Source of the DNA: Armillaria gallica
Taxonomy: Eukaryota; Basidiomycota; Agaricomycetes; Agaricales; Physalacriaceae
Direction of reading: 5' to 3'
DNA length: 64,000 nucleotides
NCBI GenBank assembly: GCA_037576215.1
Contig: JBANDB010000011.1
Span: 1,736,001-1,800,000 of the forward strand
The position numbers and the translations under genes were made by a program. Positions 1 to 64,000 of the stretch are shown here, in pieces (position 1 is the stretch's first letter; each line of letters starts with the position of its first letter). The notes beneath the pieces are model-generated. The model saw nothing but the letters and a program-made list of their open reading frames with translations. It ran no database searches and was not told the DNA's origin.

Positions 1-2430
1 CACCTAATGAGGTGGGGACCGAAAAGAATGAAGTAGCTAGTGATTCAGAGGTAATCACCGTCCCAATGAGTAGGGCGCAGCTGGTGCTCGTCTTTGGGTA
101 TGCCCCTCGTTCTCTTCGATCTACAAGATTATATTGAAATTTGAGCAGTGCCTTTATGCTCGTATTCCTCCTCATTTCTCTTGATCAAACCATTATTTCA
201 ACCGCACTTCCAACCATCACCTCTCATTTCCAAGCGGTATCCGATCTTTCTTGGATTGCAAGCGCTTATTTCTTACCTCAGGTAACTCTACGAACTTGAG
301 AGTCTTCAAAAACACTATTAACCATCTCCCCTGTTGTAGGCTGGGCTGATGCTTTTCTTTGGACGTATCCTGAGCATTTCTTCTCCGAAGATAATTTGTC
401 TTGCGGTCATAGCTATCTTCGAAATTGGGAGCCTCTTTTGCGCAGTGGCACCTTCGGTTAATTTCCTGATCTTTGGAAGAGCTTTTGCGGGTGTTGGCGC
501 TTCCGGTCTCGGCATTTCCTGCATGTATATTGTTGCAAAAGTATTGTTTCTTTACTTTCTTTTATTCTAATGGAAAGCTGAGATCATGTAGATCACAACC
601 GTTCGACAAAGACCTGTATTTATGGGTCTCTTTGGTGCGGTGTATTCAGTTTCGTCGATTGTTGGACCACTTATTGGCGGAACACTTTCGGGTTTGTTCA
701 CCGTGAAATGAGTTTCTCGACCTGGCTGATTATACGTTGCAGATCACGTCTCATGGCGGTAAGTGAATCTAGGGTCCCCCGCGTATGATTCGTATTTATT
801 ATCTGCTTGGAAATTCTTCTAGGTGGTGCTTCTGTAAGCGGCTTTCTTAGTGTATTTATGGTCGCTAATCCCACTTTACAGACGTCAACCTTCCAGTAAG
901 TATAGAATTCTTTCCGTATCAATGAATTGTTTAGGAAATTCTGACCATTATAGATTGGGGGCGTGGCCTTCACGGCAGTCGCCCTGTCGTTGCCTCAAAT
1001 TACAATAAAAAACTGCGGTCAGTCTACTTGGGAAACCTGGCGATGTCTTGATTGGATAGGGGTATTTCTAAGCATAGCCGTTGTAACTTTGTTTCTTCTC
1101 CCTGTTCAATGGGGCGGGAATGAAAGGCCGTGGAGTGACCCGGTCGTCATTGTGCCTCTCGTTTTGGTACGTGATATATCAATGCAGGAACATCCTTCGT
1201 TCAGTCTTTGACACAGTCCGGTGTCACACTTGCGATATTCATAGCATGGGAGTACAGAAAAGGTCTGGAGGCTCTTCTTCCATTGGATATGTTCATGCGT
1301 CGTAACATGCTTGGCGTATGCTTACATTCGGTCAGTAGTAGTAATTACGTCCGGCATCCTTATGCAACTCACCGCGTATCTCCAGTTCTTCTGTGACATG
1401 TGCTTCATGATTGCGAGCGTATGTTTCGAATTCTTCGCATTGCCTATCTGACTCGTAGAACTCCCCTACGTCCAGTATTATTTGGTACGAGGAGTTGCGA
1501 CTGATTCATACTATCGCTCTATATTTCTGTTTCAGCCATTCTTATATCAATTACGAGGTCATTCTGCCACGAAGTCGGGCATAGATATCATTCCCTTCAT
1601 GATGTGCGTATCTCTACTCCCTTGATAAGCCTATTTATCATTTGTTTCGTTTCAGCGCCGGAATTTTAGGTATGCATGCAATCCTTCTACCCAGATTCTT
1701 CTACTTCATCAACTGTCGAAAGCTTCTGTTCTTTCCGGCATCTGCATTTCTGTGAGTTTTGCTCGTTGTAAAAGATTCAACCCTCCTCAGGACCGCAATC
1801 TAGAAACTGGGTTACGCGTGGCCGTTCTTGTTCTTTGGACCACTCGCTGGGGCAGTCGCATCGGGATTGATGTTCAGTCTCAATATGAATTCCTCATTCG
1901 CTCGCATAGCTGGGTACCAAATTTTGATGGGAGCCGGGCTGGGGGTTTCTCTTCAAACTTCGGTGTGACAGTTCATCTAGCGTGTCTAGAATATTAGTGA
2001 CGCTTCCGTCTTCAGTTGGTTGTCGCTCAAGCTGAATTTTCGAAAGATGAAACACGGCTATCTCAAGCTACTTCTATGGCCACATTTATGAAAGTCTTGG
2101 GATACGCCGTGGGCTTAGCGTGCGCATCTCTGACTTTCACATTTGTACCAAGCTGACGTGAAGTGTAGTTCCGGAGGTGGTATATTCGCTAGTCGCGTGA
2201 GAGATGAACTTAACGGTACTCCTGGGTTGGATCCTCAATTTTTGCGCGAGGCTCTGTCCAACATCAAGTTTATATTTACCTTAGCTCCGGAGTTGCAGGC
2301 GACTATCTTGGGAGGATATATTCGTGCGGTGGTCTCTGTTTTCCTTCTCAGTGTTGCAACAGCAGCCATAAGCTCCATTGGTTGTCTCTTGATTTCCTGG
2401 AAGAAGATAGATACATATGGTGATTCGTAG
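1..2430 (+). CDS. MFS multidrug transporter (DHA2-like), 5' end outside window
   Basis: Membrane transporter of the major facilitator superfamily, probably a drug:H+ antiporter with 14 membrane spans. The frame is already open at base 1, so the start lies upstream. Family signs include [13 protein letters not shown] near 190-220, the segment [13 protein letters not shown] near 475-515, [10 protein letters not shown] near 665-690 and, after splicing, DHVSWRWCFYVNLPIGG around 740-965, which is a hallmark of DHA2 proteins. A later exon reads [14 protein letters not shown], and the frame ends in a hydrophobic stretch before a TAG at 2428-2430. There are many small GT-AG introns, for example between W-C-F and Y-V-N-L-P near 830-890. 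I found no forced stop after splicing, so the gene looks intact. The exact substrate cannot be read from the sequence. Confidence 0.85.
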
Positions 2431-4082
2431 GACTGTTGTTGCCACCGCAATGCGCGATAGATACCCTCTCCACACTCTATGTAGTGACTATTATTGATAC
2501 TATACTATAAACAGATAAAGACTTTTCTCCCTCTCGGCTGAGCCTGGCCGACCGGTAGAACGTAAACTGGACAGAGTAACTTAGGTAACTGCTCTGTCCA
2601 AAATGGGCACGATTTCATTCTTGTTTTTCACCCGTTTCGCTGTGTGTGGTGTCGCGTGCATGATATCAGAATGTAGCACTAGCAATCGAGAGGACTGAGC
2701 TAAGCAAATGTGCGAAAGAGCATGACGCTCAAAAACACAAGAATTCAAGTTGATTTCATAGTTATTTGGTCTTGAGTCTTTGTTTCCGGAAGTACATGCT
2801 TGCAAAGCTATGCTCTGGTAATTGGATGTATATGCGTACTTGCGTGTAATACGGATGAATGAGTATCCCTCATTAGGTCTTGCTCTCAGGCTATGCTTCG
2901 ATTCTGTTGGCTGATCGGCTGTACTCGTTAGCCGCACACATTTTGCCTTCATCGCGCTGTGGGAATGATGCCTATCAAGGACGCAAGGCGGTTCAAACTT
3001 GAAAACATGATACTCGGAATGAACTCCTGCTGATCAACAGGAAGACAGCCTATCATGTGCTCGCAGTCCCCTTGTGACAGTAACTTTAAGTAGGTTCATG
3101 AAGCAGGGGACGGTAGTCCCAAAGTCGTCGTTTTGAAGAGCTATAGGTGAACGAACAGGTACCTACTCAGGAGGAAATCTAGCGAGAAAAGATACAGAGA
3201 CATAGTGTGGATTAACTAGTGTGTAACAGACTACAGTGTTCATTACCCTTGGTACCGAGGACTCGGGACCGATGGCCATCCCTGCCTGTCGCATACTTCC
3301 CGCCTATACTTGGTCTTCAAGCTGGGTCTTCCTTATCCTGGTTTCAAGGCTCGGCTCTAACCCCATTCCAAGCTATTCTGAGCTGCCATTGGTTCTCATG
3401 GATCTCCGGAATTTCAGGGTTGGAATCAATAGCAAAGACCGCAGAGATCATATCCGCAGACGCTAAATAAACTGTACCATTTCAATCACTTCGAATGTCA
3501 CATGTCGCAGGCGGCGCACGTAAAAGAACCCCGCGTCACATGTCTCAAAGACCTCATTCGGGAAGGTTTGGTGCCACAAATCCGTAAAAGTTCTAAATTT
3601 GGCGCAAAATGGCCGAAATTATGGTTTTTTCTTGTCTGCGACGCCTTTCACGCCATTTACAACCTATGCTGGTTGTTCTGCATGTAAAAATTGGCTCTAA
3701 AACCGGTCCTCAATATGAAAAGTATTCGTGTTTTGTACGAATGTCCTAGTGCATTCGATCATTCGGCGAGATCCAAGTATGTCACATGTCACAAGCCATC
3801 TGATTAAGCCATCTGATTCAAGTATGATTATCGATCCTCCATCTGCTCCGATTCAAATGCTCTCAGGGTCTTCTCTTCATCACATCTTCTTGATTGCTCC
3901 ACTTGATCACTCCGAGAGATATGCTACAGAGGACGCGCCAAGTTCTCAGTGGTCTTTTTGATGGCGATTCACCGCCTTTGTCCTTACAGAAGGGGAATGA
4001 TTTAGTACCTACTAGGTTTCAAGGATCCGTATAATTAATGACAGTGAGTTTTCCAATCCCTCGTTTACCTTGACACGCTCCA
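2431..4082. other. Intergenic stretch, no supported gene
   Basis: This gap of about 1.65 kb holds only short open frames, such as 2581-2952 on the minus strand and 3219-3470 on the plus strand. None shows a domain motif or a coherent exon chain. I see no RNA gene or long repeat here. Confidence 0.4.
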
Positions 4083-5497
4083 ATGTCTACCATCTCCATT
4101 CCAGTTGACCGAATATTTTTCGTAACGTATACACCTGGTAGGTTCATTACTGACAGTGCATCACACGGATACTTATACTCAATGGTATAGCTGCGGCGAT
4201 GGTTTTGATGTTGTGGGACCATTGCTTGACGTTTGGTGAAGAAGTAGCAACCATGTGGGGTCCTTTGGATGAGCGCATCCTAACGAAAGTTGTCCACATC
4301 CTGAATCGCTACTTTACGGAAGCAATATTGATATACCGTGTTTATGGTTAGTAAACGTGCTTCATATCCTGGGATTTTTACTCATCTGTAACTCTAGTTA
4401 CGATTGAGCTAGCAGACGTCGTTGGTGGTGAGGTCGGTGGCTGATGATTTATCTTGCGTTTGTGATAACCTCACATCTGCATCATACCCAGGCTCAGTAA
4501 GTTTCACCTGCCGTCCTTGTTGAGAAAGACATTCATCGGATAAGCGCAGTTGCAAGGCAGTAGTCTGGCTTGCCAACATATCTGCTGTCATCGTTGCTAG
4601 TATTTCGCAATGTAGGTTGTATAATTCTGTTTTCATCCAGTCATTGCTGACTGCGCCACGGCAGTCTACATTATGATGCGCGTCTATCGCCTATGGGATC
4701 ACAGGCAGCGTGTTCGCAGAACATTACTCGTCACATTCGGTATCTGCATAACGACATTAACGATTCTTTCAATTTTGTCGGTTTTGAGTTACCTGAATAG
4801 CGGAGGCAAATGTTTGTTCTATCTTGACGACTCGACGCTAAAATTTACCTGTGGCAGACTCCCAGAATGGCTGTGCCATTGGAAGAATACCAACGACGGT
4901 AGCTTGCACAATGGGTGTCTTGGTGGGTCCATTTCCCTTGAAGAAGGATCTTTAATTCTGATGTTTCCCAGTCACTCTTTAATGTCTTCGTGATTTTTAT
5001 GACCGTCTACAATGCTCTGGAAAGGCCGCGTCGTTCTGAAAATGAACTTTTAGATTCACTGAGGTGTGACGGCGCCCGGATCTACTTGGTAAGCTACCCT
5101 ATCATATCACCTCATCTCAGTTTACCCTCTGATCATCGTATCAGGGAATTTGTAGTACGCAGCAACTACCCTCCTTTTCGGAATCAATCTGACAACCACT
5201 TGTAGTGTTATGGCTGATACTTCTGGTATGTTCTGTCACAATCGAGGTAAGTATCGGAACATCGAATATATTCTACCTCTCAATCTACCATACTCCTTTA
5301 GGCGACCTCATTTCTTTCTCTATTAACGTGCGCACTTCTATTATCCTGTAAAGGCCGCACTCTCACATCTCTAGTTCAGCCTTGTATGCTCCCTGAACGC
5401 AAATATTGCCGCGCGAGTGCATCTTCGCATAGAAGGTCTCCGACGTCTTTTTCCTACGCGCCCTGTCACGATCTACCGAAGTTCCGTAGAAAACTGA
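4083..5497 (+). CDS. DUF6533 domain membrane protein
   Basis: Multi-pass membrane protein of the basidiomycete DUF6533 family; function unknown. Exon 1 (4083-4121, start MSTISIPVDRIFF) joins in phase to the core motif MLWDHCLTFGEEVATMW and then to the typical segment HILNRYFTEAILIYR near 4290-4340. Later exons read SISQFYIMMRVYRLWDHR across an intron ending near 4660, then FVIFMTVYNALERPRR and DSLRCDGARIYL near 5000-5090, YAATTLLFGINLTTT near 5158-5200, and a last exon ending LRRLFPTRPVTIYRSSVEN with TGA at 5495-5497. The first intron is only 35 nt. The order (D-x-x-L-T-F-x-x-E, N-R-Y, R-V-Y-x-L-W, D-G-x-x-x-Y-L) matches the family. The exon borders in the 4340-4620 part are the least certain. 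Confidence 0.75.
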
Positions 5498-6251
5498 CAT
5501 TCGTAGAGCATCATGACCTTATTTATGAGACGAACGAGAACGGATATCATCGCGACATGATGTTTTGTATACAAGTATTAAATTAAGTGCATCTAGGTTG
5601 CCAGCGACAAGTGTATCACTATAACGAGTCTGTCTAATTATAATATGTCGTTTTGACGACGGATGATACGGAACAACGGTGTGAGAAGAAGGGGATCGTA
5701 GTGTCAAAGCCTACTGGCGCGCAAGTCCTAATATACGCTAGCGAGGAGCATGGATATTCTATCAGGCGCTGGGGGCGGAACATATGATTCGAGAAGTTAG
5801 AAACTTACTAAGGGACGCTTCTCGTGGTTTCGAACGACCATAAATTCAGGGCAATTCTATGCGGACCACTTTGGATGTGTATGCTCACACGACGCGGTGT
5901 CTTTGAAGCTAATTTCATCCCCCTGAGGAATGGAGTTTATGGTCGCACTTGATATGGACCCTTACGATGCGGTGTGTAAGAGACGTTGGTAACCCGCATA
6001 GCTCCAATCTTCTTAGGCTGAGTGCCTTGCCTTACCGACCGAGGATCCACCCGGACGCTGATAACTTGAATAGCACTCACTTGGCTAGCCATTCCATCGG
6101 GACAGTCCTGCTGAACGTAATATAACGGATTGAATAAGAAGAATCAAATCAGAAAACCTTAAGCGTCCGGTGATTTTAATTCATAGCAAAGGCCGCTGCA
6201 ACACTTCTTTTGTACTTTTCTGACCCTCTGCCGGCAGATTCGTCTTCTATC
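5498..6251. other. Intergenic stretch, no supported gene
   Basis: No coding exon chain, RNA gene or repeat could be recognised. It should contain the promoter of the downstream P450 gene, but I see no clear core promoter element. Confidence 0.35.
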
Positions 6252-7856
6252 ATGAGTTTGTATATAATGAGACTCTTCGGTCCCACACCATATCCTGCAT
6301 ACGCTATGATGCTGGACTACACTCTTTTGATTAACCTCTCTGTCACCTTCATTTTCCTTCTCTGTGTCGACATTGTATGTCGACTTCAAGCCCCCAAAGA
6401 TATCCCCGTCGTTCGTAGCTGGCTACCCATCGCAAACTGGTTTTCCGGGTTTGCATTCTTTTTCAGGCGACCCTCTTGGCTTCGGGAATGCAGGTAAAAC
6501 ATATGTGATTTCATCGAGGTCAGGGATAACAGATGCCTTTCTGTCTGTAACAGGAAGCGCTATGGCAATTTTTACAGGTTTAGCGTAGGCACGCAGAACA
6601 TAGTCGTCATGTCCGAAAGGACTTTGTTGAAAGCAATGTTTGCGAACCGCAGTAAATCCCTGGGGGCCAGGAAGGTCCATGCCCGGATTTTCGTTGCATT
6701 GGGCATCCGCTGTACTCTTGATGAGCTTGATGTTCCGCTACATGGACATTTTCTTCCATCGCTGGACTATCTCTTTTCGAAGAGGATTATAGCGAAAGAC
6801 ATGAGGAATCCATTTCACAGCGGGCTACACGTTCGTTTCCGGAATCTTGCAAACATGACACACTCTTTTACTCTTTCAGAACTCATCGGTTCCACGGTCT
6901 ATGAGCCACTCACCATCGCATTTTTCGGTCCTTCCTTTCCCTTTGATACCTACACCGACTATCGTATTCTCGACAGCGCATTATTAACCCTCATGGGCCC
7001 TTTATCCTTTACTGCGAGGTCAGGGATCGGCGCGCGTGATAGACTTCTGGAGATCTTCGTGTCATATATTCGAGACAGAGCTAAAGGTGGCGACAAAGAT
7101 CTTGAAGGAGAAGCACTATCACATACACTGAATTCGGTCCGTAGCGGCTCCCTATCCATCAGAGATCAAGCCGCCTGCCTGCTGGGACTGCACTGGTCTC
7201 TTCATACTAACCTGCATCGTTCTATGTTTTGGATGGTCGCGTTCATTTTGGAAAATCGCACCGCGTTAGAGAGCCTGTGCTCTGAAGTCCGCGAGACGAT
7301 CACGAAGATATACGGCGGAAGTCTGGATGGATTGATGGAGGAGACTTCTCTACTTCCGGAATTTCCACTCGTCGACTCGGCCATCAAAGAAAGTCTTCGA
7401 ATGGCAGGGCTGTCCAGCTCACTGAGAGAGGTCGAGTTCGATACAAACATCACTTCGGGGGATTCGTCCTTCGTGATACGGCGAGGTGATTACGTGTTTG
7501 GTGACACCAGGGCGATTCATGTCGATAACTCCATTTATCCGGATGCAGCGACCTACAAAGTTGATCGGTTCTTAGTGGGAAAGGGGAAGGCGCCGAACAC
7601 TCTCACCTGGGGAAGTGGGGAGCACATTGTAAGGCTATTCTCTACGAACGAAATTCTATCTGATACATTGCAGTGCAAGGGGAGATTCCTGGCCCAATAT
7701 ACCATGAAGCTTTGGCTAATCATGCTCCTCGAGATGTACGATATCTCCTCCCCCGAATCTAGCGTCCCGGAAATGGATCCAAAAAGCTGGAGCGCCATCG
7801 CGGATCCTGTTGGTGATATGACGGTCTGCCTCCGCCGACGGGATAACAGGTGTTGA
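6252..7856 (+). CDS. Cytochrome P450 monooxygenase
   Basis: Membrane-anchored heme monooxygenase, expected in the ER. Three exons (6252-6493, 6554-7628, 7674-7856) splice to 499 residues, the normal length for a fungal P450. The N-terminus has one hydrophobic anchor (INLSVTFIFLLCVDIVC) followed by a short proline-containing hinge. The first splice gives RECRKRYGNFYRFSVGTQ, the usual beta-1 entry of P450s. The ExxR motif is ESLR near 7390. The heme loop, WGSGEHICKGR, exists only after removal of a 45 nt intron at 7629-7673. The first residue of that loop is Trp instead of Phe. The I-helix region (LLGLHWSLHTNLHRSMFW) lacks the usual A/G-G-x-x-T, as in CYP7/CYP8-type enzymes, so the chemistry may not be classical hydroxylation. 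I chose the start as the first ATG; upstream in-frame codons are not ATG. Confidence 0.9.
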
Positions 7857-8367
7857 ACAATGCTTGAGTCAATATTGATTGTCGTAGCACCGTTAGGCTA
7901 GAGCTTTGAAAATGGACTTCTACACTTTATAATACTACATGCATGTTAGAGCAAAGTCAGAACCGCCATCAGAATTGAGGAAGAAAGGTTGCGCTTTACC
8001 TCCGAAAGCGTCCTGGACCAATCCTGGACTCAGAGTCCTTACTCTGCAAAAAAGGAAGCCAAGAATATTCGAGCATCTGCGGCTTTCCGCGTATTTTGAC
8101 CTGGGCAAAGAGGTTGAAGGAGCGATCCGGGTAATTCGGATGCAAAATCCGAATCGTGATCGAAAGGTCACAGCCACCGCTCCATTTTCGTCCAGACAAG
8201 CAGTACGCCGTATCTTACGAATCCACCGAACAAAGTGTAACACTTTTTCTCAATCCTGAAACTAAAGGCGATTTGCCCATCTTCGACTTGAAGACTTCAC
8301 GGAGTTATGAAGTAGGCGTTGTTTCAACCTTATTATTCTAACGCTCAACACCTGCTTGTCAAGCACA
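7857..8367. other. Intergenic stretch between P450 and F-box gene
   Basis: An open frame of 106 codons (7939-8259) is present, but it has no recognisable domain and I cannot support it as a gene. The stretch probably holds the P450 3' UTR and the F-box gene promoter. Confidence 0.35.
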
Positions 8368-10029
8368 ATGAAAGAACTTGTCTACTCCCTGGAAGCCATA
8401 GTCTTGAACAGTAACAGTATAATCCCATCCGAGTGCCAGCTGGGAACTAGGGGCAGACTTTCCAAAGGCGACGTAAAGGCCGTCAAAGCAAGTAATGAAG
8501 CCCTTGAAAACGAATTACCCAATGTCGACGGTTGCATTCAAAAGCTAGACGTAATCCTTCAGCGTCTGCATCATCGACGCCACAAAGTCTGCGCCGCCCT
8601 CGAGCTCCAAAAGGCTCTTGTTCCTTTACCAAGAAACAAAAAATACATCTTGTCTCGAACCCCTTACGAATCAGCTCCAATTTCCATCCTTCCCTTCGAA
8701 ATCGTAAGCACTATACTCACACTTGCCGTCACTATGGCTGGAGGGGAGGTGCATAGTCTTGATATCAAACATGGCGCGCCGTGGATATTCAGTCAAGTCT
8801 GTAGCGCGTGGCGAGCTATAGCTTTGTCAACACCGTCGCTTTGGTCTCGAGTCATTCTCACTGATGAGTACAATGCTTTCACCGAAGAGGATAAGGACAT
8901 CCTACAGGAGTATCTCCGCCGATCGAACTCCCACCCATTGCGTGTCATAGTCGGTGCTTTCCCCGTCGATTGGGATATGTTTTATGAGACTTTAGAGTGT
9001 CTCAGGAACCATACCGCCCGTTGGGAGACCGTAGATCTGACGGTCGATTTCGAGGGGGTACACGTCTTCCCAGAGATTTTCCCTGAAAAAAGGTTTCCTA
9101 TCCTGAAGACCTTCAGACTCACTGTCGAAGGTCTAGATTCCTACCTCGTAGAAAGAGCTGACAATCCGCCTCGCCGCCTCATCGGGCTCCATAACAAATT
9201 TCGCGAGAATAACACAATGTTGCAGGATTGTCCTAACCTAGAGGATGTCTTGTTGCAGGGCGTCGGAATTAGCGAGGTATCCTTCCCGTTGACCGAGTTG
9301 AGGACCTTCCGAGGCGACATGTACGACCATACAGAACTCAGTCAACTTCTTTCGGGGGCTCCCGAGCTCACCCAGGCAACGCTTTGGATTAAATTCGGTC
9401 AGAAAAGCAATTTCACCGGCTCACCGGTGAGCCACCTAGGCCTTCGCTATCTGTCAATATACACCGATGTGGATGCCTTCAAATACGTGCACCTCCCACG
9501 TCTACAACACTTGCTGGTAGAGCGTTTTATAGCGATCAAGGAGAATCTCCGTATCGAGAAATTCATCTCAAGTTCGCAGTGTGAACTTCAGACGCTCTGC
9601 CTGAACGTGCCTCCGCTTCCCTTCGCGTATCTGTCATCTATACTCAAGAGTTGCAGCTCGACACTAAAAGTGTTATCTGTACACGTTGACGACACAATGG
9701 CGGAGGACCTGTATAATGTCCTCACGTACGAATCTGTATACTGTCTCGCGCCTCATTTAGAGGAACTCTTCATCCAGGATAACACCTACGGAAACGATTC
9801 GGTGAACCCTCCTGTGAAAGCGTTCGAGTACGGAAATGCGGCATTTTTGAATATGGTGTCGTCCCGGCGGCAGTTAAGATCGGAAACGACGCTGCTCAAG
9901 TCGATAACGCTGACTGCTCCTTACTCTCCCCGACCAAAAAGGTTGCTCAAGGCAATGAAGAAACATAAAAGAGATGGGATATCGATAAGATTTTATGGCT
10001 ATGTATGGACGATGACGCTCGAAAGGTGA
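8368..10029 (+). CDS. F-box protein with diverged leucine-rich repeats
   Basis: Probable substrate receptor for an SCF ubiquitin ligase. It is a single-exon frame of 553 codons from the first ATG. A coiled N-terminal segment of about 85 residues (IQKLDVILQRLHHRRHKVCA) precedes the F-box (PISILPFEIVSTILTLAV, then FSQVCSAWRAIALSTPSLWS). After the F-box comes a long region with spaced leucines of the kind LPRLQHLLVERF and CPNLEDVLLQGVGI, consistent with irregular leucine-rich repeats that would bind a client. This coil, F-box, LRR layout is very common and expanded in Agaricomycetes. The target cannot be predicted. Codon use and the lack of stops over 1.66 kb leave little doubt that it is coding. 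Confidence 0.9.
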   Translation: MKELVYSLEAIVLNSNSIIPSECQLGTRGRLSKGDVKAVKASNEALENELPNVDGCIQKLDVILQRLHHRRHKVCAALELQKALVPLPRNKKYILSRTPYESAPISILPFEIVSTILTLAVTMAGGEVHSLDIKHGAPWIFSQVCSAWRAIALSTPSLWSRVILTDEYNAFTEEDKDILQEYLRRSNSHPLRVIVGAFPVDWDMFYETLECLRNHTARWETVDLTVDFEGVHVFPEIFPEKRFPILKTFRLTVEGLDSYLVERADNPPRRLIGLHNKFRENNTMLQDCPNLEDVLLQGVGISEVSFPLTELRTFRGDMYDHTELSQLLSGAPELTQATLWIKFGQKSNFTGSPVSHLGLRYLSIYTDVDAFKYVHLPRLQHLLVERFIAIKENLRIEKFISSSQCELQTLCLNVPPLPFAYLSSILKSCSSTLKVLSVHVDDTMAEDLYNVLTYESVYCLAPHLEELFIQDNTYGNDSVNPPVKAFEYGNAAFLNMVSSRRQLRSETTLLKSITLTAPYSPRPKRLLKAMKKHKRDGISIRFYGYVWTMTLER

Positions 10030-10198
10030 CACATAATGAAAGTGTGTACCAGTACTTCTGAGAAAGAGGCACAATGATCGATACAGGAAAGGTATTCACT
10101 ATCACACACAGGACATTGTCGTTGGAAGAATACAAATATGAGGGCAGAAGATTGGGCAATATAATCGACCCTTTCGGAGGCTTCGCGGACGAATTAGT

Positions 10199-11359
10199 CT
10201 AGGGCGGTTCGCTCTTCTGATCAGCGTCACTATCCAGAGCGCGCTTCTTCCCATGAATTGACACCCGCTCTGACCACAGACAACCTTCATCTTCAGGCTC
10301 CTCGTAGATTAGTTGCCACCGAGTGTGCTGAGAGCTATACTGGAGGCGATATTCGCAAATATTGGAAAGAGCTTTTTCAACACTGGAGCAGCAGTCAAAT
10401 GTTTACAGAGGAAGCCTGATCGTGACTGAAGATGCATCGCGGGGGACTGCGGAGGAGAGTGTCGTAATACACGCAAGGGGGCGGGTTCATGGTTGTCCGC
10501 TACAGGTCATATTCAGCAATCTCGAGAATATTACTGACTGACTGGCTCCACATTGGTGCGGACCAGCCAGGTTGCAAATTGCTCTGAACAGTGAAGGGAC
10601 TGTAAAAATGACGTGATGTCGACGAACCGCCGGCGCTATTGGCAGAAGAGAAAAAGCCTGGTAAAGAAGAAACCACGTCGTCGAGCGTATTGACACGGTC
10701 GATGACAGACTGCATTTGACAAACAAAAAGGCGACCGCGCGAAAGGATGTGGGTAATGAGTGCCGACTAGCGCCTGCTCGGTCAGGTAGGGGCTTCACCG
10801 GACAATGCATTACCATCCATCTAACCTCAAAAAGAGTGCGCTGAGATGGGTGGTACATTCACCCAAACAATCGCTCTAGGAGTTTCCTGGGAAGGATTGT
10901 GGTGAATCGATCGCTGCTCGGCGCAGCGTGTATATGAAGGGTGGAAGGAAGGGCAGATGTGAGGACAGCAAAGCGCTGATCCTGGGAGGGAAGGGACGCC
11001 TCGTGTACATGATGACCGGACCCCTCGATATAGAGGCAGTCATTATCTCCCCCGAATTGTGTACTAAAGGGAACCATGAAACTCAAAGGCAGTGGTCCTT
11101 AGATGCATCAGTGGGAACCGGCGGAGGATGTGAGTGAGGATCGGCAGCGATACGACTCGGAGGTTTCGGGACCGATAGCAGTTCCTTCTCCCGGCTCCGG
11201 TACGGCCGGAAAGCATGCACGAACGGGAGACATTTCTGTGCCCGAGGAGCTCCTGGCAGAGGCTCGTGGTGAAGTGTTTTTCGGAGTTTAGTTGTCGGCC
11301 GATGAACTGGGAAGGAGCTAAACTCTCCGAACGGACTGATCGCAATAGGTACTGGACAT
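10199..11359 (-). CDS. Unidentified multi-exon protein (model uncertain)
   Basis: I do not recognise this protein. The last two exons are convincing. One reads SVIDRVNTLDDVVSSLPGFF and ends SVSNILEIAEYD near 10505. It joins in phase over an intron to VEKALSNICEYRLQYSSQ, and the protein ends KKRALDSDADQKSEPP with TAG at 10199-10201. Upstream, a frame around 10860-11080 (CLYIEGSGHHVHEASLPSQD) and a proline/arginine-rich frame around 11110-11260 look coding. An ATG at 11357-11359 with an A-rich context could be the start (MSSTYCDQSVRR). I could not connect the 5' exons in one frame, so the limits and the number of introns are provisional. The C-terminal KKR stretch may be a nuclear signal. Confidence 0.4.
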
Positions 11360-12196
11360 TATTGTTAAAGGGAGTGGCGTTTGTTCAGGGGAATGCGTGT
11401 AAGGAAACTAGAGCATATACAGAGAGAGCAAAGACGAGGACAAGAGGGGGGAGAGCGGTATTGTCCAAGCAACGCAGCAGAAATGACGTGCGGGCTACGA
11501 TGATGTCGCGTCTGCTAATCTGTGCAGCAGACAGAAGCTCTAGCATGCAGAAGATGGATGTCCTGACGCGGTTCTTTATGCCGGGTAGAATGCCAGAAAT
11601 ATGTTGAGCAATGCTTGTACCGAGTGGAGGGCGTCCACGTCTGTTGCACGACCCTGTGAGAAGCTCCTTATGCGGCGGTCAGACAAATTGATGAAACACG
11701 AAATGAGAAGCAGCTCACAATAAGTGGTGCTTCACGATGCGTATACAAAGAGCGTATCATCGTTAAAAATGGCTAAAATGGTTGCAATTCGTTGCAATTC
11801 ATACAGATGCGTGTAAGGTGGCCTGCGGAAGATAGATTTCTTGCTAGGTCAGCCTAGCCGCGCTTATACAAATCGAGACAAAAACTCACCATCTAAACTG
11901 GCAGGGAAGGACGATCAAAGTTCAAGGGATAGTCTGTGTAATTACAGGCGGAAGCCATGAAGCGTCTCGTTACCACGAAAGAACAGTGCCCTTCTTGACG
12001 CGCTAAGCAGTGTTTGTAGGCATGGAAGTTCTCTGGGAGAGCCAGGCAGGAACCGAAAAGGTAGAATGGCAAGCAAGAAAACCGAAGAAGAGACCATACA
12101 GATCAAGATGACCATGGGAAATGCAGTCGATCAACCACAAGATTCCTGAATCCGGGTTAGCAACGAGAACCAATGATGATAACACAGCTCAAACCT
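11360..12196. other. Intergenic stretch, no supported gene
   Basis: No supported coding or RNA feature. Seen on the minus strand, it runs from the 3' side of the DUF5745 gene into a pyrimidine-rich stretch (11400-11470) that could be the promoter of the gene ending at 10199. Confidence 0.3.
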
Positions 12197-13163
12197 CTAT
12201 GTCAGGTCCTTCCTCTGCGCTCTGGCGATTTCAGACAAAAGTCTAGCACGCTCTTTCAGTAGACACACGGTACGCAGATGCTCGTCACCGTAATCGGAGT
12301 CGTAAAGTGCCTACAAAAGGCTGTCAATAACATATAGCGTGACGATAGCAAGGAAATCTCACGCTCTGGTTACTGCTTGAGTGTGATTGCCTACTCCAGG
12401 ATGTCCTACTAGACTCAAACGATTCGACTTCCAAGTCCTGGTCCACAGAACCAATCGTACCGGTATATCTCCCCGGAACCCTCGCCGATGTCTCCCCCTC
12501 GTTAAATAGAGGCAATGAAAGCGCCAAGGGTGAGGGTACCTCGTGAATACATCTTGGAGGAGTACGCGGCGAGAGTTCAGGTGTGGCAGTCATGTTATTA
12601 ATACTCGTATTGGACTCTGTAACAGACGCGCCCGTTGGGAGAAGAGAGCTTGTATGCGTCGTCGTCGTCATCGTCGAGGGGCTATGCGCGTCTCTCTGTG
12701 TCCGTATGAGTCCCGCCTGCTGTCCAACCCAGCAAAGGGCCTCGGCGACGAGCGTGACCTCAGCATACTCTCCAGCCGCCAGTTTCCTCGGGTCGACACC
12801 ACTTAGGCCCATGTCGTCGTTCTTGAGAATATCGGTCTCCAGAACGCCTAGAAAGATCTTCATGCACTGCACTCTGGCGTTGAGAGCTTCCGTATGCCGA
12901 GTAGGGGATTTCGACAGAGCTGCCTGGCGTATACTGGGAGAAAGCGGGAGCCGTGAGGATAGAAAACATTCCAGAATCGCAAGGAGAAGTGAAGGAGTGA
13001 GATCTGTAGGGTGTTGGATGGGTATTGGAATTCGAAGAGCGGTGAGTAGCTCATTCAGTTGGCTTACCAGGTCCATGTTACTCAAACTCCGAATAATAAC
13101 CCCGCTATCCCAATCAAGACCCCGATGACTAATAAATTTTCCTTCCTTCCTTCCTTCCGACAT
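12197..13163 (-). CDS. DUF5745 (CEP95 N-terminus-like) protein
   Basis: Two exons (12363-13163 and 12197-12310, with a 52 nt intron at 12311-12362) give 304 residues. The N-terminal half carries the helical domain shared with the N-terminus of animal CEP95 (DUF5745, a calponin-homology-like fold): MDLVSQLNELLTALRI, then SLLLAILECFLSSRLP, QCMKIFLGVLETDIL and AEVTLVAEALCWVGQQ. A low-complexity Ser/Thr/Pro stretch follows. The second exon adds a short helix ending LLKERARLLSEIARAQRKD. A second possible start lies at 13076, directly before the domain; the upstream start adds MSEGRKEGKF, encoded by a GGAA-type repeat. By analogy it may act at the spindle pole or in microtubule organisation, but this is inference. 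Confidence 0.7.
13139..13160 (+). repeat. (CCTT)n simple repeat at a gene start
   Basis: A run of CCTT units lies just inside the upstream start codon of the DUF5745 gene. Length variation here would alter the frame between the 13163 and 13076 start codons, which makes the downstream ATG the safer start. Confidence 0.7.
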
Positions 13164-13375
13164 TTCTATTTGAAATTGAAGGGGAGTACGGATAAGAGGA
13201 AAACATGAGAAATTCGAGAGCGGGTGAGATATATAGCTTTTAGCGACTGTACTGTTATTTTCGCAAAAGAAATGGGAGTCACCCTATTTTCGACGATCGC
13301 CTATATCCGAAGTATCCGTTGAGAATGAACCAATGAAAGTATTACATTATTTCCAATAAAATAAACACAAAACGG

Positions 13376-14746
13376 TTATACAATTGTATCGTTCCTCTTC
13401 GCACCATCATCCCAAACCTCGGACTCTTCCTCTCTCCTCTTCAGCGAACTCTCGTCCCCCACATCCTGCCCTTTATTCATATCCTCTATAACGAACCTCG
13501 GCGTCACAATTCCCTGCGGGCGAAGATCCCCCAACTCGTGCTGCTCAACATGCACGAAGACTTCAGGACGCGTAATAGTTCCTGTCCCTTTCCTCCCTCT
13601 GGATCCGGACCCAATGACGCCCGACGTGCTAACCAAGCCGCTCTGTGAATGAGAGTCCTGGTTCGAGTTCGAGTATGACCATCCAGAGCGAGAGTTGAGC
13701 GAGCTCATGAGTGTGTTGGTGTACAGTTTCGCGAGGGTTAAGTTGAACAACAGATGCCTGGACGAACGTCGTAAAAAAGGAAACATAATAAGAACGCTGC
13801 ACTCACAAACCCGATGGATCGACCAAGTAGACGATCAGATCAATGATAGCCATGATACTTGTGATCAACCCCGTTTGGACCGTCGCTCTGATAATCCTAT
13901 CAACCAATTCGTCCGAGCCTTGGAAACCCGTCTTGTGCTTCCTCAGATACCACACCAAGATGGCAGTGATGGTGAAATCTCCCACGCACGCAGAGACGAG
14001 CCACACGATCACAATCGATTGGAATTCTTGGAACTTCGTGAAGGTGCCAGTGGCCAGGCTCGCAGAGGCTGTTGCGATGGATCCGCCAATACCTGCCAGG
14101 GCTAAGATAGCAACGAGCGCCCCGAGATACCAGTTCGATGTAAGAACTTTAACGCGCCATGCGAAGAATAGTTGTACGGCGCCACAGATGATGCCCGTCA
14201 AGGCAGGGTCAGTGACGAATACTGTAGACAGCTGAGTCCCTTGATATTTTATTTGCTGTCGCAGAGAACTCACGCAAGGTTGCATTGGATAGGTAAGAAA
14301 CGTCGCCTAGAGAGACCTTCTGTTAGTGACGGTTGACGCAGAAAAAATGTGTAGAAGTACGTACCAAAATGTTTTATCAATGAGATGTATACGTACGCCA
14401 TGACAAGGACGGTGTTGACTAGATTGGCCACGAATAAGAAGACAACCTGGACGTCACTGGTCAGCAAACTATCGGCTCTGGGCAGTGAACAACGTACGAA
14501 GGCTTTCATCCACAACCTGTCCCTTCTAAATAAATTGATACCCTCCTCAGTGATGTTTATATACGAAAAAGTAGGAAACGCACTTTTGATACGTCGTCAT
14601 GTAGATATAGACCTGCGCTATGACCACCCCAAACAGCAGAACATTGAGCATAAGACCGATGAGCATTGGCCCATGGCTGAAGTAGGTTCGTCAGACAGTT
14701 TAGAGGAGAAAAAAAGGAGCGCTCACGCGACTTCGGCGGGGGTCAT
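13376..14746 (-). CDS. DUF6534 multi-pass membrane protein
   Basis: Seven-span-like membrane protein of the DUF6534 family, widespread in mushrooms; function unknown. Exon 1 (14727-14746) encodes MTPAEV. Exon 2 (14584-14676) gives the first membrane helix, MLIGLMLNVLLFGVVIAQVY, and ends T-T-Y-Q-K. A tiny exon adds KRDRLWMKAF. Next come VVFLFVANLVNTVLVM, TDPALTGIICGAVQLFFAWR and KVLTSNWYLGALVAILALAG. The conserved C-terminal motif is NTLMSSLNSR near 13695, followed by a Ser-rich cytosolic tail ending in TIV and TAA at 13376. The order of motifs (TDPxLTG, QLFFAWR, NSLLxxLNSR-like) matches the family closely. About five introns of around 50 nt are present. Confidence 0.82.
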
Positions 14747-16763
14747 TTCTATAGGAAGTGAGGGAATGAACGTGTGCAGAAGAGAGTTGGACCAAAGCAG
14801 GAGAGACCAAGCTACTCTTACGCTAACTACAATATAAGTAATTCGTTGCATAGGGGGCCCTGAAATACGGAACAATGTCGGTCCTTGATCGACCAACCAG
14901 ATCGACCTCCTGTGAAAATTGGCCGAGAGCCATATGCAGTCGTGTAGTTTTTCTTTCATTTAGTGCCAGCCCAAAGGTATCCGAGTTGCCAAGTAGCGAC
15001 GAGAATCTTTTAGACGAAGCTCAAGTGGTGATATGATTTTTGAGCCAGTCCGAGCCACACTTGCCAAGCAGTCTCCTGACCAGATTCTGTATTCGGCGAA
15101 CATAGGAGACCCCAGCACGCCACAAAGAGAAAACGTGCAGAAAAATAAACGCCACTTGCAATTAGAGTCGGTGTTGGTGGGAGGCAGGCGGAATCAGATT
15201 CGGACATCGGCCCAAAATGGAGAAGCCGAGGCAAATTTCAATTTGCCGCGGTATGTGGCTGTGTTATGTTCGCCTCCCTGACCTGACGTCAATCTTTCTA
15301 GCCTTTGCATAATATGAGGTTTGGTAATCCGGGGCTCTCAAAACGATTGCCCCTTCCTTTATCATTCAATTGTAGCTGCGGAAACGTGAATCTTTTCGCC
15401 CCAGTTTCTGAGCAATTGAATTCCTGATACTCGTGAGTGGCGTGAAGTTGAACGACAGGCCCGGCGTTTATCTCTTATCTTAACTTCCTGAAACGTTTAC
15501 CCGAAAGTTGCCCTGCCGGCTATCACTTGTCCCTTGAGCTCCTTAGTCTAAAGGGACAATTGATTTGCGTCGTTGTCGATCGTAGCTGATCTATTCTGTT
15601 ATACAGTAGTGGTGTTCAAGCAGAGAAAAAAGGGCACAGAGTATAAGCTGTTATCGGCAAGGCTTGATATACGGGTATCCGCAGCTTACGATGAGAGTCC
15701 GAGTGAGACTCAGAACTGACGTCGGGGGGTCCGAGTCACATTGAATGTGCGGCGTGCGCCCCTCTCTGCGATCTTGCAATTGATCGTATTTCAATAACAA
15801 AGGTACGCCAGTTCAGGGAGGCTCAGGGCGAAGTGGCCACTGGCCGCGTGGTAACGGAGCAGTGCAAATGAGTAACTCTTGGCCATGTAGGGATAAGGGA
15901 CAGAACCGCGACGGTGCTATGCCAATTGTCTCGAGCTATGGTATCCACCATATTCTCGTAGGTGTGTACTATGCCAGTCAATAAAACCACTAATCAAATA
16001 AATTGTAAACTTCCCCGCACTCGTTCAGGTATCACCTGATTAGGTTCTGAATGATATCTGTCTTCCAACCAGAATCTAAGATAACTTTGCAATTCGTTGA
16101 CCCTGTCTCTGACCCGTGTAGCGTAGCGCTGACTACTGTTTTTAGATTATCGAGACGACAGAACATCAATCTGTGGGCGTATTAACTCTCTACGCAAAAG
16201 CGTTTTTGTGACGCCGTGCTTATTGGATACTTAAAACAGTCCATCCTTCTGAGCGACCCTGTAACCAACTTTAGAGTTTTAGACTAGTTTACAGTTACGT
16301 TGGTGGCCCAGCCCCGCCAGGTGAATTCGAATTCGGACGTCAGTCTCACTGAAACGCCGCCACTTGCCGCCACCCGTCAGGGAGATAGCTTTGCGTCGTC
16401 AAAGCTACGATTCGTCTACTAAACTCGAGCCGGAGACGAACGACGCATTGGATACAGGATAGGCATCTCGTGCACAAGAATAGTTTGTCAATCATTTGCA
16501 TTCTGTGCTTGAATTCCTTCGGTGCGTCATTGGTTTCGTAAAGGTAGAGCTTTTTCATAAGATATACTCTACACAAACGTGCTCCTGACAAGGGTCAAGA
16601 TTACTGTACGTGGAAGTGCAGTCAAGTGTCATCCTACCCATGGGTATTATTCTGATGTATGACGGAGACGGCCGTATCTTGAAAACAACGGTTTCAGCAT
16701 GAGATAACGGCCGTCCGGACATGAGCGTACCAAGGATGAGAGAATTCTGCTAGACCTCAGGTC
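14747..16763. other. Two-kilobase intergenic stretch
   Basis: I found no coding exon chain, RNA gene or long repeat. Short open frames (15010-15281, 16346-16591) lack motifs and overlap frames on the other strand. Confidence 0.4.
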
Positions 16764-18037
16764 TCAGGTCTCATGACGGAAAGCTTCAGTCAACCACTCT
16801 ATAATCACAGGCGTCACCCCCTCTGACGGCTCTCTCCCCACTATAAAATCGACCAATATACCATCATGCACACCCCCAGGTTGAATAGCTATCGTAACAT
16901 CTCGATGATAGTCCTTCAAGTGCTCCTCATAAAAGAAGCTATGTGCACCCGCCATGCATTCTACCTCGCCTGAAAGCATAAGCATCCTCCCAACAGCCGT
17001 CTCTACCTCCTTAAACCACCCTTTGGGTGCACCCGCAGGTTCGACACAAGCCATATCCTCTGGATTACGCGGGACATCCTTAATAATCAGTTGACCCCAT
17101 TCACGGAGTGTACGGACGCTGATATCGTCCTTGGAATCGTTTGCCTGTGCCTGCTCGGCGCAAACATCGCCGCTGGGGGAGACCCACGGCGACATAAGGC
17201 ATGCACCCCGGAAGCGAAGGGTCGGCGGCAATGGATCGATAGAGGATAAAGGGTGCAGCATGTGTGAGAGAATCTGCAGAACGAGATTCCCACCGGCGGA
17301 TTCCCCTGTGAGGATGATGTTCTCGGATTTGATACCGCACTTAAGAAGGTGATGGATCGCGCATACGGCTTCGCGCAACGGAGTAGGGAATTTGACGTCT
17401 GGAATAAGGTCTTGAAAGAGAGAATTAGATGGTAGTTGAGAGAAGGAAAGCGCTCGCTTACTATAGGTCAAAAGAGCGATATTTGCATGGACACCTTTTG
17501 CCTCCAGTTGCTGCTGCACATATAGACAAAAGTCGAACGTCCCAGGAGAACTGGGCAAGACATATCCACCACCTATAAGCGAAGGAAACGCGGTAAGTAC
17601 ACGCTTCCCGCAAATCGTACGGATGACCCACCATGGCAGTAAAAGATAACGTTGCCCGTTTGGTGGTTGCCAATCCACATAAGTGTGGCACCTTGTTCCG
17701 GGAGTTCTTCGATTTTGATCGGGAGCCCTCGCTCTTTTGCCCAATTGAGGTACTGGTCCAAATTTCTTGGGGACAAGTACTGGAGCTGACGTAAACTCAA
17801 GTAGTCCATAAGAAATCGACTCGCTAAAAGCGCCAGGAGGACCTTGAGAGTCTTGCTTCGCCGAAAGGAAAACAATAGTGTGAAAGCTTTCCAGCAGAGA
17901 TAGAACACTTAATAGGAAGCGTGAGAAGTTTTAGGTCGATGAACAGAGGCGAACATACCCAAGGAAGCCAGGACGGCAAACAGTCTCAACTTTTCTACCC
18001 ATGTGAGGCGTCCATACTGACTACTATTGACGGTCAT
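16764..18037 (-). CDS. Alpha/beta hydrolase (HSL / steryl acetyl hydrolase-like)
   Basis: Serine hydrolase of the hormone-sensitive-lipase type, probably acting on acetylated sterols or other lipid esters at the ER. Exon 1 (about 17959-18037) starts MTVNSSQYGRLTWVEKLRLF and joins in phase to a hydrophobic segment (VFYLCWKAFTLLFSF) that serves as membrane anchor. The oxyanion-hole motif HGGGY forms across an intron near 17580-17635. The nucleophile elbow is GESAGG near 17300. The acid and histidine come from the LSGEVECMAG segment and GGVHDGI near 16870. The predicted mature enzyme has the normal order and length of the family. A second coding segment (FPTPLREAVCAIHHLLKCG) is the helix before the elbow. 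The substrate is inferred from family only. Confidence 0.85.
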
Positions 18038-20515
18038 GATGGAGTGTAGATGAAGTACGTGAGCTTCGCGGTCAAAGGATAGATAGCGCTGCTACATAAG
18101 GAAATGTTACCCTGGCCTCGGTGCGGGCTCCGAGGTCTGTTTAATGCATGTGGTTGGCGTTCGAGATATTCGCCAAGCGCTCCCTCCTGCGGAATGGGGG
18201 TGGTTCTCTTTCATAGTGCGCGGACGAGCAATTCTGGCTTCCCAGGAGAGTAAGTTCATCCTCGAAAGATCGAAAGACAACGAGACCCTGGATGGAAGGC
18301 CCACACTTGTATGATCACTATTCGCGAAAGATGGGGTCGAGACTGAGACCTGGACTGTCCCCGAACCGCGGATAACCATCCACCACCAATTCCGAAAGGA
18401 AGTTGCATGCATGAGACAACTGAAAGCAACCTCCGCTTTTACTCCAGACTGATATCGGGTAGGTCGTTCTCCAGGTATGAATATATGAATGCGGAAAACC
18501 GTTGCCAACCGTATATGAGGGTGGATCGGCTGATCTGTCAAGTATCTCCTCGGCACGGACGCAGTCTCCTGCTGACGATCCTGCAACACAGCCATGTATT
18601 CCTGCAGAATGACCTGAATTAGAGAACTGATCGTGTTGTCTGTTGAGAAAAGTAGCTGCGTCGAGTCGTCCTTCGGCGTTTTCTGATACGTAGCAGGGAA
18701 AGGAAGAAATTCCGATTGGTGCCTTTTGATAAACAGGCGACGGTGCTCCTCGGTCACGGTGCTCCCTGCCCTTGCGCGCGCGATATTGGGGGCCAAACTG
18801 AGAAGGAAAATGAAGTAGCAACCATCCTGGTCATTGGCAAAGGTGTATGCTCTTTTTAGATCTATCCAAGCGGTTTAGAGGTGCGCATATATACACATGT
18901 GATCGACGCACTGTGCGAGCAGTCGGAAATTGGAAACAGCCCGTTCTTTTTGTCAAGGCCAGCAATAAGAGGCGGCACCGGCTGCTTCATGGCAAGGTCC
19001 ACCGCAGGACGAATAGCAAAGACTCATCGTTTGGATACCGGGTACTTGTTGGTACCTCGGTGAATGGACCCAGACGCCATGGCGACCAATGGAAATGGTG
19101 CGTTCGATGCCACCGCACAGTGTTCGTAGATTCACGCTGATGCTAGCGCTACAGGTCGAGCCGACAGCTGGAAAGAGGTTGGATGGATAATTGGATTCCA
19201 CTCAATTGTTGGGAAACGGAGAACAATTACGTAATAGTTTGAATAAATAAATAAATAATAATTGAGGACATTTCTTGGGTTTACCAGAACGACAAAATCG
19301 GACGGAAATTTGGGTTTCTAGGATGTTTGACCACCGGTCTGAGAGAGAATGGGTTCTTGGTGACGACCTTGGTACCAAACCGGACAGAAATGGCCAAAAT
19401 ATGTTTAGAAGACCGGAAGATTCGGAACCAGGTGACACGTGATGGTTGCCGCTCTCTCTCCGGTACACCGAGTGTAGGACCACCAACCAAGACGCAAGAC
19501 TTGAATAAGATGCCGTTGATCTTACTGAATCCCACCGCGCTGAAGCAAGTATACGATTTTACTACATGCACAAAATAGCTCGCTGCTACCGGCACTGGTC
19601 CGGCAGTCCACTATTGTAAGCAGAAAATCAAAGAAACTGTCAAATTGAATCATTCCAGGATCCAGTCGTGCTTTCGATGTTTGTCATAACTGTATAACTG
19701 TTCCCATTGTTAGGGATTGGATTAATCTTTATCTGCAGGACGATTGTCTGACTCTCGCCCGAGTCAACAAGGGTCCAGGAGTGCTGGATATCGTTCTCGT
19801 TCCGGTCATGCTTCTTGTGTTCGGAAAGCTTTTCGTAATTTTCCTCAAAACGTCTAGTTGAAACTTAAAGTTCAGGTCAGACCTGTCTGGCTTGTCATCT
19901 AGGTCAATGAACGTGTACCAGAATCCTTCGTGGTACCCTATCTGATCTGAGAAGGATCGTAATACCGCGAATACGGCAGCTATTATGACACTCTGCATGG
20001 TGCCATATGGATCGAGTTCTTTCCAGTAGAATCGTCTTTTCAGTAGCAAGTACCTTGGCCATGAGGTTGATAGGTACCCTAGTAGGAGGCCTTGACCCCT
20101 TGCTTAGCGGAACTGATGATAGATCCCCACTGTACCTTATGCGTCTACTCCCTTCCCTTCCCCGTCAACCCCTCCCCCCCCCTCATCTATATTCTTTGCT
20201 TCCCATCCTCATCGTTGTCATTCAAATGGTTCTGTTTCCCCAAACTCGATCATTTAACTGCTTCTGCTACATGGGGGAATCTTTTGCTGTTGCTGACCAA
20301 GCTGTGCGCCAAACGATAGTACGGCCTTGTCGTCACATTAAGCGAAGCGCTTCGGTGCGGCGGTCTCCCCTTGCACCCTATCGGCTTCACAGACTCTGGT
20401 CACTCGGAGGCACATAGGCTGTTAAGCGTCGAGCAGTGACCAGCGTCGACTCGCCGTCCATCCGCCACCATTTCTCTATTCCCCTCCACCCCCTTTCCAT
20501 CTAGACGTTACGTTG
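18038..20515. other. Gap with unresolved minus-strand open frames
   Basis: Two overlapping minus-strand frames (18107-18796 and 18318-18821) are long for chance but have no motif I recognise, and I could not build a spliced protein. The rest (18850-20500) contains only short frames and an AATA-rich tract at about 19242-19262. A decayed gene near 18100-18840 is possible. Confidence 0.3.
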
Positions 20516-22330
20516 ATGATCTCTGGCTCCCGACTATTGCGCTCGTTGATATCCCCACCGCGCCGTTCGTTACCCGACCCACCCAATTCCGGTCGCGAAG
20601 TTCGACGAAAAGCCCTCCTCATTGGCATCAGCTACGTCCAAGAAGAATATCATTCGAATCCTCAACATCAGCTCGGGCAAGGTCCTCAGAGAGACATCGT
20701 CGGAATACGTGACCTCCTTCAAGGTATACACTGCCGATGATTCCCCCGCTCGCATACTGTCTAAACCTTTATCAGACGAATTCAAGTTCAAGAAGGAAGA
20801 TATTACCGTCCTCGCCGACTTTCCCGACGTTCCCCGCGATCAATGGCCAACGAGGATGAATATTGTATGCCCAATTCTCTCCCTTAAATTCATTGATGCA
20901 TCATTCTACTCCAGGAGAGAGCAATTCTTTCGTTTGTAGACGGAGCCAAGCCTGGTGACATCTATTTTATTTTCTGTAAGTCTCGTTCCTATAACGTCGG
21001 AAGTGGCTTTGACGTCATCTAGACACTGGACATGGACACCAAATACACAACGATAACAGCCATGAAGATGACAAGTACGACGAGTGTAGGCGTACAACCC
21101 TATATCCAAGGCCGATTTGACCGAACTTATTTTCCAGACATCGTTCCCTGTGACGCTCTTGGTCCTGATTTCATCGGGGAAAACATGATTATTGATGATC
21201 TCCTCAAGAATATATTGGTGATGCCTCTAGCAGCTGCAGACGCGAATTTGACGGTAAATCTTCTTACCACCACTTTCGAGATCGGCCGGATCTAACATTC
21301 ATCTGAAGGCTGTTTTTGATTGCTGTCACAGTGGCACAGTCCTCGGTGCGATATATTTCGGATTCGACCCTATTCAAACTCTACTGACAAGAAATGCTTC
21401 CAGATCTTTCGCATTACCGTTGCAACGACTGCACGTCGTGGACAAGGACCGGTAACACTTTGCTTTCTATATATTTTCAACAGCTTTCTAATGAGTAGAC
21501 CACAGCCTGCCGCATATACAGACACAGTTCGTGATAAGTCAGGAAATCGAACCCTCAGCTGACGTTCCTTGTTAGTCTTTTCCAAACCATCTGTGGACTT
21601 GACCATGATGGTTCCCTTCACTATGAATATGTTTGGGTGTGCGGCTGCTGTGCGCTTGGACCCGTACATAAAGGACTGCAAAGGGCTTTGTTTGCTCTCG
21701 AAGCGCAGAGGTCCAGGATGCGTAGTACGTCATACGTATCCTGTTGCGGCGTCGATCCGGTGGTCAACTGCGTTTTTAGGTGTGCATATCTGCTTGTAGG
21801 GATGAGGAACTGGCTTGGGGCGGCGATAGAGGAGGGTCGCTGACTAGAGTAAGATCTCTCAGACTCGGTGATCGTATCCAAGAATACTGAACACCTTTCT
21901 TTCAAGGCTTTTATTCAAGCACTAAGTGAGAGTTATCCCTCACGATCAATTATCTTTTTTGATTCGTTCCAGGTAAAAGTACCAAGCCCGCACTCAAGGA
22001 CCTGAATGTCTCCATAAAGTAGGTCCTCATTTCTGACTTGACTGGTCTATGCTGAAGCCTTTCATAGCGCCGAAGTTAAGATACACTCCAAGGCGACAGA
22101 AAAGAAGAGGAAGCGGAAGCGGAAGCGGAAGACGGACGCTGCGGAGGGTCCTTCGAAGATTGTCCAACGTCCCCAGGTAAGTCAGCTATTACTCTCTGCT
22201 ATATTTCTTTGACTCGTCTATAGATATCCAGCCTTTGGCCTTTGGTGAGTAGATTTCCTGTGTCCGACTTCCAAGATCCTGCTGAGTCGTTGACATGTTC
22301 AAGGATATGAATCAGCTCTTGATGCTTTGA
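20516..22330 (+). CDS. Metacaspase-like cysteine peptidase, copy A
   Basis: Caspase-fold peptidase (family C14, type I metacaspase-like); first member of a three-gene array. The start ATG at 20516 follows a basic leader (MISGSRLLRS). Exon 1 carries the p20 entry strand RKALLIGISY. The next exon has FKKEDITVLADFPDVP and PTRMNI, then PGDIYFIFYTGHGHQ, where the His of the catalytic pair is in GHG. The Cys motif, FDCCHSGTVL, is intact (Cys-Cys-His-Ser at 21321-21332). DLSHYRCND follows. The p10-like exon has VCISACRDEELAWGGD and GGSLTR. The C-terminus carries a unique Lys/Arg repeat and ends ISSLWPLDMNQLLML, with TGA at 22328-22330. About ten short introns are present. Metacaspases cut after Lys/Arg and act in cell death and proteostasis. 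Confidence 0.88.
22098..22130 (+). repeat. Hexanucleotide repeat encoding Lys-Arg run
   Basis: Units of GGAAGC are repeated several times inside the penultimate coding exon of metacaspase copy A. They encode KKRKRKRKRK, which looks like a nuclear localisation signal. Copies B and C have only scattered basic residues at this place. Confidence 0.8.
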
Positions 22331-23172
22331 ACGCTGGTTATTTTACGGCATCTATACCCATTTGTTTCGTTTCGTTCCCGTTTTATCGGTTATTTGCTCT
22401 CGGGTTGCTCTACTTGTCACCACTTCGTTCCAATTTCTTTGATGTGCTTTATACGTATAGTAATCTTCGAACCCTTACTTTCGACCAAATTTGCTTTCTG
22501 TCCCACTCTTATAGCTTCGTCCTTCTACTCATCGACTTTGTCTCGTACCGTTTGATACCCGCCCAACCCTCTCAGGATACGTATATACCACGCTCTGTGT
22601 ATCTCTAGTCTTTCTTCCTCAATCCTACCTATCCATAGTCCTCTGCAATTTCATGTCAATGTACTTCTCAACTCTCTTTGAGCCATATTTCCTGGATTAT
22701 CTGCGCCGGCTTTTACAGCTATTTACATGGAGCTTGCCAGTTGCTTGCATGTGCTTTTCACGAGAGAAGAGTGAAGTTTTGACTTCGTAGTAAAGCATGG
22801 TTTATGGCTATTTCGGCGATCTTGGAGACTCTTTTGCGCGCTCGAAGTCCCCCAAACCTGGTTTAGGACGAAGTCCGCGTCTTCTTTCATCATCCACAAA
22901 ATTTCCCTGTCAAGCTCTATGCAAGCAGCTGTAAATGTTAACTCTTATTGAGAAGAGGTCCTTCATCAGTCGCGACGTAAATATGCATTTATGCTAGCTC
23001 GGGCGACTGGCGTTTCTCCTCGCGAACTTTGAGAAGAAGTTCGAGTGTGTCTCCGAGTCAAATGGAATGATTCCCGGAGAGAGGACGTGCATCGCTTTCC
23101 CACGAATTGAATAAATAAATAAATTTTAATGACTTGACTCGGATTTTGTACTCGTTCGAAAGCGCGTAGATA
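22331..23172. other. 3' flank of metacaspase A
   Basis: A 93-codon plus frame (22327-22608) overlaps the stop region and is rich in Phe, Leu and Tyr, as expected of T-rich untranslated DNA. I see no gene. An AATAAATAAATAAA tract near 23108-23122 flanks the 3' end of the opposite-strand gene and could serve polyadenylation signalling there. Confidence 0.4.
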
Positions 23173-24047
23173 TCAAACGTGCTGCTCTTTCTCGATGCCC
23201 TCCATCACTTGAACCGCTTTACCAGCCAATTCCCTCGTCTCTGGTAAGAGCTTCTCGTAGTGTTGCAGCTCTGCGAACCTGTTCTTCCAAAAGCCCCACC
23301 TTTCCTCACAGAAGCCTCTCTTGTCGCCCTTCCACAGCTCGCCACCCCTCGCAAGATCTCCAACACGAGGGCCATGCTCGTATTCCCGCTTGCTCGTGTA
23401 TATCAGTTCCCCGCAGTAAAGAATCCATTGGACGGCAGCAGGAATTTTTGCATCAAAGCTCGAGTCAGTCACTTCTTCTCCACTCTCTTCGATCGGTTCT
23501 TCCAGCGCATCTCTAAGCTGCCAGATGGCATACAGCTCGAAGTCATAGACACGAGCTGCAGTCAACCTCGCAACGAACGCGTTGAGATTAACCCATCGCT
23601 CACGCTTTGGCGCTCTCTCCGTATCCTCTTTCGCATCAAAGACTGGGAATAAACATAGCTCAGTAACTCCCGAGCGCGAAAGACAAAAAACGCACAATTC
23701 CAGCTTTCTCTCATGTTCGCACCAAAAATGGGTAAGTGCTCCCACAACGTCATCTCCCAACACTTCGACTTCTCGCCAGCATCGTTCGTCGGAGACTCTA
23801 GATGCTTAATCGCATCGACGAGCTCGACGAGCTTTCCATGTACGATGTCGTCGTCGCTCTTCGTCCTTTCTGCCCTATCGTTGATCGTACTCCATAGATC
23901 CCACAGCCCGCCTTCCGCATCGTCGCCGAAGGCCTTAGGGTCGTACGCCCACCGGGTCAATTGTTCAGCAGTCACTGTGAGATTGGCACGGCCGGTAAGT
24001 AATGCATCGATGAACACAAGCTGCTGTGATTCTTCTGTGGGTGTCAT
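23173..24047 (-). CDS. DUF3632 family protein
   Basis: Cytosolic fungal protein of unknown function. Two exons (23696-24047 and 23173-23642, with a 53 nt intron at 23643-23695) give 273 residues. The domain signature is present throughout: ARANLTVTAEQLTRWA-like start, WEMTLWEHLPIFGANMRESW, then across the intron FFDAKEDTERAPKRERWVNL, NAFVARLTAARVYDFELYAI and WQLRDALEEP, and finally PAAVQWILYCGELIY. I chose the ATG at 24047 because the domain starts soon after it and the next upstream in-frame ATG (24158) adds a tail without similarity to the family pattern. The gene sits between metacaspase copies A and B on the opposite strand. Confidence 0.8.
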
Positions 24048-26653
24048 AGTGGAGTACGGGAGGTTCAAGGTAAGCGTTGTGAGGAGAGATGATTGTGATT
24101 GCTTGCACAGGTTTTGACTCCGAGTGTAACACTGCACTTGGGCTGGCACGTGCGCCATCTGATAATACCCGCATTGACGACCCAGTCCAATGAGATATAG
24201 GACAAATAAGATGTCGTTTTGGTGGATGTCGACTTAGACTCTTGAATATTTTTGCGAGACGCTGGACAATTTTTCCAGGAGTGACTGCAGGCGTGATACC
24301 TTGAGAGCGGCAATGCAGCCATGTCCACGCCATTGGTTTCATGAATGGCGCCCTTCCTTCATTGCGGACATCAATCATGGGATACAGAAAAAGAGGAACT
24401 CGGAATATACTCACTCCGATATCCATCATTACAGGCATGGAAGTACAACTGTCCCTCGACACAGTTGTATACGGACTGAGATTGTTTGTAACTTTCACTG
24501 TCGGCATCTGACCGCCCTGTTGAACTAGATCCAACAATAAGTGTGTAAGAGCGGGACTGTCCGTGATAGTCTGCTCCGGGCAATGAGGATCAAAACTCTC
24601 TTTCGACGCATCAACAGAACCCACCCAACCTTAGCGCCCTAGTACCGAAGTTCAGTAAACGATGTTGCCCTTAGTTCTCTGGGAGAATCCTTCGTCTAGA
24701 AGATATAACGGAGCACCATATGATTCACGGAGCTCAGGCGTCTAGAGGACGAGAGCATCAGAGAGGATAGCAAAAACGAAAAGATGATGATGGTGAAATA
24801 GAAAGAAAGGCGGAAACGCGGCGGACAAAGTAATTCACTTTTCGAAAGTCGCGTCAAATTCGCCCTCCGTGACCGCTATGTGACGACCCGAAAAGGAAGC
24901 CACGTAATGAACTGGCGCGCGAGCGCTCAGTAACTTGTCGCGTGGAAGTTCAAACTTCAGGGTGGCATTGAAGAGAAATTTTCACAAGTTCTACAGAGCT
25001 TACTTGCCTGTCATCTTTCAGGCTAGCTAGGAGTAAAAGGAGTAATAATTCTGGATTTATTCAGAAAGCATAGTTAAGAATATGTTGTACCACTACATAC
25101 TAGTAATAAGTAAGCCAGTACATATAGTTCCTTATTTTCTCGAATCTCCCATGATGAACATCGATCCCAGAGCCATGGCGCCAGCAGCCTGACGCCAATA
25201 ATGACCGACGTGTCGGGTCAGGCGACAGTCGCGCGCCCACCGCCGTCGATAGTCCCGATTTCGTTCGACCTCCAAGTTGCGATATCCGATGTCGAAGCCA
25301 TTAGGTGAGTCACAAGTGGTGACTGGTGTGGCGATAGCATCGGCGGCATGCAGCCGATGGGCGAGGTGGGAGAGGAGGGCGGTGGACGGGTTGTCGGTGG
25401 TGGTGGTGGTGATGGTTGGTAGAATACATGGTGGTGGCGATTTGTCGAGTCGAGCTGGGCCGTGGTCATGTGCTTAGCTCGTCAGGGGACTTCCTCTTTT
25501 GGACTCACGTGGTGGCTGTACGAAGGGCGAATATGCAACAGCTCTTTTCGAATTGCTAATTGATCGGTCCCACGTGGCCATCCCGCTCTCCAACCGTCAC
25601 CCACCCACCTACACCGACCAGGAACAGAATTGCCCCGGAGGACACCAGAAATAAGTGTAGGCAAAAGCACTATTAATGACCTTTCGAAATTGGGGGGAAA
25701 AATCACCGATGGGCATAAGCATTTTAAAGCTGACCCGGGGCCGCATCTGTCGTCCAGGAAGCCTGAGTTGAGGATCAAGTATAGAACTATGGGCGTTAGT
25801 GGTGTCTGATCAGTGATCATGTGGCGGCTGATATTCTTGCTCTTTGCAGGCAAGTGGAACACGTTTTATAAGTGAGCGGCTACCAGTCAATATAAGCCGA
25901 ATTGGGGATAGCGTACGATTTTAATGTTCCTTTCTACAGTTTGCTCCTTCGTGTCTCTCTTACGGAAAGCCGTTCGTCGGATGACGAAAAATACTTGAAA
26001 GCGTCACCATTTTAAACTGACTTTTCATTCAGGTTTTCCTCACGGTCGCAAACGAGTACGAATTTACGGGCCGTCATCTCAGGGCCATCCAACTCCAAGG
26101 ATCAAGGAACTTTACGTGATGCTATCCACATTCAAAAGGATTTTCGTTTTCGCCGATAGAACTAGACTCTTGAGTAAATGTTCCCCTAGTCATGCGGCGG
26201 TGTGACTGTCCCCTGGTGAGAAGCGTTTGGCCTGGCTTCGCGGGGTGATCAAAAGATCCACTTGATCTTTCGCACTTACTCTTCTCTCCTCTACTTTCCC
26301 CCCTCCTCATGATGGTTGTTGGGAAAGCACTGTCTATGTCCTACTCCCTGACCCGGTCACTCAAATCTCCCTCTCTCTGTTTGGTCAGGCACTCACAGCT
26401 GGTCCGGGATGCTATACGCTCGGACCAAACGCCTAACTCCCAATTCGATGGCAGGCCGGAGAAGGGTCTGCACTTCTTCCCGACACCTCCTCCGCCTTCC
26501 TCACGGCGGTGACTCCGTCTCTCGTCACACGGGTTCGCTGTTAGCTGTTAGCATCGGCAAGACCTACGCCCTCAATTCTTCGTTCCAACTCTACTCCCAC
26601 CATCATCAATCTATCTTCTCCCTATTAAATTTCTATTCCGACGACATTTTCAT
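24048..26653. other. Gap with ambiguous short frames on both strands
   Basis: A minus frame at 23965-24624 and others at 25218-25862 are open but show no motif. At 25201 a plus-strand ATG (MTDVSGQATVARPPP) can be spliced at a good GTGAGT donor to a Val-rich hydrophobic segment, while the minus strand of the same DNA encodes a proline-rich frame (YQPSPPPPPTTRPPP). I could not decide between them. A (GGT)n tract lies at about 25398-25424. The last part should be the promoter of metacaspase B. Confidence 0.3.
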
Positions 26654-28482
26654 ATGTACTTCGGTTTCCGTCGCTCACGAGTGTCGAATCCTCTATTCCA
26701 ATCGTCTTTCTCTACCGCCTACCGCTCCAATTCGAGGCGTATCGAGACTAGACCTGTAGCTCGAAAGGCCCTCCTTATTGGGATCAGCTACACCTTGGAA
26801 GAATATAGATTGAAGCAAGAGGTCCAAGTGGAGGGCGCCCTCGCCGATGTTAAGCAAATGCATGACATTCTCACAGGTACGAGCCGCCTATGATATCATA
26901 CTTTTCATCCAGCGTAATCCTTCCACAGGCCCCTTGCATTTCAAGAACGAGGACATTACTGTGTTGACCGACGGACCTGATGCTCCCCGCCAACTATGCC
27001 CTACCAAGGCCAACATCGTAAGTATGGTAACACCACCCTCCGAAGATTATGCTGAGCCATTTTCTCGCACTAGGAAAGGGCGATTAGTGCATTCGTGGGC
27101 GGGACCTCGTCTGGCGATATCTGTTTCCTATTCTGTGCGTCGTCGCTCATTCCAATAGGCTGACGCAGGCCCGGGACCTCATCCAATTGCTCTCAGATGC
27201 CGGGCACGGATACCAGATTTACAACCCTAGCAGCCAAGAAAAGGACAAGCGTGACAAGTGTATGTGCCGCAGCTGTGTAACTGTGCTAATTTTCACTGGA
27301 ATGCTATTTCTTTAGGCATTGTGCCCTGTGACGCTGTCGATCCTGATGGTAATTTCATCGAGGGCAAAATGATCATCGACGACCTCCTTAAGAACATACT
27401 AGTCATGCCCCTCGTGGCCATGGACGCGAAGCTTACTGTGAGTTCTCCCCATCGTTTGCCCCAGAAACCTTATTTTTTCGACTACGTAGGCCGTCTTCGA
27501 TTGCTGTGGGACGGTTCTCGGTATAGTTCACCCACCGATTATCCCTGTCACAGTACTCACCATTAATACGTCTAGATCTCTCACACCATCGCTGTAACGA
27601 CATCACAGTCTGGAAGAGGACAGGTGCGTTCTTCCGCCTACCTGAAAGCACGCGTCTAACTGCAGCCCCTTAGCACTCCGTGTATACAGACACAGTTAGT
27701 ATTATGCCCGCACAATCATCGCGACTCTAATCCCGTTTGCCTAGTCTTCTCAAAGACATCTGCTAACCTAAGCATGATCGTCCCTTGCACACTCAACTCG
27801 TTCGCCCCCGGTGTCACTTCAAACTGGGACCCGCGTCTTAAGGACTGCGAAGGTTTTTGTCTGCTCCCAAAGCGCAGGGGTTCCGGATACGTCGTACGTC
27901 ATTTTTGTAAGATTGTTGCATCGGTATTCCGGCGATTTAACGCGACTTGCTAGGTCTGCATCTCGGCTTGTCGGGACGAAGAATTCGCTTGGGGTGGTAA
28001 GAAAGGAGGGTCGTTGACAAGGGTAAGATCTCCCGTAGTGCCTGTCTTCCAATAAGGCTGAGCGTACCCTCCCCAAGGCTTTGATATTTGCACTACGTTT
28101 GTATTTTCTTCCTAGTTGACGACCCTTTCTGAAGGAACTCACAGGCCGCGACCTCCATCCGACACTAAAAGACCTGAATATGTTCATAGGGTTGCTTTCT
28201 CCGCTTTGATTTAGTTCATATCAGTACTAAACCCTTTATAGCGCTAGAGTCAAAGCCTATTCCAATATGATAGAGAATCGCAAGAAGAGGCAGGAGAATC
28301 CCTCAAAGGTCGCTCAGCATCCCCAAGTAAGCCGCTACATTACTCCGCCGACATTCTTTTACTTATTTGATCGTAGTTCTCTAGTCTTTGGCCTCTGGTA
28401 AGCTAAAATTCAAGCCCCTCAGTTCTTATGCTCTTACTCAATTTCTATGCTCAAGGACATGCACCAGCGTTTTCTGTGTTAA
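26654..28482 (+). CDS. Metacaspase-like protein, copy B, altered active site
   Basis: Paralogue of the flanking copies with the same exon pattern. The start ATG at 26654 gives MYFGFRRSRVSNPLF. The p20 strand is RKALLIGISYTLEEY, then FKNEDITVLTDGPDAP, ERAISAFVGGTSSGDI and, across an intron, FLFYAGHGYQIYN with the catalytic His intact. At the Cys site the sequence reads AVFDCCGTVLG: compared with copies A and C, six bases for His-Ser are missing at 27507/27508, right after the second Cys. The rest continues normally: DLSHHRCND, VCISACRDEEFAWGG, KGGSLTR, SSLWPLDMHQRFLC and TAA at 28480-28482. The frame is otherwise open, so it may be a recent pseudoenzyme rather than a dead gene. Confidence 0.82.
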
Positions 28483-30614
28483 TCCCACGATCGCCTTACT
28501 ACGCGTCGATCTACCTCCACCGCATCTGCGTCGTCCCAAATTCTCTGTGTTATCGAACTGCTTTGCATTGTCCCCGTTTTGCATCTTTTCCTCGCTTTAT
28601 ACCTGATGCGTTTGATATGACTTTCTATTCGCGTTTCCATTCTCAGAATCTTCGCAAATCGCCTGCTTTCTGCTACGGGCATTTATATTTTGTCCCGCTA
28701 CTCGTTCCAATTCTCGTTTCTGGCATTGTTTAGATACCTCGCACATGCTCCCTAGGATACCCTACTGCGATATGTTGCCATCTGTATGTCTCCAATGTGT
28801 ATCCGTAGTCCATTCTTCGTTGATCCGTTAAGATTTTATGGCACGATTTTGTGTTGAATGTTCATCACTTCAAGCGATGCAATTTCTTTAGAAGGCATAA
28901 ACCCTCTATGTTTCGTCGGATCATTTTGAAGATGGTTTTACGACCATCATGGTCGCGAACTTGAAACGTAGCTGCCTGGCAGTTCAGATTTATCGATATC
29001 TCCAGAACAGTACGATGCAGAAAAAAGCCGTGGTACCCTCAACAACCTCACAATATGTATTTGAAACCCTGAACAGCCCTTCAACATCAATGCCATGCCA
29101 GCTAGTCTTTCCAAATAAGAAGAAGTGCGGATGTCCGACGATAGTATTTTGTTTCTCCAATCGCGCGCCGTGGCCGGATAATGTCACAGCAATCAGAAGA
29201 GATCGAGATTAAAATGGGTCATAAGAACCCCAATATGGTTGATTTAGTCTTTGAATTTTTTTACTCATTAATTCCTGAAAATGCCTGTGAAAAAGGCGGA
29301 TTTGAGGAGGATGACAGTCCGATTCCACATGTACAGGCACGGGTATTTTTTGTTTGTTAAGCACCCCAAAAATTCTTTTGAGCTAGGCGCGGCCAAAAGG
29401 TGCATGTGAACCGTGAAAGAAGAAGGGTAGAAATGATGGTTGCTGCCTAGTTGTGCTCACTGGCGCCATCAACTTGAACTCAACGTCATGAAAGTGATCG
29501 ACTTACGTCACTGGCCGCTTTACGCGCCACCGTGACAGTGACGCGTCCGACGATTCTTTTCCAGTGTCATCGGACCTCCCGGCTGGGCCGGAAATTCAAT
29601 GGATGTAGTAGGAAATGGTCAAAATCTCGTAAGTACTGGAGCTGATAACTACTGAATGTCGATTCCTTCACAGAAGGGAATCGTCGTAACGGTAGCGGAT
29701 TTGGGCGCTTGGGCCGCTCTACTTGAATTTGGCTGGGTCGAGCTACTGAGCATATTGCCCTTTTTCTGTTGGGATAATCTGGATATCTTTGTGTCTGTCT
29801 GTGATATTCTTTCGTGTCTTTTTGAAGCTAGATGGACCGGAATGTGTCTCTAACTCAATTACAGCGATCAACGAATCTTCGGCGTTCTATCTTTACAGAA
29901 GACCTTTCGTCGGTCCACAGGGTATGTCCGAAATATACCTGACAAAAAATCTGAATACCAGCGCTATTGATCAGTACCTCGTCCTGCCGCTAGTCAATCC
30001 TTCAGCTATAGGCTGTGAAATTTGCCGCGCGATCTGATCGCCACAGAGTTCTCTATTATAACTATGATCACTAGTCCGACAGGCATCTTGTAACTAAGTG
30101 TGCGATGCCGTCTGGATTGATATGAGACTTTTTTGGCGATAGAACTATATACTTTTGTAAGACAGCCATTGTCACGAGTCGAATACTCAGCTGTGCCTTA
30201 TGTCCGAAACATTGAAGCCTCGGTGGCACCTCATATCGTGGCATTGTTGATGGAACCCACACTAGATCGTCCCGAGCCAAAACATCTCTTTCCATCGTCT
30301 CTCCACGATTTATCCTTCCCTCGAGAGCTCTGTTCACGCGTCGTTTCCATCCGGGGCCCCAGGTTTGGCTGACGCTGGCTACTCAGCTGTTATAATCCAC
30401 GTGGAAGTCCCGGTGGTGGCCAGGCCGTCCTTCCGGAAAAACCATAGTCGACACGTAGGATGCTATGTGCTGCCCCCCGGAGCAGCACCATGGACGCCGA
30501 CGCCGACGTTCTTCCCGCTGTTGAGTACTGAGAAAGGGTCAAGACGTCACCTCTCTTTTCATCTACCACCACCCATCTATTTCCTGCTCTGCCCTCTGCC
30601 TGGACGACCTCAAC
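28483..30614. other. Gap between metacaspases B and C
   Basis: Only short frames (for example 28949-29212 plus and 30071-30337 minus) without motifs. The final 300 bases should hold the promoter of copy C. I see no transposon ends or terminal repeats that would explain the duplication of the array. Confidence 0.35.
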
Positions 30615-32452
30615 ATGATTTCTGGACCTGGCCGTTTGCGCCCCTCCAATCATTTACCACCGCCCTCTGCCAACATCTCCCACCGTATCGATAAACATGT
30701 GACCCGAAAGGCCCTGCTCATCGGTGTAAGCTATACCCTGGAAGAGTTCGCGTCGGGGAAGGATGACCAGATGGAAGGGACCCACACAGATGTTGATAAA
30801 TTTCGTGACCTCCTCATGGGTACGTTCCAGCCGGATACGGAGATGGTGGAGTCTAACGCTCCCTTTGCAGGCATTATGTATTTCGACAAGGACGACATCG
30901 TTATCATGACAGATACTCTTGAGACTTCACCCCACCTGTGGCCTACCAAAGTAAACATCGTACGTCCATAAACCCACCTCCCAAATAGGGAGCTGACCCA
31001 TCCTTGCTTAGGAGAGAGAGATCCACCGTTTTGTTCAAGGTGCTTCCCCTGGTGATATCTATTTTATTTTCTGTTAGTCTTTCCTACCGTGTTGTCGACC
31101 CCATATTAATTTTTTGGCAAGACGGGGGCCACGGATACCAAATACCCAACGAGAACAGCGCGGAAGCCGACAAGAAAGATGAGCGTAGGCAAAATTCACT
31201 CGTTCATCAGGCCGCCATTTCACGCAACTGGTATTTGTTTCGCAGACATTGTTCCTTGTGATGCCATTGGTCCCAAAGGATTTATCGAGGACAAGATGAT
31301 CATTGACGACGACCTCAAGGATATCCTGGTCATGCCTCTGGCTGCCGCAGATGCCAAGCTTACTGTAAGTGACCATTCCATCCGGCACCTCCCACTACAC
31401 CAGCCTCGTGTGACTCTGGAATTTGTAGGCTGTTTTCGACTGCTGCCACAGCGGCACTGTTCTCGGTATGCCCCAACCCTTTCTTATTCCCATACCGCTT
31501 TGATTTATGACCCTTCCCCCAAGACCTCTCCCACTACCGTTGCAATGATAGCACGTCATGGACAAAGACTGGTAAGTATTTCTTCTCATGCACGCATAGC
31601 ACATTAATCTGGGCCATTAGTCCGTCGTCTATACAGATACAGTCCGTCATCTGCCCCCACAATCACTTTTTCCAACAACTGACGTTCCCGTTCATCCAGT
31701 CTTCTCCGAGACTTCCGTGAATTTGAGCCTCCTCGGTCCCCGAACAGTCAACAAGTTCATAGCTGCCTCACATCTGAGCCCACACATCAAGGATTGCAAA
31801 GGGTTTTGCTTGGTCCGCAAGCGCAAAGGAACAGGATACATCGTAGGACATTCAAATATATTGGACGTGTTATCACCCAATGACCTTGTATTTCTTTGTA
31901 GGTCTGCATCTCTGCATGCCGGGACGAGGAAATTGCATGGGGAGGAAAGAGGGGAGGATCGCTAACTAGGGTAAGCCCATTTTTTGTTATTCGCGTTAAA
32001 CTTTCCGCCTTAATGTTGGCTTCTTTTAGGCGATAATGTCGGCAATGAGTGCGTATTTTCAATTCCTTCCGTTTGAATGCTTTTCTCACTATCAAAATAC
32101 ACAGAAACCAATCCCGAACCAACGTTAGAGGAGTTGAATGTCACGATAGAGTTTGCTCTTCACACTGTCTTAGCTGATATCACCACTGAAGCTTTCTTTT
32201 AGTGCTACCGTTAAAGTCTACGCTAGAAACGTAGAGGAGCAAAGGAAAAAGGAGGAGCAGAGCCTTCCAAAGATCGTTCAACACCCTCAAGTGAGTCAGA
32301 ATCCTGCTTCGCTACACTCTTCAACTCATCATTCAATGCACTAGTTCTCCAGCCTGTGGCCGTTGGTAAGTAGACTCCCGTATGCCCAGTCGCACTCTCG
32401 TAATTTTCAACCCATCGCGAACTAGGATATGAACCAGCGTTTCTTGCGTTGA
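30615..32452 (+). CDS. Metacaspase-like cysteine peptidase, copy C
   Basis: Third member of the array, apparently intact. The start ATG at 30615 gives MISGPGRLRPSNHL, close to the start of copy A (MISGSRLLRS). Motifs in order: RKALLIGVSYTLEEF; FDKDDIVIMTD and WPTKVNI; IHRFVQGASPGDIYFIF joined over a GTTAGT intron to YGGHGYQIPNENS (catalytic His); VPCDAIGP; AVFDCCHSGTVLG with Cys-Cys-His-Ser at 31441-31452; DLSHYRCNDSTSW; VCISACRDEEIAWGGK; GGSLTR. The gene ends SSLWPLDMNQRFLR with TGA at 32450-32452. All expected catalytic residues are present. Local expansion suggests lineage-specific roles in regulated cell death or stress, but this is inference. Confidence 0.88.
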
Positions 32453-33108
32453 AGCATGACTGTATACGCCAATTCTCTATGCTTTCGAGTTGCTTTTCGT
32501 GTTTGTTCAACGCATTTTATTTGTTTTTACTATATGCATACACTACTGCTCGCCTTTGCTTTCATGATTTACTTGTTCCCTGCTTTCTTCATATTTTCGT
32601 CCTGCATAGCCAAAAGCTTCTCAGTGTATACTACAATGTGTATCCCTAGTTTTCCCTTCGTAATATCATAGGACTATTGTCCGCGAGCTTGTCCAACGCA
32701 TGCCCGGCCATAATTACTATCGAATGCCAAATGCACTATCTACGCCATCTTTACTGGATTCATCTCGCTGTTGACAGTCCAACCCAATGGTGATTGATTG
32801 AAGAGATCTCAGTGGACCGCGAGTTGAATGCGGCGCTTTCAGTTTTTAGCCTCGGCAACATAATACTTGAAGTTAGTATCGGCACTTTACGCTAACGAAG
32901 CAAGAAGTCAATTGTTGGTATATACTGGAATGGTCGTAACAATAACTGTACGCATGATCCAGATGTTCAGTTATGAATTATAGGATCGCAGGCGGCTTGA
33001 AGCTGAATAAATTGTAAGTAAATCAAGGCTCCATGGACGCGTACTGTATGTGAAATTCTCGATCATTGCTTCCTAGGCTACGAGCTTCATCTAAGGATTA
33101 TAATGTCC
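32453..33108. other. Intergenic stretch between convergent genes
   Basis: T-rich 3' flank of metacaspase C and 3' flank of the next minus-strand gene. Nothing coding is supported. Confidence 0.4.
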
Positions 33109-34426
33109 TTAAAAAATATCTTCCAACATCTCTAAAGACACGTTCGGTTCTTCAAGCCATTCCGATGCAGCATCAGTTGAGCTGACTGAAGCGCAGCGTT
33201 TGTAATATCTTTCCACAATAGCAGCGAAGACATCATCCACTCTGATAACAAATCAGTACAAGTTCAGAAGATTGTGTCACGTCGTACCTCTTCAATCTGC
33301 ATTTATCCCAGGCGGTCGTCCACAGATCCTCGAGCCTGTCTAAGACCCGACAGAGCTTAGCACCCTGGGATACACAAAAGTCGAAACGATCGGTATTGAC
33401 GCTTTCGCGTTCTATTTTAACAGTGCAGTTCCAACCGTAAGTCATCTGCCAGGAGTTAACCGTGACGGGGTAGGGTGCAAAAGGTAGTTCCATAGGAGGT
33501 AGCTTGACTGAGAGACACCTCCGATCGCCGACCCATCTGAGGGAATGAGCCTGAAATTCTGAGTAGGGATTGGTGACCTCGAACACGGTCAATTCTGAAA
33601 AAAGGTCCCAGCCACGGTCGATGTACTTCTGACGTCCCGTATCTTGGGAATAGCCATTGGTACTAATGATGAGGCCTCGTCTTTGGTGGAAGGTGGTTCT
33701 GGGGTAGAGAGAATAAGCGTGGGTGGCTGTGATGATGTTCATCACCGTAGCTGAAAAGGCTTCATCAGTACTAAAGAGGAAACAAGAAGCGAGTTTACTT
33801 GCTGCAGTGGTACGCTAGAATGATATCCATAGGAGAATTGCGTGCTGACATTACTTGGATCTTCTTCCCGTTACGATGGAAGTCAAGGACTTGTATCATA
33901 CCACGACAGACATAGATTTCGTCGTCAGCAACCTCATGGATGATATCTTCCGTGATTTCGTGAAAGGGCTTTGTCTGGCTCGCCCGGGGACAAAATTGAT
34001 AGCCAATTCTGAGCAAAAAGTCTCCGACCTCCCTGCCGTACCTGAAGGGAGTGTAAATATCAAGGTCTGAATTGGGATATGTCGTCCGTTGTAAGAACTG
34101 TAGGGCAGTGGACCCAGAGATGAGGGTTCCAGTCTTTGCCTGGATCAAGCGAAACTCCAAGAGTTCCTTTTCGGAGAAGTACGAAACCATGAGTTGTATG
34201 AACTCGCTCCAGAAATAGGATTCAATGATTGTCTTCCTCTTTTGGTCAACCCCTCCGAAACGGATAACATCCAGAGGAGAGAGATACGATAAGATCAGGG
34301 CGTATACTTCGGGGGGACTGCAATATTAACGCGTAGAAATTCAGAAACGTTCATCTTGTTAGCCTAAAATACATACAGGTCGAGGAAAACACGGCGTGGT
34401 TGGAAGAAGCTGAACCCCGGAGGCAT
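33109..34426 (-). CDS. F-box-like plus nucleotidyltransferase-fold protein
   Basis: Four exons (34377-34426, 33803-34317, 33288-33750, 33109-33241) splice exactly to 386 residues. The first splice makes VFLDLPPEVYALILSYLSP, an F-box-like start, followed by VIRFGGVDQKRKTIIESYFW. The second part has the nucleotidyltransferase core: GSTALQFL followed by SDLDIY, matching the G-S...D-x-D pattern, then FLLRIGYQF. The third intron, 33751-33802, has a GC donor (GCAAGT) and gives AYHCTTVMNIIT, which fits the related fungal proteins better than any GT-AG choice. The protein ends LEEPNVSLEMLEDIF with TAA at 33109-33111. The fold resembles nucleotidyltransferases, but catalytic activity and substrate are unknown. 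Confidence 0.8.
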
Positions 34427-34702
34427 GGCCTCACAGCGCCAAGTTCCCCTTTACTAGCACAACGCAAGCTACACAGTACGTCAGCAGAATGAAGAAAACA
34501 AAAGCAGGACACGAGCCTGGTAGATGAATCGTGCTTGTTCAAATTGCTCGTTGAAAGTTGAAAATAGTCGCGACGCGTTCTTTCAGACTATTTGGGCGGA
34601 GTTGGAACCTATAGGGGCTACATCATGTGCTAACCGCCTCTTTATCCCAGACTCCCACTACTCCCGCTGCTTGCTCACTGTCTACGGCGACGGTGACCCT
34701 TC

Positions 34703-36925
34703 ATGCCTCCCAATTCGCTCACTCTAAAGCAGAGACTTGCGGCATTGTCGATAGCACCGTCTGCACCATCGGCTCCTCATGGCCATGACACGCCTTTACG
34801 ATCCCCCAAACGAAAGAGTTTCTTCAATGTCAATGCTCCCTGGAATAAACGGACCGAGTCTACGTATGCCCAGGACCAACAAGCAAGCGTCCAGGATGTG
34901 ATGGCGAAGCTGATATTCCAAGCAGGAGTCGATTTCGAGTGAGTGTGCCGCTTAATTCTCGGATTTTCTCTCATCGGAGTTTGTATAGAACACGGCCAAT
35001 GTTGGTTATTACCACGCCCCATATCGCTAGAATATCTCATTAATCGTTCCTAGGGTCGTGCTGAATGCTTCGGCCCTCCCGGATCCGCGAGATGTTAACT
35101 ACGATCTACTCTTGTCGTATGTGCTAAATACCCCTGAGATTTTCGCTCTGCTGACGGTCTGCAGCCGAGTACTGTCATATTTGAATCTCTACGGTGTGTA
35201 CCATTGTCGTCATATCTTTATATTCCTAATGCCACGGCAGTTGAGGCCGACTATACCGTCATATTCTTCGCAGCAGGTGGAAAGTACACACCAGGATGGA
35301 ACTGGGTTTGGAAGGCATATCGCAGTCTGAGTCGCAAGTATAGGAAGAACTTGAAGCGACTCTTCATCGTGCATTCTTCCTTCTTTTCGAAAAGTGTGTA
35401 CATTGGTTTTACAACTTTTGCTATCCGTGCTTACAATCCTCTGTAGTGTTGTTCTCTCTTGCGGGAGCAATCATCAGTCCCAAATTCTTTCGCAAGATTG
35501 CCTACGTTGACACGCTATCTGCGCTCGCGGCGCAAATACCTATCACACAAATCGACATACCACCCCCAGTATACCAGGAAAACTCCAAACGTGAAAGGAG
35601 GATAACTTTGCCAACACCGGTCATGTCAAGTGTCTTTGGTGTGCCTTTGGAAGATCTGATGGGGTATGAGGGCGAGAATGGGGGCATCCCAAGAGTGGTT
35701 AAGGATTCCATACAGTTTCTGCGTGAGACTGGAATGGAGGAAGAAGGGCTCTTCCGGCGGTCCCCATCGTCAGCGCTTCTTCGAGCTGCGCAAGAAGCCT
35801 ATGATCGTGGTAGGTTTCATCCTGCTGTCCTGCAACGATTACTAATCAGCTGGCAGGAAACGTCGTGTCGCTGGAGACATTTGGAGACCCTCATCTCGCT
35901 GCTGTACTACTGAAAAAATACCTTCGGGACCTTCCCGAGCCAATATTCCCTGAAACCTTATACCCCACGATACGGCGATGCCCTATACCCTCTAGCGACC
36001 CCACTGACATGACCGCTATATCCTTTGTTCGCGAGACCCTCCTACCTGAATTACCTCCATGCGCGTATATTCTTCTCAGCCACGTCCTCCGTGAGTGACC
36101 TTGTGACATCATTCTCCCCTTCTGACGGTCCACGCAGATTTGATGCACGAGGTTTCCCTGCGTTCTGCTTCGAACAGAATGGACGCCCACAACCTTGCTG
36201 TCGTACTCACCCCCAATTTGGTGTCGGGTACCAATCCTGTCAAAGATGTTTTGATGTGTACCATCCCCGGCGGACCAGCGGTTTTCCAGTCCTCCGTCCA
36301 GTCCAATCCCGCCGTGTTGGCCGAGTCCAAGACGACGTTGGGCATGATTATCAAGCTGTGTATACAGCGATACTACGAGATCTTTGACGAAGTGAGGGAC
36401 CGGACAGAGGCGTTACCGCTGCGACAACCGCAAGAAGACAGTCGCGGTTCGTCTGGGGCGAGTTCGTTGCTGTCAAGCCTCAAGGCGCCTGTACATGTGC
36501 TGCAGAATGATGATGAGGAGGATAGCATTGACGATGAGATGCTGGTGATGCCTATAGGACCAGCTCATGGACACCATCCAAATCCGTCGATATCAGGTCC
36601 ACCGAGTGCGTGGAATGGAAGCACGTTCAAGCCGCGACATCGGAGTACGTTGTCGGGAAGCTCGGGGAAGGTGAAATCGATGCCGGATGGTGGTGGTGGT
36701 GGTGGTGGGTACCAAACGGTGACGAGTAAGACGAGGTCGATGATAAGCATTGAGAGCGGGAACGGAATGGTGGGTCGGAAAGGGTCAATTTCGGTTGGAA
36801 GAGGGACGAATAGGAAGTCTGCGGGGGCGGGAGTGGAAGCGATTGGGATAACTGCAGAGGGATTCTTTACTGCGCCTGTGACAGCGCCGCCGGTACCTTC
36901 TTTGAAGCATCGGACGGAGTCTTGA
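34703..36925 (+). CDS. CRAL-TRIO (BCH-type) plus RhoGAP protein, Ecm25/p50RhoGAP-like
   Basis: GTPase-activating protein for Rho-family GTPases, probably controlling Cdc42/Rho in polar growth. The start ATG at 34703 gives MPPNSLTLKQRLAAL and a short basic leader. The divergent CRAL-TRIO domain is assembled from several small exons: VVLNASALPDP-type entry near 35055, RVLSYLNLY, YTVIFFAAGGKYTPGWNW, YRSLSRKYRKNLKRLFIVH and PKFFRKIAYVDTLSAL. The RhoGAP domain follows: IPRVVKDSIQFLRETG, EEGLFRRSPSS with the arginine finger in G-L-F-R, DPHLAAVLLKKYLRDLPEP, and MDAHNLAVVLTPNLV. The tail is low complexity with a Gly run at about 36688-36708. The last frame closes with TGA at 36923-36925. Confidence 0.88.
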
Positions 36926-37705
36926 TGATTTCTTTTGATGAATTTTTTGGGATATTTATACCAGTTATTTACTTCGCATAGAGGGTACTAATCATGTTAC
37001 ATTTACGGCTTCGTTTATCATATTCTGAGACTGCTTTTGGGGAGGGCGTTCATTGCTTTCGGATCACGCTCACTTTTACTGTCACACGCTAGAACTTGTC
37101 ACCGAGTAATTCAGGAGTGGATCGATCCCGGCTCGCCACTGAAGTAGATATTTCGGTCTGAGAATAAATTAAAAAGACAAAAGAAAAGGAAATTTTCACA
37201 AAAATGAATTTTGAGTAGTACTCACCCGAAGCACAGCCACAATCAAGCGGCAGGTCTGCCGTGCAGTCGTTACTGATCGGGGTCCAACGGGGTTTGAATG
37301 TCGCGTGCCGGGAAGCGGCAAGTAAACGGCTTTGATGGCATCGCGCCTGCTAAAGGCAAGTGCCGGTAGTATTCAAACCCCGCCGTGTTGTGGGTCCTTG
37401 TGTGTCATCCGTCAATGACCAAATTCGGAATCACCTCCTTTGCCTGGACCTTGATCATGTCGGGTTCCCGGGATTTATCTTCTCCTCCCGTTCTCCTTTT
37501 CTCTTCGCTTTTCGACCAGATTTATTACTGTGCGAACGTCGGTAGTCGTGCGACAGTTCGGAGGAACCGGTATTAACTCAAATTCGACCCAACTTTTACC
37601 CTCTGCCGCAGTCGTGGTTTGTGGGCTGGGAAAAAAAAGGTACGTCGTGCCCTTTCCTCCTATCGTTCACGGCGAGAAAATGCCTTTGCTTAGTTTCCCT
37701 CAAAT
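36926..37705. other. Intergenic stretch before the mannosidase
   Basis: 3' flank of the RhoGAP gene and promoter side of the GH47 gene. A palindromic neighbourhood near 37280-37380 contains two inverted GGGTTTGAA / TTCAAACCC segments (about 37288-37298 and 37372-37382) that could fold into a hairpin. No gene is seen. Confidence 0.35.
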
Positions 37706-40108
37706 ATGCCAGTCTCTCGCAAGTTCGTTCGGTTTTTACCGCTAGCGTGCATTTGCACTCTCCTTCTTCTCCTTGGGAATGTAAGTATGTTCGTGGTCAC
37801 TGGGATGAGCGCTGACAGACAATTTCCCAGTGGCGTCGCTCACCGGACAGATGGAGCCTGACCGCCTACAATGAGGAGGCATACATGAAGCCAGACGCGG
37901 CGGCAGGGAAGAGAGCAGAGATTGTCGCTGCTTTCAAGGTGCGTTGCTTTGCTTCGCCGTTCTCGTCTGCTGACGCTTTTTTTCTAGCACGCGTGGCATG
38001 CTTATGGTCTGGGTCTCGACGCACGTACTTGTATGTTACTGACTTACCCGACAGAAAGAGACGCAATGGGATCGGACGAGTATCACCCGCTCACGCACAA
38101 GGGCTCGAATTTCTCGGTGAACGGAGGCATTGGTTACACCGTCGTCGACTCCATCGACACAATGCATATCATGGGTCTGAATGACGAGTATGCACGGGCG
38201 CGGCGGTGGGTCGAACAGAGCCTTTCGTTCGACAAGGAGGGATCGTTCAGTACATTCGAGGTAAGGTCCTGTTCGTCCATTCTTTCATACGCTAAGGCGG
38301 ATGACACAGACTACGATCCGTGTTCTAGGCGGTCTTCTTTCAGCGTTCACTCTCACCCAGGACAGGCTATACGTCCATCGCGCCATCGAGCTCGCAGATC
38401 GCCTCCTACCAGCCTTTGATACCAACTCGGGCTTGCCCCTTCCATCTGTGAACCTTGCTCGTCGAGTGGGCATCCCAGATGCCGCAGCACCTGAAATCAT
38501 CAGCACTGCCGAAGCGGCAACGTTGCAGCTCGAATTTCGCTATCTAGCTCAGCTGGCGAAGCGCCCGGATTTCTGGCGCAAAGCGGAAAAGGTCATGCAT
38601 GTGATACATGACCTTTTGGACAAGGCGGAGGGCTTGACGCACCTTACGCCAATATTGATGAAGTGAGAGATATTCGAGCACGCATCTTGTCAAGACTGAC
38701 TATTGATAGGCATACTACAGGACTTTTCGTGACCTCGGATATACGTCTCGGTTCTAGAGGTGACTCGTACTACGAATATCTATTGTAAGTCTATCCGTTC
38801 CCTTTGGACGGCTTACGTGACTGACTCTTGATAGAAAACAATTTCTTCAGACTGTAAGCTTCACCTTCATATTTTGGGCATAGTGTCATAACATCCTCTC
38901 CAGAACCGAACGGAATGGTTATATCGTGAGGTATGTCAGTCGTCTTTGTAGTCCACAAATCCCTCACCACGCATCTAGATGTACGAAAAGTCGACGCGAA
39001 GCATTCACACCCGAATGGAGCAAAGAACCTATCGACAAAAGATGGTTTTCATCGCAGAACTACACCCAGGCTCGCTACTGTACGATCTCTTGCGCTTCGT
39101 CTGTGTTAGAATCTCCAGCTGATATAAATTCTGTAGGTACCCCAAGGTAATACCGAAGCAGGATCATCTGGTGTGCTTCTTCCCCGGCACGCTCATGCTC
39201 GGCGCCGTAACATCAGGGATCACGAGGAATCGGGTCACTATCCCACCAAAAGTTGAACAAATGCCCATCAATGCCCAGCGTGACTGGTATCTAGGGCTTG
39301 AGCTACTGGAGACGTGCATGGAGACGCATAATACAGAGACGTGAGTTCCGTGAACACAATGAATGATGCATAACCTCATATCGCACTAGTGGTCTCGCTC
39401 CCGAAATCGTGATGTTCAAAATGGACGAAGCAGACGCGGGTAAGGGCTCCCCCGAACGGGACTGGTACATCAAGAACTCAAAGTAAGTGCTCATTTTGTG
39501 CGGTATGCTACCATCTAATGTACGTGTCCTGTAGGAAAGGAAGACCGACGCCTTATGACGCCAGATACATGCTGCGGTAAGGATGACAGCCTTTGTTTTG
39601 TGCCTCCCTTGAATTGACGACATCCCGAAAGGCCCCAAACGGCTGAATCCCTCTTCATCGCATGGCGCCTCACGCATGACAGCCGGTATAGAAAATACGC
39701 ATGGGATATCTTCACTGCTATCCAAAAATACTGTCGTTTGAAGAACGGTGGGTATGCGACCGTACGCGACGTAGACACCGTCCCTGTGTCGCTGGAAGAT
39801 AAACAGGAGACGTTTTTCATGGTGCGTAGTTGGTTGATAGTGAGATACTTGACTTATGTGTGTGTGTGGTAGAGTGCGACGTTGAAGTATCTGTATCTGA
39901 CGTTTTCGGACGATGATGTGCTTCCGCTGAAAGGTGAGGCCCAGTTGGTTGATATCGGGGTTTGCTCATCGTTTATTAGATTATGTTTTCAATACCGAGG
40001 TATGTTTCTTTAAGTCTATGTGTGTGTAGATGGGCGATGAACGTGTTTTAGGCGCATCCACTACCGGTGTTCAAACCGAATGCTGGTCTGAGGCACGCAT
40101 ATGCCTAG
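37706..40108 (+). CDS. GH47 alpha-1,2-mannosidase
   Basis: Class I mannosyl-oligosaccharide 1,2-alpha-mannosidase that trims Man from N-glycans in the ER or Golgi. Exon 1 (MPVSRKFVRFLPLACICTLL) is a signal anchor and joins in phase to RRSPDRWSLTAYNEEAYM. Family blocks follow in order: GSDEYHPLTHKGSNFSVNGG, GYTVVDSIDTMHIMGL, FETTIRVLGGLLSAF, IISTAEAATLQLEF, GDSYYEYLLKQFLQT, LVCFFPGTLMLGAVTS, GLAPEIVMFKMDEAD, ARYMLRPQTAESLFIAWRLT, SLEDKQETFFMSATLKYLYL and finally NTEAHPLPVF, with TAG at 40106-40108. The Asp/Glu residues usual for the active site and the Thr of the calcium site (N-T-E-A-H-P) are present. More than ten short introns are used. Confidence 0.92.
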
Positions 40109-40300
40109 GGGTCATTTTTATTGGGGTGTATGTTAATTTATTGGTGCAATCTATTTGCTTTGAAGAGAATTGATTAGTGCTTGAACGCGCGCTGTCCAAT
40201 CGTCATGCAAGGTTTGATTCGCTTTCTTGTTCCTTGCTCCATGCCGTGCCGCCCGCGCACAAAATACCCACAAACAAAGCTCCTTTCGTCTCTTACGCCC

Positions 40301-42130
40301 ATGGACCCACCTCCTACCTGGGGGGATTTCCTTGATATCCGCTTCGAGCACCACGTGGACCTTGCCGAAAGATCGCGCACAAATGATACCGCACCGTACT
40401 CTGCTATCACATCTCCTCCCGCAGAAAGCTTTCTCCGTCAATCAGGTCCAAATCCGACCATTGTCCCACGCATTCTCGCCTCTTTCCGTTTTCTTTTAGA
40501 AGAGAAAGAAATTCTGGATGAACCACTCCCTGCTGGACTTGTCCACCTTCTTGGAAGGTTTCAGCGGAATTTATTGTCAACTACCATCTACATTGAAGCA
40601 GAATTTCTCCAATATTCGGTGTTCCCGATAGTCCAGGAGGTTGTTGAGGCACTAACGGACCGGGCCTTCACCGTGAAGCGGGGCGACCCGTTTCCACAAT
40701 ACGAGCAACAAGGTGAGCGAGATTGGATTACCGTGGCTTTCCCAACACTGGCACCTGTCAAGTCTGCGGGGACACAAGCAAAGCGGGCTCGGGTTCTGTT
40801 TCAGCACGCCAAGGACATGCAGGAGGAGCATGAATATGAACCGCTCGTAGTGCAGCACAACGCCAAGGCTATTTGTAGCAAGGTAACACCCCATACATAC
40901 TGTTGTCTACTAATAATCGAACACCTCTAGGCGTGGCTTCAACTATCAGCGTGCGATCTAGCATCGGAATACGGAATACTGTTTGGCGGTTTATCTGCTA
41001 TCGTCCTTGAGAGAGGTACACGCTTGTTGGATCTCTTGTGCTGGAATGCTCAATTTTGTTTACAGGCTTATATGCACCGAATCATCATGCCTTGCACGTG
41101 TCACCTCATTACCACGTCTTCTGTGACGACAATCCTCCCACTCACGCTAGCTATGAGTTTATCAATGAACTGAACCTCTGTGAAAAGGGCATTCCGTTGT
41201 TGGCAGTCATGTCCTACATTTTGCTTCCATGCGCATCTGTTCGTCAAGACGTCCACCCTGCTATTCGGAATCCTGTCACAGAGAAGGCCGCTCAATCATT
41301 TACGAGAAGAATGACGGCAGAGATGGAAGAGACACGAACCACACAGGATGGGGCCTCAGCTGGGGTAAGGTGTCGATGATGTACCTTTGTGCCCTTACTA
41401 TGTTCCCGAAACACTTAACCCTGACTCCAGGTTGCATTGACATTCGAACATCCTGATGTTGCCTGGCTTCCTCGGCTCCTCTATCCCCAGATACTACACG
41501 ATGATCCCCCGGACGACGCTGCTGCCAAACTTACACCTTTTCCTCCCCAACTACCTCCTCCAGCAGACGTGAAGCTGTTTCAACGCATTACTATTGGCAA
41601 CTTTGCACAGGTATGGCGAGGATCGCTTACGGACAGTCAAGGGTCTATTATATCTGTCGTCGTCAAGGTGTACTCTCAGTGCAACTTTGAGGCCATGAAC
41701 AAGGAGACTCGTGCGTATCGCTTTCTCTCTCGCCACCAGTTGGACAATATCGCCCCCTTGCATTATGGTACATTTACGATGCCCGATGACTCTTGGGGTG
41801 CTGTGATCTTGAGCGATGCGGGAGAAGCATCCCACTGTTACTCGTGGGACGAAGCGGAGTTGAGCGCAGAGGAGCTGTGAGTGTTAGTATAAATCGTTTG
41901 GTTTGATTCTGACTGCCCGTGAATTTAGTCGAACAGTGTGGAAATATGCGAACGCTCTTCACTCCATAGGACTTCATCACCACGATCTTGAGCCGAGGAA
42001 TGTGGCGAAAGACCGGGACGGGGTCGTGCGTATTCTTGACTTTGAACGATCCTCGCTGGACAGGTCGTGTCCTTGCGGCGAGCTTGAAAGACTTGGCTAC
42101 GCTTTCGACGAACTGATGGAGTGGCGGTAG
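40301..42130 (+). CDS. Protein-kinase-like protein with N-terminal fungal region
   Basis: Kinase-fold protein of the fungal/aminoglycoside-phosphotransferase-like group. I chose the ATG at 40301 (MDPPPTWGDFLDIRFEHH); earlier in-frame ATGs are possible. The N-terminal half (to about 41430) is of a type common in mushroom genomes, with no assigned domain. The kinase part begins near 41575: a glycine-loop-like IGNFAQVWRGSL, the lysine in SVVVKVYSQ, a Glu in NKETRAYRFL, the catalytic loop HHHDLEPRNVAK with His-x-Asp and Asn, and ILDFERS in place of DFG. The replacement of DFG by DFE and a short C-lobe suggest a reduced or atypical kinase. The gene starts only about 190 nt after the mannosidase stop. 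Confidence 0.75.
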
Positions 42131-43122
42131 TTACAAGTATTGTATATCTACATAGCCAGGGAAATGGACCCGTGATCTGAAAACTGAAGATTCCTCGGGC
42201 AGTTGGTGATATACAGTGGACGCCAGTGGACAGTCCGTGCGTAGCCTGAGGCTGCCAGTTCAAAAGTCGGACGACGGAGGCGGAGACTTGATCAATGATT
42301 TTGCGCATCCATTCATACGTACGTATCCACGTCGCGTCAAAATCGCGTGGGAGCCTCATGAGTCATGGCGCACCCTAGCGCACCTGACCGCGAGACTTGT
42401 CATGCAAGTGGCACTGGATAAGCGAAAAAGGCACTTTGCACAGCCACTACCTTTTTGTTTCTTTCGTCTATGCACCCTGGACATTGTTCATAGGAATCTT
42501 GGAATCTGGTTCCTATGTCGACGGCTACTCTGAACAACAGAACTACGGCGGACAATGTGAACAAGAGTCACCAAACATCAATGAAATGGATCAGGACACT
42601 GGGATGGATGGCGTCGCTCTATGCCTTCTCGTACAATTCTCGTATCTCAAAACCGGGAGTATGAGAAGGAATTCCGTATCCAAAAGTGGATATTCAAAGA
42701 GAGCTACCAGTCGGCAAGCGAATGACGAAGCCAAGATCGGTAAACAGAACAGAAGCAGCTAATGTTCTGGGTGGGGGGGAAACCGTGACTCGCAGAACTT
42801 GGCCATGAAATATATACTCATATGTCTGATGTCTGTGTTCTTGTGCTGGCGGAGATATTGTCCAATGGAGCTCGCTCTGAATAACCTTGAATAACTTGTT
42901 TGAACTTTGGTGACGGAAGCATTTATGAATGTTTGTTGGTTACCATTGTCCCACTGCACCGGTGCGGGGACCGATTACTGTTTGCTTGAAGCACTCTCCA
43001 CTTTCTGGGATGTCACATCTGTTTTGGGGCTTCTCCCTGCTGCCCGGCGGTCCGGTTCAGCTTCCACATAAATGGGAAGATATTATTGCGCCGATTCATC
43101 TTCATTACAACGATCTTTCAGG
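42131..43122. other. Intergenic stretch, no supported gene
   Basis: Two plus frames (42216-42533 and 42397-42762) are open but contain no domain motif and no sensible splice partners. The final part is the promoter side of the next gene. Confidence 0.35.
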
Positions 43123-44621
43123 ATGTACAACGATGACTCTTATGGCTCCCTATTGCACGACATGGGCCTCGGCGCTGGCAGCGGCACGTGGAGCGAGCAG
43201 CATTCTTCTCCAGACGAAGGTTCAGCATCATCGCTCGATATGTCAGGATTAGACTTTAACTGGATCTTGAGGTTGGTCTTCTCCCGATTTCACGCGTTTC
43301 TCATGATTAGCTCGACCTTTCACCAGCTTCATGGGTGACGACATCGGAAGTTCTATCGACACAGCTTCATCGCCTTTGCGAGGCCTCTGGGATCATTTCA
43401 GCGGTAATACCACTCTTGACGCGTCGTACGCGCGCGCCGATGACAACAATTATCCTGAACTCTATTCCAATGTTGTCGCACCTTTAGCCGTGTCGCCGCC
43501 TGACATCTCAGCGATAATTACCACCGTGCAACCAACCATGTGGCAAGAAACGTACCAAGGTCTCGGACTACGTGAAATGTACGCATATTTCCTAACTCTC
43601 TAGCTTTCAATTCGTTTACGCCAGTCGTTTGTCAGATTCCAATGTGAACCGGAGGCCACGATCACGCACCAATACTTCGCCAGTCCGAATTCAGTCTCAT
43701 CTACTACCACTTCACCCGGAACCTCTCCATCAGGCGCGGGTCGTGGTCTCTCCACTGGTCTGACAGTTTCCCGGGGGTGGATCAATTACGGTCCTGACGC
43801 GCCGCCGCCCTCATCCCGGACACGGTGCGCTCTGATTTGTATGTTTGCTAGTTCTCTATCTAACGCTCGACAATTTGTAGCTCTGTTGTTCCTTCGGGTG
43901 GGTCTTCGAACAAGTCGCTCCCGTCAGCTGTACGGCGAGAGAAACGGACTATTCTCCGGTATGTCACACGCTGCTTTATCCTCAGAACATCGGGTAACCT
44001 AAAGTCTTCTAGGTCGAACAACACCTCTCCGTACAGCATGAAAAACCGCGAGAACGCCGGCTTTCCCGGTAGTAGTAACTGCCCTTCCGACACTTCCGTG
44101 AACTTTATCATGCTCAACAATCTCACCCACAAGGGAATTCTGTGTGCGGATTACCCGCAATTTGCCAGATATCCCGACGATTACTTCTATGCCGAGGTCC
44201 TGAACGACATCTCTATCAATTCTGTTTGCCTTCTCTGTCCGGCCGGTTCAGGGACAATTTTCACTACAGAACACGCGAAAACGATGCATTGTGTCCCTGG
44301 ATCGAAGAGAGGAGACTCCGATCCCTTGATATTCCTAAGCTGTTGCGAAGGCAACGGCCACAAATCGAAATCACTAATCGTAAAGATTGGTGCACTTAAG
44401 AGGCACTTCAATTCAAAAGCTCATTCCGAGAACCGGTACCAGTGTCCATACTGTCACACCGCATTTTCTCGCACGGAATCAGTGGCCAGACATCTAACCC
44501 AATGCGAAATACTGGCAAAGATAATGACGGAGGAAGACGAGAAATGTACGTACCTCGAGAAATTATCCTGTCCGCTATTTTAATATCTTAATTCCTAGAT
44601 ACGTCAGATGGAGGTTTATAA
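43123..44621 (+). CDS. Zinc-finger-like (C2H2-type) protein
   Basis: Possible transcription factor. The start ATG at 43123 opens MYNDDSYGSLLHDMG and an acidic, Ser-rich N-terminal region built from several exons. A Ser/Thr/Pro-rich middle follows (SSTTTSPGTSPSGAG near 43700). The C-terminal exon from about 44020 holds Cys/His pairs: CLLCPAGSGTIFTTEHAKT near 44230, then SLIVKIGALKRHFNSKAH, then YQCPYCHTAFSRTESVARH ending in T-Q-C, a C2H2/C2HC finger. Splicing at GTACGT after D-E-K joins a short last exon that ends SDGGL with TAA at 44619-44621; without that splice the frame ends at 44583. The middle introns are my best reading and less certain. Confidence 0.65.
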
Positions 44622-45011
44622 TGCATTTTTAGTTTCTCGAGTACTATGATCTGTACATATTCCCTTGCATCTCGGAATCTATTATGGAAACTACAAATAC
44701 TAATCTTGGAGATTTACAGGTCAGGGTTAGATCAGGCACGCTGACTTGAACCTGTGCACCTGTTTGTCGGTGCGTACTGTGCTTTCTTTGTCTCATTCCA
44801 CCATCCGCTCTTGCTATCCGAAATGCGGTAGGATGGCGCCAAGAAATGACTTCGTCCTGGACCAATAATACTAATGGTATCCAACAATGTCTTCCTTTTC
44901 CGGACCTGGTTACTGTGCTTTGTTTTGGAACCGATCTTTTCTTTGGCATGTTTGCGGGTTTGAACAAAGAAACAATGGAAAGCGATGACTATGCCACTCA
45001 CAAAGCCCTAG

Positions 45012-45021
45012 TATATATATA
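45012..45021 (+). promoter_or_regulatory. TATA box-like element
   Basis: TATATATATA lies about 42-51 nt before an ATG at 45063 whose frame opens a possible gene. The spacing is reasonable for a fungal core promoter. Function is inferred. Confidence 0.4.
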
Positions 45022-45062
45022 CCCCCCAATGTTTAGACCCGGTTCTCCCAAGCTCTCCCATC

Positions 45063-45604
45063 ATGGCTAGTAATCCCGATTTTCTTGTCGAAGCTCTGAA
45101 GTACGCTTTCTCCTCCCTTCCTGCTATATTTATTCTTACCCATCATATGTCTAAGGAACGTCGAATTAACACCGGAGCATTGGAGTGCCATTTCAGACGC
45201 GTATGTTGCAGCTATTGTTCTCGTTGGAGACGACTTAATGTGTGTAAAGCTGTGACCAATGCCTAAAGACCGTCGGTGCTTCATCACCCTCACAATCTGC
45301 GACTGCCATAAGCTTCGCGCCAGCCAACGTCGAACATGCAATGCATTCACGCTTCGGCTCTACGGTTGCCGTCCCTTCCATGTCACACTTCAGTTCCACT
45401 CGCCCCATCATCTCGGATCCTGTCGCGTACAATAACTTGAAGCGAAAGCTCCAAGAAATTCAAGAATCCGCTAGCAAGGAGTCGATAGCTTTTCCTCATC
45501 TTAATCGTGCACTGAAGGCCTACACAAATGGCCGTCATGATTTTGTGTCATCTGCTCGGAAAGCAGTCGCCGAGGATCCTCACCAGCCTCAAATTCAGTC
45601 CTGA
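45063..45604 (+). CDS. Hypothetical protein, possibly decaying
   Basis: I do not recognise this protein. Exon 1 (MASNPDFLVEALK) joins in phase over a GTACGC intron to NVELTPEHWSAISDAY. A later frame with coding character (GASSPSQSATAISFAPANVE, then LKRKLQEIQESASKESIAF) ends at TGA 45602-45604, but the splice that would connect it to the first two exons leaves the frame out of phase. Beyond the TGA the same frame stays open and coherent for a further 40 codons (EEIWSRDREQLSGRLDHK), which hints at an inactivating stop. It could be a short helical protein, or a pseudogene. Confidence 0.35.
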
Positions 45605-46264
45605 ATCACAACTATTGAAGAAATCTGGTCAAGGGACCGTGAACAGCTATCTGGCAGACTGGATCATAAGATCTCCCACACTTTTCCCACCAATCCTCCC
45701 GTTCTTCCACTATCGACGCCGCCGAGATACTGAACTCTCGAGCAGCGTAGCGCGCTTGAGTACAAAGTTGGATGTCGTATTGGATAATCTGATTTGTAGT
45801 TGGGGTGTTTGTAACGTTCGAATACAGGATTTGTTTTGCTATTTTGAGTTCAATGTATCTCCGGCAGTAGACCTAGTAGGGGGCCCGACAATCGTCTTGC
45901 AATCTTCAGCACCCCAAAACAGAGCCGCGAGGAACTTTATTGGTAAGCAAAAACTTTCACTCTTCCTCATCGTCGTCCACTGTTCGGGTAGGGCGTTCGT
46001 TTCCGGAAGCCGAAGATTTAGAAGAAAATATGCAGTGAAGAATACGTTGCCGCCTCATTTTAATTACTTACTAGAAGTATTTGGAGCTTCACTTGTAAGG
46101 TTATCACGTTCGTCCTGGTCCATTCGATGCTTTGAATGGTGTAGGTGAATCTATCCACGTAGATGTTCAACCGCAATGCAGGATGGAGAAGAAGCAACGA
46201 GCGAACCTTCACGTCGGGGGATTGGAAGCACATCGCAGAAAATTAGTTACTGCTCGTCCTTCAT

Positions 46265-46390
46265 TGGGTAATGAACGCATCTCAGGTGCATACGTTACCA
46301 GTGTTCAAACCAAAATGCAGGTCTGAGGTAGGCATACGCTTAGGGAACACTTTCATTGATGTGCACGATAATTTCAATATTGATGCAAAA
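46265..46390 (+). pseudogene. Decayed duplicate of the GH47 3' end
   Basis: This stretch aligns along its length with 40031-40150, which covers the last intron end, the last coding exon (AHPLPVFKPNAGLRHAYA) and the first 3' UTR bases of the mannosidase. Shared runs include TACC-GTGTTCAAACC and GGTCTGAGG. In the copy the protein frame is broken. I could not find the earlier mannosidase exons upstream of it, so it is a fragment. It lies just beyond the 3' end of the opposite-strand E2 gene. Confidence 0.6.
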
Positions 46391-46528
46391 CCATCACCGT
46401 GCAGTCTATGCGCTTCAGAAAGAGCTTGAGCGAAATATTCCAAACAAAACTATGTCATGGAACAGAAGCAAGGTCTCCAAAGACCTCTTCCTCTACCAGA
46501 CTCGAGCTCAAGAAAGTAACTTTTCATT

Positions 46529-49500
46529 TCAGTATAGATCGTCAGTGTCGCGGTCAACTTCTCCTTCGCTTGACAACTCTTCCTTCCATGCTTCCCGCGT
46601 CTTGGACGCATGGTTTTGGACGGCGTTGGTAGCGTGCAGAGCAAACGACCCGCCATCTTCGTCTGTAACATATCTAATAAGGCTTATGTCGGATTTATAA
46701 TAAGGAATCAACGTACAGTAAGTTAACGAAGCTTGCATTTCTACGGGGTTCTCTAAATCAGGTGTCAGGAGAAGGCCGTATACTAGGCTCAGCGTGTCCT
46801 TGAGGCTGATATCCGACGACCATAGGCGACCTAGCTCAGCGATACAGACTTTTCCTTGCTTCGAGATCTATACCGAGGCCACGGTTAGCGGATCGAACGC
46901 AAGTGAAGATTGACACACGTTTGGGTGTAAGATGAATGTCACAAATCGAATTTTGGGCGGGTCTCGGGGATAGAATTCTGGTAAACTGATAATTGTTGGT
47001 TAGTACAGGACCATTCGGAGATTTAACTACTTATTCGCATGTCAAAAGAAATGTTCCACCGGCGTATACGCAGTTGTCGGTATCCTTTGGTACCTTGTAT
47101 GCGAAAGAATGTGTAACAGCTCGGGTAGCATACCGCTGAAACAAACCTCAAGTACGAGCTTGAAGAATGAGATGTCGCTTTCGTTCACGTACACATCGAT
47201 GTTTGTATGAGGGTCTCTTACGATTTCCTTCAACTGTGAAAGGCACAATCAAGTCGGCGACACTAAATGAAACGAAGGAGAAATGAAATATACCTCACGC
47301 ATAATTCTCTTCTGACGGTCATTTTGGCTCGAGCCTGTGTGCACAGATTTTGAGGCAGGTTGTACATTCTCGTTTAGCTTCGAATGGTCGGCTCGTTTGG
47401 GGAAGCGGTCGATGGTAACCACATCGATGGGGTACAGGGAGGTGTTCCCGAGTATGTTCCAGTCCCAGATACCACGTATCTGAGGAGGTGCAGGTTTTGG
47501 TGGTCGCTCTATGGATGAGAGCATTGTCTCAAGGTCCTATCGTAGACATTAGTTTCTAGGTCGACAGGGAGAGAAACGGCGTACAAAGATACTGAGAGCG
47601 TCGCTAAGTGATGTCTGTGGTGCAAATCGATAGCCATTGGTGGCGACTGATATCTTGTGGAGGGTAACATTGCTGTATGTACCAACTTGAACGGAATCTA
47701 CTGTCACTTGATCTTTTTGTAAGGCGATGGCTACATCCCTGGCGGAAGAGACGGATTTGTTGTCATCACCTATTGTTCGATTAGCCTTCACGAGTGTGAA
47801 CATGAAATTTAGTCACCATCAGAAACAACTATGATTCGCTTTCGGAGGGTAGGTAAATCCTTGCGATAATTTATCAATGTGCTTCTTGCAGCGTTAAGCG
47901 CGTCATATAAGCATGTATCTCCTTTGGCATCCACATCTTCCAGTTGGCGTCGGAAATTCTCAAAAATCGGTGTCAGTTCTTGTTTTATGCAGACTGTATC
48001 AGAAACTGGGTGGAAAGAATGTCGTACATCAGTTTCCTATCCGGAGTCATGGGTAATGCTCACATGTAATAAGCCCAAGGACAAGCGAGACTGAGGTGTC
48101 AAAGGATCCCTAGATTGGGACGTTACAACTTCCCGAAAGATCGACGTAAATAGATTAGACGCACAGCTCGATTCAGAAGATGATTAACGAGCTCCTTCAA
48201 TACGTGCAGTCGCGTGAGGTATTTACTCTCCTCCTTTGCTCTGCGCTCTTCCGTAAGTCTCCAGCTCCACGTCAAGATCTCAAATTTGTGAAGCCCAGTT
48301 TGATTTTGAGAGATGTGTCCGGTACAGTCGTCGAGGTAGTCAAACAACCATCCTTTCCTCATGCCATCTCCGATATCGTCAAGACCATGCCTGAAGTTCA
48401 AGTAGTTTGAGTTTGAAAATGATTTCGAACGTAATTTTCCAAACTCACCAAAGTCTCATTTGCGATATGGGAAGTTCACGGAGCTGGTGGAGATAGCTGA
48501 GAACGCAGAGAGCAGAAGCGTTGCGTGGGAGAAGCATATTGACATGGTGGCCACGTAACGAGATCTCAGCTGTAATCCTTGCGCGCTTGTGTGGGGTAGT
48601 CCGTACAAGCTCAATAACTCCACCGACCGAGAGACTGGTCATGCTGATGGGCAAATCGCTCAAATTGACGGTGAAATGTGAGCGTCTGATGGCGAAGGAG
48701 CAATAGGCTGCCTCTGTGAATCGGTTGCAGATCGCATATAGAGTTCGTACGGTAGTGGAGATGGGTAGGTACCACGTCGTTTGTTTCCCCTGGTGCTTAC
48801 AAGTGATTGGCACCCACTTTCCATCATCGTCATCCAGTGATGACAAAAGGTCACCCGCAGATACCTACAACACAAGTCAAAATTTCGTCCCTCAACAGGA
48901 GACACGAGCACATACCCAGGTTTTTAGTTCCGTATAAGCGCCCAACACTGATACAAATGGTTCATAATAACCTAAAGGCCAGTCTCCACGTTGCTCGAAG
49001 TAATCACAGGAATCGAGGTTGACAAGTATTCCTTCACTTGGAGCATTTAGAGGGTTCTTCGGATTGCGTAGAAGATCTCCAGTTCTGAGAGTTTAGTCAG
49101 CATTGTCTTTAAATTTTAGTGGGAACGTACTTGGGATCAAGAAGCCGTACCGGTACGTCAAAAGGCGCCAAACCAGTCGATTCGGCTTTTGTAGGGTTGC
49201 GGAGCAGTTCTAGAATTGCATTCTTTTGGCGGGAGCAGGCGACAGCAAAATGGGCAAGCTAAACGGGATCATTAGTGGACAAGATTGTGTAGAACTCGGG
49301 ACTGTATCGCACATTGGTAATCTCATTCCTTAGATCCGGTTGGGATTCGAGAAGTTCATGATATCTCAGCGCTTCTCGGCTTGTAATTGTTTTAAGATTG
49401 TTTAGTAAGTCATATCTGTCCTCGCCTCCATGCCGGCCAAAGCCATAGAAGAATGATCGGACCTCATTATTCTGAGGTTTCTTGAGGTACGAGGACCAGG

Positions 49501-52500
49501 CATGTCGACATTCGTAAGTCTGGCTATTCAAAAATTGTTTGGCTATCCGGAGCCCAGGAGACATTAGTCTAGAGAATGAAGGTATGAACGACAGAACGGA
49601 CCATTTTCTAAGATGATATTATCAGAAACACCTGAGGTAATCTCGTCGATCACCTTCTGTGCTTCAAGATTGGGATCAAAGGCAGATCTGTCCGGGGGTC
49701 CCTCAGATCTTTTGCCAGGACGACTGACACCCGACTGCTCATTCATAGAATTACTGAGGTCAAGGCATAACACTATTGCCTATATATTGCCAGAGCGAAG
49801 GTGAGTGAATGATTGAATTTTGCATGAGAACTCTTGCCTCGTCCGGGGACCGGTTTGTTCCAGAAAGACCGTCAAAGCTGTCAACCTGCCACGTATTTTC
49901 TGCCTGTCTCTCCGCGATGACTTTTTGTAGGGCATGGCTAACATCATTGACATCCACTTCAGTGTCGCCTCCGTGTCTGTCCGAAATGTTGTGAGTATTT
50001 ATGCAGAAAACCATAACAGATGGACAACATACGAAGGCCTAAAAAAGTTGACGTCTCGTGTCGAGCCGCAACCGCGACCAGTGAATACTGCAAGGAACCC
50101 CTGCAGATAGTGATCGCACTGTTTAAACCCAACGGAAGAGTATTATTATAACGCACCACTTCATCCAGCACGATTTGTAAGGGAATCACGTTCACCGCTT
50201 TGAGGTCCAACGGTCCCCTGGTGACAAGGTCCGTCTCATTCACTCGTTTTATGGCACTGTGGAAGTCTCGACCCAAACTATCAAGACTGTAGACAGAGGA
50301 TGATGAAGGAGGATCGACTCTGTGCGGAAAGAACACGATTTTCGAAGAATAATCAAGCAACTTGGAGTGAGAAAGGAGTTGATTCAGTATTAATTTGGTC
50401 GAATCTTCCATATCCGCCACCGCCGGCATGGCTGTTCCGTGAGAGGGCCTAAATAGCTCTCCACCTGCCCGTCGGAGCGCGCTAGCATCTCTGTTAACAT
50501 GTTCTGTGCCCACTAAGACGGGGTCAACAAGTCGCTTCTGCGACACACTGCAAACGAGAGAGATATCTTCCACTATGGGGTTCGCCGAGTTTGAGTCGGT
50601 CACTTCCCCCATTGTCAGGACATGACCGAGAAGAATGCGGGCCTGATGTTCATGGTGTCTGTAAGTACAGGTTTCTCAATGTGGAACAAGAAATGAACTC
50701 ACGGCTTCGAAGAATCGCCCCGGATTGGTGCTGATCTGTACAGGACCTGCAATGCCAGCTGGTATGAAATCGCGGAGCGCGTGAAAGGTAGCCTCTGATA
50801 GCGCCGCCCGTTCCTCCGGAAGAGGGTTCTTGTTCCGAATAAGGACGGCCACTAAATAAGCTTAGTCCCCGTGCAAATTGTTCTGGATTTATCGCTATGC
50901 TCACGAGTACGAGCAGCGGGGGGAAACCTAGTGATCGTGTAGAGAGAAGAGATGATCCTTCTCTCTGCGGCACTCCCTTTGTCTGCAACTATAGCGCAGA
51001 GCCTATACAACGACGCAAGAAAGGCGGACATTCCCCGAGGCGTCTGGATGATGCAAGGCTGATACGACATGTCGCTCAGATACATACTCTGCTTCGACGT
51101 GACGCCTTTACCGCCGGTATTACTATGCTGTCGGTGCCGTTTGACAACGTAGAGAGAAATCTCTTGGCTCGTAGGGGAGAAGAGTTCGCTCAGAAGAGCG
51201 CAGCCGCAAGCAAGAATAGGTGACCGGGAGGTATGCAGATCTACACAAAACGGTCCCATTGACTCGGATGCCCGGTTGAGGTAAGTCTTATGACTAAAAA
51301 GATCGAATCGCCGATGATTCAGGGTAGTATGCTTCAAAGACGAGCAAACGCTGACAAGGGTAGAGCGTGTCAGACGGGTACATCTAGTAGGTAAATGTAA
51401 ATGTGGGGCAATTCATGGGGAAGAAAGTACTTGCTCAGTGACTGGATTGCGATAATGAATCCTGATTGACAAACCAGAACGCTCATAGTCCTTCCCGGAG
51501 AGAAAGTCCTCCACGAGTGCGATGATATCTTTGGTAGGCAGCTGAATCACTGAGTCAATGGTCCCGGCAGTGAGTGGAATTGGAATTCGCTCAATCCGAT
51601 CGCCGTCGTAAGCGATGATGATGTGTCGTTCAGATGTGTCAAAGATAGTTGGCTCTCTGGGATATCTATCAACTGAACAACCGGAAGGGCAGCCTGGACT
51701 GCTCATTCCTCGCAAGCAGTGGTGATGGTGCATATGCATGCATCCTACGTTCTATGAGAGTTTCAGATTGAAGTTGAGCTCGTGGACGGAAATGAAGTCT
51801 TACCTGTACTAAAGGACAAAACAAGACCTCGCCGGGATCTATATCATTCTCGGTAGCAAATTTCATACAATCCGGACAAGGAAATCCTGAACATTTCAAA
51901 GTTACGATTGGGTGTAATGACACGAAACAAAACCTTGCCTAAGAATTCTGCACAGATACTACAATGTGGTGGTTCGTCAGCGGGAAGGTGGTCTGTAACA
52001 CCCGTCAGCTTATGCCTTTAGTCTTTTGTTAAATAAAAAAGACTGACCGGAAACAGAAACGTGCGAATAGGGACACGTTTCATTCTTGCAAAGGCTTCCA
52101 TTTGTTGTAAACCGACAATGCAAAGTCGAGGCTAAACCATGCTGCTCTATCTCTGTAGCTATAACGCAACTGCAGGCGCTTTCAGGTTCGTGTTGGCATT
52201 GGTTGTCTTCCTCATATTCGCCCCAGCCTAAGACGCGACAAGCTTCGGTCCTTAGGGAGCACTGAGTAAAATGTCATACATTGGACAAAGAGATGCAAAA
52301 TTGCGCGCACAAGCGTAGTGTTACCACTTATTGCTTGGCCTTCGAAACAGTGCACGCCATTTGGGTGCTCTCCCTGCTCTTTTGGCGTCTGTCGAGCGTA
52401 ATCACGGGCGCTTTTGGCAGTGATGAGGCGAACCCTAAACCGTCCAGGTTCTATGGCTGAGGCTTCCGGTACGGAAGAAGTGAAAGGTTTGGGTGGGTTC

Positions 52501-52874
52501 AGGTCAATCTGTGCCGGCTGTTGCGAGGAGTATCTCGCGGTAACGATTTCACCATCGTCAATGCAGTCGATTCCGCTTCCAACATACAAGTCAGCTGCCC
52601 GCAGTTCATGAATGTCAATAATTAGACCTTACTCTTGCCTACGAAGCTCAAAGCCGCCAGGCAGTTCAAGAACAATATTAGCGGGATCTTCGATGCTAAC
52701 GTAGCTCGCTATCTCTTGGATGAGGGTTTCGTTCGAGGCGCTTGCGCCGATCTGAACCTGGAACAATAGGAGCACTCAGGAAACAAATTCTGAATCTAAG
52801 CTTACTATAAATTTCCTTTGGTTTTGTATATGCTCAGTTTCAAAGGCAACCAAAATCCGCCGTTTGGAAGACAT
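46529..52874 (-). CDS. Giant Ubl / RING-like / vWA / E2 ubiquitin-pathway fusion protein
   Basis: Multi-exon gene, read from 52874 (MSSKRRILVAFETEHIQ). Order of parts: a ubiquitin-like segment (ETLIQEIASYVSI, LELPGGFELPDLYVGSGIDC, DDGEIV) and perhaps a second (GRFRVRLITAKSARDY to ISGNTTLVRAILHL); a Cys/His-rich region (CSIC, CPDC, CMHMHHHHCLRG, GCPSGC) resembling RING; a long middle part (PEERAALSEATFHALRDFIP; LVCSVSQKRLVDPV); vWA MIDAS CLDLSNSMNE near 49765; two ubiquitin-like segments (WVPITCKHQGKQ to SVGGVIELVRT; AEISLRGHHVNMLL to MRLWHGLDDIGDG); the rest of vWA (LGLITF, GDTCLYDALNAA, RIIVVSDGDDN); and a C-terminal E2 with RDPPKIRFVTFILHPN and active Cys in GKVCIAELGRLW (46844-46846), ending at TGA 46529. 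E2 plus possible E3 functions in one chain are inferred. Two introns appear GC-AG. The 50,650-51,430 and 49,560-49,630 joints are uncertain. Confidence 0.8.
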
Positions 52875-54280
52875 CGGAACCGCTGATACAACATCAATTA
52901 GCAGAGAAACAAAAAACTAGTCACCTCGAGCCAGAACGTACCTCTTTTAACTCAATCGTAGTGGGTTTTCACAATGAGGGAGAAATCTGTGCTGGGCGTT
53001 AAGATGAGCGACCGCTAGACTAGCGCCTACAGGGAACCCGAACCACGTGAGAGTTCGAATTCTCACGGAGTCGCTTGCTTGTCGCTATCCGCGCTACTCC
53101 CTCGCAACGAACAGAAACGCAGCAAAACGTTGAAAGTTTGAAGGTTTGAAGGTTTGCAAACGCTGAATGTCTTGAACAACCCTAAGGTAACTTGGAGAAG
53201 CAGACAGTTGATGCCTCGCCACCGGTCTGAAATGACGCGTGTGAACTGTTGCGTATGATAGGATTTTCGTTGCTTTCGATTCCGGCCGTTTAATTACGTC
53301 TTTCAATTAGGAAAACTTGACGGATCGGCTTCGTGGATTTATAAAGACATGTTTGAAGATATTATAGTAAAGAAGCTCCAGCCTTTATCACGGGACGCGA
53401 CGAATCTACCATTCCTCATCAGCGATACTATCGGGCGGCGCGTAAGTAACAAAGCAAGAGCGTATAAGTAGGAGAGCACTTACCATCCAACTCACCGGGC
53501 AAGGTTGGGCGGGGCTGCTTAACAAGGTGCAGGTACAACTAGGAAAGCAGTTCAGCATCTGGCAGCTGTCTGCAGTGACACGACGAGGAGAAACAAGGTG
53601 TAGGTCTGATGGCGTAACCCCGGCATTAGGCTCTTCTCCGGCTACCATTGACTGAGATGCGTACATTTCAGCGATAGTATTTCCTCCCCGGAAGATTGGC
53701 AAGTTTCATTGTCGTTGTTGGAACTTCTACCTGTCGTGTCCAGCAGATTTCAAAGACGAAAATGGTGCTCAGGCTGCCCATTTCTGCAGTGTCCATAAGG
53801 GCCGTAAGAGTCAGAGACGCAGCATGTCGAAATTTTGCATCTGGAGGACGAAAAATGTAACGGCCAGTCGGACTTAGAGAAGCCGTGTACTAAACGAAAC
53901 TCGGCACAAGTGATTGACCACGTGGTGATCTTCGGGCCGTCGATTGTCGACCGGACCTGTGACTGACTGGGGGACTGGTGTGGCACAGAGCGTCGTAGGG
54001 CCTTTGCACAATTCAATATCAACATTCAAGAATCAAATAGGACAATAATGGTTGCCTTGTGCCCTACAGCCGTGACCCAACGGTCGAACCTTCCGAGTCT
54101 GCCCTGAATTCCCAGCTGTCTCGACTTTTTAGCTTCGGCCTAACAAATAATGGCTTCAAGGTCAGTAAACGAATGGGTGGCACCTTAAAGGTAGGCCATT
54201 TAAGCACACTTGCAACAGTGACAAGTATCCCAAGCTCGCTTTCCCTCCGTTCTCCATCCACACTCCATCTACATTGCACA
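52875..54280. other. Gap with a tRNA-like fold and unresolved frames
   Basis: Contains the hairpin-rich element at 53007-53075 described separately. Minus-strand frames at 53406-53702 and 53750-54025 are Cys-containing but show no known motif and no supported start. Confidence 0.3.
53007..53075 (+). other. tRNA-like cloverleaf, possibly a tRNA pseudogene
   Basis: Outer stem AGCGAC (53007-53012) pairs with GTCGCT (53070-53075). Inside are hairpins CGCTA-GAC-TAGCG (53013-53025), GGG-AA-CCC (53032-53039) and CGTGAGA-GTTCGAAT-TCTCACG (53046-53067), the last with a T-loop-like GTTCGAAT. There is no good A box, no anticodon arm of normal size and no poly-T stop, so it is not a functional tRNA as read. 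Confidence 0.3.
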
Positions 54281-54871
54281 ATGCTCGCCGGCATCTTCGG
54301 TGCTAGTTACAGTGCTCCTGCTCCACCCCAAATCGGATACACTCGACTCCGCTTCGATGTCCAGACTTTTCGAAAGGACTGGCATCTTTCCAATTGCGTA
54401 AGGTATGGAGCGCACAACTTTGAACCCAGTTTTCATGCTCACTGGTTTCTCTCCTTGTTAACTAGATCGTGGGTCGACATGCATGCCATTGGGCCCAGTC
54501 TGCCAACCGAGTTGCGCATGACATTCACTTACTCCCCTCCTGACCCAAACTTCTTGGTCGAAATCAGGACCATGTTCGTTGACCACACGCTTCGAGGGGG
54601 AGCACCCTTGGACCGGGACACTAGGAGACGGCTTCTCGAGGCTGAAGCATGGGTAAACACTAACACCATGAGACATAGGCACGTATGGTGCTTGGGGTGT
54701 AAAGAACGCATCGATTTTTACCGGGATGACTTTGATGTCATAGAGTGGCAGCAGCATCGGGATTTTTGCTTCGGAATTACCGATCTGATGAAGAAAGCTG
54801 TTGTGAAGGAAATCTTCTGGCAGAATTGTCAGAGGGAGCTTACACAATGCGCAGAACTGTCTGAGAAGTAG
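54281..54871 (+). CDS. Hypothetical protein with C-x2-C...H-x3-C motif
   Basis: Single-exon frame of 196 codons from ATG 54281 (MLAGIFGASYSAPAPPQ); the frame is open further upstream and another ATG lies at 54173. I do not recognise the family. The C-terminal half holds a likely zinc-binding motif, CLGCKERIDFYRDDFDV followed by W-x2-H-x3-C (WQQHRDFC), a pattern seen in hypothetical proteins of mushroom genomes. The end is helical (DLMKKAVVKEIFWQNCQREL). A second open reading on the opposite strand (54458-55096) overlaps it, but the Cys/His spacing and the good ATG context favour the plus strand. Confidence 0.5.
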   Translation: MLAGIFGASYSAPAPPQIGYTRLRFDVQTFRKDWHLSNCVRYGAHNFEPSFHAHWFLSLLTRSWVDMHAIGPSLPTELRMTFTYSPPDPNFLVEIRTMFVDHTLRGGAPLDRDTRRRLLEAEAWVNTNTMRHRHVWCLGCKERIDFYRDDFDVIEWQQHRDFCFGITDLMKKAVVKEIFWQNCQRELTQCAELSEK

Positions 54872-55519
54872 GTTATAAGAATATGAGTCCCACCAAATCA
54901 TAAAGTACATGTATTGCATAATAATTTTCTTTACGTGGAATCTCAAAACCTGAACGGTTACCAGCCCTAAATAGATACTCAATAGACACCATGTTTTCTG
55001 GCTAGATTTACAGTCGACGATCGGTGATGCAGCCGGAGACTGAATAGCTGCCAGAAGAGAGCGATGAGTAAGTAGGACCTTGTAGTATTTGACCATTTCT
55101 TACCTCGTTATAAGCATCCTTGTGTTCCCTATATGACCGAATCGCTTGACATCGCATCCTTCCGACTCGCGCTTGGGTTCTGTGTCCGATGTTGTCATAG
55201 ACAATAGAATACATAAATATTATTTTCTGCAACGGAGGGACAATCCTTACAACCTGGGAGTGAGTACATGCACAAAAAGATTCAATCGATGACCAAGTTG
55301 CAGAGTTCATCCTCGCGAAGCGTTGGCTTTACGTCATCCATTTGACATCTGCTTCGAATCTTTTGCACGGCTACCAACATTCGGTGGTCCGCAGTTCCAC
55401 TGAGCATTCAACAGAAAATCTACTACCCGACAAGAATTATACCTTGGCCTGGTGAGCTCATGGCACTCCTCGGTTCGTGGGAATCATATATTGCCGAAGA
55501 ATACATCGCGTTGTCCGTA
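54872..55519. other. Intergenic stretch before convergent protease gene
   Basis: 3' flank of the preceding plus-strand gene and 3' flank of the aspartic protease on the minus strand. Nothing coding is supported. Confidence 0.4.
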
Positions 55520-57674
55520 TTAGAACAGCAAAACAATAATTACCGTAGCTAGCATGGACAGACATGGTCTACTAGCCTTGCCGATGGCCATGGCGGCATT
55601 GTCCTGACTATTTGAAGCATCACTGCTGTTATCCGACGGTGACGCTGAGTCCACCGCAGTCGCCGTAACAGAAGCAGTGCCTGACGCCGATGACAGCGTC
55701 CCTGTGGTCGACTCCGTTAAACCCGCGAGGCTAACCGTCACTTGACTCGCAGCTGCGGCCTCGGCGGTCGGCGCCAATTCTACCGTAGCTGGTAGCAAAT
55801 ACAAGATAAGGAAAGTTTAGAAAACTCGAAGGGAGCAGAAGCGCACATTCGAAATTCCCGCCATTAGCTTCTGCATCTTTGACTGCTTGTTGCAGTAGGC
55901 TATCAGCGTTGTCGGGGACAGTCGAGAGGATGCCCACGCGTGGTGGGTCGACCGAGGGATGGGTGAGGTTCCCATAGTGGAACGCTACGAGATTCCTGAC
56001 GAAAGTCCGCAGTATTAGTCAGGTCGGAGACACTTAGATTAGGTAGCACCATACGATTTAAAGAACGGGTCTCCCAAGCTCCAGCGATAAAGTGATCCCC
56101 GACCTGGCGGGTCAGTGGAGACGAGGTTGTCCGCGACGCAGTTGGTAGCATCACCAGAATGGAGGTCTCCGATAAAGTCCCTAGGGTCTATGGGAAACAT
56201 CTATCTTCATATTGAGCATAGTGCAACACTACCACAGCCTGAAGGAATAGATACCTTGCCGCCGATCTGAAATGACAGCGTATGTGCCGTAGCGCATGGC
56301 AAGATTGCTTGACTCAAATAAGCATCCGATGCATTATATGAGGACGACACTGTTGAAAGAATGTTCTTGACAACGTCCGAGGGTCCACGAAGAAGAGAAT
56401 TTCCCTGTTGTCATGTTAGCACCAAAGTTGATGCCGCCGCTAATAATTAGAAGTACGGACTGTATCGATCAAGGCAGATACACGAGTGCCGTCGACACCA
56501 TCGGTAGCAGCTTCGGTGGAGTCAGCAATCTTCTGACCGTCTAGATAGACACCATCTATGTCTATTTCCCAGCGACTGGAGGAAGATGAGTTCGAACTAG
56601 TGAGGGCAACACTTGAGCTTACAAAGGGTACACCTGAAAAACAGACTCAGACAGACTCAGCTTAAGTCAAAGATGAACCTACCTCATCTGGGGCAAACGA
56701 CGGAGGTCTAAGCCCTCCCTCACCAGAAGAATATAGTCTAACAGGTACCCAGGTCAAGGACGAATTATCAATGCCATCAGGCAGCTTGCCAACAGTAAGC
56801 GTGCCGTCTCCACCACCAATGTCAATAGTATCTCGCTGAAGAGCAATAGAGAACATAGGAGCCTGGAGATAATCCGTCATAACTATGCGAGATAGTAACG
56901 GTCCATCATCGGACGTCGCCAGCACAAAGTTATCCGTGTTGGTGATGTCACCAGAGGTATGCTCCACCACGGCTTCCTGGACTTTGCTTCCACTGGGAAA
57001 GCCCAAACCGAAGATACCAGCTACGCCATATTTAACGGTGGGATTCGTAGTGGTATTGACGGCGACAAAGGTTTGTCCGGTTATGGAGATGCCAGCAATT
57101 GTGGCCGTTTCAAAGGCTATAGGTCCAGAGGCCGACGTCCCTGTGGTGGAGTCGCCGTAGTTCATGGTGACCTCGGCACCAGTCAAGTTTAACGTTGAAG
57201 AATCGTAACGTGCTGTGGTTACAGATGAACACGTTCCACCGTTACATGTGTCCGTGATTACCCAGAGATCGCTGGATCCTGTGTCTATAACAAATGGAAA
57301 ACGAATGAGCTTCTATGATTGGCGACGCGTCTGTGGAGGATCGAGGCGTTCTCACCAAGGTGTACAGCAGTAGCATCATCCCCAAGTTCAATAGGAACAG
57401 TGTATAATCTGGCACAAGCAGATTCGTCGTTCAACACATGCAGCTTCCTAACACAAACAAATGCTCACAAGTCGGAATTGTCACCTAGCCCGACAGACCC
57501 ACTGACATCGCCTCGTTTACCAGGTGTAGTGCTTCGTTTGTTACTTCTTAAAATTGGCAGGTCGAATCCACCACGACCTTTTGTCACGTCCTGAGGTAGG
57601 AATTTGACAGGTATCGTCGCACCAAATGACGTGGAGGTAATCAAAAGCCAGCAAAGCAAAAGAAGAGAATGCAT
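55520..57674 (-). CDS. Secreted aspartic protease with GPI-type tail
   Basis: Pepsin-family (A1) peptidase directed to the cell surface. I chose the ATG at 57674 because it directly starts a signal peptide (MHSLLLLCWLLITSTSFG). A propeptide follows. The first active-site motif, DTGSSDLWVIT, starts right after an intron near 57285. The flap region is MNYGDSTTGTSASGPIAFET. The second active site reads SALIDT joined over an intron (near 56400-56465) to GNSLLRGP, so the D-T-G itself is split. Further blocks are MFPIDPRDF, RWSLGDPFF and AFHYGNLTHPSVDPPRVG. The C-terminus is Ser/Thr-rich (SSASGTASVTATAVDS) and ends in a hydrophobic run, LATVIIVLLF, typical of GPI attachment. Like yapsins it may process or digest proteins at the wall. 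Confidence 0.88.
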
Positions 57675-58505
57675 GAAAGAGCGCCTGCGCTGGCTGAACG
57701 GTAAATAAAGGAATGGTCTCCGGCCCACGAAGAAAAAAGAAAAGAAAGAAAGAAAAGTCTATATTCAAGGACTACTCGGACGTGGCAACCGCGTGCCATA
57801 AGGGGCGATCATCAGGAACCGGCTATGCAAGCATGCCGACTTGAAGCTATAGGGATTAGCATTTAACGCCGTGTACAATGCTGTACGACCATATACTGTA
57901 CACAAAACGGTTGGGGTCGTCTTCGAGAGTGCCTTAGGCTGAGTACTGCACGAATTGGATACTCGTAATAAAATCAGATCAATTGAATTATTTTCACTGA
58001 ATCGGCCAAGCATCGGCTCAAATTTTTTGATATCAACGTAAACGCAGTCATATAAGTATGGTAACCGATATCAAGAACGCGACATAACGAAGGTGGGGGC
58101 TACGAAGTTTGATCTACCAATAGCGCGCAAAGGGCTTCCAATTGAACACTAGTACTCACAGAAACTTACGCACCGAGGTTTCGAGACCTCGAAGAGTCAA
58201 AACTTTACTCCGACAAGTTACAAGTACTGTTGGAGCAAGTACCAAGACTCATGTCACATTGGCAGGACGGCCAGTGATCTCGGAGCCCGAGTGGGATGTT
58301 TTGGCCAAGATAGATACGCGTGTGATCGTATAGCCACAAAACGATGGACAGATAGATTGATCATGGTCACAGCCAATTCGTAAGCTCATCTCACTTCCGC
58401 ATGTGATGATCTTGAATTGATAGTTTGTTATCCAGTATTCGATACAAAACGTGCCCTATATATAGTTTAAATAAACCGATTAAAACCTCTTCGAGGAGGA
58501 GATGG
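57675..58505. other. Intergenic stretch
   Basis: Upstream of the protease and downstream of the oxidase, both on the minus strand. A 63-codon plus frame (58142-58333) is not supported by any motif. Confidence 0.35.
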
Positions 58506-61036
58506 CTACAAGTAACACTTGTAGATGGGAGATGCTGGTGTCCAGCCCACTAGCCGAGGAGGAAAATCAGTGTTCTGAAGGCTAGAAAAGGGAAGGAGGA
58601 CTTGCCACATTGCCAGCATTCCAACAATCTATCTGGATCACTATAATACGATGAGAGGCAGACATCGAGAAACGGTAGACGAAACGTACTACTTGTGCTT
58701 GATGGACAAGAGTCTGTCGTAATTTGATCCCCAAAAGGCAACTGAATACAACAGAGGTTGGTCTTTTACATGTATGCTAGCTGAGGGGTAACTGACCTTC
58801 ATGATTTGGTTCATATACATCAGCCTCGTTCTGTGAACCCACGTGTGAGCCTCGACATACAAAGGCGTGGTAACATGAAAACGTACCACGTATGCTGCGT
58901 CGGGAGTAATTTTTCGTAGATGGTCAATCGCGTGGCTGGCCAATGAATAATGGCCCTTCTTTGCTTCCGCCGATGTATCCCAATTCCACGATGAAACTAG
59001 CGTGACATGGAACAAACTGTCCCTCCAGGCTTCGGTTACGCTAGTGTGGCCATCACCTGGATGAGACGAGGGTGCCGAAATAAGTATTATCACTGATCCT
59101 GTAGCATTGTTGGCGGCCGTAAGTGCAGAAACCAGTTCTCTTTGGCTCGACGGTGTCTCGAAGTTGGATTTGTTTATTAACCGGGAGGCCAGCGCTAGTG
59201 GTATTCCGACGCGCTAGAGAAATCGAAAGATTAGGAAACCGGATACTTAAATAGCCAAAAGTAATCATACCGCCATATATTGGCTAGAAAACGTGGTAAA
59301 GAACGATGACCAAGTTGGGAAGGTCGTCACCAACGTTTTCGCACCGGTAACATTCTGAGCGACTAACCGCTGACCAAAATTGATCAGCGGAGCCATGGAC
59401 CGAGCGGCTGCTCCGGCGTCGAGGCGCGGGTTGATGTAAATGGCAACGCCTTTGTTCGAAATACCGCCCCAGCCTTCTTCCGCCCAACGCACTGAGTTCT
59501 CAGCCATGATGGTCCATAGTTCTTCGGTGAGAGTCGAATTAGCAGCCGGGTCGAATGATACAATGACCGTCTCAAGTTTTACCGGCGGGGAAGCTAGCAC
59601 GGTGCTTTCAAGGACCACACCGAACGTCCCGCCACCACCTATCGCCGGGGATGTTATTGACGATCAACGGTACAGCGAAAGCCGTGAACGCTCACCTCCA
59701 CGAAGCGCGTAGAAGAGGTCCTGATTTTGATATGCGTTGGCAATTCTGTATCGTCCATCTGGTGTAACAACCTTGAACTGAAGCTACGGAAGCAAAAATT
59801 GAGATCAGGTATAGTGATCGGAACTGAGGGATGACACGTACCACACGATCAACGCCTAGTCCCATTGTATTTGAAAGCATGCTGTGACCACCGCCCTAGA
59901 AAGCCGTGAAACCCCGAGCGATACTGAAAGATAGTTGATTCGAACCATTAACCAACCACCGGACGCGCCGACGGATCTGTCGGTACCTACGGACATTCAG
60001 GACATGCGGTAATTCCGGGATGATCTGGACCTACCTCCAACGATGGTGATGTTGTTAGCTTCCGCGAAGGCGTAGGCCTCGTACCATTGAACACCAGCCT
60101 ATCATGTTGATCAATTGATCAGTTCTAGGGTTGGGATGTGAATGAGACTAACCCCGAGTGTCACCGCTGGTCGTGCTGACTGTAGATGTTTGCAACCATC
60201 AGGGACGAATTGATGATTATACGAGATCTAGATGAATGTTCAATGACTGCGCTGCCTTCAACGCGTAGTCTCACATACATGCTTGAGATTATGTGTCTAG
60301 AAAGTTTGATAGATGAGTCTCAGTACGTAGGCTTGGTATGAAGACGTACCCAGATTCCGAGAGAGTTAGGTGCACTACTTCGCCCCTTGTAATCGTGCTG
60401 AATAAATCATGAGTCATCGGTATGATGCCGAACGAACAGATGGACTCACTCCGGTATTCTTCACAACAAGCGGAACCCCATACACTTTCGAGAATTGAAA
60501 GGCAGCTGAGACGTCCCTCGCAGAGCGCACATCAAGCTAGGGCGGCAACAATTCAGGAACTGACGCTCGCCAGCACAACATTGGAAAGGCGCTCACATAA
60601 TAATTTGACACGCTGCCCATTTGACATTTATTCGGCGCCCCTATCGGACTAGTACTAGTCGTGTTGGTGTAGTCGAGAAGACACTGTTGACCAGTGACCT
60701 GACAGCTCTCCCATTGCGCATTGGTGAAACCGCCTGGTCGGTTTGAACGAAACACTAAGACAAGGACCATCGCGATGAACACAGTACACCATCTTGCAGC
60801 AGATATTGGCACGTACCTTCATCTAAATATCCATGCTGTATCTCTGAACATAGGGTTGATGTGGGGTCGTCAACACAAGGCTGCGCAAGGGGGGCACCTG
60901 CAACAAGGCGGCCGCCGACGGACGCGTTCAAGGATTTCCATATACTGTCACTGCCAATCGACCAAGGTTCCTGAGGATGTGTCGCCACTGCCGTTACATG
61001 ACTGGTGGCTATCACGGAGAGTAAAAGAGGGAACAT
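58506..61036 (-). CDS. BBE-type FAD-linked oxidase (FAD_binding_4)
   Basis: Secreted flavin oxidase of the berberine-bridge/glucooligosaccharide oxidase type. The start ATG at 61036 opens a signal peptide (MFPLLLSVIATSHVTAVA). Blocks in order: GGFTNAQWESCQVTGQQCLL, NYYV, then HDYKGRSSAPNSLGIW near 60400, whose His is the usual covalent FAD anchor; VTLGAGVQWYEAYAFAE; GASGGWLMGGGHSML; LGVDRVLQFKVVTPDGRYRI; ALRGGGGGTFGVV. The substrate domain follows. The C-terminal BBE block AFWGSNYDRLLSIKHKYDPD runs into LLECWQC and, after a GC-AG intron (58550-58605), VGWTPASPIYKCYL with TAG at 58506-58508. The Cys that forms the second FAD bond in some members is not evident, so the flavin is likely mono-linked. 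The substrate (sugar or alkaloid-like) is unknown. Confidence 0.9.
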
Positions 61037-61075
61037 GGCTGGACTAAGTTGAGGGTATATCAGTTGAGCCCATCA

Positions 61076-61083
61076 TATTTATA
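61076..61083 (-). promoter_or_regulatory. TATA box of the BBE oxidase gene
   Basis: TATAAATA on the minus strand lies about 40 nt before the oxidase ATG at 61036, a suitable place for a core promoter of a highly regulated secreted enzyme gene. Confidence 0.5.
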
Positions 61084-63381
61084 TCCTTAGCATCCCACGG
61101 GACCGGTTATTCCAGTGCAAACCGCCCGCCAAATACAGTTCATTGATCCGTCGCCGCCATCTGCAAAGAACTTCATAGCTTAAATGACCGAGTATAAAGG
61201 ACCTTCAGTCACACCGTTGATCGATCTAGGGAAGGCCAAGCAATTCAGTCAATCAGCAAATGATATAAATGAAAAAAACGCAATACCGGATACTCTGGGG
61301 CCAGGATATCAGGTCCGACTCCGTCCGACAAAACATCAAGGCGGTTGAAAGACCGCGCGCGGTGATCGTTCCGAATGATGCTCGTTGCGGAAATGAGATC
61401 AAACGGGTACGAATATTCGAATGTTCGTATAATTACCGCCAGACGCGGAGGATAATAGAAAAGGCTCAGCATCGAGCACACAGGAGAGAGTATTCCAAAT
61501 CCCTGTAGGATTCGCATCATCAAGTAATGTATTGGGTGTCATAGCATAGCATTGCAGATGACTCGAAGTATCAGATAGCAAGCTATGTTGACAGTTCAAC
61601 AGATCTTGAATCCGTTGATAGGTGGTATGTGGAACACAGGAAGTTGACAGCCTTGATACCCCAGCACTGTGTTGGGCTCGGTATGTTCGATAAGGTTGCT
61701 TCGTGGCTGGGCGGCAAGATTTCGAACTCTTGAGTCAGCAAAGGAGGAAGAAAAGATGTCACATTTTGGGATAAATTCTCGAGAAAAGAACGCACGAGAC
61801 AGTCACGTGATAGTATATTCCTTCCACTTTAGGAGGGGCTTCATTTTCGTCTTTTCCCGGCCAGTGTTCAAAAAGTTCAACATTCAAAGCTTAAGTTAAA
61901 GTTATCCTTCTTCCGAGAGCCCTAATCACCATCACCACTTCACCTACTTACGTGAACGTCAATGCCCTCTTATGCCAGAGGTCATTTAGAGCGATACAGA
62001 ACCAATGCTTCGGTCTTTCCTACTTGTTCAAGTTGTCTGCTGCTCAACCTCACCGTGTACATCGGGTTTAAACTCCAAAATGCAGAACTTTTATTCAATT
62101 CGTCGACGCTAAATGCACAGACAAGTACAAAGTAAGGAAAAGAATATCTGCTCTTCTTTACTCGATTCTCATGCTCACCTCCGGTCCCAAAATCTCCGGT
62201 TCACAGGAAACAATAGATTCCAGCGGCAGTCTCACCCGTGTCGGTTTTCAAATTCACGGGAAGTCGAGCCCTTCCTCGGAGCTACGTAAAGATCGAATAA
62301 GGAACCCCATGAATCGCACATCTATCGTTGCGGATGTATCGGGGTGCTGATGTTTTGAGAGAACATCTAGAACCAGGGGGCAAATGCATAGCACGAACAA
62401 GAAAAATCACAAAGACATTTGACACCAATCATGGGGTGAGATCTTGAAATCAAGTAACAGCGCAGTCACTGAGGAGTCATTCAATGCAAGGATCAAGAAA
62501 GCTTACCCACGGGAAGACGCGGACCGACTACGTTTGAGTACGACGGCTATACCTCTGAGTTTGTTACGGATCCGGCATATTGTTCCACATCCTAATTTAT
62601 CATGCAACGATGTTTTGGTCCTTGTTCTTACATGTCTGTTCCGCGACGGGAACCATCTCGGCCATATATACTTCTCTCATGGGGTTCAAAAGGAACGCCA
62701 GACGATCTAATGGCGTTCCGCCATGAACAGATGACAAAACATCCGATGGACCAGCCTAGCAAGATCAATAACACCACTGCATGCTGCATGAACGCGGAAG
62801 CTCCCTGACCGTGGATGAGGATGTGAGGATAAGGCGAGGACAATGTGTCCATTGCCGCAGTGACTAGTGCCGGACATACTTTAGTGAATTAATGAACACT
62901 CAGTTGTCCCCGAGCCTCTTGCGCTGGCCTGATATTAAGTATGGGCATACGAAACACCCGCGCGATTTCCTTTGAGAGATTCGTAACAGCATAGATTGCT
63001 TATGGTGGAAGCCTGGATGGCCAGCAATTGCGTTTCTTCCTTTGATAAATTATTGGTATGTACTCCATCGGAATCACCTGATTTGGATGGAACGCTTTTT
63101 ATGGCCTTTGAGGACGATGGGACTTTAGGCGTACAAGTGTAGGTAGGCCGGTACCGTCCACAGTATGTAATATGGTATTCGCACATACGATACCGAATTT
63201 AACAAATCGAATTTGAGAGTTGGGTATGTCTCCCCCGATGGGTCTTCATGAACTTCTTTGGAAATTCAGCGACTAGTAGATTTGGCACCGAACCTCTTAC
63301 TATGTGGAAATTCTTCATTGTGAGGCGCTACACAGTGCAAAATTCAGATGCAAAATTAATAAGCTTATCACCTAAAGGGAG

Positions 63382-63392
63382 ATTGAAAAACA
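63382..63392 (-). terminator. RNA polymerase III T-run terminator
   Basis: Directly after the tRNA 3' end the minus strand reads TGTTTTTC, a typical Pol III stop. Confidence 0.7.
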
Positions 63393-63484
63393 TGGACGTT
63401 CAGGGGATTGAACCCTGGACCTCATACAATTAGATAAGCGAAATGCTGTGCAAAGCATGCGCGCTACCACTGCGCTAAACGCCC
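63393..63484 (-). tRNA. tRNA-Ala(UGC) with intron
   Basis: The 92 nt gene folds as a complete cloverleaf. The acceptor stem GGGCGTT pairs with AACGTCC, and G3 pairs with U70, the identity mark of alanine tRNA. The D arm is GCGC-AGTGGTA-GCGC. The anticodon stem CATGC pairs with GTATG after removal of a 20 nt intron (CAGCATTTCGCTTATCTAAT) placed one base 3' of the anticodon TGC. The T arm is CAGGG-TTCAATC-CCCTG. The discriminator is A. It is followed by a T run. Confidence 0.93.
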
Positions 63485-63580
63485 ATAGCCGTATTTGGAT
63501 ATTGCCATAATAAGAGGTGCCAAAACTGTCACATCCGCCATACTCGGCTGCCGGCACCAACTTGTCTTCATATTTTTACC

Positions 63581-64000
63581 ATGACGCTGGATTCTTTACT
63601 TCTCTCTTCTGGCGGCAAGCTTATTGATACGGAACTCGACGCCCTATTTCAATCAAATGTAAGTGATCTTCTCTGACTGCAGCATCTCTCTTTATACCGT
63701 AGCAGGCTACCAAACCCCCACTTGTATCTGGGCCACCGAAAAGTAATGTCACCGAGGTCACCTCGAAGAAACGTAAACACGAACAGGAATCTACTAGTTC
63801 CACCAAGCGACTGAAATCTACTTCATTCGAGTCCGCGAAGCAAGGCAAAGCGCCTAAAAAAAACCAAAAGACTCTGAAGCATACAGCAGAGGTCGCCATC
63901 GACAACGACGAGAACGACGACGAACTGGAGGATACCTACGCGAAGTCGAAAGAGATTCCAATTGAGAAGAATGGCGAATCCGAGTCAGACGAAGATCCCT
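63581..64000 (+). CDS. Start of a Lys-rich nucleolar-type protein (Nop12-like?), 3' end outside window
   Basis: Partial gene, cut by the window end. The ATG at 63581 opens MTLDSLLLSSGGKLIDTELD, then A-L-F-Q-S-N, and a 47 nt GT-AG intron joins in phase to ATKPPLVSGPPK. After that the sequence is strongly basic and acidic in blocks (KKRKHEQ, KNQKTLKHTAE, NDENDDELEDTY). The TELDALF start and the Lys/Glu blocks resemble fungal Nop12-type RNA-binding proteins of ribosome assembly, but no RRM lies inside the window, so this name is a guess. Confidence 0.6.

Follow-up and report, generated by a model that had tools for sequence, protein, structure and literature searches.

An Armillaria gallica gene joining ubiquitin-like, RING-H2, split vWA and E2 domains is a candidate E2/E3 hybrid enzyme

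The window analyzed here, a 64,000-nucleotide stretch of the Armillaria gallica genome (86 Mb in 28 contigs), carries a gene of 27 exons at positions 46529..52874 of its minus strand, on which all features described below also lie. The coding sequence runs from an ATG at 52874 to a stop codon ending at 46529 and encodes a predicted protein of 1651 amino acids. The exons were first drafted by eye, and the draft was used as the protein query to find relatives. The final exons come from alignment of the DNA by spliced dynamic programming to the proteins of Desarmillaria tabescens (P0001) and A. nabsnona (P0002), and they assemble in frame without stop codons. The 26 introns are 46-60 nucleotides long, of which 22 have GT-AG ends, three have GC-AG ends, and one has AT-AG ends. 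The first-pass annotation had proposed that one gene in this span, which proves to be the coding sequence, joins ubiquitin-like, RING-like, vWA and E2 domains. This claim is borne out by the assembled exons and by co-linear orthologues.

The D. tabescens protein (1670 amino acids) represents the same gene from end to end with 86% identity, except for two frame shifts. One lies at intron 5, where the final model takes a GC donor, and the other lies in the E2 exons, where the P0001 model retains an intron. The A. nabsnona protein (1421 amino acids) starts in the RING region and yields the same exon set from there to the stop codon, with zero shifts. Intron 2 has an alternative donor and acceptor that can be read by eye; the version chosen agrees with P0001.

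Intron 24 (46986..47034) has AT...AG instead of GT...AG ends. Its donor at 47034 reads AT, and this choice is forced by the reading frame and by an equal protein junction in the protein models P0002, P0004 and P0005. Given that the intron opens with ATAAGT, the gene in this strain might be a decaying copy. We consider this very improbable, since all 27 exons are open, that same junction is found in the three other Armillaria models, and AT-AG introns can be spliced. Furthermore, the protein is 97% identical over 1398 columns to that of A. nabsnona, its closest relative in this study and its starred sister in our tree.

Some species have half-length models, which are N-terminal in P0044, P0045 and P0053 and C-terminal in P0046 and P0052, and these may be splits or genuine short forms. 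Such models would also be expected if two adjacent genes, one for the ligase part and one for the vWA-E2 part, had been wrongly joined. We rejected this two-gene reading, which we find scarcely credible. When the window protein is divided into 28 blocks of 60 residues, every block is covered by each of thirteen models of 1641-1698 amino acids (P0006-P0018), which come from Mycena, Hohenbuehelia, Favolaschia and Pluteus plus one of metagenomic origin and are 45-48% identical to it. In addition, the predicted vWA fold crosses the border after residue 828. This fold needs its first strand (residues 813-828) as well as the part from residue 1243 onward, which places both halves in one chain.

Three protein searches uncovered 59 distinct relatives (P0001-P0059). 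The first, made with the draft, found 45 proteins, and the second and third scored only about 8000 candidates sharing most words. Named relatives come from the agarics Armillaria, Desarmillaria, Mycena, Favolaschia, Roridomyces, Hohenbuehelia, Pluteus, Volvariella, Lyophyllum, Tephrocybe, Termitomyces and Collybiopsis, and also from Serendipita. As had been anticipated, these fungal proteins are mostly present in databases as hypotheticals. The residue counts given below refer to 58 relatives (P0001-P0058), with the window protein and P0059 excluded, and include only those filling at least 80% of the stretch in question; short or locally disturbed models (for the RING, P0031, P0033, P0042, P0043 and P0048) may drop from them. 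Relatives outside Armillaria are about 40-49% identical to the window protein, and the retention of ligands at this distance argues that the architecture is more than chance. Querying this genome with the draft of the C-terminal part revealed no paralogues, as the 12 matches at E <= 0.01 are exons of the gene itself and E2-type matches elsewhere that involve the E2 part only. Scans of prokaryote genomes with two to six short peptide patterns found no relative.

The protein is predicted to begin with a ubiquitin-like domain at residues 5-80 (52530..52862, introns inside), which adopts a beta-grasp fold in the structure model and whose fold-search list is filled by ubiquitin-like proteins. Two cysteine- and histidine-containing elements follow. 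The residues C175-x-H177...C183-x-C185 (52166..52198) are a possible zinc knuckle, with all four residues present in 36 of 46 members. A CCCH zinc finger of the form C-x8-C-x4-C-x3-H occupies residues 202-220 (52061..52117), and its ligands are kept in 42 of 44 members; matches to Pfam CCCH models are weak and below the cut-off. These two elements are absent from the first-pass annotation, as are the two U-box-like segments and the split of the vWA domain described below.

Residues 235-295 (51677..51963, two introns inside) carry a RING-H2 finger with the pattern C-x2-C-x7-C-x2-C-x16-C-x7-C-x-H-x2-H-x-H-C-x8-C-x3-C. The Cys/His block that had been read from the sequence is the second half of this longer pattern. 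In the alignment with RBX1, the finger shares the C-x2-C-x7-C-x2-C start and the subsequent C-x-H-x2-H-x-H-C of Rbx1/Apc11 RINGs, but differs from them in closing with C-x3-C rather than C-x2-C and in residing within a 1651-residue chain. Of the 41 members covering the finger, 36 retain all 11 ligands. The exceptions are P0021, P0035, P0041, P0047 and P0002, the last of which fails because its model begins inside the RING.

Profile comparisons place this finger nearest the Rbx1/Apc11 class. Among 14 RING pieces cut from the window protein and 13 relatives with readable RINGs, zf-rbx1 matches all 14 (best 4e-6), zf-RING_16 matches 10, zf-ANAPC11 matches seven (best 6.7e-6), and PHD-type models match a few (best 0.0011, for one piece). 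RBX1 chains are also at the top of a PDB search (E 0.0017). A profile built from a second RING and from an Apc11-like RING of the same genome, whose sequence still includes an intron, picked only windows overlapping this finger among 77, at up to 44%. The first-pass annotation had proposed profile searches as a check, and these succeeded for the UBC domain, whereas zf-rbx1 scores remain below the curated cut-off of 31 bits, both for the window piece (18.2 bits) and for the full-length relatives with bits given (13.9-20.4). At E <= 0.1, zf-rbx1 is detected in 12 of 16 full-length relatives (best 0.00055).

Several beta-grasp-like segments had been claimed from the sequence. The N-terminal one is upheld by its modelled fold, whereas the others are proposed from strand order in models. 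Segment 2 (residues ~313-390; 51341..51625) was recognized in this way in the P0044 model only, and two tandem segments (residues ~1068-1142 and 1148-1230; 48270..48816) within the vWA insertion were recognized in the P0005 model. Among the fold matches listed, none falls on segment 2 or confirms the tandem pair. A ubiquitin profile applied to the 77 windows produced nothing above 2.6%, so the beta-grasps are unproven by sequence. Fold-search lists are filled by vWA, E2 and ubiquitin-like domains; the U-boxes, the RING and the other beta-grasps rest on other evidence.

Directly before the vWA domain is the motif FTGRGCG..RDVNFFRP..GGDTEVDVNDV (49916..50097), which ranks with the best-conserved parts of the family. 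For the five full-length relatives scanned, Pfam lists no family at this place. The first strand of the vWA domain (residues 813-828; 49744..49849) carries the MIDAS D-x-S-x-S, and the remainder (residues 1243-1413; 47513..48233), located by alignment of the modelled fold, includes T1311 and D1343. The vWA MIDAS noted in the first reading is thereby confirmed, with D-x-S-x-S present in 53 of 54 members, T in 45 of 45, and D in 47 of 47. In the model these parts adopt a vWA fold, and structural alignment joins the first strand to the later part across an insertion that splits the domain after residue 828 and before residue 1243. The best vWA alignments are to TFIIH subunits, whose matched chains we take to be p44/Ssl1. 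Rpn10, the proteasome ubiquitin receptor, lies within about 2 Z among other vWAs. In the Volvariella model P0049, nearly the entire insertion is absent and the vWA is almost unbroken, which agrees with an insertion but may be a model error.

Two segments resemble U-boxes. Segment 1 (residues 611-675; 50373..50567) contains C-x2-S-x-K-R-L-x-D-P-V, of which the C and DPV are kept in 45 of 52 members, and it is the best window in a scan of the 77 windows with five real U-boxes. Segment 2 (residues 983-1060; 48838..49168) lies within the vWA insertion. The scan peaks at residues 581-711 (75%, score 30.6) and 961-1091 (50%, 26.95), and reversed windows reach at most 0.4% and a score of 11.6. Segment 1 is modelled as a hairpin and helix, and both segments exhibit short strands and a helix. 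The Pfam U-box cut-off is not reached in the family, as only two of 14 chosen segment 2 pieces match (best E 0.026), and the first piece of this set has no Pfam U-box match. A PDB search with the segment 2 pieces alone retrieved no U-box, and the RING of MSL2 ranked second (E 0.57). Segment 2 is shortened in P0027, P0028, P0030 and P0048, and P0032, P0035 and P0049 have 50 or fewer residues at this location.

A distant relative, P0059, is a metagenomic protein of 1380 amino acids that matches the family at E 2.1e-125. Like the window protein, it has a related pre-vWA motif, a vWA with an insertion, and the start of an E2, in the same order. Unlike the family, it carries a true U-box (Pfam E 3.4e-17) within its vWA insertion, where the U-box of the family is diverged. 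Segment 2 aligns to this U-box at 95.4% and E 1.8e-8, and to the five other U-boxes at only 26-50%. We regard both segments as diverged U-boxes with moderate confidence. The gene model of P0059 lacks the CCCH finger, the RING and the N-terminal ubiquitin-like domain, and its E2 is cut off at the end, but it is a single model, made on a contig of 7550 bases, and exons may be missing.

The C-terminal residues 1478-1640 (46565..47320) form the predicted E2 (UBC) domain, whose core the first-pass annotation had recognized from its HPN and Cys residues. The draft of this part matches UQ_con at 2.7e-25 (89 bits), and UBE2N is matched at 5.4e-23 with the family profile. In P0005, the A. mellea orthologue modelled with AlphaFold2, Foldseek pairs the region with one chain of the UBE2D1 complex 7zj3 (E 1.9e-6, TMt 0.74, 29% identity); this chain was taken as the E2 from its length. 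Structure prediction, proposed earlier as a check, thus recovered both the E2 and vWA folds, the former at modest confidence. The HPN and Cys are present in the window protein and in 39 of 42 members (P0029, P0035 and P0057 fail), and the codon for the predicted catalytic Cys1565 is at 46844..46846.

Compared to UBE2N, the domain has Arg after YP, WSSD in place of WSPA, CIAEL in place of CLDIL, and PDLENPL in place of PNPDDPL. Based on the alignment of the family profile to UBE2N, we take these positions to be Phe62, Pro95/Ala96, Asp87 and Asp116/117 in UBE2D numbering. Every one of the 41 members that cover these sites has Arg, Ser and Asp at the equivalents of Phe62, Pro95 and Ala96, which in UBE2D are the usual RING contacts. 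The Asp87 equivalent is Ala and the Asp117 equivalent is Asn, each in 40 of 41. As other E2s vary at these positions too, the changes only hint at consequences for RING pairing or lysine use. Ordinary RING-to-E2 pairing within the chain is consequently not to be assumed, nor is simple self-ubiquitination assured for an E2 that is devoid of the usual RING-contact and lysine-steering residues. The remodelled surface suggests that this E2 might pair only with its own ligase part and not with general RING ligases, and it argues for such private pairing or for ubiquitin transfer to non-lysine residues.

These changes bear on two other readings of the protein. In the first, the long arm of the protein would hold a substrate to which the E2 itself passes ubiquitin directly, as in UBE2O and BIRC6, and the RING and U-box-like parts would be non-catalytic binding or structural modules. 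The alteration of the RING-meeting surface in 41 of 41 members and the divergence of the U-boxes are consistent with this arrangement, as is the precedent of BIRC6 and UBE2O, large animal proteins that combine E2 and E3 function in one chain according to excerpts of PMC13061254. However, the RING ligands are kept almost as widely as the E2 motif (36/41 versus 39/42), which would be odd if the RING were dispensable, and we consider this reading improbable. Less probable still is a UBE2L3-like E2 that serves only thiols or other non-lysine acceptors and would pass ubiquitin to a cysteine or hydroxyl of its own chain or of a partner. The Asn and Ala at the Asp117 and Asp87 equivalents fit this possibility. 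According to excerpts of PMC5095918, the acidic residue D117 of UBE2D1 positions the lysine that comes in, and UBE2L3, which has His instead, was sensitive only to thiols. However, the argument rests on two positions, Asn may still work, and the adjacent acidic E1596, a position that is always Glu or Asp in the 41 rows reaching it (window included), could stand in.

We favor, with modest confidence, the reading that the gene encodes a self-contained E2/E3 hybrid ubiquitin enzyme, which makes the self-contained transfer machine of the first-pass annotation plausible. Sequence and models predict a chain in which an E2 with its core intact is combined with a RING-H2 like that of Rbx1/Apc11, a pair of diverged U-box-like segments, a split MIDAS vWA, a CCCH finger and at least one ubiquitin-like fold. 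The hybrid reading is favored because the gene is conserved end to end, the E2, RING and MIDAS residues are kept, the E2 and vWA folds are recovered in models, the RING is nearest to Rbx1/Apc11, the vWA aligns with those of TFIIH and Rpn10, and in P0059 a true U-box shares its chain with a vWA and the start of an E2. It is further favored by the existence of other hybrids (excerpts of PMC13061254) and by an E2-annotated Hokovirus match over 1220 columns. It is weakened by the changed E2 contacts, the C-x3-C end of the RING, the zf-rbx1 scores under the cut-off, the PHD-type matches of some RING pieces, the shortening of U-box segment 2 in several members, and the modest confidence of the modelled E2. 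Under the hybrid reading, ubiquitin would be loaded by E1 onto Cys1565, and the RING-H2 of the same or a partner molecule, perhaps together with a U-box relic, would clamp the E2-bound ubiquitin. The vWA and ubiquitin-like parts might bind the proteasome, a ribonucleoprotein particle or some other substrate, and ubiquitin would then be handed to the bound target or to the protein itself.

E2/E3 hybrids are already known as a general kind of protein, but this one has a more unusual architecture than the first reading suggested. We know of no Rbx1-type RING or vWA in BIRC6 or UBE2O, which resemble the window protein in being hybrids in a single long chain. According to excerpts of PMC2964712, BRUCE/BIRC6 likewise has its UBC domain at the C-terminus, and the fungal clade 6A PARPs, which are also multidomain E2 proteins, carry a C-terminal UBC domain but differ in having a PARP catalytic domain; neither a RING nor a vWA is mentioned for them there. 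Three relatives, P0014 from Favolaschia and P0022 and P0029 from Mycena, already bear the submitter name 'putative bifunctional E2/E3 enzyme'. They belong to the same family, being co-linear and 46-48% identical to the window protein, and P0022 and P0029 lack its first residues. Mimivirus R795 carries the same name. The literature searched contains nothing in print on the relatives so labelled and no paper on the family, which a 2008 E2-fold review may mention. Thus the first-pass statement that no pathway is described stands within that literature, whereas such hybrids as a class are known and some relatives were already labelled accordingly.

In the model comparison, a protein of a giant virus seems to be built in a similar way. 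The best BFVD match to the P0005 model is A0A1V0SEK3 of Hokovirus HKV1, a klosneuvirus of the Mimiviridae. This protein has 1329 amino acids, is named an E2 ubiquitin-conjugating enzyme, and matches the vWA-to-E2 part with a Foldseek E of 1.3e-36 over 1220 columns; the next best protein reaches 9.6e-8. However, it differs from the family in having only 17% identity, and with TM 0.38/0.34 and an rmsd of 17.8 the match reflects domains in order, not how they are placed relative to one another. For the N-terminal model, the match to this protein reaches only E 9.3e-4 (prob 0.63), so a common RING part is not established. Scans of viral contigs with patterns from the family profile, the C-terminal part, P0059 and a joint alignment confirmed no relative. 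These scans use two to six short peptides, and thus there is no conflict with the Hokovirus fold match.

A tentative scenario, possible but rather doubtful, is that an E2/E3 hybrid lineage is common to agarics and giant viruses, has moved between them, and has had one ligase half replaced by another. The U-box form represented by P0059 would be the older one and might have given rise to a form that gained an Rbx1-type RING and the CCCH finger, whose U-boxes decayed (one within the split vWA) and whose E2 was remodelled for its own ligase part only. Ubiquitin tagging is normally divided between an E2 and many separate E3s. A single chain with both would offer a direct test of E2-ligase pairing when the partners need not meet, the family lets evolutionary swapping of the ligase module be examined, and with the giant-virus match it becomes possible to test whether viruses and eukaryotes have exchanged an entire ubiquitin machine.

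The tree takes in 29 of the 60 sequences, and in it the branch of P0059 is very long. Serendipita, which belongs to an order distant from the agarics, is placed among them next to Hohenbuehelia with 85/78 support, a weak hint that the gene may have been transferred.

The gene for the predicted E2/E3 hybrid ubiquitin enzyme carries one intron with AT...AG ends and the donor ATAAGT (window 47034-46986, minus strand). When the window DNA was aligned to proteins with splicing allowed, the gene model of the Desarmillaria tabescens orthologue was found likewise to go wrong at the exon of this intron. Thus, the odd AT donor may be old in the Armillaria/Desarmillaria group, as judged from the D. tabescens protein model. 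The gene also has three GC-AG introns (window 51938-51887, 51434-51384 and 49837-49780, all minus strand), which may account for the differing lengths of its database models.

In the family tree, the copies from Serendipita are placed within the agarics, adjoining Hohenbuehelia, with support of 85/78. This nesting hints at either transfer or wide loss of the gene.

Two family copies each are listed for Tephrocybe rancida (P0027 and P0048) and Pluteus cervinus (P0015 and P0025). Within each pair, the contigs given for the two copies are of equal length, and the T. rancida copies additionally have consecutive locus tags, and therefore these pairs are probably duplicates in some agarics. A search of the window's own genome using the C-terminal draft as query found no second copy of the family gene.

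In the alignment, the Volvariella volvacea model (P0049) lacks nearly all of the insertion that splits the vWA domain in family proteins, such that an almost unbroken vWA domain is followed by E2. This protein could be either a natural insertion-free form or the product of a gene-model error.

Elsewhere in the window, open frames were recognized by eye that resemble a cytochrome P450 (6498-7856, plus strand), an F-box protein (8311-10029, plus strand) and a pepsin-type aspartic protease (56662-57312, minus strand).
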